This document shows positions 1 through 64,000 of a DNA stretch of 64,000 nt, piece after piece (within the stretch, counting starts at the first letter, position 1; the number at the start of each line of letters is the position of its first letter). The stretch is taken from the NCBI RefSeq assembly GCF_030253575.1, contig NC_080567.1, forward strand, positions 16,681,001-16,745,000, read 5' to 3'. The notes beneath the pieces were generated by a model, which saw only the letters and a list, made by a program, of their open reading frames with translations, did not search any database and had not been told where the DNA came from. This DNA is from Rhododendron vialii. Taxonomy: Eukaryota > Streptophyta > Magnoliopsida > Ericales > Ericaceae. The position numbers were made by a program, and so were the translations under genes.

Positions 1-655
1 GTTCCAACGGCTAGTTCCAACGGCTAGTTTCCAACGGCTAGGAAGCATATGGATGGCTATATAAGGCATCAAGAACTCATTAATGAGTACATACACAAGC
101 TACAACATTCCATATTATTGCAAGAGCAAATTCTCAAAAGATCAAAGCCAAAAATTCTCATTGTTCTTCCACTTTCATATTATTCTTGAGAGAAAATTTG
201 TACAAGTCGTGAGCGATAATTTTCATACCTTCTTCACATACTTGTATTTCCTAAGTGAGTGTTTGAGTCAAACACTTGAAAGCTTAGAAGACCAAATTCG
301 GGTTGGAATTTGGGTGTTATTGTTTTTGAGAAGTTTTCGGAGAAAATTCTTGCGGTTGTGCTAGCTCCTCGGGAAAGCTAGAGGCATTCGGTTCTTGTAA
401 GCACCCGCAAGACTTACAAGTTGTAATCTTTTAAAGATTAGTCTAACCTTCAAGTAATTGCTTGAGGAGAAGTGGAGTAGGGCCGGACCGTGGACAAATC
501 CGGACCGAACCACTATAAACGGGTTCTATCTCTCTATCTCTCTATTTTGATTGCATACTTATTGTTTGCATATATTGTTAGAGATAAATTTTTATTGGTA
601 ATTATTACTAGCAATCCTATTCACCCCCCCTCTAGGTTGCATAATTTGGGTAACA
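1..655 (+). mobile_element. LTR fragment, Copia-like (5' end outside window)
   Basis: The start holds three near-copies of GTTCCAACGGCTAG followed by a TATA-like GGCTATATAAGGC, an arrangement common upstream of the transcription start in Copia LTRs. The right part has a C-rich TTCACCCCCCCTCTAGG block shortly before a TAACA end, typical of the U5 side of such LTRs. The left end lies outside the window, so target-site duplication and solo status cannot be judged. No internal coding region follows. Family assignment is by resemblance only. Confidence 0.6.
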
Positions 656-2337
656 GGATTGATTAATTGATTAAAGTTGTGCAATAAAGAAAGCGTGGGA
701 TGATTGTCTGAATTATGAACCATCGAAGTTGCGTTTGTTTCCATTGTACCTGAGTCACTATGCTTTGCTTTCACGATGCATACCTTTTGTCATCTCATTT
801 GCATTTGCATATAAAGATAGTGTAGATTTTTCTACTGGGTTAGTGTAGCTCAACCCTTCAATTTTCAGGTACAAATTAGAGGCAGTTACATGGAGTGACG
901 TGCATGCATGGATTGACATATTTTTTGAAAGCTAACCATGTGGAGTTACTTTACCATCTTTTGTAAAAACTCTTTTTGGAAAGATGTAATTGTAACTTAT
1001 ATTCGTCTTCTTTTGACGTTGGGAAGTTGTATAACACTGAACTTTCTTTCTAAATCCGTACTTATGTAATTAGTGGGCCGTTGTGCCATGGATGTATTAT
1101 TTTGGAACCAATGGAATTGGGAGTGTAACTTGTGGAGATGGAAATGGTTAACTCTTTTGGGTATTATGTTATATATTGAGTATTTTATTTATTGAAAGTT
1201 ATATGAATTTATGTTTAAAATTGTGGGCGTGTCATCCCAACTCCCGAATAAAGTTCCTGACAAACACCTCACAGGTAGGCCTTCCTCTCACATGCTCTCA
1301 CCTGTCATTTATGTCTCACAATTTAGTTTAATTCTCAACAGAGGTTAGCATATTATCCATTATGTGCCCTTGCTGATGGGTTTAAAAAGGAGGTTGGGAT
1401 CCCTATATTTGTGCGTGGTCACTGGTGACTTGGTGGTATTGGGTATGTTGATGGGTTGAAGTAATTCGAGTTACAAAGAGAAATCAATAGAAATGTTAAA
1501 TGTTAGATGAAATTTCTTTTAGCTTTTCAAATTTTTACATCCATTGTGCTATGGGTATTTAATACAAAACCCCAATTACTGCATGAGCTTTTCTCATCGG
1601 ACTTGTAGCTGATGCGTTGTTTGTCATTTTCAGGTGATCATGCACGATGGCTTATTTTTGTTTTTGTTTTGGAAGGTAGTTCTGATGGAGTATTTTATGC
1701 ATAGTATAGACTTCATGGAGTGTTTTTGCCTTAAAATTGTTGTGACAACAAAGACTCTTGTATGGGGGCTTATGTACATTTTTATGGGCAATGATGAATG
1801 TTTTGTTAGGTCCTGTATTTAAGCTAAATAGAATTTGGGCATGCTAATTACTTTGGATTAGCGATCAAAGCTTCATTATTCTTATAGCAAAAATGTTTAG
1901 AGACAATTACATATCGTCAAGCTTTGAAATGAATTTTTTCCTTGGTGCTTGCTTGAGCAAGAAGGAAGGAAAAGTGACTATGAGGAGGCAAGATTGAGGT
2001 GGTGACTTTTTGCTACTGCTTTGGTTTGATCACAGATATCGAACCTCGAGTTGCATTAGAAATTAATCTGGCATACCGCATTAAAGTTGATAAGTACATA
2101 TATAATTTTATACATTGCACCTAAAAGGTTTCTGAAAGACCGAATCCTATTTCACAGAGCTCTAGTTGTTTTGCCTGGTGATGTGATGAATGATATTTAA
2201 GACCGAAGTATTGGTTTCTTTGTCTTTTAATGTTAAGGTTGATTTTGGGTGCATGGGTTATGTTATTGGCGTTCGAATAGTGGACTTTGTTGGATAGTTT
2301 ATGCTTTTGGTGTATCTTCTAGTTCTTATTGTTGCTT

Positions 2338-2340
<3 letters not shown>
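656..2340. other. intergenic stretch, nothing recognised
   Basis: AT-rich sequence with only short open frames and no codon pattern, splice structure or motif that I can match to a family. It ends at the long CT microsatellite. Confidence 0.5.

Positions 2341-2396
<56 letters not shown>
2341..2396. repeat. (CT)n microsatellite
   Basis: 28 uninterrupted CT units. The Leu/Ser-rich open frames across it are repeat artefacts. Confidence 0.97.
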
Positions 2397-2400
<4 letters not shown>

Positions 2401-2586
2401 ACTTCTTGTCCCGTGCAAAATCAAAGCCTCACTCCTCTGCAAAAAAGACTGGCATTAACAATGTACCGCTGCGCAGCAAGCCTCGCCTCGAAAACTCGGT
2501 GTCCTTTTGATTTTTAACTATTTCACGTTTCTTCGTGCCACATTGTCGTTTCGAAGTTTTCTAATCTATATTCTTTGACTATTATT

Positions 2587-2715
2587 GGGCCCGGCTAAAT
2601 ACAACTGCGAATTTGCTACATATAGCCAATTCCCAATTCATAAGGAGGAATTCAAAAATTTCCTCTTATGAATTGGCTACATGTAACAAATTCGCAGTTG
2701 TATTTAGCAGCACCC
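2587..2715. mobile_element. small foldback MITE
   Basis: Two inverted arms of about 55 bp meet in a very short loop. The left arm starts GGGCCCGGCTAAATACAACT and the reverse complement of the right arm starts GGGTGCTGCTAAATACAACT. The arms continue through GCGAATTTG and an ATTCATAAGAGG-like inner part. No clear target-site duplication was found, so the superfamily is open. Confidence 0.6.
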
Positions 2716-2880
2716 GCTTTGATTCTAATCAGATTCGCCCGAAATAGCACCCATCAACTTATTTCCGCTGACCTCTGTTGGATTAAAAGGATGGATGATA
2801 AAATTGGCGTCAAAACTTCTAACAATGCCCTTCTCAATGGCAACACCCTCTAATTTGGGGGTTCCTGTCAGTAAATCAAA

Positions 2881-2883
<3 letters not shown>

Positions 2884-2918
<35 letters not shown>
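2884..2918. repeat. (GA)n microsatellite
   Basis: About 17 uninterrupted GA units. Confidence 0.95.
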
Positions 2919-2920
<2 letters not shown>

Positions 2921-3186
2921 TAGATTGAATAGAAACTTACTTTCCGAAAAAACTGAATCCGTGGGGAGGGGAAACAAAAAAACTGTAGAAACTCATATGC
3001 CAACACCGGTTATACAAAACCCAAATTGAATAGAAACTTCATATGCGGATCAAAAAAAAATGTAAACTTCATATTACCATGGGTTTGAGTTTCTATTCAG
3101 TTCCGTTGTAATTTAATGCCAAATTTTTTTTTCTAAATTTTGTGTCAGAAATCAAGAAATTGTAAAAGGAAACAGAACTGCAATTG

Positions 3187-3190
<4 letters not shown>

Positions 3191-3221
<31 letters not shown>
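3191..3221. repeat. (GA)n microsatellite
   Basis: About 15 uninterrupted GA units. Confidence 0.95.
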
Positions 3222-3224
<3 letters not shown>

Positions 3225-3334
3225 TTTTTACGTGATTTGAGGGGTGGTGATAAGGGTGGGTAGTTACCAATTCAGTATTTTACAAATTCGTTTTTTTTAA
3301 AGTTAAAATGTCCAATATATCCTCATAGTTAATT

Positions 3335-3421
3335 GTTTTGTATTGTGTTGGTTTTTTTTAAAGGGCATTTTTGGAAAAGGAAAATACATGACAGAAGGGA
3401 GACACCAAAGTAGTGTTCTTC

Positions 3422-3480
<59 letters not shown>

Positions 3481-3702
3481 TAGAATTGTTTTGTATTGTG
3501 TTGATTTTTTTTAGAGGGCATTTTTGGAAAAGGAAAATATATGATAGAAGGGAGACACCAAAATAATGCTCTTCCTTTATATATTAAAATAGATGTTTTG
3601 TATTGTGTTGGTTTTTTTTAGAAGGCATTTTTGGAAAAGAAAAATACATAACAGAAGAGAGACACCAAAATAGTGCTCGCTCTTTATATATTAGAATAGA
3701 TG
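3335..3702 (-). repeat. tandem array of three Helitron-5'-end-like units
   Basis: Units begin at 3335, 3488 and 3595, with a basic period of about 107 bp; the first is lengthened by a (TA)n run at 3425-3475. Each runs from GTTTTGTATTGTGTTG through GGCATTTTTGGAAAAG and GGGAGACACCAAA to CTTTATATATTAGA. Read on the minus strand each begins TCTAATATATAAAG, the AT-rich TC start typical of plant Helitrons. A fourth unit at 5545-5649 was separated from the others by a solo LTR. Confidence 0.75.
3425..3475. repeat. (TA)n microsatellite
   Basis: About 25 TA units, grown from the short TATATA present in the other units of the same array. Confidence 0.95.
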
Positions 3703-5544
3703 TGTGGGCTCCCCGCCCGGCGCGTGCTTGAAGAGTCGCCACCCGGATTTTTGAGATGAATAATCCGAGAAACTGAGAGTTCGTTTGAGAGAAAAATGCA
3801 TTTGATCTAGTAAAAACATCGAGGCTTTGGGCCTGAGAGCCACGTTACGAGCGGAGAAGGTTTTGTTGAAAAAGCATCCCACTCACCCGGTAAAAACCGG
3901 TCTTTACTTAGCATTCTAAATGGGGAGTTCAAAATCATTCAAAAACTTTTAACTTTTAGAAATGAAACAGGTGGCACGAAAGTCATTTGTAAATATGTGG
4001 CAAATGTGTACAAATGAACGAGGTCATGTACAGTGGAATGGAAACTGGAAATGAAATAAGAATGCTAATGTAAACCAAAATACCGTGCAGTAGGATGGAA
4101 TGCCGTGCGGCGCTCCTAATGTTCTTCGAAACTTTTATGATTACTCACGGTGGAACAAAACACTGCACGGTATTACCGAAACACCTCGCGGTACTACCGA
4201 TATACCATAGGAACGCCGCGCGACACACCGAGTGCTGTACAAGAACTGTTTTTGATCTTTGAAAATGTAAGGCTTATGTGCGACCCATACCCAGTACAGA
4301 AGACTGCGATGGCCCCACAAGGCCCCCCTTACGGCTATGAGCTTGACCCATACCCAGTACGGAAATAATTTTATTAGATTTTCAGCTCACTTTGGCACGT
4401 GAGAACATGCTTGAAAGCCTTGTAGAACTAAGACCAATCTGGAAACAAAAATGAAAATACTGCACGGTATTACAAAATGCCGTGCGAGGTTCAAAACATC
4501 TCGCACGGTATTTTGTAACCCGTCTATGTTCTGATTTTTGGTACTGTTGAATATACGGTTTATTTGAAATCCAAACCCAATATAGAAAAGACTAGGATAG
4601 GCCTCAGAAGACCTCCCCTAAAAACTAAACAAGGTTTAGCTTAAGGAAATCGATTCATACCTTCTTGTAGGCTTGGATGTGCTTGAGGATAGAGGAATGG
4701 AGCGGTTGATTTGGACTGAAAATCCCTTTTGAGCTTGAATGGGGATTGAAGGATGTGAAGATATTTGGATGCTTTAAGGTGGAAGTCCTCCTAAGTCAAT
4801 AGTTTACTGGACTTAAGAGGAGAGGAAGAATGAGGGTATTTTTAGAGAGAGAGAGAGTCTAGAGAATGCAAGAGTAACTTTCTTTGGAGTTGAAGGGGTG
4901 TTGTAGAGAGAGAATCAAGAGGGGTCCTTTTTCTCTAAGAGGAGGGGTGTATTTATAGGCAAAAATATGTTTGGAGTGCACCCAAAGGCAAAAAATGTGA
5001 AAAACGTGCTCTAGACAATCTGCTGACGCGCATGGGAATTGTCAGATGCTCCTCCTGACGGTGTTTCAAATTTCAAAAGGCCGAGCGGTCTATTGAAATC
5101 TCGTGCGGTGGAGTGATTTTTTGAAATGCCGTGCTGCGTTTCTAGAATGCCGCGCGGTTTTTCGAGACAGCACAGCACACTGAATTTCACGGGGGCCCCC
5201 CAGACACTCCCGAACTTGGATTTGAGCACGGTTCAAAGCGTTGGAAAGCTTGTCGAGTCCTCTTTCTAACCCAATTGGTTTCACTCAAAGACGTTTTATA
5301 CATTCAAATGTGTGCCCATTTTACCATCAGTATGTCATGGAAAAAGTTGTTTTTGACCAAACAAACGCATTTTTCTCTTTGCAATTGAATCGGGGGCCAC
5401 CTTATACGTTTGGGAAGGGGTTTTCTTGAGGTGTAGAGAAGGAGTAACAAAGGAGCAACAATCCAAGCCTCGAAGTTATATTTTTCCTTATTTCATCATC
5501 GGGATGTTTAAAGGCCCTCCGAGATCCGGATTGTAGTGTCTACA
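3703..5544 (-). mobile_element. solo LTR, 1.84 kb, probably Gypsy
   Basis: The element begins TGTGGGCTCC, ends GTGTCTACA and is flanked on both sides by the 5-bp duplication AGATG. Joining the flanks restores the repeat unit seen at 3595 and 5549, which confirms the boundaries. On the minus strand a TATA box (CTATAAATACACCCC, near 4950) followed by a GA/CT-rich leader suggests minus orientation. No internal domain is present, so this is a solo LTR left by LTR-LTR recombination. It is a fossil younger than the array it interrupts. Confidence 0.85.
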
Positions 5545-5649
5545 AGATGTTTTGTATTGTGTTGGTTTTTTTTAGAGGGCATTTTTTGAAAAGGAAAATA
5601 CATGACAGAAGGGAGACACCAAAATAGTGCTCTCCCTTTATATATTAGA
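5545..5649 (-). repeat. fourth Helitron-5'-end-like unit
   Basis: Same unit as at 3335, 3488 and 3595. Its minus-strand TC start (5649-5648) lies one base from the CTAG end of the neighbouring Helitron, so one Helitron-type 3' end and one 5'-type end abut head to tail. Confidence 0.7.
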
Positions 5650-6203
5650 ACTAGCGAATGCCCGTGCCTGAAGGCACGGGTCAAACAATGAGCAAAGGGA
5701 GCACCGGAATATGCGCAGGACAAATTGAGGTGCAAAAAATATTCAAGCGGGTCAAAAGTTTCCAAAATCAACAAATCACCCAACACACATAATAAAAATT
5801 AAATAAAGTCAAACTGAATATATATTTGTAAAACTTAACGTAACAAATAAAATGTCATTATGAGATTCCCAATATCTTAACAAAGCTCTTATCATGACGA
5901 CCCCATCGTTCCTTTGTCAGTCCTCGACATTCCTACATAAATAAGATTAAAAATGTGAAGTGATTTATGTATAATCTGGGTATGACAATGAAATAAAAAG
6001 GACAACTTATAACACCTACAATCTGTGTAATCATTTATTACCTTTGAAAATGTGCAAACATCCTTCTCACCAATCAACTTTTAATACGAAAGTCACAACA
6101 GAGACACAATGGTTAAGATACGCAACCTTTGGAGCAACAATAATAAACACGTATGAGCGTCCATAATATTGAGAAACATAGTCTGTGAGCATTTGCACCC
6201 CAT

Positions 6204-6303
6204 TATCTTGGCAAAACATCACAAATAAAGGTATTGCTATATTATTTAAATTCTATCTTGGCAAAACATAACAAATAAAGGTATTGCTATATTATTTTAA
6301 TTC
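6204..6303. repeat. 50-bp direct duplication
   Basis: Two nearly identical copies, beginning TATCTTGGCAAAACAT at 6204 and 6254, lie just downstream of the RPA1-like exons inside the Helitron. Confidence 0.85.
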
Positions 6304-6344
6304 TATACAGTGTGATTTTGATCTAGCTTTTAAGTATTCACCAT

Positions 6345-6685
6345 TAACATTAATTTCTTCAGATTGGATGCGACACATTGTAAGATAAATTCTGCCTTCG
6401 TATCCTTTAGCAAGAGCTCCATTGAGCCAGTGGAGTCTTTCATTGCAATCTTTACATTATATCTAAGATGCATGCAAATAATTCAACCGCTTTGGATGTG
6501 TTACATCTAAGTTGTAGTACTCATTATAAAAATGAATACCTGGTTACGGTTTGGACATCTTCTTGTCCGCATTGATTACACACAACCCAACCATACTGAT
6601 CTTCAACTTGCTTAAAGCATGTATTGCATAAATCAATCCATAGGTGTTCAACATATATTTTTTCGATGCGGCCAATAACGCGATA
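6345..6685 (-). pseudogene. RPA1-like exons (DBD-C zinc-ribbon/OB fold) in the Helitron
   Basis: On the minus strand an acceptor (ACAATAG) opens an exon at 6685 reading YRVIGRIEK, then LWIDLCNTCFKQV and YGWVVCNQCGQEDV. It ends at 6540 with a GTATTC donor. The next exon starts at 6462 after CATCTTAG and reads RYNVKIAMKDSTGS, then LLLKDTKAEFIL. The junction keeps frame. The CxxC...CxxC pair followed by a TG-type OB strand matches the C-terminal DNA-binding domain (DBD-C) of the large replication protein A subunit, which binds single-stranded DNA. After about residue 85 the frame is lost near 6355, and upstream domains are not recognisable, so this is a decayed fragment. Plant autonomous Helitrons are known to carry RPA-like genes, so this may be ancestral cargo and not a recent host capture. 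Confidence 0.8.
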
Positions 6686-9207
6686 CTATTGTACGCACGA
6701 AAAAATTCACAAATTCGAAGTGTATGTATATAATGAAAAAAAATATTAACCATGAAATCATGTACGGAAAAATCTTACATTGGACAGCATGAACGCAAAT
6801 TGGTTTATTCGAATTCTCTTGGCATTTGAAATTATTAGTGTCTATGGGAGCGAAAATCCATGAGTGCGATTCCATGCTACCAACTTCTGTGCATTTTTGT
6901 CTTCGGCGAACCTAGATTAGCACGTAATTTTTTAGAACAATTAATCAAACAAAATAATACTCATCTCAATTATACATTGTAGAGTATGCATCAACATATT
7001 AGTTTGATTCACTCTATATCCAACTTAGTTTGGTTCATGCAACATCCTTTAATCTAGCGAACAAAAAAAAAAGTGCAAACTACTATGTGTACCAAACTAA
7101 TTGCTTAAGTCATTTAGTTTGCCTTTAGGGCCCAAAAAAAAAAAGTGCAAACATCTCTAACGCTTCAATTCGTCCCTTTCTCTTTCGGGCACATGAGAAA
7201 ATGACTCCATTTAACACCTTTTGATTCTCTATTTGAAGCCGTAGCTTGCTGGCTTTGCTCTGCCCTTGGGTTTGTCAACCAACCTATGGCTATCTTGATG
7301 CTCGATCTCTGGAACTAAAGGTACGCTAAGGAAAACCTTGTACAGTACAAAATAGAAGGAATGAACAACAGAGCAGAGCAGAGTAGGAAGGGATTTCCCC
7401 AGACCAGACTTTGTTTTGTACAGCTGCCTATTAAACAGTATTACTAATAGTTCTCATAGTCTCTAATCTAATCTGAGAACGGAATGAAAAGAAATAAAAA
7501 AAAGGTGAACGGTCAAACTGCATGCAATTGACAGCCAAAAGAGAGAAGCCAGTTGCGGCACACTGACACTGACTATATCCTACCCCGGTGACCAGAGTCA
7601 TTTCCTTGTTTAACCATCATATTGAACGGCACCAGAAGCATTTCCAATGAGATGCATCAGCAACAGTTCAGTGGGAGTAAGGTGATGTTGAAGATGTGTC
7701 AACCTACGTTCAGGAATCTGACTCATCTATGACAATTACCATGTCCCTCAACTGATATACCTTGTCCAACCAACATGACTCTCCCTTGAGTTACCAAAAA
7801 AAATCCATGCAAATGGAAAGCGATAATGAAAAACAAAATCCATATGAAATCATTTGTTTAGCAATGAAGGTGGGAGAGTGGTTACCTTTGACCTCGGTGG
7901 TTCCTGCTACTCCGATGAAGGCAAAAAAGAAGAAGAAAAAACTACTCTTTGTCGCTAACATAAACAAATGTCCGGCTGTCTCTATTGAGTCTCTCATGCT
8001 ATCCAAATTACAATAGTTCAAGATCACCAAATTCGTCTGCCATGCTAATGCGAGACAATGTGGCAACTCCTATAACAGGTGACTTCTTTTAGATAAGCAT
8101 GAGATGGTGACTTCACATATACTCGGTGATATAGAAAATAAATACAGAGATGGTTACAATACCAAAGTTACGAAGAAAAATAGCCACATTACAGGTTAGT
8201 CATATTTCAATGCCAAACAAACAAAAATAACCAAATGCCAAACAAATTATCGTAATGACCAACAAAGATTGAGTCTCTTAACAGAATCAAAGAGGACCAT
8301 TTCCAATCAAACAAAACAAAGGCCAAAGATAGGTTCGAGATTGATTGCTTAAAGTCTTTTCATGTCGTCTCAGTTGAGTTTGAAAGAGCATATTTTGGAT
8401 GTGGGTATGGTATCTTAAAACCTGTAGAGCAAAAATCAACAACAGTTAATAAGGCAAAAAGGAACAAACTCCATTTGCCAAAAGACATGCTACCTTGATT
8501 TTTCAAACAATAACTATATTGGAGTCAAAAAGAATTAAAGGAAAATAATGCAAGTACTTAATGCCCTGAAAAGAAAAACAATGTTTCTTTTACCTCCAAA
8601 AGCACTTTCAGACTCACTCATTTTCATCCAAGTACTTCATGCCCTGAAAGTTACAGTAATGATCCTAAGAACACTAAGTTCCAAACAAAAAGTAGCTTCC
8701 TCGAATAGGCATAAACAATAACGCAGCACAAAAATATAAATCACCATTTTGGATGCCCTATTTCTTTATAAACAATTTCTCATTTTGAGAAAGATTTTTA
8801 CTTTTAATCTCTTTCCCTATACCCGATAACACCATTTTGGATGCCCTGTTCCTTTTATATTCCCTACAATTTTTTCCAGAAAAACAGGCAGAATATAGAA
8901 GATGAGAAGGAATTTGATTTCCCCCAAATTCTCTTTCTTTATCTTTAAAGCCATAAAAAAAAAGGTTGCGACCAACACTAATTCAACAATTAGGGTTACA
9001 AAATTGGAAAAAAGGGGAGCTACAGTATACCTGGACGAATGAGAGAGAGAACCCGAAATCAAAATAGAGAGGGGAGTGGCGGTGGGTATGGCGGAGAGAG
9101 ACGATTGACAGAGTGATGGAGGGAAAAGAGCGTGTGGACTGGTGGAAGTCATCGGCGGCTTGGCGTTGGTGGGATTCGGAAGACGAAGACGGAGAGGTAT
9201 TGTTGGT
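6686..9207. other. Helitron interior without recognisable genes
   Basis: AT-rich sequence with short open frames only. A possible further exon ending at a GTAAGA donor near 6770 precedes the RPA1-like exons but could not be matched. The remainder shows nothing I can name. Confidence 0.5.
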
Positions 9208-9208
9208 T

Positions 9209-9288
<80 letters not shown>
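9208..9288. repeat. compound (GT)n(GA)n microsatellite
   Basis: About 12 GT units run directly into about 28 GA units, inside the Helitron near its 5' end. Confidence 0.96.
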
Positions 9289-9292
<4 letters not shown>

Positions 9293-9543
9293 GGAGCAGA
9301 TCGGTTTCTCCAAAGAGAGAGACGATGATGTGCTCCATCGGTGGCTGCACTTCCCTTTTTTGGAAGGATTCAAATAATATTTCCATAAAAACTGTGCTCT
9401 ATTCTTGCCCTAATAATGTTAAGTATTTACAAAAATGCCTTTTGTAAGATGAAGGGCAGAGATTTATGTAAGTATGAGGATAAATCTAGAGCGTTGGTTA
9501 TCTTTTGGATTCAAACACAGCTCTGTTTTATTATATAGATAGA

Positions 9544-10743
9544 TGGGTATTCCCCGATCCGATAAGCAAATGGGGCGGGAATGATATTTGCTTCCCTCGC
9601 TTCGTTTTAATTCGATCTGACTCCGATTATAGGTAATTATATTTTTGTATGTATATGTTTAAATAAATTTCATTATTTTCATATAATAAGAGCAATATAT
9701 CAATTAATAAAATACTAGTAGTTTATACCTTTGTTTTCTTTATTTCTATTTTTTTCTTAACTTTCATCAATCATTAATATCTTGTTTTCTTGTCAAAACA
9801 CTCTAAAAAAAATAAAATTAGTCAAATTATTACTTTGAATGGGGACCCGATTATTCTCCGACCCCGACACCTCCTTGATTTTTCCCACTCCGACTCCAAT
9901 CTGATATAGAATGGGGTGGGTTCGGGGGACGCCAAATCCGACTCCGATCTGCTCCATTGCCATCCCTATTCACAATGTGAAGTTTGGTTTTTCTTAATTT
10001 ATATCTTATGTTTCTTAATATTAATGTTGTCCATTGAATTTGATTTTGGACCATCTTTTCGGGATTTCTTTCCTAGGAAAAGAAATTAGAGGATTAAAGA
10101 CCTCGTATATAACAAAAAATAAATAAATAATCTAGTGGTGACGAATTTATATAATTTGGGGATAAATTTTTTTCTCAATACAATGGTAGTATTTTTAAAA
10201 TCGTTATTGTGGTGGTCGCCGCTACTTGTTCCCGAGCCCCCTCGCTCCATCCTTGACTATACGTCTTTTTCATAACCCTTTTTGGAAGTTTCAATGTCTA
10301 ATGGTAATTTCTCTTTTGAATTATTAGCTCATGATTTCCAGTAATTGTCACTCTAAAAGACTACCTAATACTTTTAGATAGAGGTGGCAAATGGGTGGAT
10401 TTGAACAGATTAAAAAGGGTCGCGGGTCAAATATGAACAGGTCAAAAAGTAAAGGGGTTGAAATGGATCGGGTCGAATATGGATCAAGTCAAACCCAAAC
10501 CCACCCGATCCGTTTCCTTTTTCCTCCCTCCTCTTTCCTTCTTTTCATTCTCCACTGTCTTTCAACTATATAAGCCAATTTTTAATTTTTTTTGTATTTG
10601 TACGTTTCACGTCAATTTTTTGTCAATTATTGGTTATATTCAAAGAGAGGAATCAAAAAATTAAAAAATTATGGTCCAAACCCACCCGACCCATTTTACT
10701 TCATTTTCTCTCTAAGCTAAAATATCCAGTATACCAACGCCGG
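9544..10743. other. intergenic stretch with unplaced repeat-like text
   Basis: Contains runs of GGGTNGG/CCGACCC-like text (9545-9600, 9840-9960) and GGTCAAA/GGGTCG text (10385-10520). Both resemble degraded repeats, but neither has ends I can define. No coding sequence was recognised. Confidence 0.4.
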
Positions 10744-11100
10744 CTTCGGGTGCGTTTGGATTAAAAATTGAGTGATTTTTTTTTCTTTATTTAATTTTTT
10801 TTGTATTTATTTATTTTGCATTAACTTTTGTAGTTTATTGATTCGTCTCAACGAGAGGAATCGAAAAAGTAAAAATTTATGATCGAAACTCATGATTTTT
10901 TTAATTAAGACAAAATAAGTAAAAAATAATCTATTTCTTAAAAAAAATCCGAGTTTGATCAAAAAAATTTACTTTTTCGATTCCTCTCAATGAGACGAAT
11001 CAATAAGTTATAAAAATTTGAAGCAAAATTAACAAATAAAAAAAATTTTGAATAAAGAAAAAAAAATCATTTTGACTTAACAAGCCAAACCCACCCGAAG
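10744..11100. mobile_element. foldback MITE, about 357 bp
   Basis: The left end reads CTTCGGGTGCGTTTGGATTAA and the right end, reverse complemented, CTTCGGGTGGGTTTGGCTTG. The arms continue inward for about 150 bp, sharing TTATTGATTCGTCTCA and GAGAGGAATCGAAAAAGTAA, so the whole element folds into one long imperfect hairpin. No coding capacity. Target-site duplication not resolved. Confidence 0.75.
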
Positions 11101-11644
11101 TCTTCTTCTATGTCCTTTAACAGAAAATCTTATCCGTAAAGAAGGTTTTATGGAGACTAATCGTGCACGTCCAAAGTGTTTTTGGACTGTCCGGATTGAA
11201 AATCAATTATGACCGGTAACAATTAATTTGACCGGCCATAATTGAAAACGAATCTCAGCAAAATTAATTGCGCGAATGGATGACTGAAATTGCACCGCTT
11301 CACGAAGCCTCTGTGAATAAGATTATCTCGTCCATTAATATTCTTCATTTGCAACTCAACTTCAGTTCCTTTCTACTTCAATATCTCTTTCTCTCTCTCT
11401 CTCCTAATTTGGGTTTGGGTCAGTACTGTGGATCTCAATTGCTATACACGACTGCACGTTCATTACATATTTACATACCAAAGAAAATCAGCAAAACCAC
11501 AAAATCCATATTAAACCCATTTTCAATTCATTTAAACCCACGTAACAATATGAGCTGGTTGGGTTGAATTATAAGTGGGCAGTTTTGGACGGGTTAAAAA
11601 ATATGAATTGAGATGATCACATCTACTTTCTGGGGTTAGTTTTC

Positions 11645-12547
11645 GGGAAAATTTCAAAATGCCCCCCAATTTTTACATCAAAATTCAATTATTCCCAACC
11701 TTTCAAAAACTTCAATTTTACCATCAACGTTATCTTCCGGTAATCAAAACTCCCTCTTCCGTTCGAATGACTAATGGATTTCGTTAAAAGCTCTGTTAAA
11801 TACCGTCTCTATCAAATTTTGATGATCCGAGCTGCTCAATGTGTTTAAAACGTGATTTTAAGAGTATTTGCAAGAAATCAGCAAAAAAAATGAACGGGAA
11901 AGGCTTCATCTAAACAGCTTTTTATTGAACATTATTCAATAAAAAACTGGTAGATGAAGCCCTTCCCGGTCTTTTTTTTTTGTTGATTTCTAGGAAGTAC
12001 CCTTAAAATCACGTTTTGAACACATTGAGCGGTTCGGATCATCAAAATTCGATTGAAAAAAGGGAGGTGCGGATCGATCTGGATTTTGTTCAAGTCCAAA
12101 CATCCAAATTTTGCTTTGGTTTGCACCTCCCTTTTCCGATCTAATTTCAATGATCCAAGCCGCTCAATGTGATTAGAACATAATTTTAAGGGTACCCGCG
12201 AGAAATCAACAAAAAAAATGATCGGGAAGGACTTCATCTGAATAGTTTTTTATGAAACTATTCAATAAAAAATTGTTCAGATGAAACCCTTCTCGGTCAT
12301 TTTTTTTTGCTGATTTCTTGTGATTGCCCTTAAAATCATATTTTGAACACATTGAGCGGCTCAGATCATCAAAATTCGATCGGGACGATATTTAACGGAG
12401 CCTTTAGCGAAATCCATTTGTCATTTGACGGAAGGAGGCGTTTTGATTAACGGAAGACAACATTGGGAGTAAAATTGAAATTTTTAAAAGTTTGGGAGTC
12501 TAATTGAATTTTGGTGTAAAGGTTGTGGGGTATTTTGAATTTTTCCC
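11645..12547. mobile_element. Mutator-like foldback MITE, 903 bp
   Basis: The ends are GGGAAAATTTC and GAATTTTTCCC, flanked on both sides by the perfect 9-bp duplication TTAGTTTTC, the Mutator signature. Terminal inverted repeats run about 170 bp. The centre is two successive hairpins (about 11816-12056 and 12135-12378), each made of one module in forward then inverted orientation: GATCCGAGC, a GCTCAATGTG motif, TTTTAAGGGT, GAAATCAGCAAAAAAAATGA and a CTTCATCT/GATGAAGC loop side. It is non-coding and needs a transposase supplied in trans. Confidence 0.88.
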
Positions 12548-12736
12548 TTAGTTTTCAAGAACCTGAACAGAATACAAACCTGGACTCACCCTCTCCGATC
12601 CTTTGTTAGCAGGCCAAGCACATTGATATGTGGGCTGCTTATCTGCATTTGATTAGATGTGGAATTACTAGGATACCCCGAATTTCATTGAAATCTTTCT
12701 TGGGCTTTTTTTTGTCAACAGGTGAATTTTAATTTA

Positions 12737-13060
12737 GGGCGCTGTTATTTGCAGCCCTCTATTTACTCCCATAGCCCGTTAAAAATTTTCAATTATACTT
12801 GACAGTTAGTTACCGAAATTGAGATATATTTTCAGCATCCAATTACCGAAATATAATATTTTTTTCAACAGATATTTACCGAAAATGCATGTTCGGCAGT
12901 TGTTTACCGAAAGTTGAACATATTTTCGACATGTAGTTACCGAAATATAATCTTGTTTTCAACAGTAATTTACCGAAATGTTATTTATGATTTTCAACAA
13001 CCATTTACCGAAATGTAGTGGGCTACGGGAGAAAATAAAGGGCTGCGAATAGCGGCACCC
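12737..13060. mobile_element. hAT-like MITE, 324 bp, copy A
   Basis: The ends GGGCGCTGTTATTTGCAGCCC (left) and GGGTGCCGCTATTCGCAGCCC (right, reverse complemented) form the terminal repeats. The flanks are the 8-bp duplication TTAATTTA, pointing to hAT or a related superfamily. Seven copies of TTACCGAAAT or a one-to-two-base variant lie in the same direction near 12810, 12843, 12876, 12903, 12937, 12969 and 13005, spaced about 33 bp apart. Non-coding. Confidence 0.82.
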
Positions 13061-13074
13061 TTAATTTAATCAAT

Positions 13075-13398
13075 GGAGGCGGCTATTCGCAGTCCCGTAT
13101 TTTCTCCTTTAGCCCGTTAAAAATTTCCAATTATACTCGACAGTTAGTTACCGAAATTGAGATACATTTTCAGCATACAATTACCGAAATATAATATTTT
13201 TTTCAACAGCTATTTACCAAAAATTTATGTTCGGCAGTCGTTTACCGAAGGTTGAACATATTTTCGACATGCAGTTACCGAAATATAATTTTGTTTTCAA
13301 CAGCTATTTACCGAAATGTTATGTATGATTTTCAACAACTATTTACCGAAATGTAGTGGGCTAAGGGAGAAAATACGGGGCTGCGAATAGTCGCCCCC
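13075..13398. mobile_element. hAT-like MITE, 324 bp, copy B
   Basis: Same family, length and orientation as the copy ending 14 bp upstream, and again seven TTACCGAAAT-type decamers. The flanks TAATCAAT and TAATTAAT are an 8-bp duplication with one difference. It therefore looks like an independent insertion next to the first copy, overlapping that copy's target duplication, and not a simple tandem duplication. Confidence 0.8.
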
Positions 13399-13468
13399 TA
13401 ATTAATTTGAAATGGTAGAGTACATGAGTCTAGGATATGTAATTAACCCTGTGGGCATCCGCCCTTAA

Positions 13469-13782
13469 TTAAATACAAATACAACTAGGCATATTATCGA
13501 ATACATGAAAACCAACATCCATTTGTAGCCTCAAATTTGCCGGTCCGTCCTCGCATGCGTTACCTTCTTGAAAGCTAAGTTTGACTTCCGTCACACCTAA
13601 CTGCTGCAAGAAGTACCTGCAATCGTTCAATAGAGCACTCAATTGGTGTGTTTCATCGTAATGTGCAGCAAGTAATTGGATCATGACTATGGAGTCCGAT
13701 TCAACTTTCAAGTTTGATATTTAAAGACTAGATGCTAACTGTAATCCATCATGTAACCCCCAAAAATTTCAGCGGCTAGACT
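13469..13782 (-). pseudogene. RNase H-like (RVT_3) domain fragment
   Basis: Minus-strand translation shows WGLHDGLQLASSL, then LKVESDSIVMIQLL, LNDCRYFL and FQEGNACEDGPANL. This is the order of the plant LINE-associated RNase H (RVT_3) fold, in which E/D...ESDS carries metal-binding acidic residues and the family ends ..REGN..ADALA... Stops interrupt the part before ESDS, and the usual ADALA reads EDGPA. It is either a scrap of a LINE or a dead RVT_3-type gene. No neighbouring reverse-transcriptase fragment is visible. Confidence 0.68.
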
Positions 13783-13799
13783 TGTTTTGTTAGAGAAAA

Positions 13800-16331
13800 A
13801 CTACTAACATGTATTTCACGTATGCATTCAAGGCACACAAGCGGTTCCCTGCCCACGTGAGATGTTTGTGCAAAGTATGTGTGCAAAGTGTTTGTGTAAG
13901 CAGCATGATTGGTAATGTTAGCCCTAATCCGCCTACCTATTCTATCGGTCTTTTTAGTGTAAGTAGCATTTACCACTATTCCTACTAGTTTCTTTTTCAA
14001 AACACAACTTCATAGAGATGTTTTAAAAGTTTACTTAGGGCATCTCTAATCTTGACTTAAAAAATGGGGATGTCAAATTTTTTTGAACACCATATTCCAA
14101 TTTGGCATCTTTTTTTAAGGCTATGAGAAAAATCTCCAATGATCTCTATGAAATTAAAATATCAACCCGTACATAATCTGATTTTGATCAACAATAGAAA
14201 AATGTGCAGATCTAATACACAACTTCAAATCTGTCGTTGCTTTTCTTGCCCTCATGATGGATCAACACGAACTTTTTTTTTTCCCTTCATTTTATGCACT
14301 TCTTGACAACACAAAATTGGAAGAAAAAACAAAAATGTCACTGCCCTAATCAAAATACTCCTTTTTTTTTAACAAACACATCCTAAAAAAAAGTTGAACA
14401 AGGGAAACTTGCTATAAAAGAGGGTATGATTGCAATTTGTAACGAAACAGGGGAGGGTCAACGTAATTTAACAATTGAATTCTTAAACCCGGCAAGAAAA
14501 CAAAACGGAGCTCCATCTGATATCGGGTCTTCTGCACCAACAGCTTCTTTGGTGCCCGCACGCGGCGAAAGCTCTTGGAAAAGGAAAATATCCAGAGAGA
14601 GAAGCTTGGACTCATGGTGAGGTGCTCTCTCTCTCTCTCTCTGATATACGTATTTATATACACGAATTTGGCGAGTTTGCAGTCTTTCATAAGTGGTGTA
14701 TTTGTCAGTGTGTATGTGTTTGTTTTTGTTAAGAATGTGATCATTTCAGTGTTAAAATGAGACTGGATATTTGTTTAGGATTTTTTTTTTCCTGATACTT
14801 ATGGCAGAGTATTGTTTTTGGTTGCTGAGAAAACAAATGGAAAAGTGAAGCGAGCCAGCTCTGAAATTAGCGTTTCCCCTTTCTATGTGTCCAACTTGTG
14901 TAGATTCAGTGAAATTGAAGTTAGCTGAATGGTTGATTCAGAAAAGTGGGGATTTTTGAGCTGTTTTGATTAACTAGGAATAAACCATTCAAAAGCTTAA
15001 TGGTTTTCCTTTTTCCTGTTCTCGAAATGGTAAACCAATGGGGCAGGTTGTCTAAATTGGGGAAGGGAAAAGAGAGAATTTGTAATTTGTAAAAGTCATG
15101 TCATAAAAACGTAGTCTTCGTTAGATCAGATGTGCAAATTGGTTGATAGCAGGAATTCAAATTATGAAGTTCGTTGGTCATCAAACAGAATATGGTTAGG
15201 GTAGTACACTATCACTTCTAATTGCTTTGATCGTTTTGCCAAGTTAATTCTCCACTTCACTGGCTATGATGACATTGTATAAGTATATGATACATACTTT
15301 TGTATACCTTAAACTTTTCCCCAATTTGAGTAGGTTAAATTAACCATAATGTGTGAAGATCCGTATCCAGTGGTTAATTTAAACTACTCAAATTGGGGAA
15401 AAGTTTAAGCAAAGAATGTACCATCTCTCCTAAAACCAATTGTTGTGTTCCATGTCTGTGCATGTGTCTCTGTCCCCGTTGGTTAAGAAGAAGAATATCT
15501 CATTGCACATAGGCAAAAGATTATGAATATGAGTTATGTTAGGGTGTTTCCTTTATGCGACACGTTGCACATGCCTCAGGGTGCTTCGAACAAATGCATT
15601 GGGGGTTACGCGTGTCTCAGGTTGCTTTGAAATTTTTCTGAGGGTTGTATTGGCACCCGGGTGCAGTGATAAAGTTCAGTAGTTAGGAGTGATATGGTTA
15701 GGGTAGATGGTAGCACTAAGGGGAAGGAGAGACCAAAATTGACTCTACAGGCAGTAGTCTTGAAACACGATGCCCTTGACATAACTCAATGGAGAAAATG
15801 GATTCATGTAGCCAACGTCAATTGATTGGATTTAAGACGGTTTTGTTACTATCCAATTGGGCATGTGCCATGTATTAAAGTGGTACCTACTTCAAAATCC
15901 AAGCCTTGGATTCCGGGTTTATAACGGTTGCCTTATTGTAAATGTGATAAAGAAAACAAATGTAAAATCTACGTGTGAGTTTTGGAGTAAACTTTTTGAT
16001 TAATGCTTTAGTCTGCTCTTTTCCTAAAATGTGGTGGGTGGTGTATTTGGAAGATTTAGGTGATTATGTTACCAGTGAGTAGAGAAAAATAAAATCTTCT
16101 TACCCCAAAAAAGACATAGAAAGTAAAAATCCCAACTCAGCCTTGTCCCAACTTGTTGGCTGCATGAGTCCTTTTATGCCAAACCCCTTGATCAAAGGCT
16201 ATGATTTTAGCTAAACCAAATGTATCTTTTTCTTGCTATATCAATCAATTTTGGTTCTGGCCTTTTTTGTCCCTTAGCAAAATCCTTGCTGTGGAAAGAG
16301 GGGACTAAATTGATATGTTTTATGCTACTGA
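13800..16331. other. intergenic stretch
   Basis: No gene recognised. A CT-rich patch with an ATG at 14612-14642 resembles a leader exon followed by a GTGAGG donor-like site, but no supporting coding exon was found. A short, almost perfect hairpin lies at 15308-15409. Confidence 0.4.
15308..15409. repeat. near-perfect 39-bp-arm hairpin
   Basis: The left arm 15308-15346 (starting CTTAAACTTTTCCCC) and right arm 15371-15409 pair with one mismatch in 39 bases around a 24-nt loop. It is either a very small MITE or a small-RNA precursor. No duplicated flanks were found. Confidence 0.75.
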
Positions 16332-16532
16332 CTAATACTGACACTGAAGTTCCCATAGAGAGCAAGCAGCTGGGAAGTGAATGCTGGTTGTTTGGTCAAT
16401 CAGCATGGGATAGATTGTAATTTAGGTGCATGAGAAAGCAAAATAGGTTCCTGACTTAGATGCTCCTACGACTGAGTCCCGACTACTTCTTCCGTTAGCA
16501 TGTTGGACAAGACAGTTTTGGTCAACTTTGTT

Positions 16533-16983
16533 TCCAACCCTCTTTTCGTCAACTGAGGTATCTCATTTTGCGTGGACTTCAGTATCAGTTGTTGCGGAAG
16601 TGATCCGCGCTAGCCTATTACGTTTTTCAGCAGCAAGCTACGATCGACTTCTACTTACTTTAAGCTTCTCTCTCTTCCGATGGAATCAGTACCGTAAACA
16701 GGTATATCCTTTGAAGGAGACGAAATGAATAGAATGCTTTTTACTAGATATGAAGCAATGAAGGAAAGGAATCAAAGACAAATAGGTAGAGCAGAGCAAA
16801 AGAAAACAAGTGAAAAAATTCACTGTCAGGGACTGAAAGAGAAGACAAATAAACGAGGCAGTGAAGAGAGGAATCAGATAATACTTGCTCGATAGACTAC
16901 AATCTGCGATAGCTGCCTATCTTACTGGAACCACAGGAAGAGAGAAATAACAAGAGAAGACGATCAGACAATACATGAAAGAA
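16533..16983. other. segment present only in duplication copy 1
   Basis: In copy 2 the bases TCAACTTTG run directly into ATCCACGAAATC, whereas here about 450 bp intervene. No terminal repeats or target duplication are clear, so either insertion in copy 1 or deletion in copy 2 is possible. Confidence 0.6.
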
Positions 16984-17721
16984 AGGTCCACGAAATCAAA
17001 CGTTTCACATCCTTGTCATTGTTGATTACGAGAAGTTTGAAACCTGGGCTGTAAGAATACTTGAGGTGAGTCTCTGGGATGATCACAAAAGGTATTAGAA
17101 GAATGAGGTTCTCAATCAAGATTCATGAATGTTAAAAGCATATTTGCCGGTGACTTTGTGTGGAAGATAGGTTATACAACACAATGCTGCCATAAATAAG
17201 CGATTCCAGACCTTCAATGCATGACCCTCCTTAATTGACTGTTTACTGAAAGGTCTCATCTTTCTAGGATCATATACCTCCCTTCCCCGAGGAATATTAG
17301 TTCTAACTCATTAGCAAATTGACTTAGCTGATGCTTCTGATCCATCACCTTTTTGTGCCCTTCTGCCACTACCCAGGTGGTAAAATGGAATCTGATGGCA
17401 GCTCAGATAGCTCAGATGTTGAGATTATGGGTTCCATACAAAATCAGAGTGTCTGGGTCCAGACACAATTAGAGTTTTACATCCTAAGTCCAACTGATTG
17501 CCTAAGTCCAACTGATTGGCGAAATAATATACTTTTAAGACTCATCCATAGCATCCTGTTTTCTATCCTAATTTACTCATTGTTGCAATGCCATTTAGTT
17601 GAACTGTACACCTTCTTTGTTGGGCCGATATCGGTTCTGTCAAAAATTACAAAATTGACTCAGCTGATGCTTTTGATCCATCACCATGTGGTACCATTCT
17701 GTAGAATTAGGGTTTTGTGGA

Positions 17722-17724
<3 letters not shown>

Positions 17725-17770
<46 letters not shown>
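17725..17770. repeat. (AT)n microsatellite
   Basis: About 23 AT units at the edge of the foldback insertion. Copy 2 has a poly-T run at the same place. Confidence 0.93.
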
Positions 17771-17773
<3 letters not shown>

Positions 17774-17775
17774 AA

Positions 17776-18163
17776 CAAAATGAGGGATCCCTCACTTGAA
17801 AATTCCTCTATATGAGTTAGGTTCCGGTGAGGGATCCCTCAGTTTATTAAAATGAGGGACTCCCCTTCCCGATTGAATTTCGATGATCCGAGCCGCTCAA
17901 AGTGATCAGAACGTGATTTTAAGGGTCCTCGCGAGAAATCAGCAAAAAAAATGACCGGAAAGAGCTTCATCCGAGCAATTTTCATTGAACGGTTCAAAAA
18001 AAATTGCTCGGATGACGCCCTTCCTAGTCATTTTTTTTGCTGATTTCTCGCGGGGACCCTTAAAATTACGTTCTGCACACATTGAACGGTTCGGATTTTC
18101 AAAATTTGATCGGGAAATGAAAGTCCCTCAATGAGGGATCCCTCACTTGAAAATTCCTCTCTA
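17776..18163. mobile_element. foldback element related to the 903-bp MITE
   Basis: The core 17850-18129 starts TGAGGGACTCC, ends AGTCCCTCA and folds into one hairpin made of the module also found twice in the element at 11645-12547 (GATCCGAGCCGCTCAA, TTTTAAGGGTCC, GAAATCAGCAAAAAAAATGA). It is bracketed by direct copies of ATGAGGGATCCCTCACTTG at 17779 and 18130. The site is empty in duplication copy 2, so insertion followed the duplication, unless it was lost there. Confidence 0.7.
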
Positions 18164-18926
18164 TATATATATATGTTTTTTTTTTTACGATTTTTTCTGT
18201 ACATTAACCTTGATTGCTCGAGATCATTTTGTTTTCAATTAGAATACAATTTGTTTGAAGACCTCCAAGAGGTACATTCCGTTTCTTTTCTTCTTTTTTT
18301 AACGCTACTTTCTTTTTCCTTCCCGTGGGACTTCTTAGTTTTGCATGAAGGTAGAGTAAGTCAAGAATAAGAATATGTTGTTTCTTGATTTTTGCCAATT
18401 TTTAGGTGTAAAATCTGAAATAGGAGTCCAACATCGGAGATAATGTTAAGGTCCACGGTCTTCCCATCGTCAATATCACTCTTCTACCCTATATATGTAT
18501 AGGGCTCACTCCTATTAGTTTCAAGAAATGATGTTCTTTCATGGCGCTTATACGAATAAGAAGAAATTATTTGACGGTAATTTTGGAAAATGATGTGTAC
18601 ATAGTTGAGGAATGCCTATTATTTTATTATATAGGGTGGACTATCCTCGGAGATCTAGTCGCTTTAACTCCTTGTTGTGGAACGGAGCTTCAAAAAGTTA
18701 CAATCACAACTTGTCCTGAATTAAGCACAACTGAGGTCCGATTCCTCTTTCGTAAAAGGTTGATTCCGTTGCCTAGAAATCTATACGTCTGTATTTGAAT
18801 GTCTTATATCTAAAGTTCAAAAAGTTTCCTGGAAATATTGTGCATGATGCACATCATGAGTTGCTCTGTTGTGGCTCTTGCAGTAAGGAATTGTTTTGTG
18901 TTTACCTACTCTAATTGCAGGTAATA

Positions 18927-19565
18927 ATGATCATAAAAGCCTTGTTCAGGAGATATGAAAGATGGAATCCAGTGCATCCGACTTCTGGAGCCTTTTGGGG
19001 CATGGGAATTGGATTTGGCTGTGGGGTCGGATGGGGTCCTGGCTTTGGCCCTGAGGTGATCGGTTATGTTGGAGCTGGCTGTGGTTTTGGTTTTAGTGTT
19101 GGCATCACTCTGGCTGGTTTTGGCATCGGTCTTCCTGCCAATTCTGTCCTGGAAGTTCCTTATTCTGGTACTCTCATCACTAATTTACTTGCTTTTATAC
19201 TACTCTATACGTATGACTAATTATGAAATCATCTTTTACAGTCCTATTCAGCAGGTGTTTGTTGTACCTGAACTTTTAGTAGAAGCTGATTATTGGGAAG
19301 TAGAAGCCAAAAAGCATACAAAATTTAGCTTCCCGAAAACCAGGTTTTTCTTGCGTTCTTTTTAAGTACTTTTAGCCCAAAAGTTCGACGAGTGCCAAAC
19401 TTATTGGCACGACTTCCTAACAGAAAAATTCATAAGGCCTAACACTAGCCAGTAACATGAACACTAACATGAAGAATTAGTATGTAGGAGTTTGGGGTTT
19501 TGTTTGTATATGCTTTCTGATATTATAAATGTGCATGGACTTCTACAAGTGTTTGGTCGAAAGTT

Positions 19566-19625
<60 letters not shown>

Positions 19626-20488
19626 GCTGTTATGGCCACAAGAAGTAGTGCATTGGAGATAGCCAGATCCAGTGGTTTACTCAACTTGAGAAATGGTTCA
19701 GCACGTGGTTGGACTAACATTGGTCCACACATCTCCGGCATACAACAGAAAGCGCTCGGAAGGTTTTCGATCTCCAAGCTTGGAGATTCGTTCAATTTGT
19801 CTGAGATGCCCAGGGTATTGTCTACCCATACTAGGTCTATTCTGGATCATTTACAAGAATTTGGCACTAACTTACTCCATCCTCCCAAAGGTATGCAAAC
19901 ATTGACATTTCAACTCTAGTAAATGTAGTGTTAGAACTTAGCCCCTCTCTTTTCAAACTTCAGAGTAGGACTTGGAACCCTTTGCCAAAAAACATAAGGG
20001 TGCATATAGTTTTCTTACATTTACTCAAAAAATTGCCAGAGTAATGTTTTCTTGCAACTCCATTTTCGTTTCTAAGATGATCTCCAGAACTTCAACGCCA
20101 AAATGGACCAAGCGTTAAGACGTTTCATATGTTTGCTTCTCTTTTATTTCTTAGTCCTATTTCATCCAAACATCTAGCATATGCCAGAAAGAGGAAAGTA
20201 GGAAATAAAAGATGTTATGACATGGGTTGGTTAATTCATATGGTGGTGTTGTGTTCGTGTCCGGGGAAATTGGTTAGTTATGGAGATCTATTTTTTCGGG
20301 ATATGTAACCCAGGTGACTGGATCCTTCTTCCTCCTTTATGTTCTACTATTATCATACCAAGTGCAACTTTCTAGTTTCCATTCCTTAAAGTCTACTCTT
20401 GGCTCTCCAATTTATTTTCTTTTATTGTCTAAGGAAAAGGCCGAACATGACATTTTGTTGTCACGTATTTGCAGGCTTCAAAGATTGA
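18927..20488 (+). CDS. small glycine-rich protein, cadmium-induced AS8-like
   Basis: Three coding exons: 18927-19167, 19627-19890 and 20475-20488, joined by GT-AG introns in phases 1 and 1, give 172 residues. The protein starts MIIKALFRRYERWNPVHP, followed by a glycine-rich hydrophobic stretch (about residues 20-70; GIGFGCGVGWGPGFGPEVIG) that could sit in a membrane. After PYSAVMATRSSALEIARSSG comes a hydrophilic half ending HPPKGFKD. The start ATG lies six bases after an intron-like acceptor (TAATTGCAG), implying a non-coding leader exon upstream. I recognise the family as a conserved plant protein annotated as cadmium-induced AS8-like; its biochemical function is not known to me. The first intron ends in a 55-bp (CT)n tract that serves as its polypyrimidine tract. 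A decayed copy lies at 38814-40319. The exon structure is clear; the name is less certain. Confidence 0.82.
19568..19622. repeat. (CT)n microsatellite at a splice acceptor
   Basis: About 27 CT units end four bases before the CCAG acceptor of the AS8-like gene, so the repeat doubles as polypyrimidine tract. Confidence 0.95.
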
Positions 20489-20533
20489 TGCCATGGCCTA
20501 TCTTGGGAATCAAAGAAGATTGATGCCATGGGC

Positions 20534-20535
<2 letters not shown>

Positions 20536-20571
<36 letters not shown>
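20536..20571. repeat. (CT)n microsatellite
   Basis: About 18 CT units, 48 bp after the stop codon of the AS8-like gene, probably within the 3' UTR. Longer in copy 2. Confidence 0.95.
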
Positions 20572-20573
<2 letters not shown>

Positions 20574-20594
20574 ATTGTATTGTATGGTATGTAA

Positions 20595-21052
20595 GAGCAT
20601 CCGCAATGGGAATAATCAAAATCAATAATCAAAATGTGTCACGTCAGCATTTGATTATCCATTTAGTTCATAATCAAACTTAACAATCTTTACCTCCACA
20701 TTAGTTATTTTTGCATCCTTATAAAAAAAAAACCCCCACAGTACGCAATGCACCTATGTTCAATAGCAAACGAGTTCCAATCGTCCACTCGATCACACCA
20801 AATTATTCTTCTCGATGAGACGATTCTAATGTGAGGTATTTTTTAGTTATTGAGTTTTGAGTTTGGTTATTGGGTTTGGTTATTGAGTTTTGGTTATTGG
20901 TAAAAGTTGTTAAGTTTGGTTATGGAATGAGTGGAATTTGGTTATTTGCTAAAAGATTTGTAACTTTGCTTATTACAATGTGAAGTGTTTTTTTAGCATT
21001 GTTGTTAAGTTTGCTTATTCATACCAATTTGATTATTACAATGGGAATGCTC
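20595..21052. mobile_element. Tourist-like MITE (PIF/Harbinger), 458 bp
   Basis: The ends are GAGCATCCGCAATGGGAATAA and, reverse complemented, GAGCATTCCCATTGTAATAA. The flanks TAA/CAA represent a 3-bp TAA target duplication with one change. Duplication copy 2 holds the empty site (TTTGTAAGTAAATG), confirming an insertion. Non-coding; the inside contains several GTTTGGTTATTG repeats. Confidence 0.85.
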
Positions 21053-21524
21053 CAAGTAAATGATTTGACAATCTTCTAAACTCGGTCATTGTGAAGAAAT
21101 TATAATTCTATTGGATCAGTGGGGTCTATAAGTCAACAACGGATCTAATTGACATTGTGGAGTGAAGAGAAGCCTTCTCTGTAAATATATAAGCATTGGA
21201 CAAGCATTAACATGTACTTGATTTGGTTCAACGACGCACGATCACCAGCAAGATCTTGGGTTCAAATTCCTTTAGAAAATACATGAAGAAAATACAATGA
21301 AAGCTTTGGGTATCTAATTTATTAGCATATACACAGAGAATAAGAATATTGCATTTGCAGATGTAAGAACATTGCCCAACTCCCTCTTGGTATCAACAAG
21401 GAAAAATTCAAACTTGTTTATTTATTTATTTTAATCTGATGTTTAAGTTTGTTCTTAACTTTTTTTTCAAAAAAAAACTTCTTCAGCAGCTTACTAAAAA
21501 GTGTGTGAGTTAACAACCGAGTCT

Positions 21525-21699
21525 GCCAATGAGCTCTAGCCCAGTTGGCATCTCCTGGTCTTCTCCGTGTGGGAGACCAAAGTTTGAGGTCCGTCATGGG
21601 CCTTGGGATTCAAGGCTATAAATAGCCTCTGAAATCCACTGTGGAGTAATCTACTAACTTCCCATTGGGCTCACAAAATGGGAAAAAAATAAAATAAAT
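21525..21699 (+). mobile_element. SINE, tRNA-derived
   Basis: A box-A-like TAGCCCAGTTGGC and a box-B-like AGTTTGAGGTCC lie about 40 bp apart near the 5' end, followed by a short body and an A-rich tail (GGAAAAAAATAAAATAAAT). The flanks ACAACCGAGTCT and ACAACTGCGTCT form a 12-bp target duplication with two differences. This is the structure of a plant SINE mobilised by LINE machinery. Confidence 0.75.
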
Positions 21700-21711
21700 A
21701 CAACTGCGTCT

Positions 21712-22575
21712 AACTTTAGGATGTGTTTCTCTTTGTTTTCTAGGATGCTAGGTAGCATCTTGGTTTATTATTCCTGTTTTTTTTGGCTTTCTCAGGGTTA
21801 TGCCCTATAGTGTTTGACTGTTTGTATCTTTGCTTTTTTGGTGAAAAGAGTAAAAATTCACCAGAAAGACGTGTGTGTGCTTGTCTTCATTTTTTTTCCC
21901 TCTCTTGTTTCAGAACCAGGAGAAGTTTATCCTATGTCAGATGGAAATGATTTTCGCATCCTATTTTCTCATAAATACACTCCAAAATTTATCTCTTTTT
22001 CTGGGGGTAAAAATTACAAAAAGAAAAGAAAAGAAAGAAGCACAATTTATAGTGTATACTAGATGAAAGTATGAGAGTGCATTCATAAAAAAATGGCGTG
22101 CGAAATGTGCCAAAAAAGAATGAAATCTACATAAACGGGAGACTCAAAGAGTGTTAAAAGAGTGTTAGATTGGTTCCTCTTTGGCTATAAGAAAAAGTGA
22201 GTTATAAGTGACTAAATATTGAAATCTATTTATTTTTACTTTATATGATGTTATCTTAGTGACCCTCGACAACAACTTGTCAATCGTTATCATCAACCAC
22301 CAAAGTCAATAAGACTTCACACTTACAGTTGCGCATTTGGCATTAAATATTATCAATCCATATCTCAAGTCAAATCCAACAATATTGTTGGTCAGCTAAA
22401 TAAATGAGTTGCCATCTATCCAACGTTATAGCAAAAGCTTGAATAAAATATTTAAATACCATTTTTAGTAACATGTGGAAAATTTCAATAGAAACATTGA
22501 TTACTTTCAAGAGGGACGAATTATAAACAAAAAATAGAGATCTGAAAAATGGCATAATCATTTGCTCAAAAATCC
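21712..22575. other. intergenic stretch, nothing recognised
   Basis: AT-rich sequence with only short open frames. Confidence 0.5.
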
Positions 22576-23111
22576 ATGCTAAATTTCTCTTGCATTGCTG
22601 TTTGTATTCATTTGCTTCTTTTTCTTTCCTTGAAGAAAAACCATTCCAAGCTTATTGAATTATGCTCTGAGTCCATGAACCCTCATTGGTGCCTCCATTT
22701 GATGATCAACGACTTGCGAACTGCAAGAAGTAAAAGTCCCGTTTTCACAGAGGTCGCAATTGACTTAGCGTGTATCTTGTCCAAGAAAATTCACAAGGAG
22801 ATAATTCTGCTCACAACAAGACAAAAGACTCCGAGTTGAAGTTTTAGTACAACTCGAGTGCCAAAAATTATGAGGATCCCATCAGAGACCTCGAACAAAG
22901 CAAGAAACTCTTCAAGAATAACAATGATAACAAGCAGATAGAGATTCAGGTGAATGATGTCGTGGAAGAAGTTCGCTGTAATCTGTCCTTAACAGTAAAA
23001 CACAAAAGCATAATCACAATTAAGCTCAAAATCAATGTTCCAAGGAAACCACAGAAGAAATACAAACAGAAGGGTGATTTGGATATGCAAATTTGCCTCC
23101 AATGTGATTAG
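22576..23111 (+). pseudogene. pectin methylesterase/invertase inhibitor (PMEI) remnant
   Basis: A single-exon reading frame begins with a hydrophobic signal-like segment (MLNFSCIAVCIHLLLFLSL). It continues LIELCSESMNPHWCLHL, which matches the family's first disulfide pair (C..T..P..C), then the AIDLACILSKKIHKEI helix. A TGA at 22837 and a frame change follow. The second half, from 22851, resumes with NYEDPIRDLEQSKKLF and NDVVEEVRCNLS, the end of the four-helix bundle; the cysteine before the NY motif is missing. Working members are secreted apoplastic inhibitors of pectin methylesterase or invertase. This copy has an internal stop and a frameshift and is probably dead. Confidence 0.75.
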
Positions 23112-23829
23112 AGAACGAATACAAGAAATACTTCATTTCTCGCACAATTTTCTGGATGCAGAAAATGATATAAAACAAAGGAATACAAAGAATACTCACG
23201 ACTTTTCAGTTTAAAGAGAAAATTAGGTACTCACCCAAACAGATACCATCAATGTAACAATATCCTCAAAAAATCTATTTGGGTATGTCAGCATGAGAGA
23301 CTTCTTGCCGATCGCACTAAACGTGCAGAAGTCCGCTGATGAAGATACTCGCTCCGGGTTCTCTTTGTTCGGTTCCACAATCAATCCCAGATCCATCCAT
23401 TTGAGGGAGGTCATATTCCGCGAGCTACTTAAGTCAGGACAATGTCCTGGTCTTGCTTCCTGCTTGGACTATTGATGCGTAGTTCAGACAAATAGACGTA
23501 GCTTGCTAAACGGCTTGCTTGTTTCGGTTCCTGTGACTTCTGTTGTACAGGTTCCGATTGTCCTATAGGATGAACGATTGAGATTACTACAATAAACATA
23601 CAATGGGGCTCACAATGTGTTGCGAAAACCATGAATTTTCACCTCATCCAGAGAGAATTTAAACTCTTTCTTGTATTGTACTGTACTATTTTTGAAAGAA
23701 TAGTGTTCTACAAAAATAAATTCTCTCTATTTTTTTTGTCTAATTTTTCCTCTTAATTATTTTCTCTTCCCATTCTTTGCTTCCCTCATTTTTCAATTAA
23801 GTCCGTCGGTTTAGTTATATTTGTTCTGG

Positions 23830-24010
23830 TCATAATTTATTTATAGTACATCAGTAGGTCAGAAGGTTGGAGGTTAGTAAGTTAGTTCACCGGAGATTTA
23901 GAGGCTGTGCATAGTCCTGAACCCTTCCATATTCCTTGTGGAGCTCGAACTCCTGCCTCCACTGAGAAAGACTTGGGATCTCGCTGCTCAATTGGTTTAG
24001 TTTGAAACTC
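23830..24010 (-). mobile_element. possible tRNA-derived SINE
   Basis: On the minus strand AAACCAATTGAGCAGCG resembles a box A and, about 35 bp on, GGAGTTCGAGCTCC is a good box B, followed by a body of about 100 bp toward 23830. Ends and target duplication are not defined. Confidence 0.45.
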
Positions 24011-24380
24011 TTGAAAAATGAGGGAAGCGAAGGATGGGATGAGAAAATAATTTGGCTTTGCTAAACCTCCATCCATTAGGTAGAGGATAATATACACATA
24101 ATTTCAAACAAATTTGAATATTAATGCATATCTCATAGATATGAATATACCATCACAAATATTAATACATCTTTTTCGGATATCAATATACTCTTTTACC
24201 TATTATCCTATAGTCTTTTGGATCGACGTTAGAATAACCTTTGAAATATTAATGCAAATATTTTAGGCAGCTTATTTTATTTGTTAATTCCACTGCCACT
24301 TTTGTTTTTATCAGATAGGGAAGGTGAGAGGACAGGTCATCGGCAAAAGTGAGGGAACTGCGATCTTCCCAGACTCCTAA

Positions 24381-24383
<3 letters not shown>

Positions 24384-24411
<28 letters not shown>
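24384..24411. repeat. (CT)n tract in a 5' leader
   Basis: About 14 CT units end 12 bases before the ATG of the GeBP gene, so the tract probably lies in its 5' UTR. CT/GA tracts near plant start sites are known targets of BASIC PENTACYSTEINE (GAGA-binding) proteins; that use here is inference. Confidence 0.85.
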
Positions 24412-24414
<3 letters not shown>

Positions 24415-24423
24415 CCATATTCG

Positions 24424-25728
24424 ATGGGTCAAAAAAAGATAGTCCGGAAGAACCGAGCTCCACTGGAAGACCCTCCTTCCGATCCGTCTTCTTCATCATC
24501 ATTACAAGAAGATGAACAACTCACCGACCAAGAAGAAGAAGAAAACCACTATCAAGAACCAACCAAAGAAACACCAGAATCTGAATCTTCCGAAGACGAA
24601 GAAGAACAAGAAGTTCAAGAAGTAGAAGAAAAGGTAGAGAAAACTAAACCCTCTGTTAAAAAACCCATCACTCCAGCAAAACCACAACACCCTCAGTCGT
24701 CGGACTCCGACCCGGGATCTGATTCGGAGACCCATTTGGGCTCTCCGACTTTCACGAAGTCCATCGCTTCCAAGCCCAAGAAACCCACCTCTTCTAAACG
24801 CCTCATGCAAGAGTTTGAAAAGACTGCTAACCTGTCACAAAAGAAAAAGAAGTCCAAGGTGGTTGAGGAGGAGGAGAAGAAGTATGTCGGCGCGATTAAC
24901 AGGTTGTGGAGCGAGAAGGATGAGGTTTTGATACTGAAGGGATTGATTGACTTTCAGTCCAAGAACGGTTCCGACACGTATCCGGATATGGGTGAGTTTC
25001 ATGAACTAATCAAGGAATCTCTTAGTGTTGATGTTTCCAAAAATCAGTTTGTGGATAAGATTAGGAAGCTGAAGAGAAAGTACAATATCAATGTTGAGAA
25101 AGCAGTTTTCTCACGGCCCCATGAACGCAAGTGTTTAGAACTTTCAAATAAGATATGGGGTGGGGGAAGGGAGAAGAATGGGATTGATGGGAATGAGAAG
25201 ACCGTCAAGCTTGGCGATTCTGTTGTTGTGCCTAAAGAAAATGATGGGAAGGAGGGTGCATTGGGAGATGAGAATAAAGATGGAGTTGATGGGAATGGGG
25301 AGAGTAACGAAGTTGATGAGAATGGGAAGAGTAGTCGAAGTAAAAGAGCGAGAAAGACTGATTCGGTAGCTTTGCCTAAAGGAAATGGGAAAGAGGAGGT
25401 TGCATTGGGAAAGAAATTGAAAGGAGGAAAAATGAAGGATATGGAAGTTGATGAAGTGGGGGACTTCTGGGCAATGCACCCGTGCTTGAAAGAGTCGTTG
25501 GAGATGGAGACGGAGACAGGGATGCCTTCCGATTTGTTAAGGAAGAATCCTGTGAGGAGATTTTTGAAGGAAAATATGAGTACAATTGGGAACGAAAAGA
25601 CGATGGAGCTGGAGAAGAAGTGGAAGAATTTGCGTGCTGCTGAAGTTACTTTAGCTCTAAAGCGGGGGGAATTGATGAACGAGCAGACAAAGCTGGTGTT
25701 GGATGCAACGAATGCTTCAAAGGATTAA
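24424..25728 (+). CDS. GeBP/STOREKEEPER-like (DUF573) transcription factor
   Basis: A single-exon gene of 434 residues. The first 155 residues are low-complexity, acidic and proline/serine-rich (QEDEQLTDQEEEENHYQEP) with a basic KRLMQEF...KKKKSK patch that may act as nuclear signal. Residues about 160-246 form the DUF573 DNA-binding domain: RLWSEKDEVLILKGLIDF, then SKNQFVDKIRKLKRKY and ending LSNKIWG. A Gly/Asn/Lys-rich linker leads to a conserved C-terminal part (FWAMHPCLKESLE) and a probable coiled coil at about 392-434 (MELEKKWKNLRAAEV). Family members are plant nuclear regulators, linked to cytokinin responses and trichome expression in Arabidopsis and to the patatin promoter in potato. 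I chose the ATG at 24424; the frame stays open upstream only through a GTG and the CT tract. The frame is intact, with no transposon inside. Confidence 0.92.
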   Translation: MGQKKIVRKNRAPLEDPPSDPSSSSSLQEDEQLTDQEEEENHYQEPTKETPESESSEDEEEQEVQEVEEKVEKTKPSVKKPITPAKPQHPQSSDSDPGSDSETHLGSPTFTKSIASKPKKPTSSKRLMQEFEKTANLSQKKKKSKVVEEEEKKYVGAINRLWSEKDEVLILKGLIDFQSKNGSDTYPDMGEFHELIKESLSVDVSKNQFVDKIRKLKRKYNINVEKAVFSRPHERKCLELSNKIWGGGREKNGIDGNEKTVKLGDSVVVPKENDGKEGALGDENKDGVDGNGESNEVDENGKSSRSKRARKTDSVALPKGNGKEEVALGKKLKGGKMKDMEVDEVGDFWAMHPCLKESLEMETETGMPSDLLRKNPVRRFLKENMSTIGNEKTMELEKKWKNLRAAEVTLALKRGELMNEQTKLVLDATNASKD

Positions 25729-27339
25729 GGTTTTGTATTATTGAATCACTGGTGAAATGTTATGCTTCTGATGATGGTTATGGGGCATTTTTTTGGTTAA
25801 ATCCACCGGTGTTTTTGGAATTTTAGCTAAAGTTACTACATGTCTGGTCCTAGGTAGCAACTAATCGTAGCCATGAAGTGTTGGATGATCTTATTTCATA
25901 TGGTTTATGTTAATATTACTAGTTTTGTTACATATGCATCTCGCATATTTCACGGATAATATATGCCGTTGTACACGGCTGTAGTGGTATCTAACTTCTG
26001 ATTCATGTTTACATTTCTGATTTTGTTGATGAAAAACTTGAAATATGCCGGAATTAATTAGGATTTTTTTCTTAAGTTTGAAGTAAACTTCTGAGTTATC
26101 GATTAGTGTCATGCTTTGTAGATTTAAGAGGTCTCTTATCCAATGGATTTATTTCACTCTTGATTGTTGAGCATTTTGTTCAAGATTGGAGGAGTGAATC
26201 TGTAAACACAACACATCAATGCGACACTTCCTCATCGGTGATCGAACATTACTACTGAACTGATTACCAATGAGGCCGTGGCACATTCGGATGTTGTACA
26301 AATTCTTGTGTAACTCATCGTGCAAAAAAAAGAAAAGGAAGAAATAAATGCTGGAGTTAATTCAGCATTTCAGCATTTCATCATTGTATCCTTCTTAACT
26401 TTTATCTTCAGCTTTGATAGCTATTTTTCTCCTTGTGTAAGTATTCAGCATATGGTTCAAGTTGGTTTGTCGTCATTGACAAATGGTTTATGAAGTGAGT
26501 GGGAGCATGTGTCGAGGATCTCTTTCGCACACAATCATTCTGGTTGCGTGCAATGGTAGAAAAAACATATCCCAAAATCTGCTGTTCTAGGTATGGTTCC
26601 CCTTAGGAATTAGTGGCGAAACCAACATCGGAGAAGGCAGAAAAGGAAGTTCGGTTTGGTCATTCATCTTCTGCTTGGATTTGCCCTTACTTATTTTTGT
26701 AAGTGTCTAAAGTAGTAATATTTATTCTTGTCATTGACGTTTCCCTATTCCTGTCACAGTGCATCTGGTTCGATGGAGGGGGAGGAGAGAGCATTCTAGA
26801 TGCCTTTGTTTGATGAGCACATCTTGGAGGATGTCCAAGATTTTGCGATGATCGATGAGGAAGGAGCGTTGGTGGAGAAGGATTCACAGACTGAGTTGGG
26901 GGCAAACCATAGGTGGTGATAGTAATGCAGTAAACCAAGACTGTGGCTGTAAGAATCGTGTATTTAAAAATAAGAAAAAGAGGGGAAAAAAGAAGAAGAA
27001 TAGGAGAGAGAAAGCGAGTTCGGGGCAAAAGTGGCATATATTAACTGGTTCTTGTTCTCTGATAACTTCACTTGTTTATTTATACGCATGAAGAAGAAAA
27101 AATTAACTGTCTCAGCAAAATACTCCCTTATACTGTCTACATTATGTGTTGTGCGATCCAAGAACAACGCAATTGACTTGAATTCTAATATCAAGTTAGT
27201 GCGTTTGTGGCTTTCTCTGTCCGCTACAAAGTACAATTTTAGCAAAAGAAAGCATCGGTTTTTTGGCCTGTGCCCTGTGTTTGGTGTTGGGGAAAGGGTG
27301 TTAATGGTCGCATTCTTTTGAATTTGATATCATTTGCAG
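25729..27339. other. 3' flank and intergenic stretch
   Basis: 3' flank of the GeBP gene followed by AT-rich DNA. A short open frame at 26800-26922 (MPLFDEHILEDVQDFAMIDE) has gene-like composition but was not recognised. Confidence 0.4.
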
Positions 27340-27658
27340 GTTGTTTCAAACCTTTGTAAATGCTTGAAAGAGAAAACGACATATCTCTTGTGCACTGCCA
27401 TGGGCTGCCTTGGTGTTTCTGCTTTGATACATCTCGTTAAAGAGGTATATCACTTGATTCATTTCCATTTCCATTTCACTTGATATAGTTATTCTGATGT
27501 CATTATCAAATATGCTGAAAGATAGATTTCAAATGAAATTGATGCATTACTTAGACTTTGACTTGAGAGTTGCAGATAAGGTGTTATGGACATATTGAAG
27601 TTAGAGTTAGCAGCTTGGTTGAAAAGGAAGAGGATACAAAAAAACCACAAAACTTCAG
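27340..27658 (+). other. two unrecognised exon-like segments
   Basis: 27340-27444 is open, framed by TTTGCAG and GTATAT, and reads VVSNLCKCLKEKTTYLL then CTAMGCLGVSALIHLVKE. 27576-27658 is framed by GTTGCAG and GTTATT and reads IRCYGHIEVRVSSLVEKEED. The composition looks like real protein, with alternating hydrophobic and basic residues, but I cannot name a family. No start or terminal exon was found, so this may be a fragment of a dead gene. Confidence 0.35.
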
Positions 27659-27659
27659 G

Positions 27660-29992
27660 TTATTGTTAAGTGTGTGTAAAATGCATATTGTTTTCCCAGT
27701 GCATTCAATATTGGCACTTCTCATAAGTAGTTCATGTTTGTTTCCAGTGTGTCCCGGTCGATTGGGGTCGACGATATGAATCTTTTTTATCCATTAAGGA
27801 TAATTACTCGGTATCCTTTTTTATTAACACATCTCATCTCAATTCATGGCTCACTGTTCACCTATAATTTTCAGATATGTATTTATTGAATTTATAAGTC
27901 AAGGATATAGCTGTTGTTGCTTATTTTGTGCTTTTCTTCTGTTTTCACATTTTTAGTTGGTTTCAACGTGTTTTGGTTTTGGATTACTAGTGAATAAAAG
28001 TCGCAGGTCGATTATTGAATTTATCATGTTTTTGGATTACTCAGTTTTTTTTTTTTAAATTATTGAACGGCTTGGATTATCCGTGTGGGATCCAGAGTGG
28101 GCCCCACGTGCCTGTTAATACCCCATCGGTATGAATTTCATCGGCCCCAATAGATGGGTTCCTCTTATAAACTTGTCAGACTTCCCGATGTGGGAAGCCC
28201 GCCCACATTGAAGGTCCAAGAGCCTTGCCAACTCACAAGAGTGGTGGGTACCATGACGTGCCAAAAAATCCCAACATGACATGGCATGTCTGGGCGTCAT
28301 ATATATTTTTATTATCATAAAGCATGGGACTCACTGTAAGACTACATCCAGACAATTGCTTTTTTGATTGAAATCAAATGCGGCTGTGGAAAACCACATT
28401 TTTCTTAGTTTGACATTCGAATCATTGAAACTAATCAGGAATGACGACTAATGTTCCGTGTGTTGGAGACCTATAACGTCTTCCATTCATTATATTATTC
28501 TGTTCTCAACTACGTTTTCGATTGTTTATTTGCCGTTTATGTTCTCCACGAGATAAACAGTGTCAAAGATAGATTGAACTGAACTCTGAAAGATGCATAA
28601 TCGGATGCATAATCGGAGATGATCAAAGTGAATTTGTTCTTATGAAAATAGATTTGGTCACACAGTATCAAACCCATTATAGCAAAGATTAAATTCACTC
28701 CCGACGACGAAGGGTCGTCCCCGACGGAAAAGGAAAAGGATTCTCACTCCATTGCTCAACAGGTCTGCTTCAGTGCTTCTCTCTCTCTCTCTTAAGGTAT
28801 TCTTGGTCGATTTTCCTTTGAGATGTTGCCTGATTAATTAATTAATTAAACAAAACTTTGCATTATATTCCGAGTGAATCAATACACACATGCTTGTAGC
28901 TCATTAAAGTTTCAAACCAAGCATGAATAAGTTACTACTAGGCTCGTCTGGCTCGTGATATATGGAAAATTCAAACTAATGAGATGGGCACGTGTTCGGT
29001 TCTATTAAAGCTCCCCTATGAGATGGGCTCCTCTCAAGGTTGAACATATTTTAGGTGCTCGTGAATCGATGCACACACGCTTGTTTGCTTGTGTGTGTGT
29101 GATACTGGCGTTTATGATGAGAAGAAGATTCAGACAATCCAATAAAAATCCCTTAAGAAATCGGTATGAAGAAAGATTATTCGAGTCTATTTGCAACAAT
29201 GAAACGTGAGATAAGTGAACAAAGATGTCCAGTTCTCGAAAAGAAAGCTCTGAAATGACAGTGAAAGCAAATTGAAAAGATGGCTTAACTCTTGAGCAAA
29301 TTACATTCTACAAAGTTGCTTGCTTTTTACATTTTCGGCACAGAAAAGTTTCATTCCGGGGACATTGGGTAATTAATTCAAACAACCACTAAATAAGCGT
29401 ATAAACAATCATTTCAATGATGCTTCAGATTAAGCCATTGCTGACAACACCATAACAATAACTACTCGAAAGGAAAAGACATAACTTGAACCTCACAGGC
29501 TCACATTTTAAAAACATTTGAAATCCTCGAAATGGATAATCTAAGGATAATACAACCATGAATGGGCTACAACCTGATTCACCAACATTTTTTACCGTCA
29601 GAACTTCAGGAATGCACTGTAGGAATAGTTTATGCGGTAACTGTAGGAAGCAGGGGAATATACTTGATTGGCTCAAACTAAGATATGAATGATAAATATT
29701 CTCTTTTCTGAAATAGGAACAAATCGCTAAGTGAATTGTAAGATACGGTTATGCAGATGTGATTGGACATATGGTAGCACCACAAACTTCCCTGGAGTTT
29801 GTTGCAACTTCTGAAGTATTGCAATTGCAGGTGTTTATAGTTTGGAAGTACTTACACCGGGCTTAAATTGAATGATGTCTTCAAACCAAACACATTGCCC
29901 AAAAGATTGTCTCGTTGACATCGAAGGTTTCCCCTAAACCTATGTCCTCGCCTTTGGGTCCATCTAGGGTTTCGACTCTGGACCTTCCTAGG
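27660..29992. other. intergenic stretch
   Basis: No gene recognised. The part 28070-28310 (GGGCCCCACGTG; CCCGATGTGGGAAGCC) resembles LTR or TRIM text but has no ends I can define. Confidence 0.4.
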
Positions 29993-29997
29993 GTTTC

Positions 29998-31482
29998 TGT
30001 AGACATGTAAAATTTACTGTCAATCACAAGTTGCCACATGTTGCGAGATCTAGTAAATAGGGCATGGTAAATGGCCAATCAAATGTTGCCATGTGTCTCA
30101 AGGTCAAAAGTCAAGATGATGCGTATAAGCCAATCAAATGGTGCCACGTGTCAAAGTGACATTATTTTATTAAGCTCGGCCAATCAAATTAAGTCACTTG
30201 GTAAAATAATAATTGTGTTTCTTTTCACAAATAATTGTCTTTCTTAACATAAAAGAAAGAAGGATAATTATTGAATTTTAATTACTCCCTCCGTCCCAAA
30301 TTGTTTGTCCGGTCCGCAAAACGATAACTTAAAAATAATGCAATTTTTTCAAGTAAAAATTCAAATTTTTTTCATAAATTAAAAATACTCATTGATATCT
30401 AGTAAGTTGTTGAAATTTTTTTTATTTTTTCTTGCAAAAATTGTATTATTTTTTACACTCCGTTTTGCGGACCGGACAATCATTTTGGGACGGAGGGAGT
30501 ATTTCTTTTACACTAAAAGAAAAAAGTAATAATTAAAGGGTGATCAATATGAAGGAAGCAGAGATTGGTTATGACTTTTCATCTTACATCTTTATAAATA
30601 GATAGAGGTGCTCTCCTCTCATATTTTTCCATTAGCACTTTGAAGCACACAAGCTCTAGAGCTCTGAAGATCAAAGCCCTCAGCCCTCAAGCCCTTCAAA
30701 AGTCTTCGGTCTTGAAGTCTGCATCCAGTTCATCCAGTTCTTTGTTCTTCAGATCAGTTCATCCAGTTCTTTGTTCTTCAGATCAAAGCCTCCGAAGAAC
30801 ATTCAAGTCAAGTCGACGGTTCTTCAGATCAAAGCTTAAAAGCCCTGAAGAATGCTCAAGTCAAATCTCCATCATCAAATCCAAACTCCAGAACTCTGAA
30901 GATCAAAGCCTCCAAGCCCACACAAGTCAAATCTCCATCATCAAATCCAAACTCCAAACTCCAGAACTCTGAAGATCAAAGCCTCCAAGCCCACACGCAA
31001 TCTTCTGGAGTTCCTTCTGGAGTTCTGAAGATCAAAGCTGCAATGGCCCTTCAGAATCTTTCAAGTCCACATTAAGCTAGATGCTCTTCAGTTCAAAGTA
31101 TCCAAGCCCTAAAGAATGTTCAAGCCAAATCCACCAATCATCAGTCTCCTGCTACCGAATTGAAGAAGATCTTAAAGGTCGATTTGTTCAAAAGCCCTCG
31201 AATTGGAGAAGATCAAGCAATTCAACTTGAGAAGAAGCTTCAAAGCCCTCAAGTCAAAGCCCAACAAAGTCGTCATCATCTTTGCAAAAACTGCAGAAGA
31301 TATCGCCGTTCAAATCGAGATCAAGCTGTCAACATTTCAACATCCGAAGAGAAGAATCAGAGGATTGATTTTCTTTGAAAATTTGCATCAGCGATTGTAA
31401 CCCTAAATTTCTCAAATTAATAAAATTGACTTATTCAGCATCTTTCTGTCTTTTTTTGTAGACTCGAATTTTGCGTGATACA
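29998..31482 (+). mobile_element. solo LTR, about 1.49 kb
   Basis: Begins TGTAGACATG, ends GCGTGATACA and is flanked by the 5-bp duplication GTTTC. An alternative right end nine bases on has the same flank. A TATA box (TTTATAAATAGATAG) lies near 30592, and AATAAAATTGAC near 31420 may be the polyadenylation region, so the orientation is plus. The part after the TATA box is made of degenerate repeats around CTCTGAAGATCAAAGCC. A Stowaway MITE sits inside. No coding region, so a fossil solo LTR of undetermined family. Confidence 0.78.
30285..30499. mobile_element. Stowaway MITE, 215 bp
   Basis: The ends CTCCCTCCGTCCC and GGGACGGAGGGAG are flanked by TA, the Tc1/mariner signature. Both arms share GGTCCGCAAAACG. 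Nested in a solo LTR and therefore younger. The copy at 49498-49712 has the same length. Confidence 0.92.
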
Positions 31483-32262
31483 GTTTCGACAGTTTCGACT
31501 CTGGAACAAGGTTACCTTGATCACTTGATCCTGGGGGAAACAGTTCCCTCTTTGATGTGCGACAGATTACGGACTTGAATGCTGAGAATATTCAGTTGAA
31601 ACTTCTTTTGGCTAGGTCTAGCCAGTCTACAGAGTTGGGGCTAACCCTTTTTTGAAGAATGTCGTGATTAGTGATAAAAATGTCTCTTGAAGAATGTCGT
31701 GATTAGTGATAAAAATGTCTCTGGTGTGGTTGATAAGGAGTCTTCTACTCCTAATGCTGGTAGAATGAAGCTTGAGTTAATTCTTTCCCCCTACTGTTGA
31801 AAATAATAGGATTGTTGTGTCTCCCTCTGAACAAATTGAACAGCTTGGGTAGTCTAAATGGGAAAAGTGCGTTGTTGGGCACTTCCTGGATAAGAAGTTG
31901 GGTTTTACAGCTGTGAGGAATATTGCAATGAACATATGGGATAAGTTTGGTATTCGTGAAGTGTTTCAAATGAAAAAGGTTTTTTCTTTTTCCTGTTTGA
32001 GGGGGATAAGTTTAGGCAAATATTGGAGTTGGGGCCTTGGCATTTTGGCGGGAAGCTTCTGATCCTGAAGATGTGGCATCCCCACCTCAAGATGGAAAAT
32101 GAGCAACTGTCTAAGATCCCTATTTGGGTCCATTTCTATAATGTACCCTTGGAATTCTGGACTGGGCCTGGTCTTAGTCATATTGCTAGCTCAGTGGGGT
32201 GTCCTTTATATGCAGATCAGTTGACTGAAGCTGGGAAGTGACTAAGTTTTGCAAAAGTTTGT

Positions 32263-33038
32263 ATGGAGGTGGATTGTTTCTCCATCCTTCCTGATTCTTT
32301 TGATTTGAAGTATGCTAATGGGGATGTGGTGGTGATTAAGATTCAGTACCCTTGGCGGCCTCAAGTATGTACTGATTGTAATGTGTTTGGGCATGGGACT
32401 ACAAATTGCCCAAAGAGGATTGGGGTGAGCAAATTGGGGGCCGGTGAAGCTAACGGTTGTAATGGCAAATCTGTGCTGACTAAAAATCAATCTTGGCAGG
32501 TGGTGGACTCTCTTAGGCAAGACTCTGGGACTGGGATTGGGGTTCTTAGCTCTCTGGGGCACCTTCCAAGTGTTCTTGCTTCGACTAGTGAACCTTGTGG
32601 GTTAACAACTCATGACCCTATTGCAGCTGGAGAGTTGGGACAGCAAGGGAGTGGTGTTGAGTTTGTAATTCCTGAAGGTGATGTGCTTGGCCTTTCTCCT
32701 AGGAAGGTTTCTTCTTATGTTAACCGTTCCTCTCCTAAATCTAGGCAAATAGATTTGAGATTCTTATTGCTGCTACTGGTGATGATACTGAATTGCAGGG
32801 TTCTGTGAGAAGGTTTGAGCTTGTGGGCAAGATTTTACCAGATGAATTACCTGCTGACTTGTTTGATGTACATCTTGTAGGTGATGCTAGTGTGAGTGCT
32901 GATATTGATTCTGAGGTTGTTTTTGTTCCTCAGCAGGTGTCCACCTCTCCTCCTAATTTGGGTGATAATCCAGGGGTCGGAAAAGGTGGTGGGAAAGGTC
33001 CCGCTTCTAAGAATGGGAGGAACAAATCCAGGCGTTAA
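32263..33038 (+). pseudogene. LINE ORF1 remnant with zinc knuckle
   Basis: Frames 32263-32808 and 32793-33038 carry the C-terminal half of the gag-like LINE protein: DVVVIKIQYPWRPQVCTDC, a CX2CX4HX4C knuckle for nucleic-acid binding and a low-complexity tail. The DUF4283 region lies upstream in broken frames (31855-32240). Confidence 0.75.
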
Positions 33039-34189
33039 AATTCAGGATTGGATGTTGGAATATTAGGGGACTTAACAATCCCCTAAAACAAAAAGAAGTT
33101 AGGTCTCTTATTTGTTCTCAGAGGCTGAGTTTGTGTGGGGTTTTGGAGGCTAAGGTTAGGAAGGAGAATCTTGATACTATTTGAGTAAGGTGTTTTCCTA
33201 ATTCCTGGTTGATGCTTGAGAACTTTGGAATTCAAGGAATTGCAAGAATTGTTTTAGAATGGGATCCCAGCTCCTTGGATGTTTCTTTGCTATATAGTTC
33301 TGCTCAACTCCTTTGTGTACAAGTAAGGTGTTTAACTACTCATAAAGTGTTTCATGTCTCTGCTGTTTATGGAGCCAATGCTATGGTTGATCGAAGGTCT
33401 CTTTGGGATTCTATGAGGTTGTTGCATTCTTCTTTCAGAGATTTTCCCTGGATCTAGATGGGGGACTTTAATGTTGTTGCTAGAAGCTCTGAACGAGTGG
33501 GGTCGTTTGATGCTACTGCTGCTGCTGAATTTCGTAAATGCTTGTTTAATATTAATATGAAGGATTTGATTACTAGGGGAGCTTGGTTTACCTGGTCCAA
33601 CAGACGGGGTGGTGGAGGTGCAAATATGAGTAGGATCGATAGAGTTGTGGTTAATGCTGCTTGGATGGATGCTTTCCCTGAAGCTGAAGCTTTAGCTCAT
33701 TATCCAGGTATCTCTGACCACTGTTCCCTCTTAGTGACTGTGTGTCAGTAGTTTGTTGCAAAAAGCCTTTTCGGTTTTTTAACTTTTGGATGAAGCATCA
33801 CAAGTTTAAGAGTTTGGTGTCTGATTCTTGGGTTCAGCCTGTCTCTGGGTCTGCTATGTTACGATTATCTTTGAAACTCAAACGGTTGAAACCTGTTCTC
33901 TGGGACTTAAATGCAAACTGTTTTTCCAACATTTCTGGGAGAGTGGGGGATGCTAGGCAGACTATGGAAACCCTTCAAGACCTGTGTAACCAGAATATTG
34001 GGGATGATAATCTTAGGTTTCAAGAGAAAGAGGCTGTTAGGGTGTTTATGGAGTTGAGTGTTGCTGAGGAGTCTTTTAAAAAACAAAAATCAAGGGTTAA
34101 TTTGTTAGCCCTGGAAGATCAAAATACTAAATTTTTTCATCATAAAGTTAGTAGCAACAGGATGAGAAACAAGATCTTGAGTTTGGTGA

Positions 34190-35586
34190 ATGCTGATGCA
34201 GTGCGGCTGGAAAAGCCAGAAGAGGTCTAGGCTGAGATTTTTGCAATTCTATAAAGGTTTGTTGGGCACTAGATTTATGCATAAACAAGATGCTAAAGCT
34301 TGTCTTCAACAAGTCATAAAGAAGAAGGTGCCTATTTCCTTGCATGAGGAGTTAATCAAATCTGTTACTGTTGAAGAGATTCAGAATGCTCTTCGCTCCA
34401 TAAAGGGGGACAAAGCTCCTAGCCCTGATGGTTATTGCTCTAGTTTTTTTCAGCAGAATTGGGAGATTGTGGGTCAAGATTTGGTGGATGCTGTTTTGTT
34501 GTTCTTTGAAAAAGAATTCTTGCTTCGAGAGTGGAATTCTATTGCTCTCACTTTGGTTCCAAAGACCCCTAGCCCTTCATCTGTCAAAGATTATAGGCCC
34601 ATTGCTTGTTGCAATCTGGCATATAAAGTGATTTCTAAAATCTTGGCTAAGCGGATGCAAGGTACTCTAGATCATGTTATTAGTTCTGCTCAGTCTGCTT
34701 TTGTCAAAAGAAAGAGTATTGTAGACAATGTGTTGCTCATGCACGAGCTAATAAGGAATTATCATAGGGATGAAGGCCCACCGTGATGTGCTATTAAGGT
34801 TGATCTCATGAAGCGTACGATTCAGTTGACTGGGATTTTTTACTAGATAGCATGGCTGCTATGGAGTTCCCTGCAACTTTTATTGGATGGGTCAGAGCAT
34901 GTGTTACATCTCCCATGTTTTCTATCATGATAAATGGAGGATTGGTTGGTTATTTTCCGGGTGCTAGAGGGCTTAGGCAGGGAGATCCCATCTCTCCCTA
35001 CCTATTTTTACTAGTCATGGAGGCTTTTTCCTCTCTACTAACTTGGAATATTGGTCAAGGGGAGTTCACTTTTCACCCTAAATGTCAGGCTCTGGGGATC
35101 TCTCATGTTATTTTTGCAGATGACCTTTTTTTGCTTAGTGGTGCTCAGGAAGGATCTTTGCAGATTATATTGAGTACCTTAAGGGAGTTCCATGGTTTTT
35201 CAGGTATGCAGCCTAATCTACTCAAGAGTTCTATGTTTTTTGCTGGTGTGTCAGGCACTACCAAGTTATCCTTTTCTGTTCTGATGGGCATTCCTGAGGG
35301 CAAACTCCCTGTTAAATATCTAGGAGTTCCTCTTATTAGTACAAGACTCACTTCAACTGATTGTTCTATGCTTAAGGAGAAGATTTTGGCCAGAATTCAT
35401 AGTTGGACCCAAAAGTTTTTATCTTATGGGGGTAGGGCTCAGCTTATTCAATCTGTCCTTTTTAGTATTCAAACTTATTGGAGTTCAATTTTTACATTAC
35501 CTCAAAGCATTCTCAAAGAAATAGAAGGGGTTCTTAGTGTTTTCCTATGGTCCGGTGCTGATCTGAACATTCTGGAGCTAAGGTAA
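34190..35586 (+). pseudogene. LINE ORF2 reverse transcriptase remnant
   Basis: Two frames (34190-34786, 34852-35586) cover most of the RT fingers, palm and thumb: SIKGDKAPSPDGY, WNSIALTLVPKT, RPIACCNLAYKVISK, GLRQGDPISPYLF and the catalytic FADD motif near 35117. The strand holding KVDLMKAYDSVDW between them is interrupted by TGA at 34784 and a shift. The thumb part KYLGVPL is conserved. Confidence 0.85.
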
Positions 35587-35890
35587 GCTGGGTAAATCTC
35601 TGTGTTGAAAGAGGTCTTGGTTTTAAATCCTTGAAGGAATGGAATAAAGCTGTTAATATGAAGCATTTGTGGGCCCTTAGCCAAAAAGCAGACAATCTAT
35701 GGGTTAAATGGGTTCATGTATATATCCTCAAAGGACAGAGTTTATGGGGGATTCAGTGTCCTAGTGAGGCTTCTTGGGTAATGCGGAAGTTGATGAAGCT
35801 GAGAGCTACCTGCCAAAGTTGGATTAGGTACATATCATTGGCAATGGTAATGATACTTTCCTTTGGACTGATAATTGGCACCCTTTAGGA

Positions 35891-36694
35891 GTGTTATACC
35901 AGCAATTTGGGGAGGCTGTGGTGACTAATCGGGGTCTTGCTTTGCGTGCTAAAGTTGCTTCTATTATTGATCAAGGACAATGGAAGTGGCCAAGGATAAG
36001 GAACAGAGCTGTATTGAGCATTATACGGAATACTCCTGAAATTTTTTTGCCTTCCACCTCTGATTGTGATAAGGTTGTGTGGACCCTAACTTTTGATGGC
36101 TCCTTCTCGGTGAAATCTACTTGGGAGGCGTGTCGAAAGCGCAACACCATCCAACCTTGGTATAGCTTGGTTTGGTTTAGTCAAGGTGTGCTGCGTTGGA
36201 GTTTTATAGAATGGCTTGCCATTCTAGGCAGGCTATCCACTAGAGATAGGTTGTTTAGTTGGGGTGTAGTTGTGAGCCCTCAGTGTGTGCTGTGCATGGA
36301 TGATGTGGAGTCACATGATCACCTCCTTTTTGCGTGCCACTTCTCTTCTGACATACGGAAGCAAATTCGGACCCATAATGGTATTCACAAGGCTGTCTTG
36401 CCTTTATCTCTAGAAGTTGCTTGGGCTGTGCAGAGTTATGCTGGTAAAGGGTTTAGAAACACCATTTACAAGGTGTCATTAGCTGCTTCTGTTTACTTCT
36501 TATGGGGGGAACGTAACGCCAGGATATTCCAGGGCAGATCTAGGAGTGTTACTGAGGTTACTAATGAAATTTTTGATGCTGTTCGTGCCAAACTCAGTTC
36601 TTGGAGTACGGTGACGTTCCATACCCAAAATAGGGGGTTGTGTGAGGATTGGCTTCTTGATTCTCGTATTTTTGGGATAAATAATTGTAGATAG
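35891..36694 (+). pseudogene. LINE ORF2 C-terminal zf-RVT region
   Basis: An open frame of 267 residues containing the zf-RVT domain (FSVKSTWEACR; LSTRDRLFSWG; CVLCMDDVESHDHLLFAC) and the usual C-terminal tail FLWGERNARIFQGRSRS. It is the longest undamaged piece of the LINE. Confidence 0.82.
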
Positions 36695-37303
36695 AGAGCT
36701 TCTGTTTTTTTTGGTGTATAGTTGGGCCAGGGATATGCCGCTGTGAGATTTTGTAGCTTCTTGCGCTGTTTTTTGGTGAAATAAAATTTACTTACCAAAA
36801 AAAACCATCAAACCTTCCTCAAGTCATAATAAGCACAATATTCTTGGAGATACTCTAATACTGACACTGAAGTTCCCATAGAGAGCAGAGCAAGCTGCTA
36901 GGAAGTGTATGCTCGTCTTTTGGTCAATCAGCATGTGGTAGATAGGTTCCTGAGTTAGATGCGCCTTGGACACAGTCTTGACTACTTCTTCCATTAGCAT
37001 GTCGGACATGACAGTTTCAGTCAACTTTGATCCACGAAATCACATGTTTCACATCCTTGTCATTGTTGATTATGAGAAGTTTGAAACCTGGGGTGTAAGA
37101 ACGCTTGAGGTTAGTCTCTATGCTACAATGCATCACATATGGTATTACAATTTGAGGGTTCTGAGTCAAGATCCATGAACATTCAAAGCATATTCACAGG
37201 TGAATCTCAGTGTGGAAAATAGGTAAAACAACCCAATGCTACAATAAATAATGGATTCAAGACCTTAAATGCATGACCCTCCTTAATTGACTGTTTACGA
37301 ATA

Positions 37304-37580
37304 CAAAAAAACTATGAGCAGAGACAATTCGCAGAGAACCACGCAGAGACAAACGCGTTTGGCCCCATTTCGGGTCCCAAAAAAATCTAGAAAAATATCC
37401 ATAAATTTTTGAATATTATTTTATGGGGCCTTGTAAAAAATCAGCTCCAGTGGATATCGGTAAGTATTACTTTTTGATTCGTAAGGGCGAAACTGAGATT
37501 TTTTTGGGACCCGAAATGGGGCCAAACGCGTTTGTCTCTGCGTGGTTCTCTGCGAATTGTCTCTGCTGTTAGCAGAGCTC
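37304..37580. mobile_element. Mutator-like MITE, 277 bp
   Basis: Flanked by the perfect 9-bp duplication TTACGAATA. From AGCAGAGACAATTCGC inward the two arms are identical for about 70 bp (through CGCGTTTGGCCCC and GGGTCCCAAAAAAAT), while the outermost 15-20 bp differ. Absent from duplication copy 1. The near-identical arms suggest a young insertion or arm homogenisation. Confidence 0.85.
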
Positions 37581-38813
37581 TTACGAATAAAGGTCTCATC
37601 TTTCTAGAATCATATACCTCCTTCCCTGAGGAATGTTGGTTCTACCACTCATTACCAGGTAAAATGGAGTCTGATGCCAGCTCATATATAGCTCAGTTGT
37701 TGAGCTTATCGGTTCCATACAAAAATCGGAGTGTCTAGGTCCAGACACGATTGTTACATCCTAAGTCCAACTGATTGGCGAAATAATGTACTTTTCAGAC
37801 TCTCATACGTCGCATTCCTGTTTTCTATCCTAATTTAGTCATTGTTACAATGCCATTTAGTTGAACCATACACCTTCCTTGTTGGGCTGATATCGGTTCT
37901 GTCAAAAATTACCATATTGACTCAGCTGATGCTTTTGATCCGTCACCATGTGGTGCCATTCTGTAGAATTAGGTTTTCGTGGATGCCTTTTTTTTTTTTT
38001 TATACAGTTTTTTTTCCTGTACATTGACCTTGATTAGACGAGATCATTTTGTTTTGAATTAGAATACAATTTGTTTGGAGACCTCCAAACAGTAGGTTCC
38101 GTTTCTTTTCTTTGTTTTTTAATGGTTATTTCTTATTCCTTCCCGCGTCGTCCAGTAGTTTACCATGTTATCTATATATAACCAAAAATAAGTCAGTAGG
38201 AAATTCGTAGTTTTGCATGTAGAGTTACTCAAGAACGAGAATATGTTGTTTCTTGATGTTTGCCAATTTTTAGGTATCTAATCTTGATAAGGTAATCTGA
38301 AATAGGAGTCTTAACATTGGAGAAAATGTTCAGGTCCACGGTCTTCCCATCTCCGATATCACTCTTCTACCCTATATATGTGTGGGGCTCACTCCTATTA
38401 GTTTCAAGAAATGATGTTATTCCATGGTGCTTAAACGAAGAAGAAATTATTTGACAGTAATTTGGAAAATTATGGGTACATAGTTGGGGTATGCCTATTA
38501 TCTTATTATATAGGGTGGACTATCCTCAGAGATCCAGTAGCTTTTTACTCCTTGTTGTGGAACGGAGCTTCAAAAAGTAACAATCATAACTTGTTCTGAA
38601 TTAAGGACAACTGAGGTCTGATTCCTCTTCGTAAAAGGTTGATTCTGTTGCCTAGAAATCCATACATCTGTATTTAAATGTCTTATATCTAAAGTTAAAC
38701 AAGTTTCCTGAAAATATTGTGCATGAGGCACATTATGAGTTGCACTGTTGTGGCTCTTGCAGTTCGCTTCTTATGAATTGTTTTGTGTTTACCTACTCTG
38801 ATCGCAGGTAATA

Positions 38814-39463
38814 ATGATCATAAAAGGCTTGTTCAGGAGATACGACTTCTGGAGCCTTTTGGGGCATGGGCAATGGCTTTGGCTGTGGGGTCGGATGGGA
38901 TCCTGGCTTTGGCCCTTAGGTGATCGGTTATGTTGGAGCTGGCTGTGGCCCTGAGGTGATCAGTTGGATGGGATCCTGGCTGTGGTTTTGGTTTTAGCAT
39001 TGGCATCACTCTGGCTGGTTTTGGCATCGGTCTTTCTGCCAATTATGTCCTGGAAGTTCCTTATTCTGGTATCTCATCACTAACTAACTTGCTTTTATAC
39101 CACTCTCTGTACGTATGACTAATTATGAAATCTTCCGTTACAGTCCTATTCAGTAGGAGTTCGTTGTAGCTGAACTTTTAGTAGAAGCTGAGTATTGGGA
39201 AGTAGAAGTCAAAAAGCATACAGAATTTAGCTTCCCAAAAATCAGGTTTTTCTTGTGTACTTTTTAAGTACTTTTAGCCCATAAGCCAAAAGTTCAACAA
39301 GTGCCAAACGCATTGGCATGACTTCCTCACAGAAAAATTCATAAGGTCTAACACTAGCCAGTAACATGGCCATTAACATGAAGAATTAGTATGTAGGAGG
39401 TTTTGTTTGTGTATGCCTTCTGATGTTATAAATGTGCATGGACTTCTTCAAGTGTTCAGGCAA

Positions 39464-39558
<95 letters not shown>

Positions 39559-40319
39559 GGCCACCAGAAGTAGTGCATTGTAGATCGCCAGATCCAGTGG
39601 TCTCTCAACTTGAGAAATGGTTCAGCAAGTGGCTGGAGTAACATTATTGGTCCACACATCTCCGGCATACAACAGAAAGCGCTTGGAAGGTTTTCTATCT
39701 CCAAGCTTGGAGATTTGTTCAATTTGTCTGAGATGCCCAGGGTTCTGGATCATTTACAGGAATTTGGCGCTAACTTACTCCATCCTCCCAAAGGTATGCA
39801 AACAATGACATTTCAACGCTAGTAAATGTAGTGTTAGAACTTAGCCCCTCTCTTTTCAAACTTCAAAGTAGGACTTGGAACCCTTTGCCAAAAAACATAA
39901 GGGTGCATATAGTTTTCTTACATTTGCTCAAAAAAATTGCCAGAGTAATGTTTTCTTGCAACTCCATTTTCGTTTCTAAGATGATCTCCAGAACTTCAAC
40001 GCCAAAATGGACCAAGCATTCAAACGTTTTATATGTTTGCTTCTCTTTTATGACATGGATTGGTTAATTCATATGGTGGTGTTGTGTTCGTGTCCGGGGA
40101 AATTGGTTAGTTATGGAGATCTATTTTTTCGGATATGTAACCCAGGTGACTGGATCCTTCTTCCTCCTTTATGTCCTACTATTATCATACCAAGTGCAAC
40201 TTTCTAGTTTCCATTCCTTGTAGTCTACTCTTGGCTCTCCAATTTATTTTCTTTTATTGTCTAAGGAAAAGGCCGAACATGACATTTGTTGTCACGTATT
40301 TGCAGGCTTCAAAGATTGA
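38814..40319 (+). pseudogene. dead copy of the AS8-like gene
   Basis: Aligns exon by exon with the gene at 18927-20488: 38814-39068, about 39554-39793 and 40306-40319. Exon 1 has lost about 30 bp encoding RYERWNPVHPTS, which shifts the frame, and has gained a short internal duplication of the GPEVI region. The second intron-exon boundary has lost its CAG acceptor next to an enlarged (CT)n tract. Exon 2 has TAG where copy 1 has GAG (ALEIA), and lacks about 24 bp. Introns are retained, so it arose by DNA duplication and not by retroposition. Confidence 0.9.
39467..39553. repeat. (CT)n microsatellite
   Basis: About 43 CT units with one CCCT interruption, against about 27 at the same place in duplication copy 1. 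It runs directly into the former exon 2. Confidence 0.96.
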
Positions 40320-40364
40320 TGCCATGGCCTATTTTGGGAATCAAAGAAGATTGATGCAATGGAC

Positions 40365-40366
<2 letters not shown>

Positions 40367-40418
<52 letters not shown>
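40367..40418. repeat. (CT)n microsatellite
   Basis: About 26 CT units, against 18 at the same position in copy 1. Confidence 0.95.
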
Positions 40419-40420
<2 letters not shown>

Positions 40421-41900
40421 TGTATTGTATGGTTTGTAAGTAAATGATTTGACAATCTTCTAAACTTGGTCATTGTAACGAAATTATAATTCTATTGGAT
40501 CAGTGGGGTCTATAAGTCAACAACTGATCTAATTGACATTGTGGAGTGAAGAGAAGCCTTCTCTGTAAATATATAAGCATTGGACAAGCATTAACAACAT
40601 GTACTTGATTTGGTTCAACGATACACGATCACCAGCAAGATCTCGGGTTCAAATTCCTTTAGAAAATACATGAAGAGAGAGTGAGAATCACCCGTTTGAC
40701 AAATCAATGACAATGAAAGCTTTGGGTGTCTAATTTATTAGCATATACTCAGAGAATAAGAATATTGCATTTGCAGATGTAAGAACATTGCCCAACTCCC
40801 TCTTGGTATCAACAAGTAAAAATTGGAAATAGTATGTGCATGTAACATAAAGCAAGAAGTATGTGCATCCCATTCAATTTCAAATTTTTAAGCATCCATG
40901 CCCTGTTAGGTATGCATCTAATTAGGCATGTATAATGCATGTCCATAGCCTTAACCATGAGTCGTGTTTGACTCTGATTATATAGGGGTTTATAAGAAGT
41001 AGCAAGATCCCTGACACTGATTACCTAATAGTTTCTCATGTTTTATCTCTTCAAATTGAGTAGAAGTAGCAAGATAGCTGAGAGATGCACCTCCGGCTCA
41101 CTACACTATGAAGGTTCAGAAATTCTCACAACTGTCGCAGATGACGCGAAATTCTTCGCTGCAGAAATATGAATCAGAGACTTCGAAGCCAGTGGCTACA
41201 AATGGTTGAGTCAATAACCTCTCTTTGTGGAGTTTCCTATTAAGCCACATATAAGCTTACTCTTATTTCTTTTGCGTTGAAGGAAGATGTCTGTGTACCC
41301 CAATGGTGATCAAGAAAGAAATGGCAAAGGATATATATCTCTATACTTGAAAATCATGGAGACAATTAATTTACCTCTTGGTTGGGAGGTCAACTTGAAC
41401 TTCAAATTGTTTCTGTTAGACCAGATCCAAGACAAATACATGGCTGTTCAAGGTAGTCTCATTGGTGATAATATATCTCCACTCTATGTATTGGAAGAAT
41501 TTTCAAAATTTCATCCTCTTGCACTTTGGGTTGCTCTACGCACCTGAATTTTTTTTTCTTCTTCTGATGCTTGATTAGATGCCAATGGGAAGGTGAGGCA
41601 CTTTAATGCGATGAAAACTGAGTGGGGATTTCTGCAATTACTCCCACTCGGTACTTTCACGGATGCTGCTAATGGATACCTCATCCACGACACTGGCGTG
41701 TTTGGAACTGAAGTTTTTGTAGTAAACTCCACTGGCAGAGGAGAGTGTCTAGATATAATGGAGGAACGTCACAACACTCATATTTGGAAAATTGAAAAGT
41801 TTTCGTCTCTACATGATGAATGTTATTGCTCTGATGACTTCACACTTGCAAGTCGGAAGTGGTATGGAATTGTTAACTTTTCTCTTCTCAGCGAAAGTAA

Positions 41901-42223
41901 GAGCATCTCCAAGAGAATAAGCAAAATTTTACACCAAATATGTACTTTGGTGACCAATGTGCATGTTGGAGAGTTATGCATTCCAAAGGACTCTTACCAA
42001 ATCAAACCGAGCCTTAAGTCCCAATCACTTGGGGTCGGCTATATGAATCATTTTCCTCCATTGAGCCCTGTTGAGGGCCACTTGTTCAAATTTAATTTTT
42101 TATCGCTTTTTTTTTAACTTTAAAGGACCCTTTTTGCCCAAGAAATCAACAATTCACCAATCGTAAGCATTAAATCCGATGAGGTGGCAATTTCAATAAT
42201 GCTTTCTCTCTCTTCAAAGTTGA

Positions 42224-42280
<57 letters not shown>

Positions 42281-42382
42281 CACCAAAATAGTGTAGCAAG
42301 TTTGCTTTCTCCCTTGCAGATTGTTTTGCTTATATGTCTCTTCAAATGTAGGTTTTGGTTATGCTACTTCCCTTGGAGATGC
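41901..42382. mobile_element. Tourist-like MITE, 482 bp, inside a MATH exon
   Basis: The ends GAGCATCTCCAAGAGAA and (reverse complemented) GCATCTCCAAGGGAA are flanked by TAA on both sides, the PIF/Harbinger target. The second MATH locus has the uninterrupted sequence GAAAGTAAGCAG, confirming the site. It contains a (GA)n microsatellite. Confidence 0.82.
42226..42277. repeat. (GA)n microsatellite
   Basis: About 26 GA units inside the MITE. Confidence 0.95.
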
Positions 42383-43860
42383 TAAGCAGGGTTTTTATGG
42401 CTTCCTCTGATGAATCCAGGAATGTACTCCTTTATCCCAAAGGACGTAACAGGGCAAGTGACAAGTTCTTGTCTATCTATTTATACTTGGATGATCCCAA
42501 AACCTGTCCTTCTGAACGGAAAACATATGCAATATACCAGCTACGTACGCATATTGAACCAATATAATAGCAATCATGTAGAATTTGCAGGTGATGGTTT
42601 TTGTTCATCTTGATATCTTTGCTGCAGTTGACATTATGATTACTATTATTTCTTTTCATCTACAAAATGGCTCCAAACTTAAGCTAAATCTCATGTGAAA
42701 GAAGACCGTATTAATCACACTCCTTTTCAAAAAGAACTATGAAGAGCTTGTCATTTTCATATGTCTTTTTGCCTTTATTGTACTCAAACAACAATTGGCC
42801 GATCATTATTTTGCAGCTACCGCTTGCCTCTCTGCTCCATGCTTCTGCTGGGGTTGGCCTAAATTCTTGTCGTTGAGTGATCTCGAAGATGCTAATAAGG
42901 GCTACCTTGTGAATGATACTTTAATTATTGAAGCCGAAGTTAGTGCCGTATCCGCAGCGAAGGATTTGACAGAGTGAGTACCGAGTCTTTTATTTCAGCA
43001 ATACAAGGATATTATTTCAGCTTCCTTGTCATGTTAATTCGCTAATGTCATCTTGTGCACCAACTCCTTCCAGAAATAAATAATAAAAATCTGGTGGGCC
43101 AAGTTATGAGCTGGGATCTTGTATGCAATGTTTGTGATGCAAATCTGTAACGGGGTTGGATTAAATTGTGGATTCCTATGCAGCCTCATTATTTGTATTA
43201 CTCTTCATTGGATTTCTCAGTCATCGTAGTATCTCATCGTGGGTACTTCTAATCCTGTTAGTCTTTCTGCCTGCTTTGTTTTTCTGCTCCTACTATACCA
43301 GTAATAAGCATAGTTACTTTTTCAGAAAATCTGTGTTCTTTACACATACCATTTAAAGTCCAACTATTTCTTTGGCAAGCCATTTGGGTAGACAGACCCG
43401 GGCTTGACTGACCTTTGTAAGTTTATCAGACCGATCTAGTCTATCTTCTTCACTGTGCTTTAAAACAGTATTATAAAATCTTGTTCTGATTCTCATTTCA
43501 TGATTATGGGGTGAGTGTAGAAAATTTCAAAGAACGTTGTACGTTGTGTTTCCTCTTGTCCTTCTTAGGTTCTTCGTCAGGCCCTTTGTTGCTTTTCACA
43601 TTGTCATTACGGCTAACAAGGAATTTTTATAAGATGTTCATGAGCAGAATCTTGCACGTGTTTCTTCTCCCTCTTCATCTTCCCCGTCTTTCGATTTTTT
43701 TTCCCCTTCTTTTCTTTTTTGTTGATTCCCATCATTCTCCTTGCACTGATAAATGTGTTTTTCTTTCTCTATTGACTGCCTTTTCAGGTGTTTCACCTTT
43801 TGGAAGGCCTCAGTTTATAGTCTGGCCATAATTTTCTTGACAACTCTTTCTGCTTAATTA

Positions 43861-44288
43861 GAGCAAAGTATTAAAAGTGGGACCCGAAAATATGTGTTAA
43901 AGATTTTTTTGGTAGAAAATGAAAAAAACGGTACATTTGATATTTTTTAGGTTCTTTTGTAGTGTTAGTTAAAGATATTGAAGAATTAAAATGAGACCTA
44001 CCAACATTTGTTCTCGCTTTCTCTCTCTTCTTCTGTCTCTCTCTCTCCCCTGCGTTTATGACTTTCTGAGAGTCCTCTTCCCTTGTCTCTCTATCTCTCT
44101 ATTCTTCTTGCTCTCTACCCCAATAGTTGCAAATAAATAAGGTGCTAAAATCGAGGTGTATCGTGTGTGTGTGTGTGTTTTTCTTTCTGGAGAAATCTCT
44201 TCAAATGGAGCAATCGAATGTATAAAATGTTGTTAACTCTGTAACATCTGATGCTAAAATGAGTAAAAAGAGTCAACTGGATATGCTC
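43861..44288. mobile_element. Tourist-like MITE, 428 bp
   Basis: Starts GAGCAAAG, ends ATATGCTC and is flanked by TTA on both sides. It lies in the putative last intron of MATH locus A. The terminal match is short, so the call rests largely on ends plus duplication. Confidence 0.6.
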
Positions 44289-44499
44289 TTATTTGTTGAT
44301 CTTTTGCTGTTCATTACTTCCTCCTAACTTAGATCTTATTTCTTACTGTAATTCTTTTTTGGGCAGGTAGCAAGGAATAGAGAGATCTTCCAAGCTTCTT
44401 ACAGCTTTTGTTTCTTTCATCAATCCTTGGGGAGAAATTCCAACATGGAGCCTACCGTTTTGCCACAGTTTTTCCGCGAAGATTAGGATTCCTGGGGAT

Positions 44500-45282
44500 A
44501 TAAGTTTTTATCATTTTTTGTAGTCCTCACATAGTTTATTAGAGTGTGAATTGTAAAAAATTAAAGGAAGTGCGAAAATCACTTCCTTAAATTTTTTCCT
44601 ACAAATTTAGCAGTTTTACTGCATGTTTATTTATGGATTACGATGGTGTTAAGAAACATACAATTCGATTTATAGACTTATATGAATAAATTACGAATTA
44701 CAATTCCTTCGTTTTTTTACACTTAGGGGTGCAAGAGGGATTCTCATGCCGATAAAAAAAGAAAGAAAGAGGGATTCTCATTTTCCCCGGCGTCCCTTTA
44801 AACTTGTCAATTTATTTGTCAAATCTTTTTGGTGCTCGCCAAAGGAGAAAGCAGAATGTGGTGGAGATTTGAATTTATGTTACCTGTTATGGGAGAAAGC
44901 GGAATGCAGTAGCTCCTCCTCTTAGAAATTTGAATTTATGATGCATGTCGAGAGAGAGCGAGATGTAGTGGTTTCCCTCAATTGGTGCCACATCCGTATC
45001 TAAATCCTGGCTCCGCCACTGTATATATTAGTGTTCGAATAATTAAATTCGTCGGATAGTCTATGTTTTAGGTGTATCTTCTACTTTTTGATGATTCGTA
45101 TTATTGGAGGATTTTGTATTGTTAATGCACTTTCGTTACATGTTACCATTTTGCAAATTGGGAAAGTAAAAAAAAGTTATCGGCATTCACGTTGCTTTGA
45201 TGATGCCATTGCCTCGTCTCATTGCCCTGCGCTAGGCCTCAAGAGGCCTTGTCGCCTTGGTTTGGGTTTTGGTATTGCCAAA
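44500..45282. other. intergenic stretch, nothing recognised
   Basis: Downstream flank of MATH locus A with only short open frames. Confidence 0.45.
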
Positions 45283-45396
45283 TTTTGAAAAGGAAATTGA
45301 TTTTCGCGCTCCACTTTTGTATACATATGCTGCACTTTGTGCATGAAATTACTACATGTACAAAGTGGAGCGCCAAATTCAGCATCCTTTTGAAAA
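45283..45396. mobile_element. short foldback, about 114 bp
   Basis: The arms TTTTGAAAAGG...GCGCTCCACTTTTGTA and, reverse complemented, TTTTCAAAAGG...GCGCTCCACTTTGTA surround a loop of about 25 bp. No duplication found. It is a tiny MITE or a hairpin relic. Confidence 0.6.
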
Positions 45397-45708
45397 TCAC
45401 TCAAAACATGCAGTTGGATCTAGTTGTGAGCAGGACAATTTTTGCTTGAGAAAACCAAGTACTGGATATATTATCCAAAGAAGCATATTACTATATAGAA
45501 TTTTACAATCCTGCTTGAAGGTCGATGTTTAAAGTACTTATTGAAGACAAATCCTGAAAATTCGATGTTGCTTCTATGTGATATAATCATCCATGGTACG
45601 GTTTCGACACACTGGGTTTTGTGCATAGCCATAGGTGCTTTGGACGTTCTTCAAGAACATTACTTGCAAAATATCACAATTTTATGGTGTCTAAGTTTGT
45701 CCATTATG

Positions 45709-45820
45709 TTACGCGGGTTTGAGTCACATGAATCATAAAAAAACAAGACTACTAAAAGTGTAAGTTACGCGGGTTTGAGTCACATGAATCATAAAAAAAC
45801 AAGACTGCTAAAAGTGTAAG
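45709..45820. repeat. 56-bp direct duplication
   Basis: Two copies starting TTACGCGGGTTTGAGTCACA at 45709 and 45765 differ at about one base, indicating a recent local duplication. Confidence 0.92.
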
Positions 45821-45867
45821 TTTATCCGCTATTCTATGATAGAAACGAGCATCACTTCCATACTGCT

Positions 45868-47371
45868 AAAATCACAGACACAGCTAATTTACCTCTTGGT
45901 TGGGAGGTCAACGTGAATGCCAAATTGTTTCTGTTAGACCAGATCCAAGACAAGTACATGACTGTTCAAGGTAGTCTCATTGGTGATAATATATCTCCAT
46001 TTTATCAATGGAAATCTGAATTTTCATGATTCAGTCCTCTTGCACTTTGGCTTGCTCTACCCTCCTGATGTTTCCTTTTTTCCGATGCTTAATTAGATGC
46101 CAATGGGAAGTTGAGGCGCTTTGATGCAATGAAAACTGAGTGGGGGTGTTTGTACCATAACTGAGAATTCCTTTTTACTCGTCGACTGTACGACACGTGG
46201 CAAGGGTAAAGGTGAAGGAATAGAATGGACTCACCTTAATAATTTAGAGTGGAAGTAAATCGATGATGAAACTATAAAAAGTCTTGCCCATCAATTGGCC
46301 TACACGTGGCATATTCCTACGGCCCTTTGGACCGTCGATCAGATGACAGGTGTCAAGAGGAATTAAGTCCCATGATTCCCATGATTCCACGATTAACGAG
46401 GATGCCAACCGCAATTAACAAATCAGTTTTCCCGACGTGGGCATGATCGGCAGTTGAAGAGGGTTCTTCATCAGAATTCGAAGGAGTTTTTTAACTGCTA
46501 CAGTGGAGGGAAGATTTGAATTCAAATTCATAGAGGCCTATTTAAGTACAAATTAGTAGCAGCTTCAGGGACACACAAACAACGCCAATCAGGCCTTTAT
46601 CTTTTTGTCTTTTCTAGGAGTAGAGTTAACTTGTAATTGCTCACTCAATCATTTCGATTGATTGTTCTTCTACTTTGAGGGTTAATAAAGTCCATTTTGT
46701 TAATTTTCTTCCTCTTCTACTTTGAGGGTTAATAAAGTCCATTTTGTTAATCTTCTTCCATACTTCATCCACTTCATTGTTTGTTTCCAAAGAAGTTCTG
46801 AAATACGGCAAGGAATCAAACTCCACTTTTCACACTCACATTCCAGCAAGCTTATGATACAATTTTCCGTCGATTCTCCGTCGATTGGAGAGAAAACAAG
46901 AATTTTGGTAACAGGGGGTTTCCGCAATTACTCCAACTCAGTACTTTCACTGATGCTGCTAATGGATACCTCATCCAAGATACTTGCGTGTTTGGATTAG
47001 AAGTTTTTGTAGTAAGCTAAACTGGCAGAGGAGAGTGTTTAACTATTCTGGAGGAAGAGCACAACACTCATACTTGGAAGATTGAAAAGTTTTCGTCTCT
47101 ACTTGGCAAAGTTTATTACTCTGATGTGTTCACAGTTGGAAATCGGAAGTGGTATGGAATTGTCAACTTCCCTCTTCCCAACGAAAGTAAGCAGAGTCAT
47201 TCTTACAGTAAAATTGTGGCTCTTATGGCTTCCTCCGATGAATTCAGGAAACTATGCCTGTACCCCAAAGGAGCTGGCAGAGAAAAGGTCAGGTTCTTGT
47301 CTGTCTTTTTAGAATTAGTTGATTCGAAAACCTTCCCTTCTGAATGGAAAACACATACAAGCTACGCATAA
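45868..47371 (+). pseudogene. TRAF-like MATH-domain gene, truncated (locus B)
   Basis: Related to the locus at 41087. It starts inside the second exon (ITDTANLPLGWEVNVN), has the same GTAGTC donor after DKYMTVQ (45970), and resumes at 46097 with DANGKLRRFDAMKTEWG. A solo LTR at 46147-46913 splits this exon. Beyond it come LQLSTFTDAANGYLI, a TAA in the VVS-TGRGEC linker near 47017, then HTWKIEKFSSL, KWYGIVNFPLPNESK and LYPKGAGREKVRFLSVFLEL up to about 47371. The first exon and the end are missing. It is a truncated tandem duplicate that is clearly non-functional, but it preserves the second domain better than locus A. Confidence 0.82.
46147..46913 (+). mobile_element. solo LTR, 767 bp, inside a MATH exon
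   Basis: Begins TGTTTGTACC, ends TTTTGGTAACA and is flanked by the 5-bp duplication GGGGG; locus A has the uninterrupted GAGTGGGGATTT at this place. A TATA-like CCTATTTAAGT lies near 46540. A tandem duplication of about 56 bp (TTCTACTTTGAGGGTTAATA at 46669 and about 46715) lies inside. No internal region remains. Family undetermined. Confidence 0.85.
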
Positions 47372-47665
47372 AGAATCAATACGATAGAAGAAAACAACAC
47401 GTGGAAAGGACAGGTGATGGTTTTTGTACATCTGTACGTCTTTATTGCAGTTTACATTATGATTATGCTGTTGGGAAAAATTCGGCAAATGCAAAAAATC
47501 TAGAGAACAATTTCATTGATAACAATTACATGATCGAAACAAATTACAAATACCGAGCAGATTTAACCAAACGAGATACAAACAGAACTTTTCTGAATTG
47601 GAACCGAGTCCTGTGTGATACCACAGTCACCTTAAGAAAGATTCACCGCCTAATTGAAAAGTTTA

Positions 47666-47733
47666 TGTATATATTAGTCTCTATATAAAGAATCTTACGT
47701 GGTATTTTATAGAGACTAATATATACATATTTT
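47666..47733. repeat. small inverted repeat
   Basis: ATGTATATATTAGTCTCTAT at 47666 is repeated in inverted form, ending near 47733. Confidence 0.7.
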
Positions 47734-47763
47734 TTTAAAAAAAAGACTGAGTTCTTTATATAG

Positions 47764-48242
47764 AATTTAGACTGTTTATATATTAAAAATATGGTTAAAA
47801 ATTAAGCACTCTAATTTTCAATTCATGTGAACAGGTGTGAAGATCTTATTCTTTTGATCATTTTATGCTAAAAGGTTATAATTAATTTTTCTTTCTAGAG
47901 CTCTCATAATCAAGTATTTGCTCTAAAAGGTCCCAAATAAAAATAAATATTTAATTATGATAGCCCTAGAGATAAAAATTAATTATGACTCTCTAGAATA
48001 ATATAATCAGAAAAATAAGATTTTCGCACCGTTCCAAACGGATTGAAAATTCGAGCACTTAATTTTTTTTAGAAGGTTTATATACTAAAAAATATGGTTA
48101 CAAAATTAAGTATTCCAATTTTCAATTTGTTGAAACTGGTGTGAATGTCTTATTTTTTGGATTATTTTATTTTAAAGGGTCATAATTAATTTTTATTTCT
48201 AAGCTTCTCATAATTAAGTATCTGCTCTATAGGGTCCCAAAC
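47764..48242. repeat. direct repeat, about 170 bp, period about 305 bp
   Basis: 47764-47936 and 48072-48242 share TTTATATA-rich text, AAATTAAG, AATTTTCAATT, GTGTGAA, GTCATAATTAATTTTT-like and GGTCCCAAA blocks in the same order with moderate divergence. Confidence 0.75.
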
Positions 48243-48534
48243 AAGCCTTATATGGCATTTTCCGTCTAAATTCCTAACTTCCATTATCTTTTGGACTAAG
48301 TAGGTAACAGTATGATAGTTGAGAAGATGAAATCGTCAAATTGATAGTTTAGGGACTAAGTAAAAAAAATGTGCATAGTTTGGGGGATAAAAAAAAAAAA
48401 AAAACTCGGTTTTTGAATAGATGATATGACCTATTATGCCACCTCTTCATCTCTATATAACTATAGTCCTGCAGAATTAATGGAGTAATTCCTTTTGGGT
48501 TGATGGGTACTTATGTAAATATGGAATGCTTTGG

Positions 48535-48535
<1 letters not shown>

Positions 48536-48567
<32 letters not shown>
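48536..48567. repeat. 32-bp poly-G run
   Basis: An uninterrupted G homopolymer between TTGGC and CTACTG. Possibly a genuine G-quadruplex-capable tract or a mis-sized sequencing homopolymer. Confidence 0.85.
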
Positions 48568-48796
48568 CTACTGTGTCATTGTGCCATTCAAATGGGCTTT
48601 GTCACGACCTTGAAGATGTGAATGTGATCCAGGATTATCACTTCATAGACCTTGACGCACAAAATAGTCTTAAAAAATCAAGTTGATCAGACGTCGATAT
48701 CCAGTAATTTAATTATTATCTTGGCATTGTATTCTTTAAGTATTATTTGCTCTTGCTGTTTATTTATTCAAGACAAATAAGATTCGCTTACTAGTT

Positions 48797-48966
48797 TATG
48801 GATGTCTCATCAACTTGATTTTACGAGCCAAGTTGCACGAACTAAACAATCTCTATCTCATTTTTGGATTACAAATAAGCGTACTATGTTATGGATGTTT
48901 CATCAACTTGATTTTTCGCACCAAGTTGCACAAAGTAAAGAGTCTTTATCTCATTTTTGGATTACA
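48797..48966. repeat. direct duplication, period about 95 bp
   Basis: Two copies of TTATGGATGT...CATCAACTTGATTTT...CTCATTTTTGGATTACA, differing at several positions. Confidence 0.85.
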
Positions 48967-49497
48967 TAGGATGGACTATTTAATTTTGTCTGTGATGGAC
49001 AAATGATATCTCAAAATATAAAATCCAAAAATGAGGCTCCCAAACGGGTGCTTATGGGGCTTTTGGGAGCCTTATTATTATTATTATTATTATTATTTTT
49101 TTGGCATCTTGCAATTTGAATTGTGAATTACAGATTTCTAAATTGTGATTAGTATAGATAATGAATTTGTAGAGTTGAAAAACATTTGCAAAATATATGT
49201 TACAACAAAATAGTATAATCATGAAAATAGATTACGGCTGACTTTTTACCATGTCGCCCTTGGAAAACCCTTTTAGAGACACACACAAGTTGGACATGCA
49301 AGAAGTGTTAATTGTTAGTGAGATTTGACCCTTTGTCTTGTGCATGGGATATATGATGTCTACCAACTTAGCTCTCACCCCACTTGCCAACATACATATT
49401 TTTAGATTATGTTAATCAAAACATCGTTTGGGTCCTTCCACTCACACAAGTACTTGTATCCCATATTTCAAAGTTTCCAGTTTTTTATTTTTTAATA

Positions 49498-49712
49498 CTC
49501 CCTCCGTCTCATAATATTTGTTCGGTCCGCAAAACGAGAACGTAAAAATAATATACTTTTTGCAAGAAAAATTTAAATTTTTTTTAACAATTCACTAGAT
49601 ATCGATGAGTTCTTTTAATTTATGAAAAAAATTTGAATTTTTTCTTAAAAGAAATGCATTATTTTTAAGTCCTCATTTTGCGGACCGGACAATCATTTTG
49701 GGACGGAGGGAG
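49498..49712. mobile_element. Stowaway MITE, 215 bp
   Basis: The ends CTCCCTCCGTCTC and GGGACGGAGGGAG are flanked by TA. It shares GGTCCGCAAAACG and GCGGACCGGACAATCATTTT with the copy at 30285-30499, so it belongs to the same family. Confidence 0.92.
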
Positions 49713-49882
49713 TATTTTTTAAGGATAAAGTCTCAAAGATTATCTCCAAAAAATGATATTACCATTATTTCATGACCGATATAACAAACAAATAACTAAA
49801 CTTAGGGGCAGAGATCAAATTCATTCTTTCAATCTGTAGATAAAATAGGTTGAGAGGATAAGGCTAGGGCAACATATATAAA

Positions 49883-50489
49883 TGTAGGGGTTCGTTTATC
49901 GGGATCTTGACTGTGGGTCGGTTCTAGTTTCTTTCTCCTCAGCTCCGCACGCCCTCTGTCGGACCTGCAACAAGTCACTAGGGCTGTGGAAACCCAGTGG
50001 CCCTCCGACGATCAAGTTAGATGTAGGGAGAAGTGTATAGGTTTAAGGTTATAGTAGAATGGCATACCTCTCTAGGTTATAGTCCTTTTGTATTTATAGA
50101 CCTTGGTTTGCTTGGCCTCCAAACTAGCGCGTGAAAGATACGCTCAGATAACCGCCTCGGGTGACGTCATATGTGACATAGGGGATAAGGCAGTTACGAA
50201 ACACATGACCAAGTCAGATCCCAATGATTACTCTCGTGGCGTAACCACATGGGGCCCTCTTGGAGTAACCATCTTCCTTCAGGCGACCTCGGAGAGTTGA
50301 GTTGGGAATGCTCCGCTCCTCTAGATAGTGACATACCTCGGACAGACTCCACCTACCGAGCGATGCTCCAAGGGGAATTGGCGGGGTCCTCGGACCCTAT
50401 GCTCAATGAGGTGCGGGGGTCTTCTAGATCTCGCTTGGTGCACTAGGGCTCGGTGATCGGTTCGAGCCCCATTTCTTGGAGCCACTACA
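49883..50489 (-). mobile_element. solo LTR, 607 bp, probably Gypsy
   Basis: Begins TGTAGGGGTTCG, ends GAGCCACTACA and is flanked by the 5-bp duplication ATAAA. The block CTCCGCACGCCCTCTGTCGG and the following CCCTCCGACGATCAAG are typical of a group of plant Gypsy LTRs. A minus-strand TATA box (CTATAAATACAAAAGG, near 50095) suggests minus orientation. No internal region. Confidence 0.85.
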
Positions 50490-50735
50490 ATAAATATAAC
50501 ACAAGGACAACTTCGGAAATTTTGGGTAAATTCAAAAGCCCCTACAAGCCTATTTGTCAAATTGTATCTCTATTGTGTGGTTTGGAGTATGTATCATCGA
50601 AGAATGCGTTTTGACATTTGGCCCCCAAACCCCGACAATCTGATGATGCAAATGCACAATTCGAAAATGAGACTCTCAAACGGCCTAAACTAGATTGTAA
50701 AATGCATTTTGCCGTAATCTATATATATTCTTCAA

Positions 50736-52404
50736 GAGAAGTGCTACAATACACGCTCCTTATTTGGGTGTGTATCATATGCACCTTCATTGATTACCAT
50801 TGGATGTTTGAAAATGATCTGGACCTTTTAAAATGTTACGATAGGTTACTAACAAATTACCTATTACCAGTGCAATAGGTAAACCTTATGAATTAACCAA
50901 AATGGAAAGAAAATCCTCTCAAGTCTCTCACTTTCTTCCCAACCAGCGTATATCTTTCTTTTCCTTCGAAAAATTAGGCCCAATTTTATTTTTGATAATT
51001 AACTTATGTTAAAGATAATAATTTTATTTTTTAAAAACTTTGAAGCTAAAATTATTTCAAGTGAAAATAATTTACTTCTTTAAAATACGTTGTTCTTGAT
51101 AATTACTAAAGGAAAAAGATACTATCATTATCATAATGTAATATAAAGTCAAGTTAAAGACTTTTTTTTTCAAAGGATTTTTAATTAAAGTGTTTCATAT
51201 ATGTAGCCAATTTTTTTGGAATTTTTTGAAATATTATAATGTTTAACATTTTTCACAATATCTTTAATTGCATAGTGAATTTTCACACGCGGATCAAAAA
51301 AAAAATTCAAACAAATGGTCCAATTAAAAGGAATAGTGAAGTCGATCATCTGTATTAATAAAGTAGGAAACACTAACAAAGTTAATGGGTGATCAAGAGA
51401 GTGATGGTGACGAGATAAAATAAAAGACAACAATATTTAGGACGTGCTATTTATTTTTTGGTCAATAGACATACTACTAGAGTTTTGTAAATTAGTGCTC
51501 GCATCCGAATTACAAATAACTAATACTCATATTTGATAATGTAATCGATTACAAGTGTTATTGATACCAATCAATTACGCAATTGAAACCGTAGAGAAAT
51601 ATAACCTATCATGTAATCAATTATTTGTGTTATTCAGAACAATTGATTTTGAAATCTATTGCAATGTTGTTTTTAACTTATTTCGCAATTGATTAGAGGA
51701 CTTACTGAGACCTATCAATTAGCAAATCGATTAAGTAATCGACTTCACATTTTTTCCTAATCGTACTCAATTCAATTATAAATTAAATCGATTATATTGT
51801 CTAATCAATTACATAATTGAACATAACAAAATTGATTACATATTTGATTATGATGTCTAATTGATTACAATTTCTATTTACAAAATTGCAAAATCAATTA
51901 TATATTTGATTATGATGTCTAATCAATTGAAAAATCAATTATAAAGTCTAATTGATTATGGAATTGAACATTGACATAATAGATTACATATTTGATTAAC
52001 TACCGTTAAAAAAAAAAATTGATTAAGTAATCAATTGCACAACTGATTATACGTTATTAAAAAGTTATGAAATTGATTAAAATGTTACGATTCCGTAGTG
52101 AAAATGTTACTAATTGAAAATGTTACAATTTTTTTTATAAAGTTATGAAACACACCATAATGTTATGATTCTAAAAACGTTACGATTAATTAGTGTAAAA
52201 GTTACGATATGCACTAAAAGGTTATAATTTGTAAGAAAAATGTTATGAATGAAAAGTTACGAATTTTTAATATAAAATAAATAGACCTAAAATGTTATGA
52301 ATGGCCAGTTCAGCAGGTAATTTTTTATGAGGTGGCACAATATGGACTACACAATAGGTACATACGATACACACCTTAAAGGAGTGTGTATTGAAGATTT
52401 TCCC
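50736..52404. mobile_element. non-autonomous DNA transposon, about 1.67 kb
   Basis: Terminal inverted repeats of about 50 bp: left GAGAAGTGCTACAATACACG, right (reverse complemented) GGGAAAATCTTCAATACACA, both followed by CTCCTT and GTGTGTATC. The interior is AT-rich. From about 51530 to 52010 it is crowded with ATTGATTACA-like motifs, then to about 52300 with GTTACGA/GTTATGA motifs. No coding sequence. The target duplication is not clear; the terminal form resembles Mutator-type MITEs. Confidence 0.6.
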
Positions 52405-52567
52405 ATTCTGTTCTCATTCTCCAAATCACACAATATGTGAATCACTTTTTTTAAGAGTTTTTGATTTTGCTTTTTGCACTTATTTCCAAAAATGCTACAC
52501 CAAATTAAAACGATGTTATAAACAAAATTTAAAATTTACAATACAAAACACATAGGAGTATTACATA

Positions 52568-52831
52568 CTCTCTCAGTCTTTTTTTAAGTGTTCCGCTTTG
52601 TAACTCCAACTTATTAAGAAAATATCATTATTACACATTTCACGTCAACTGTTACCTCCACTTTCCCTACTTACTCTTTACAGAGATATCATCATTATTT
52701 CAAAATGGAATCTACTTTTAGGGGTAAAATGAAAAATGTACCAACTTTTACCCACTAACTTTTCAAAATGGACACTTATTAAGGGACAACTCAATATAGA
52801 ATACTGAATTTTAAAAAGAGGACGGAGAGAG
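52568..52831. mobile_element. Stowaway-type MITE, 264 bp
   Basis: The ends CTCTCTCAGTC and GACGGAGAGAG are flanked by TA. It is more diverged than the two 215-bp copies and belongs to a different subfamily. Confidence 0.78.
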
Positions 52832-52833
52832 TA

Positions 52834-54392
52834 ATAAAATAGGCTCCAAACACGAGATAAGCCAGTGTCATCCCCATAGTGCCCCAAGTTTCTATTCTAC
52901 CACATTAAAGTGGGCCTTTCCTAAGTCACATAATTCGCGCGTACGTGCATGAGTGGAAGCGTGAGATGAAAGTTTATTTTAAACACATTTCAAAGAATCC
53001 AAACTACCTCTTACCAAAAAAAAGAATCCAAACTACAAGTACTAAAAATTTGTGAGAACGAATATTATTCGGGGTGGATTTGCCAGAAATCGATCAGGTT
53101 TGGGGTATATAATTCGAGGATTGATCCCGACCGGTATTAACTTCGGTTTGGTTCAGTTCAGGGTGAGTTCGGTTTGTTTAGGAATTTTGGGGAGTTCGGT
53201 CCACCCGAAATGGGCCTTAGTTGGGTCATTTGGGCCATTTTTAAAAACTAATAGTAGATTATGGGCCATGTTTGGGTTATTTTTTCACCCATATTTAGGC
53301 CATTTTCTTATATTTCTCACCCATATTTAAGCCATTTTGTAACATTCTTAAATTTTAGAAAAAAAATTTGAAATGTTAATGTTTAATTCGTTAATTAATT
53401 AGATTCATTAATATGACTACATGATTAAATGTATAATTAGAATTAGTCATAAGATAATTCTAAACCTTACATAGATATATATGCATTTATACTTATCTTG
53501 TATTCTCTCCTAACTAACTCACCCACACCCTAATATTTTTCCATCCCATAATTTATGGGATTCCCTCTTACCACTCTCGGCAGCTCTCTCTCACTCTCTC
53601 TCCTTCTCTTAGTTCCCTCTCACACTCCATCACCTCCACACTTATCCTCCACACTCCTATTATCTCTACACTTGCACCCCCTCTCTCTCACTTCTCTATA
53701 CAAAACCCACACCTCTTATAATCCGAAAATTGATAGCCAGATCATTTTTGTAGCTGCATAATTGTGGTGAGAAACACCCACCGCTCGACTAAAGGCAACC
53801 CCGAGTTCACTGCCGCCACCGTCTTTTTCCTTTTTCTGAAACCATCCAGAATCCGTTTTTCGCTTGTAACCGAATTCGAGGTAGTATAATCGCTCCCTTA
53901 CTTTCTCCTAAGTATATAAATGTGCTATTATATTAGTTGTAATGATAGGAATTGAAAAGAAACAAATCCATGCATTGTGCGTTGAAGAAATCGAAAATTT
54001 TCGTTTTCTGTTCAGATCTGTTTTTTTTTTTTGTGAAACTATTCAAATGGAAAATCTGATCCGTTCATCTTGTTCGTCTTGTCGAGACGATTCTGGAAAG
54101 GTATAATAAGCCTATTTTCGATGTAGGGATTGATCACACGACCCAGTCGAAATTCCGGATTTAAACCATATGTTTACGTTATATATATAACTGTGTGCGT
54201 ACAGTACACTAGGTGGAAGACACTGACGTCATAGAATCCCATCCGACAAAAATTACAGTTTACCCCCTGTGTCTTGGTTTGTACTAAAATATGTGAAATT
54301 AATTATTTTACCACTTGTGCTAAATTTTTAAACTTTTAGGATACACCTATGACTATTTCTTTGGGATCTGCGATATATGTTAACCTCGAAAG
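52834..54392. other. intergenic stretch
   Basis: No gene recognised. The proline/serine-rich open frame 53555-53761 lies in CT-rich DNA and looks like a leader or chance frame. CCGCCGCCACC-like text and a GTAGTA donor-like site near 53880 could mark a leader exon cut off from its gene by the LTR insertion at 54393. Confidence 0.35.
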
Positions 54393-55047
54393 TGTAACGC
54401 CCCGAATTTTGGGTACGTTAAAAGGACATTTTATTGATAACATCAAATGGAGTCTGGCTCTTACTACAACAAATACTCTCACAAGAGTTCAATATTTACA
54501 CAAATGAAGGGGGTTCTACGGTTCCTAACTACAGCTCCTCAGCTCCTCCATTCTTGCCAGCTCATCAGCTCCAAAAGCCTCCGCGGTGAACTGCTTACCC
54601 TAATCATCTACAAAATCTGACACATTATACCGGCGTCGCCACCCATATAATATGTCAGGGTCACCAAAAGATAACACCGTGAGCTACAACAGCTCAACAG
54701 GAAAATCCCGTACCCGCTAACCCATACTTACAAACAATAGGAAATAACACATCGATTTCCACATGATACATATATATGCAGCTAACAATGACACATCCAC
54801 ATTCGTTAATCAACTATCGTTGGTGTCCAAGAGTTTCGTATTTCTCTTACGCGACTCATCGTAGACTGTGTCAACATTTTCATTTACAAAAACAATCTTT
54901 CAAAAACCACTTTGTTTAAACACACCCAATCTTTTTAAAATCATTTGCATTGGCTCCGTACCGCGGATAACCAAGCTACACACCCAACCTTTTTAAAATT
55001 ATTTGCATTGGCTCCGTACCGTGGATAACCAAGCTACACACCCAACC

Positions 55048-55500
55048 TTGGTTCCGCCGCGCCGGGTTTCCAAGTATCCTCACAATGGTTCCGCCGCGCC
55101 GGGTTCCCATTGGCACACAAAAATATTTGCATTGGCTCCGTACCGCGGATAACCAAGCTACACACCCAACCTTGGTTCCGCCGCGCCGGGTTTCCAAGTA
55201 TCCTCACAATGATTCCGCCGCGCCGGGTTCCCATTGGCACACAAAAATATTTGCATTGGCTCCGTACCGCGGATAACCAAGCTACACACCCAACCTTGGT
55301 TCCGCCGCGCCGGGTTCCCAAATATCCTCACAATGGTTCCGCCGCGCCGGGTTCCCATTGGCACACAAAAATATTTGCATTGGCTCCGTACCGCGGATAA
55401 CCAAGCTACACACCCAACCTTGGTTCCGCCGCGCCGGGTTCCCAAGTATCCTCATAATGGTTCCGCCGCGCCGGGTTCCCATTGGCACACACACACCTCA
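55048..55500. repeat. 124-bp tandem array inside the LTR
   Basis: Units start with TTGGTTCCGCCGCGCCGGGT at 55048, 55172, 55296 and 55420 (the last partial), preceded by a partial unit from about 54940. Each unit contains GGTTCCGCCGCGCCGGG twice and a CCGTACCGCGGATAACC block. Units are nearly identical, so the array is young. The Arg/Pro-rich open frames on both strands are artefacts of the repeat. Confidence 0.93.
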
Positions 55501-57113
55501 CAATGGTTCCGTTTTTCCCGGATCCCATTGGAACACACACAAAACACACACTACACAATGGGCTACCACGTCTGGCCACATTGTGGTTTTCACAATCCAC
55601 GCAATGGGCTACCAAGTCCGGCCACATTACGAGTTTTCATACACACAACGGGCTACCAAGTCCGGCCACGTTGCGATTTTCAAAATCCACACGATGGGCT
55701 ACCACGTCCGGCCACATCGCGGTTTCCAAAACATTTCAACATTTTCAAATGTTTCTTTTACACACGCACATAACTCACATAATGCCACCAAAAACCGGTC
55801 ATTATGTAGTTTCAAAAATATTTCCTTCTTCAAAAAACATTTTTTTAAATCACACCCTAGATGTCATGTTTCTACTTTCTCGGTTCTCGTGTCTCGTTTA
55901 CATGTAAAGACTCCGCGGTAGGACAAACGTATACAAGAATCATCCTAACAAGATCATCCAATTCTATATTACTCATCACGCTCAATTACTACTTATAGCA
56001 TAACGCCACATGTACGGACGCCTTTGGAGTGTATCACTTATGCTTTATTCAAAGCACAACGCCACATGTACGGACATCTTTGGAGTGAAATCACTTATAC
56101 TTTATCACATACCACAAGTAATTCAAGCAATTCATATATGCATTAATCATCTTAAAGATCAAATACAAATACTTCTAAACAAACGATAAGTACGAAAATA
56201 AAGATAACCTACTTTATAATTGGGGTGGACGATAAGGATATTCTACTTATACGTTGAATTAGTGGATGAGGGACTCTACCTTCCTTCTTGGCGGTAGTCG
56301 GCTACGGAAGGTTAGTCGGCTACGGAAAGTACGTCGGTGGTCGGGCGGAGTAACTTCCTACGGTGGTCTCCAGTAGCTTCGAAAGAGAAAGGTTTCTCTC
56401 GAAACTTCTACTTGACTAACACTACTCTACTTTTGGATCGAGAGGGTGGTCGAGTGGCGGTCTAGTGGCGGCTTAGGTTGAGCTTCTTGAAGAACACAAG
56501 AAGAACTCAAGAACAAAAAGAACAAAAGAAAGAACAAAGAAAGAACATAATTTTTCTAGAGAGAGAAGTTGCTAGGTGAAGGTGTGAGTTGAATGATAAA
56601 CATGGGGTGCTATTTATAGGCAAAACCTTGGCTCCCTCTCCCTCTCTAATGGCCGGCCCTCTCTCTCTCTCTAAATCCTCCATGGATTTGCTCCATTAAG
56701 TCATCAAATCACCTCACATGTCAAGCCATGCCTTGTCCAATCCAAATCTTAGGTGTAAGGCTATGTAATCAACTAAAATCTTAGGCTTTTTAGGTGAATC
56801 TAGGTAATTATAATCTAGGTTTAGCTTGTAGTCAAGGTCTAAGGCTAATAAAGGCTAGGATTGTGTCATAAAGGTCCATCATTGGTTGTCATTAGGCAAA
56901 ATAGACTTAGGCCTAATAAGGTAGCTTGCAAGGCTAGGTTTAGTCCTTGGATCTGATCTTTGGGAGATTTGTTGGAAGAAAGGGGACAATGGTACAAGAT
57001 TTGGGAACTAAACAATCCTAGAAGTACAATGGGGGAATTATGTTTGGCTAGGAGAAAGATTCACCAAGGGTGAAGAAAGATCAAGCATGGTACAACCAAC
57101 CTTCCTCTCTCTT

Positions 57114-57130
57114 TCCTCCTCCTCCTCCTC

Positions 57131-57169
<39 letters not shown>

Positions 57170-57176
57170 GTACACT

Positions 57177-57210
<34 letters not shown>
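57114..57210. repeat. compound (CCT)n(CT)n...(CA)n(TA)n microsatellite
   Basis: CCT units 57114-57134, CT units to 57166, CA units 57176-57197, then TA units to 57210, all inside the 4.07 kb LTR. Confidence 0.93.
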
Positions 57211-57211
<1 letters not shown>

Positions 57212-58916
57212 AATACAAGAAAGAATAAGAAAGGTACAAAGTACAAGATTCTTCCAAATCTAAAAACCAATAAACAAAAATCCAATTAGGCACATGTCCC
57301 ACTAAATAAATAAACTAGTGTACTTTGTAATCTAGGTAGATCACACCTCCCATTAAACAAATCCAATTGGGTACAAAACCCCAATACAAAATAATAAAAA
57401 GGTACTTAGGAGAATATTAGGCCTTAAAGGCTATTAAGGCTACTAATTACTTTAATAATAAAATAATGTGTACTTTCATCACATGGGGTTTAAGAAAATA
57501 TTATTTTAATGAACCCATGTACTTGGTGAAAGAATAACTCTTTTACCCAATGGACAATAAATCCCCTAACTTTTATTGTCCAATGGACAAAGGTTAAAAG
57601 GAAACTTTTATTTAAAATAATCAAGGTTGTCCTTTTAAAGCATGTGACAAAAGCCCTATATTAAATATAGGTGTGGTACCAAGTACCCCAATTAAATAAA
57701 AAGATTAGGATTCTTCCCATTAGTTTATAAAAGAATACAAGTACAAGAAAATCTAGGGTTTTAGATATACCCCAAAAGTTTAATGCATAAAAGTACATGG
57801 AAATCCAAATCTTGATTATTAAAATGAAACTTTGTACTTGGTAGGAAGATTTGGGCTATTACCCAATGAATAATAATTTTCCTAGCGGGTAAAGACCAAA
57901 GGATAAAAGAAGTACAAGTACTTTTATACTTAAAATAAGATTTGAAAAGACTACATGTACTTTTATAATAAAAAGTTTATTATCCAATGGACAAAAATTA
58001 CCCTTGTGGTTATTAACCAATGGATAATGGAGGGGTGGGAGAATTCCCAATAAACAAAGAATAAATGTACTTTGCACATGTGTTTATAAACCCATTAAAA
58101 TACTATATCCTTGTACTTATCAAAATATTTTAAAAGAAAGCCTATTGTCCAATGGATAAAAATTACCCTAACCATTATGGATCAATGGGTAAAAGCAAAA
58201 GGTTCAAAAGTTTCAAAAGGTCCAAAAGGTTCAATTAGTAACTGGGTGAGTTTGGTTGCTCGGTTCCTCCAAGTCGTCGGTTGAAAATTAACTAAATTGG
58301 TCACGTAGGGTTTCTAGTCGAGAGTTTAACCAACGACCGAAATCTAACTACGACGAAAAATAAACAAGAAAACATATAGCCACATAAAAGAAAATAAGTA
58401 ATTCAATAAAATTCAAATATTTAACGAAATTTTTATTGACCAAAATTCAGGGGCGTTACAGAAAGGATTTAGTAACTAAAAGTATTAAGTTTAGAAAAGA
58501 ATAAAATTATTTTTGGTATTATTATTTTTATTGTTAACGATCCTAAAAAGAGATTAATAAAAACTAATATCAATTTACTTGTTAACGAACTTTAAGGGCA
58601 TCGGCCAATCATAAAATATTATGTGTTTACATACTTGCACAATACCAATTGCTATGCTTGCTTTCATTTTGAGATACATGTCGTTTGTTGTTTAAGCTAT
58701 TATGAAGTATTATTGTTGTGGTTGTAGATTGGACAAATAGGTTTCACAGGGTGGTTACGAGTAGTGACTCATATAGACGATGTTAAGTAAATGGAAATTG
58801 GTAAAGTGTTGGAAGTGTGAGTATGTGAGTTGTGATTTGAGCCATGGTGATGGCAAGGGTAACCTATGGGGCCCTGTGTTGAAATGGGTTACCTGCGGGG
58901 CCCAGTGTTGTGACAC

Positions 58917-59113
58917 TAACGTATGATACGTCATTAGAAGTTTCTCTTCGAGGAAGAGAATGGGTCTCATGAGACGGTTATAGTTGGTGAGACGTTAATG
59001 TATGATACGTCATGGGAAGTTTCTCTTGGAGAAAGAGAATGGGTCCCATGAGACGGTTATAGTTAGCGTGGGATAGTGGATGTCCAACCCAAATGTACGA
59101 TACGTCATGGGAT
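58917..59113. repeat. short tandem repeat, period about 80 bp
   Basis: Two full units and a partial one share TATGATACGTCATGGGAAGT, TTTCTCTTGGAG and CCCATGAGACGGTTATAGTT, starting near 58921, 59002 and 59097. Confidence 0.85.
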
Positions 59114-59618
59114 GACTCGATCCTCCTGTTATGGTCTTAAGTGAGAACATACTCGGTACATAACTTAGGTGCGCTCACCTAGGACCCTGGTGCAGGATAA
59201 GCAAGAGGAAGGGTGGACCCATGAGACGGTTGTAATTAGTGGATGTGGGAGGAAAGGATCTCGTAGAGAGTATCCTTAGGCCTTGTTTGATTCAGGGATT
59301 AGTTGCATGGGATTGGACTAAGCGCGTCTAATCCCGTATTTTCCCTCGTTTGGTTCCCGTTTTGCGCGTTGGGATAAGCAATCCTGGGATTGTTTTAATC
59401 CTTATATGGGGTGTATTATATAATACCATGGGGGGGGGGGGATTATTTATCCCGGACAAAAAAAACACGGAAGTGAACTTCTCAAGAATTGCAAAATTGC
59501 CACTGCTATAAAAGCATCGCTTCACGCTGCTTCTTTCACTTTTCCCATTCTTTCGCCGACCTTCTCTCTATACCAGAGCAAGCGATTTGTGGCGATTGTC
59601 TTCCGAACCTGGTACTTC

Positions 59619-59619
<1 letters not shown>

Positions 59620-59661
<42 letters not shown>
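59620..59661. repeat. (CT)n microsatellite
   Basis: About 20 CT units with one interruption, in the 5' part of the Harbinger element upstream of its transposase gene. Confidence 0.93.
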
Positions 59662-59662
<1 letters not shown>

Positions 59663-60312
59663 ATTTCTGGAGATGAGTGCGTTTGAGAAACCTGCTTTGT
59701 TTTCGTTTGAGATCTTGAGATTTTTGCTTTGATTTCTGCTTCATGTGTTTTAGTTTTAATAATTTTTAGTCACTACTATTTCTAAACCCTAGAATCTGTT
59801 TCAGTTGATTTTTTGAAACCCTAGAATATGGTACTTCCGAACGGACCAGTGTAGGCGGGTCCAGATCTAGAACACTTGTATACTTTGTTCTAACACCAGT
59901 ATCTAGTAATCAAAACAAAATATGCTCGAAGCAAGAGGGATTTTGGAAAAATTCAGATTGATTTGCTCAAAGTCTCTGGTCGTGTCGCAAAAGGAAACAA
60001 GATATTTTAATGGGTTTGATTCCTTGGCTCCTAATTATGAGCAGTCAAAATTTGTGCAAACAAGATCATGACAAAGTATAAAAAAAGGGCGGGGGGGGGG
60101 GGGTGTTCACGGGTTCTAATATTTTTTTCTGCTTTGATATTTTGTTAGTAGATGGATATCACTGGAAATGAGTTGGATTATACTTCGGAGGAGACCGAGG
60201 TGTTCACCATAGTGACGCATTTGATCAGGCAGAAAAAAGTGGTGTGTGGTTTGGCTATAATTGTGGTCCAAGTTGCTCTTGAGAGATATTACTCTCGACA
60301 GAATCTAGGTTT

Positions 60313-61539
60313 ATGGAACCGAACCCATTCCAAGAACAAATAGATAACATCAATCGGTTAGTGCGTCGTAGCGACGTAACTTGTTTGGAGCAACTTCGGA
60401 TGGATAGGAATTGCTTTATGCGTCTGTGTAACCTAATTGAAACAGTTGGAGGGTTGTCCCATTCAAGGTCAGTTTGTTTGGAGGAGAAAGTTGCGATGCT
60501 TTTGTACACCATAGCGCACTACCATAAGAATAGAGTTGTTAAGCACCACTTCTTCCGGTCAGGTCAAACTGTTAGTAGGCATTTCAATGATGTTCTTCAG
60601 GTTGTCATACGCCTGCAAGGTCAACTACTCGTCAACCCTGAGCCTATAACTCAAGCATGCACAGATGATAGGTGGAAAAGTTTTCAGGTAACATTTGAAA
60701 TTGAGTACATAACTCGTACGGTTATTTTATGTTTCTAAGTACAAATAATTAACTTCTTGCAATATTTTTAGAATTGTTTGGGGGCATTAGATGGCACATA
60801 CATTGATGTTCGAGTTAGTCCATCTGTCAGACCAAGGTATAGGAATCGAAAAGGAGAGTTGGCTATAAATGTGTTGAGTGTTTGTAACACAGATATGAAC
60901 ATAATCTATGTCTTATCTGGTTGGGAAGGATCAGCAGCAGACTCTAGAATCTTGCACGATGCTATTACTAGGACTAATGGGCTAAAAATTCCCACCGGTA
61001 AGCATTTTTTTTTATTACATATGTAACTTTATCAACATATTTCTTAATAAAAAGTACGTAACTTAGTAAATCAATCATACACAGGTTCGTATTACCTTGT
61101 TGACGCTGGCTACACAAATGCAGAAGGATTCTTAGCTCCATACAGAGGAAAGCGTTACCATTTGAAAGAATGGGATGGTCCAGCTCCTCAGGACCATGAG
61201 GAGTACTTTAATATGAAGCATGCCCAAGCCCGTAACGTCATTGAGAGGACTTTTGGTTTGTTAAAAATTCGATGGGCTATTCTTAGGAGTTACTCATTCT
61301 TCCCCATTAGAACGCAGTCTCGTATTGTTACGGCATGTTGTCTAGTCCATAATCACATTAGAAAAGAGATGAGTGTTGACCCACATGAACATGAACTTGA
61401 TAATCTCGAAGAGGAAGATAATGATGATGACTACATTGATACAGTCGAGACATCAGGTCAATGGACTGATTGGAGGGATGCCTTTGCACAACATATTTAT
61501 CAAGAGTGGCAAGCACGAAGGGGCCATGGTGGAAATTAG
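60313..61539 (+). CDS. PIF/Harbinger transposase (DDE_Tnp_4), three exons
   Basis: Exons 60313-60687, 60772-60997 and 61085-61539 with GT-AG introns give 351 residues. The N-terminal half (VRRSDVTCLEQLRMDRNCF; VAMLLYTIAHYHKNRVVKHH; FRSGQTVSRHF) is the helix-turn-helix region usual in plant members. The catalytic DDE residues are visible: D in GALDGTYIDV (about residue 131), D in GSAADSRILHDA and E in ARNVIERTFGLLKIRWAILR. The GWEGSAADSR and YYLVDAGYTN blocks are family hallmarks, and an acidic tail follows. It cuts and joins the element ends at TWA sites, normally together with the Myb-like partner. An upstream frame starting at 60152 (MDITGNELDYTSEE) is out of phase with this one; it could be a leader peptide, or a longer N-terminus lost to a frameshift. 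I chose 60313 because family similarity begins right after it. Confidence 0.9.
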
Positions 61540-61647
61540 AGTGCCCTTGTTATTTGTAACATCATGTCATTAATCATGTATTTGTTTGTAAGACTTTATC
61601 GGTGGCTTTGATCACATACTATTTGTACGACTTTATGTAACTGTGAT

Positions 61648-63235
61648 GCCTTTTGTGATGAACTTTTGGAACAGAAGCGTAACCTTATGTTATGCCTTTT
61701 TGTGATGGTTTTAGCATGTAATGTGATGGCTTTATTATAAGCCTTTTTGTGATGGCTTTAGCATGTTATGTGATGGCTTCAGTATAAGTTTTTGTTTGGT
61801 TATGTGACGGCTTTTAGCTGTTTACAGATTTTTTTTTTGTTTGGTTGGCTTTAGCATGTTATAATTGAGAAGGCTTTTTGATCCAAAACAGTGGTAGGAC
61901 AAATTCTTTGAATCCTTGAATTGAGAATTTGGAATACCAATCCTTGAATTGTGTAAAAATGAATGTGGGCATTGACTATATTAGGGATGGAGAAGCCTAC
62001 TAAGTATCGTAAGAAGGGAGGGAAGGCAAAGGAAGGAGGGAATGCTGAAGAAAACATTGTTGATGCAACTAGGCGTTCATGGAATCAAAGGGAGGACGAT
62101 GCACTTCTTAATGCAATGAAGGAAATGGTTGTCAAAGGTGAAAGAATTGAAAATTCTTTCAAATCTGGATACTTGAGGAAAGTTGAGGGAATGTTACTTG
62201 TTGCTTTGCCTGGCACTAGCATTCGTGCCGGTCCTCATATTTCGTCTAAGTTGAAGGTTTGGAAAAAAAACTATTACTCTGTCAAGGCTATGCGTGGCTC
62301 TAGTGGGTTCGGATGGAATGACTCAACACATATGATAGAAGTAGTAGACGATAAAATTTGGGAGGACTACTGCAAGGTAATCTTTTTTCCCAATCAAGTC
62401 TACCAATATATAGCATGTTAATCATGTAAATAACCGTTGCATTTTAAATCTTTTGTAGACAGACAGTAATGCGCAGGGGCTAAGGTTCAAGTCATTCCCT
62501 TACTATGATGATTGGTGCATGATTTTTGGGAATGACAGAGCAACGGGAGAGATGGCTGAGAGTGCAGCAGATATGGTTGAGAACTTAGATGAGGCTGCCA
62601 ATGAAGGTGGTGGTAATTCAACCACGGTGAACAACACTGACAAGTCACCTGAAGAGCATTCGAAGAAAAAGGCTAAGGTTTCTGAGAACATCTTGGCTGG
62701 AATGAATAATTTTGCCGACAAGTTGGGGATATATTTTGAGAGGTCTGATGCTAAGATTGAGATGCTTGGAGGTAGGATGGGTTATGCACATGACCTCTCA
62801 AAGAAAAGAGGTGAAGTTAATGACGCACTTAGGAAACTTCCAATCACAGTTGAGTCTAGGGTCGTTGTCGGAATGGCAATCACCCAAGATGCACAAAAGG
62901 TTGATCACTTTTTCAGCCTTGATGACGAGGAAAAAATGGTAATGGTGAAGAAGTTGGGTGGTGAAGAAGTTGTGTGACTTGTGTCCTTAAGTTTCAAGTC
63001 TACTGGGAACAAAAACTTAAAACTATGTTTATTTTAGCTTTTGTTGGCCAGTGTGGGGTGCACTTTTAACAAATATGATGCCTTTTGTGATGCACTTTGG
63101 GAACAGGAGCGTAACTTTATGTTATGCCTTTTTGTGATGGCTTTAGCATGTTATGTGATGGCTTTAGCTGTCTACAGATTTGTTTTTGTTTTTGTTTGGT
63201 TGGCTTTAGCATGTTACAATGCACAAGTTATATCA
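61648..63235. repeat. direct repeat after both Harbinger genes
   Basis: About 61648-61862 and 63079-63235, just after each of the two genes, share GCCTTTTGTGATG, CTTTTTGTGATGGCTTTAGC and TTTGTTTGGTTGGCTTTAGC. Within the first copy the GTGATGGCTTTAGCATGTTA motif is itself repeated. The two genes therefore have similar 3' untranslated regions. Confidence 0.85.
61987..62977 (+). CDS. Myb/SANT-like partner protein of PIF/Harbinger
   Basis: Exons 61987-62376 and 62459-62977, joined by a GT-AG intron in phase 0, give 302 residues. After a basic start (MEKPTKYRKKGGKAK) residues about 33-130 form a Myb/SANT-like domain: SWNQREDDALLNAMKEMV, KVWKKNYYSVKAMRGSSGFGW and KIWEDYCK. Exon 2 continues NAQGLRFKSFPYYDDW, an acidic/Asn-rich linker, a KKKAK basic patch and a helical C-terminus. 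In related elements this protein binds subterminal DNA and helps move the transposase into the nucleus. An in-frame ATG eight codons upstream (61963) is a possible alternative start. Confidence 0.87.
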
Positions 63236-64000
63236 CATCTTGTTGGTTAGCATGCCCAGGTTATGAATTTCGGTTTGAGAGGAATTCTGGTTGCTGTAAT
63301 TTTTTTTGGTTTTGTTGTGTTCTTTCCTCTCTTTCTTGTTATTTATCTTTATCTACAATAGGTTCATCTGGCCTAAAAATATGTGTACATATGGTCTGTG
63401 GCCTCAAGAAAATACACCAGTGTAGTGTAGTTGTAGATGCTTTTCCTTGATTCTGTCGAGATTCATTTCTTTTGGCTGTATCATATATTACTGCTCCTAC
63501 AAAATGACAAGAGAAGGAACACCACCAATTGCTCACTCTCATGATTCTCATCAATCATCAGCTCACTCTCATGAATTAGAGCAGTTGATTGAGAAATTGG
63601 TTGGAATGCCTAAAAATTAGTTGAATTGCTTGAGAAATTGGATGGAATGCCCATAAATTGGTTGGATTGCTTAAGAGAGAGAGACAGGGGGAGAGAGAGA
63701 AATAGTCTTGAAATTAATCCCGAAATTTAGTGACAGAACCAAACATGGGATTGGCCTCAGCATGGGATATCCCAATATTAATCCTGCGCGAACCAAACAG
63801 GGGATTGTATAGGATTCAGGATTAAATTAGTACCAGGATAAATAGTCCAGCATTACTAATCCCAGGACTCTTAATCCTGTCTGTTTTAGTCCCCGAATCA
63901 AACGATGCCTTAGATTACATGTAAGATGATGGATAGTAAAGAAAATGAACAATGTGATATTATTCTGTACCTCTCGTATGTTATCAATTGTGATATTATT

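Follow-up and report, generated by a model that had tools for sequence, protein, structure and literature searches.

A non-autonomous Helitron of Rhododendron vialii, probably derived by internal deletion from an RPA-bearing plant Helitron lineage

RPA-bearing Helitrons without RepHel have already been published for rice, in the portion of the rice study drawn on here (Roffler et al. 2015, PMC4683698), which also places plant Helitron RPAs outside core RPA. For maize, both RepHel- and RPA-bearing forms and deleted forms with the same ends have been published, in the portion of the maize study used here (PMC3288121). The titles and abstract openings of the literature on Helitron and Rhododendron do not name RPA-bearing Helitrons. 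Here, we describe a Helitron of 3,889 bp in a 64,000-nucleotide stretch of Rhododendron vialii DNA (NC_080567.1, positions 16,681,001 to 16,745,000; the window hereafter), where it occupies 5651-9539 of the minus strand with its 5' end at 9539 and its 3' end at 5651. The kind of element is already known, and the window Helitron is a new example of it. With a probability of roughly 0.93, we consider it to be a non-autonomous element that arose by internal deletion within an RPA-bearing plant Helitron lineage and in which the RPA exons are the lineage's own and now form a pseudogene fragment. This reading is built on the observed ends, target site and genomic copies, on a relative with the same ends that carries RepHel and RPA, on the placement of the exons in a tree and on decay shared among the copies.

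The features of the locus are as follows; the relative on contig C7 is called the C7 element, and positions are those of the window.

5540..5650, minus strand: target, the continuation of a 107-bp repeat unit, which resembles the 5' end of another Helitron (CA followed by TCTATTCTAATATATAAAG; the Helitron-end reading is by inspection)
5651..5680, minus strand: 3' terminal hairpin and CTAG, from motif and fold, with 28 of 29 terminal bases the same in the C7 element
6042..6207, minus strand: last recognised RPA DBD-C exon, broken (PF08646 reaches up to 40.8 bits when it is added; TGA at 6069-6067; acceptor damaged)
6204..6303, minus strand: 50-bp tandem duplication spanning the last intron/exon border, found in the six copies and L022 but neither in L023 nor in any of the seven aligned outside relatives
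6342..6462, minus strand: RPA DBD-C exon, OB-fold part, from alignment and from the rise of PF08646 on joining (16.8 to 36.4 bits)
6540..6685, minus strand: RPA DBD-C exon that carries the zinc ribbon C-x2-C...C-x2-C (the ORF piece 6682-6524 scores 16.8 bits against PF08646, and 36.4 after joining to the next exon)
~6779..6913, minus strand: upstream RPA exon remnant, 5' limit uncertain, from homology to the C7 element and other relatives, with an in-frame TAG in the window copy
7028..9394, minus strand: middle of ~2.4 kb without C7 counterpart, with a TG/GA microsatellite at 9208-9288 and no recognised protein domain
9395..9539, minus strand: 5' terminal region of ~125-145 bp shared with relatives (84% over 124 bp with the C7 element; 82-84% over 129-147 bp with L012, L013 and L018-L021)

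Ends, insertion site and genomic copies

Read along the minus strand, the element starts after an A with TCTATATAATAAAACAG, which supplies the 5' TC, and finishes with CCCGTGCC-TTCA-GGCACGGG-CATTCG-CTAG followed by T; the stem of the 3' hairpin is 8 bp long and CTAG comes after it. The preliminary description had recognised a minus-strand Helitron from these same signals, and both ends lie exactly at the positions it gave. Folded as DNA, the 3' terminal 50 nt reached -10.5 kcal/mol, against a shuffle mean of -4.3 (z -4.0; 1 of 200 shuffles was as good). With up to three mismatches allowed, the end motif occurs once in the window, against an expectation of 0. Scans for the 3' end in prokaryote and viral contig collections gave 0 matches each, as expected there, and Rfam gave 0 matches for the whole window at gathering thresholds.

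The left flank, which ends in TATATATTAGAA, and the right flank TAGATG together give TATATATTARAATAGATG, a sequence found uninterrupted at 3578 and 3685; a diverged unit of the same 107-bp tandem repeat lies at 3469. Since the repeat units at 3469-3703 are uninterrupted, the pre-insertion site can be read within the window itself. This empty-site comparison places the element between A and T with zero duplicated bases, the right-hand match being 6 bases long and the 5' boundary being fixed independently by copies with other flanks. The 107-bp tandem unit occurs at 3330-3703 and 5540-5650 (2.2 copies by TRF, plus related units) and, on the minus strand, starts with CA followed by TCTATTCTAATATATAAAG, resembling another Helitron's 5' end; a 3' end of the Helitron so suggested was not found by reading. 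By inspection, the 3' end directly abuts another-Helitron-like 5' end in two of the six copies, namely at L002 (C8:10492081-10495991) and at window position 5650, which suggests insertion into or beside Helitron termini.

The genome searched comprises 532,647,506 bases (532.6 Mb) in 13 contigs. Besides the window copy, at least five more copies of nearly full length are present, which cover 3,887 or 3,889 of the 3,889 query positions at 96-98% identity; copy counts are lower bounds, being drawn from 40 scored places out of 573 candidates. The flanks of the six copies differ, and in all six an A precedes the 5' end and a T follows CTAG, with the proviso that L003 sits in an AT microsatellite, where A/T flanks say little. 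The second 5' base is C in four of the six and is substituted in L003 and L004. With gaps excluded, pairwise divergence among the six runs from 0.21% (L002/L003) to 2.84%, and divergence from the window copy from 0.44 to 2.68%. L002 and L003 (C8:10498161-10502059) form an inverted pair ~2.2 kb apart and both hold a 21-bp duplication within the zinc-ribbon exon. Interrupted family members are found at L022 (C10) and L023 (C6). Thus, six copies have common ends and different flanks, as befits a Helitron, and they combine the marks of a non-autonomous one: 5' TC (its C lost in two of the six), a 3' hairpin with CTRR, and insertion between A and T without target duplication. The genome search for same-ended relatives that had been proposed as a check returned five further copies and the C7 element.

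Elsewhere in the window, and by inspection, long plus-strand ORFs at 32242-36694 resemble a LINE-type retrotransposon (zinc knuckle, reverse transcriptase), ORFs at 60283-62977 resemble a PIF/Harbinger-type transposase and a Myb/SANT-like partner, and a 466-aa stop-to-stop ORF at 24328-25728 resembles a GeBP-type plant DNA-binding protein. Tandem repeats with units of 124, 58 and 46 bp form an array at 54920-55731, and GGTTCCGCCGCGCCGGGTTCCC occurs in the 124-bp repeat.

RepHel-bearing relative, shorter derivatives and the middle of the element

No ORF of the window element exceeds 193 aa, and no RepHel domain was detected in a six-frame Pfam scan or in single ORFs; the six-frame scan also missed the known short RPA exons and is weak for short exons. 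The absence of Rep/Hel noted in the preliminary description thus holds, and the element does not encode the RepHel of an autonomous Helitron.

A relative of 16,441 bp with the same ends lies at C7:6784015-6800455, within the neighbouring stretches L029 and L016. A T instead of an A precedes its 5' end, and its last bases at the 3' end are CACTAG. It contains the RepHel domains Helitron_like_N (9e-54), PIF1 (4e-76) and Pif1_2B (2.6e-17), predicted to be encoded by three ORFs that overlap but do not all share a frame, which implies introns or frameshifts. Towards its 3' end, DUF223 (2.5e-4) and REPA_OB_2 (1.9e-5) fall just below cut-off and Rep_fac-A_C (2.7e-8) lies above it. The window element and the C7 element are 84% identical over 124 bp at the 5' end, with one difference in the first 30 bases, and agree in 28 of the last 29 bp; by the identity of their terminal 30 bp, they belong to the same family. 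Over the RPA 3' exons, identity is 76% across 1,346 aligned columns, and this value, together with a dS of 0.40, argues that the C7 element is not the direct parent.

Four shorter relatives (L012, L013, L018 and L019) have ends of this kind too, with the 3' end of L019 falling beyond the stretch examined, and each also holds stretches without a match. Across deletions, they share 95-98% identity with the C7 element in the interior and 3' blocks, and only 84-88% in the 5' terminal 97-134 bp. L020 and L021 have kept a 3' block of ~1.35 kb (98%) and the 5' end (83-84%). In C7 coordinates, the retained 3' block starts at 14,859 in L013, L018 and L019, at 14,895 in L012, at 15,059 in the window element and at 15,091 in L020 and L021; in the derivatives examined, it begins within a narrow stretch just upstream of the last RPA exons. 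The block with these exons might have been kept for a reason, as a cis-acting transposition sequence or as the template of a short DBD-C peptide, which we think unlikely; the query used to locate these elements includes the 3' block and would by itself select for it, so the pattern may be pure ascertainment. At L024 (C2:35877000-35881500), two adjacent inverted RPA 3' blocks are 81-82% identical to the window element.

The interior of ~2.4 kb without C7 counterpart is a point absent from the preliminary description. This middle matches neither the C7 element nor any sequence compared outside the subfamily, and neither the six-frame scan nor separate tests of 20 minus-strand ORFs (6544-9409) gave a Pfam match above cut-off for it. 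Its source may be another transposon or host DNA that was captured. Deletion alone does not explain this middle.

RPA exons, their decay and their origin

The two exons with the RPA zinc ribbon and OB-fold that had been described beforehand were borne out: joined in frame, 6685-6540 and 6462-6342 score 36.4 bits against PF08646 (E 5e-9, cut-off 28.5), and the ORF piece 6461-6330 of the second exon alone has no PF08646 match. When exon 6207-6042 is added up to its stop, the joined score becomes 40.8 bits; the gain on joining supports the splice structure, which is predicted from sequence. This downstream exon and the upstream one (~6913-6779), recognised via relatives, extend the earlier picture. 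An unrelated zinc-ribbon family, which the preliminary description had named as an alternative, is not borne out by the data, PF08646 being the sole family above its cut-off. Similarity to the NOB1 zinc ribbon stays under its Pfam cut-off, and similarity to the CDCA7 zinc ribbon is insignificant (best E 0.058), though it ranked above RPA matches in one search. A search of solved structures returned weak RPA matches only (best 6i52, E 0.13), and in NCBIfam, TIGR00617 reached 25.3 bits and an archaeal RPA 27.0 bits, both far under their whole-protein cut-offs.

The earlier wording, which spoke of RPA1 exons and of good splice sites, has to be amended: the gene is a divergent Helitron-type RPA and is broken by stops and a damaged acceptor. 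In the window copy, the TGA at 6069-6067 follows the residues VDW, and the acceptor of this last exon, CAG-G in relatives, reads CAA-G; the AG one base on would shift the frame. TGA, damaged acceptor and 50-bp duplication are common to all six copies and L022, and L023 has neither the TGA nor the duplication. The TAG of the upstream exon occurs in L001-L004 and L022 and not in L005, L006 or L023, and individual copies hold further stops. Because the stop and the damaged acceptor are common to the six copies, the family appears to have spread without an intact RPA frame. In the C7-frame translation, these exons are open in C7 and L012, stops occur in C3, C11, C8a and L021, and a codon is broken in L013 and C8a. 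Between the window and C7, dS is 0.40, dN 0.115 and dN/dS 0.29; within the family, the pairs L001/L005, L001/L006 and L005/L006 show 14 nonsynonymous changes against 1, 2 and 1 synonymous ones, small counts that are compatible with no constraint. We infer that the lineage was protein-constrained for much of its history and that the family spread after constraint had ended. The window RPA is a decayed fragment, although one or two of its exons might still yield a short protein in the window copy.

The preliminary description had left two origins for the exons, deletion from an autonomous element and capture of a host RPA1 gene by a Helitron. A genome search with PF08646 produced six matches, distributed over four places that are treated as host RPA1 because of their scores: C11:16307136, C5:1236713, C5:1241508 and C8:23451674-23452307, the last with three exons; this search scored 48 of 48 candidates without reporting the Helitron copies, and divergent paralogues could be missed. 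That the domain is RPA1 DBD-C by Pfam, and that maize Helitrons do capture host exons according to the portion of the maize study used (PMC3288121), would fit capture from the host. However, the window DBD-C protein is 18, 21, 20 and 20% identical to the four host copies, against 73, 68, 72 and 73% to the Helitron RPAs C7, C3, C11 and C8a outside the family. In the tree that had been suggested as a check, one branch (100/99) splits eight Helitron rows, with which the window exons fall, from the four host RPA1 rows (joined at 87/88) and yeast and archaeal rows. Of the 11 inner branches, only 1 carries a star; with partial yeast and archaeal rows, a long Helitron branch and a midpoint root, the tree is silent on the deeper origin of Helitron RPA. 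Judged against this genome's Helitron RPAs and the four putative host copies, the exons belong to the PHRPA lineage, since they resemble Helitron RPA more than the core RPA1 of the host. The same exons also adjoin the 3' end in the RepHel-bearing element, which makes capture of host RPA1 exons highly improbable. The C-x2-C spacing of the zinc ribbon was dropped as a mark of Helitron RPA, since the putative host RPA1 at C8:23451674-23452307 has the same spacing. Taken together, tree, identities and the position of the exons in the C7 element indicate that the source of the RPA exons is an RPA gene belonging to the Helitron lineage itself, rather than a host RPA1 captured recently, and the same-ended relative with RepHel and RPA speaks for the first of the two origins.

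We find it very unlikely that the element is semi-autonomous and still makes an RPA-like protein aiding its own or related transposition, as proposed for the rice Mothra mother element. Two exons do join in frame, the four cysteines are kept in the window copy, and the dN/dS of 0.29 against C7 covers the whole divergence; against this stand the failure to find the N-terminal domains DBD-A/B in the element (six-frame Pfam scan and ORFs tested singly), the TGA and damaged acceptor of all six copies with further stops in some, and synonymous changes that are not in excess within the family. With these defects, a complete RPA-like protein is not recognisable. It is barely credible that two Helitron ends and an RPA fragment came together by chance, or that the locus is a nested composite rather than one transposing unit: the middle has no C7 counterpart and the element sits within another repeat, yet six copies have the same end points in different flanks.

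Derivation of the element and comparison with known systems

In the derivation that we favour, by internal deletion from an RPA-bearing Helitron lineage, the 5' end (~125-145 bp) and a 3' block of ~1.38 kb with the last RPA exons, hairpin and CTAG would have been kept, RepHel and the RPA DBD-A/B region would have been lost, and the unrelated middle of ~2.4 kb would be carried along. RepHel from a C7-like element may recognise the shared ends in trans, RPA, if needed, may likewise be supplied from elsewhere, and the RPA remnant would be a passenger. For this locus, the question of origin is in our view settled: the RPA exons were inherited from the transposon lineage and not captured from the host RPA1 genes found. 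Annotators should be aware that exons of this kind may end up labelled as host RPA1-like genes. One genome contains, side by side, an element with RepHel and RPA, close derivatives of reduced length and a less closely related family that retains a decayed remnant of RPA, and these forms fit the stepwise loss model published for rice Helitrons.

The C7 element and the window element have in common their ends, the RPA 3' exons and the position of RPA adjoining the 3' end. The C7 element differs in its length of 16.4 kb, its RepHel domains, its 76% DNA identity in the shared 3' block and its lack of the window middle. Among published systems, as far as the cited portions describe them, the putative mother element of rice DHH_Mothra (Roffler et al. 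2015, PMC4683698) shares with the window element the TC, hairpin and CTAG, a Helitron-type RPA-like gene without RepHel, and the presence in its genome of a sister family that has related ends and carries RepHel; unlike the window element, a decayed DBD-C remnant in 3,889 bp, it is 6,544 bp long and has a re-annotated 472-aa RPA of eight exons. The maize element ZmhelB2, in the consulted portion of that study (PMC3288121), resembles the C7 element in combining RepHel with RPA DBD-A/B/C. Its derivative ZmhelB7 parallels the window element in keeping the same ends after internal loss, but there the RPA-like fragments were lost too, whereas the window element has kept the last RPA exons (PMC3288121).
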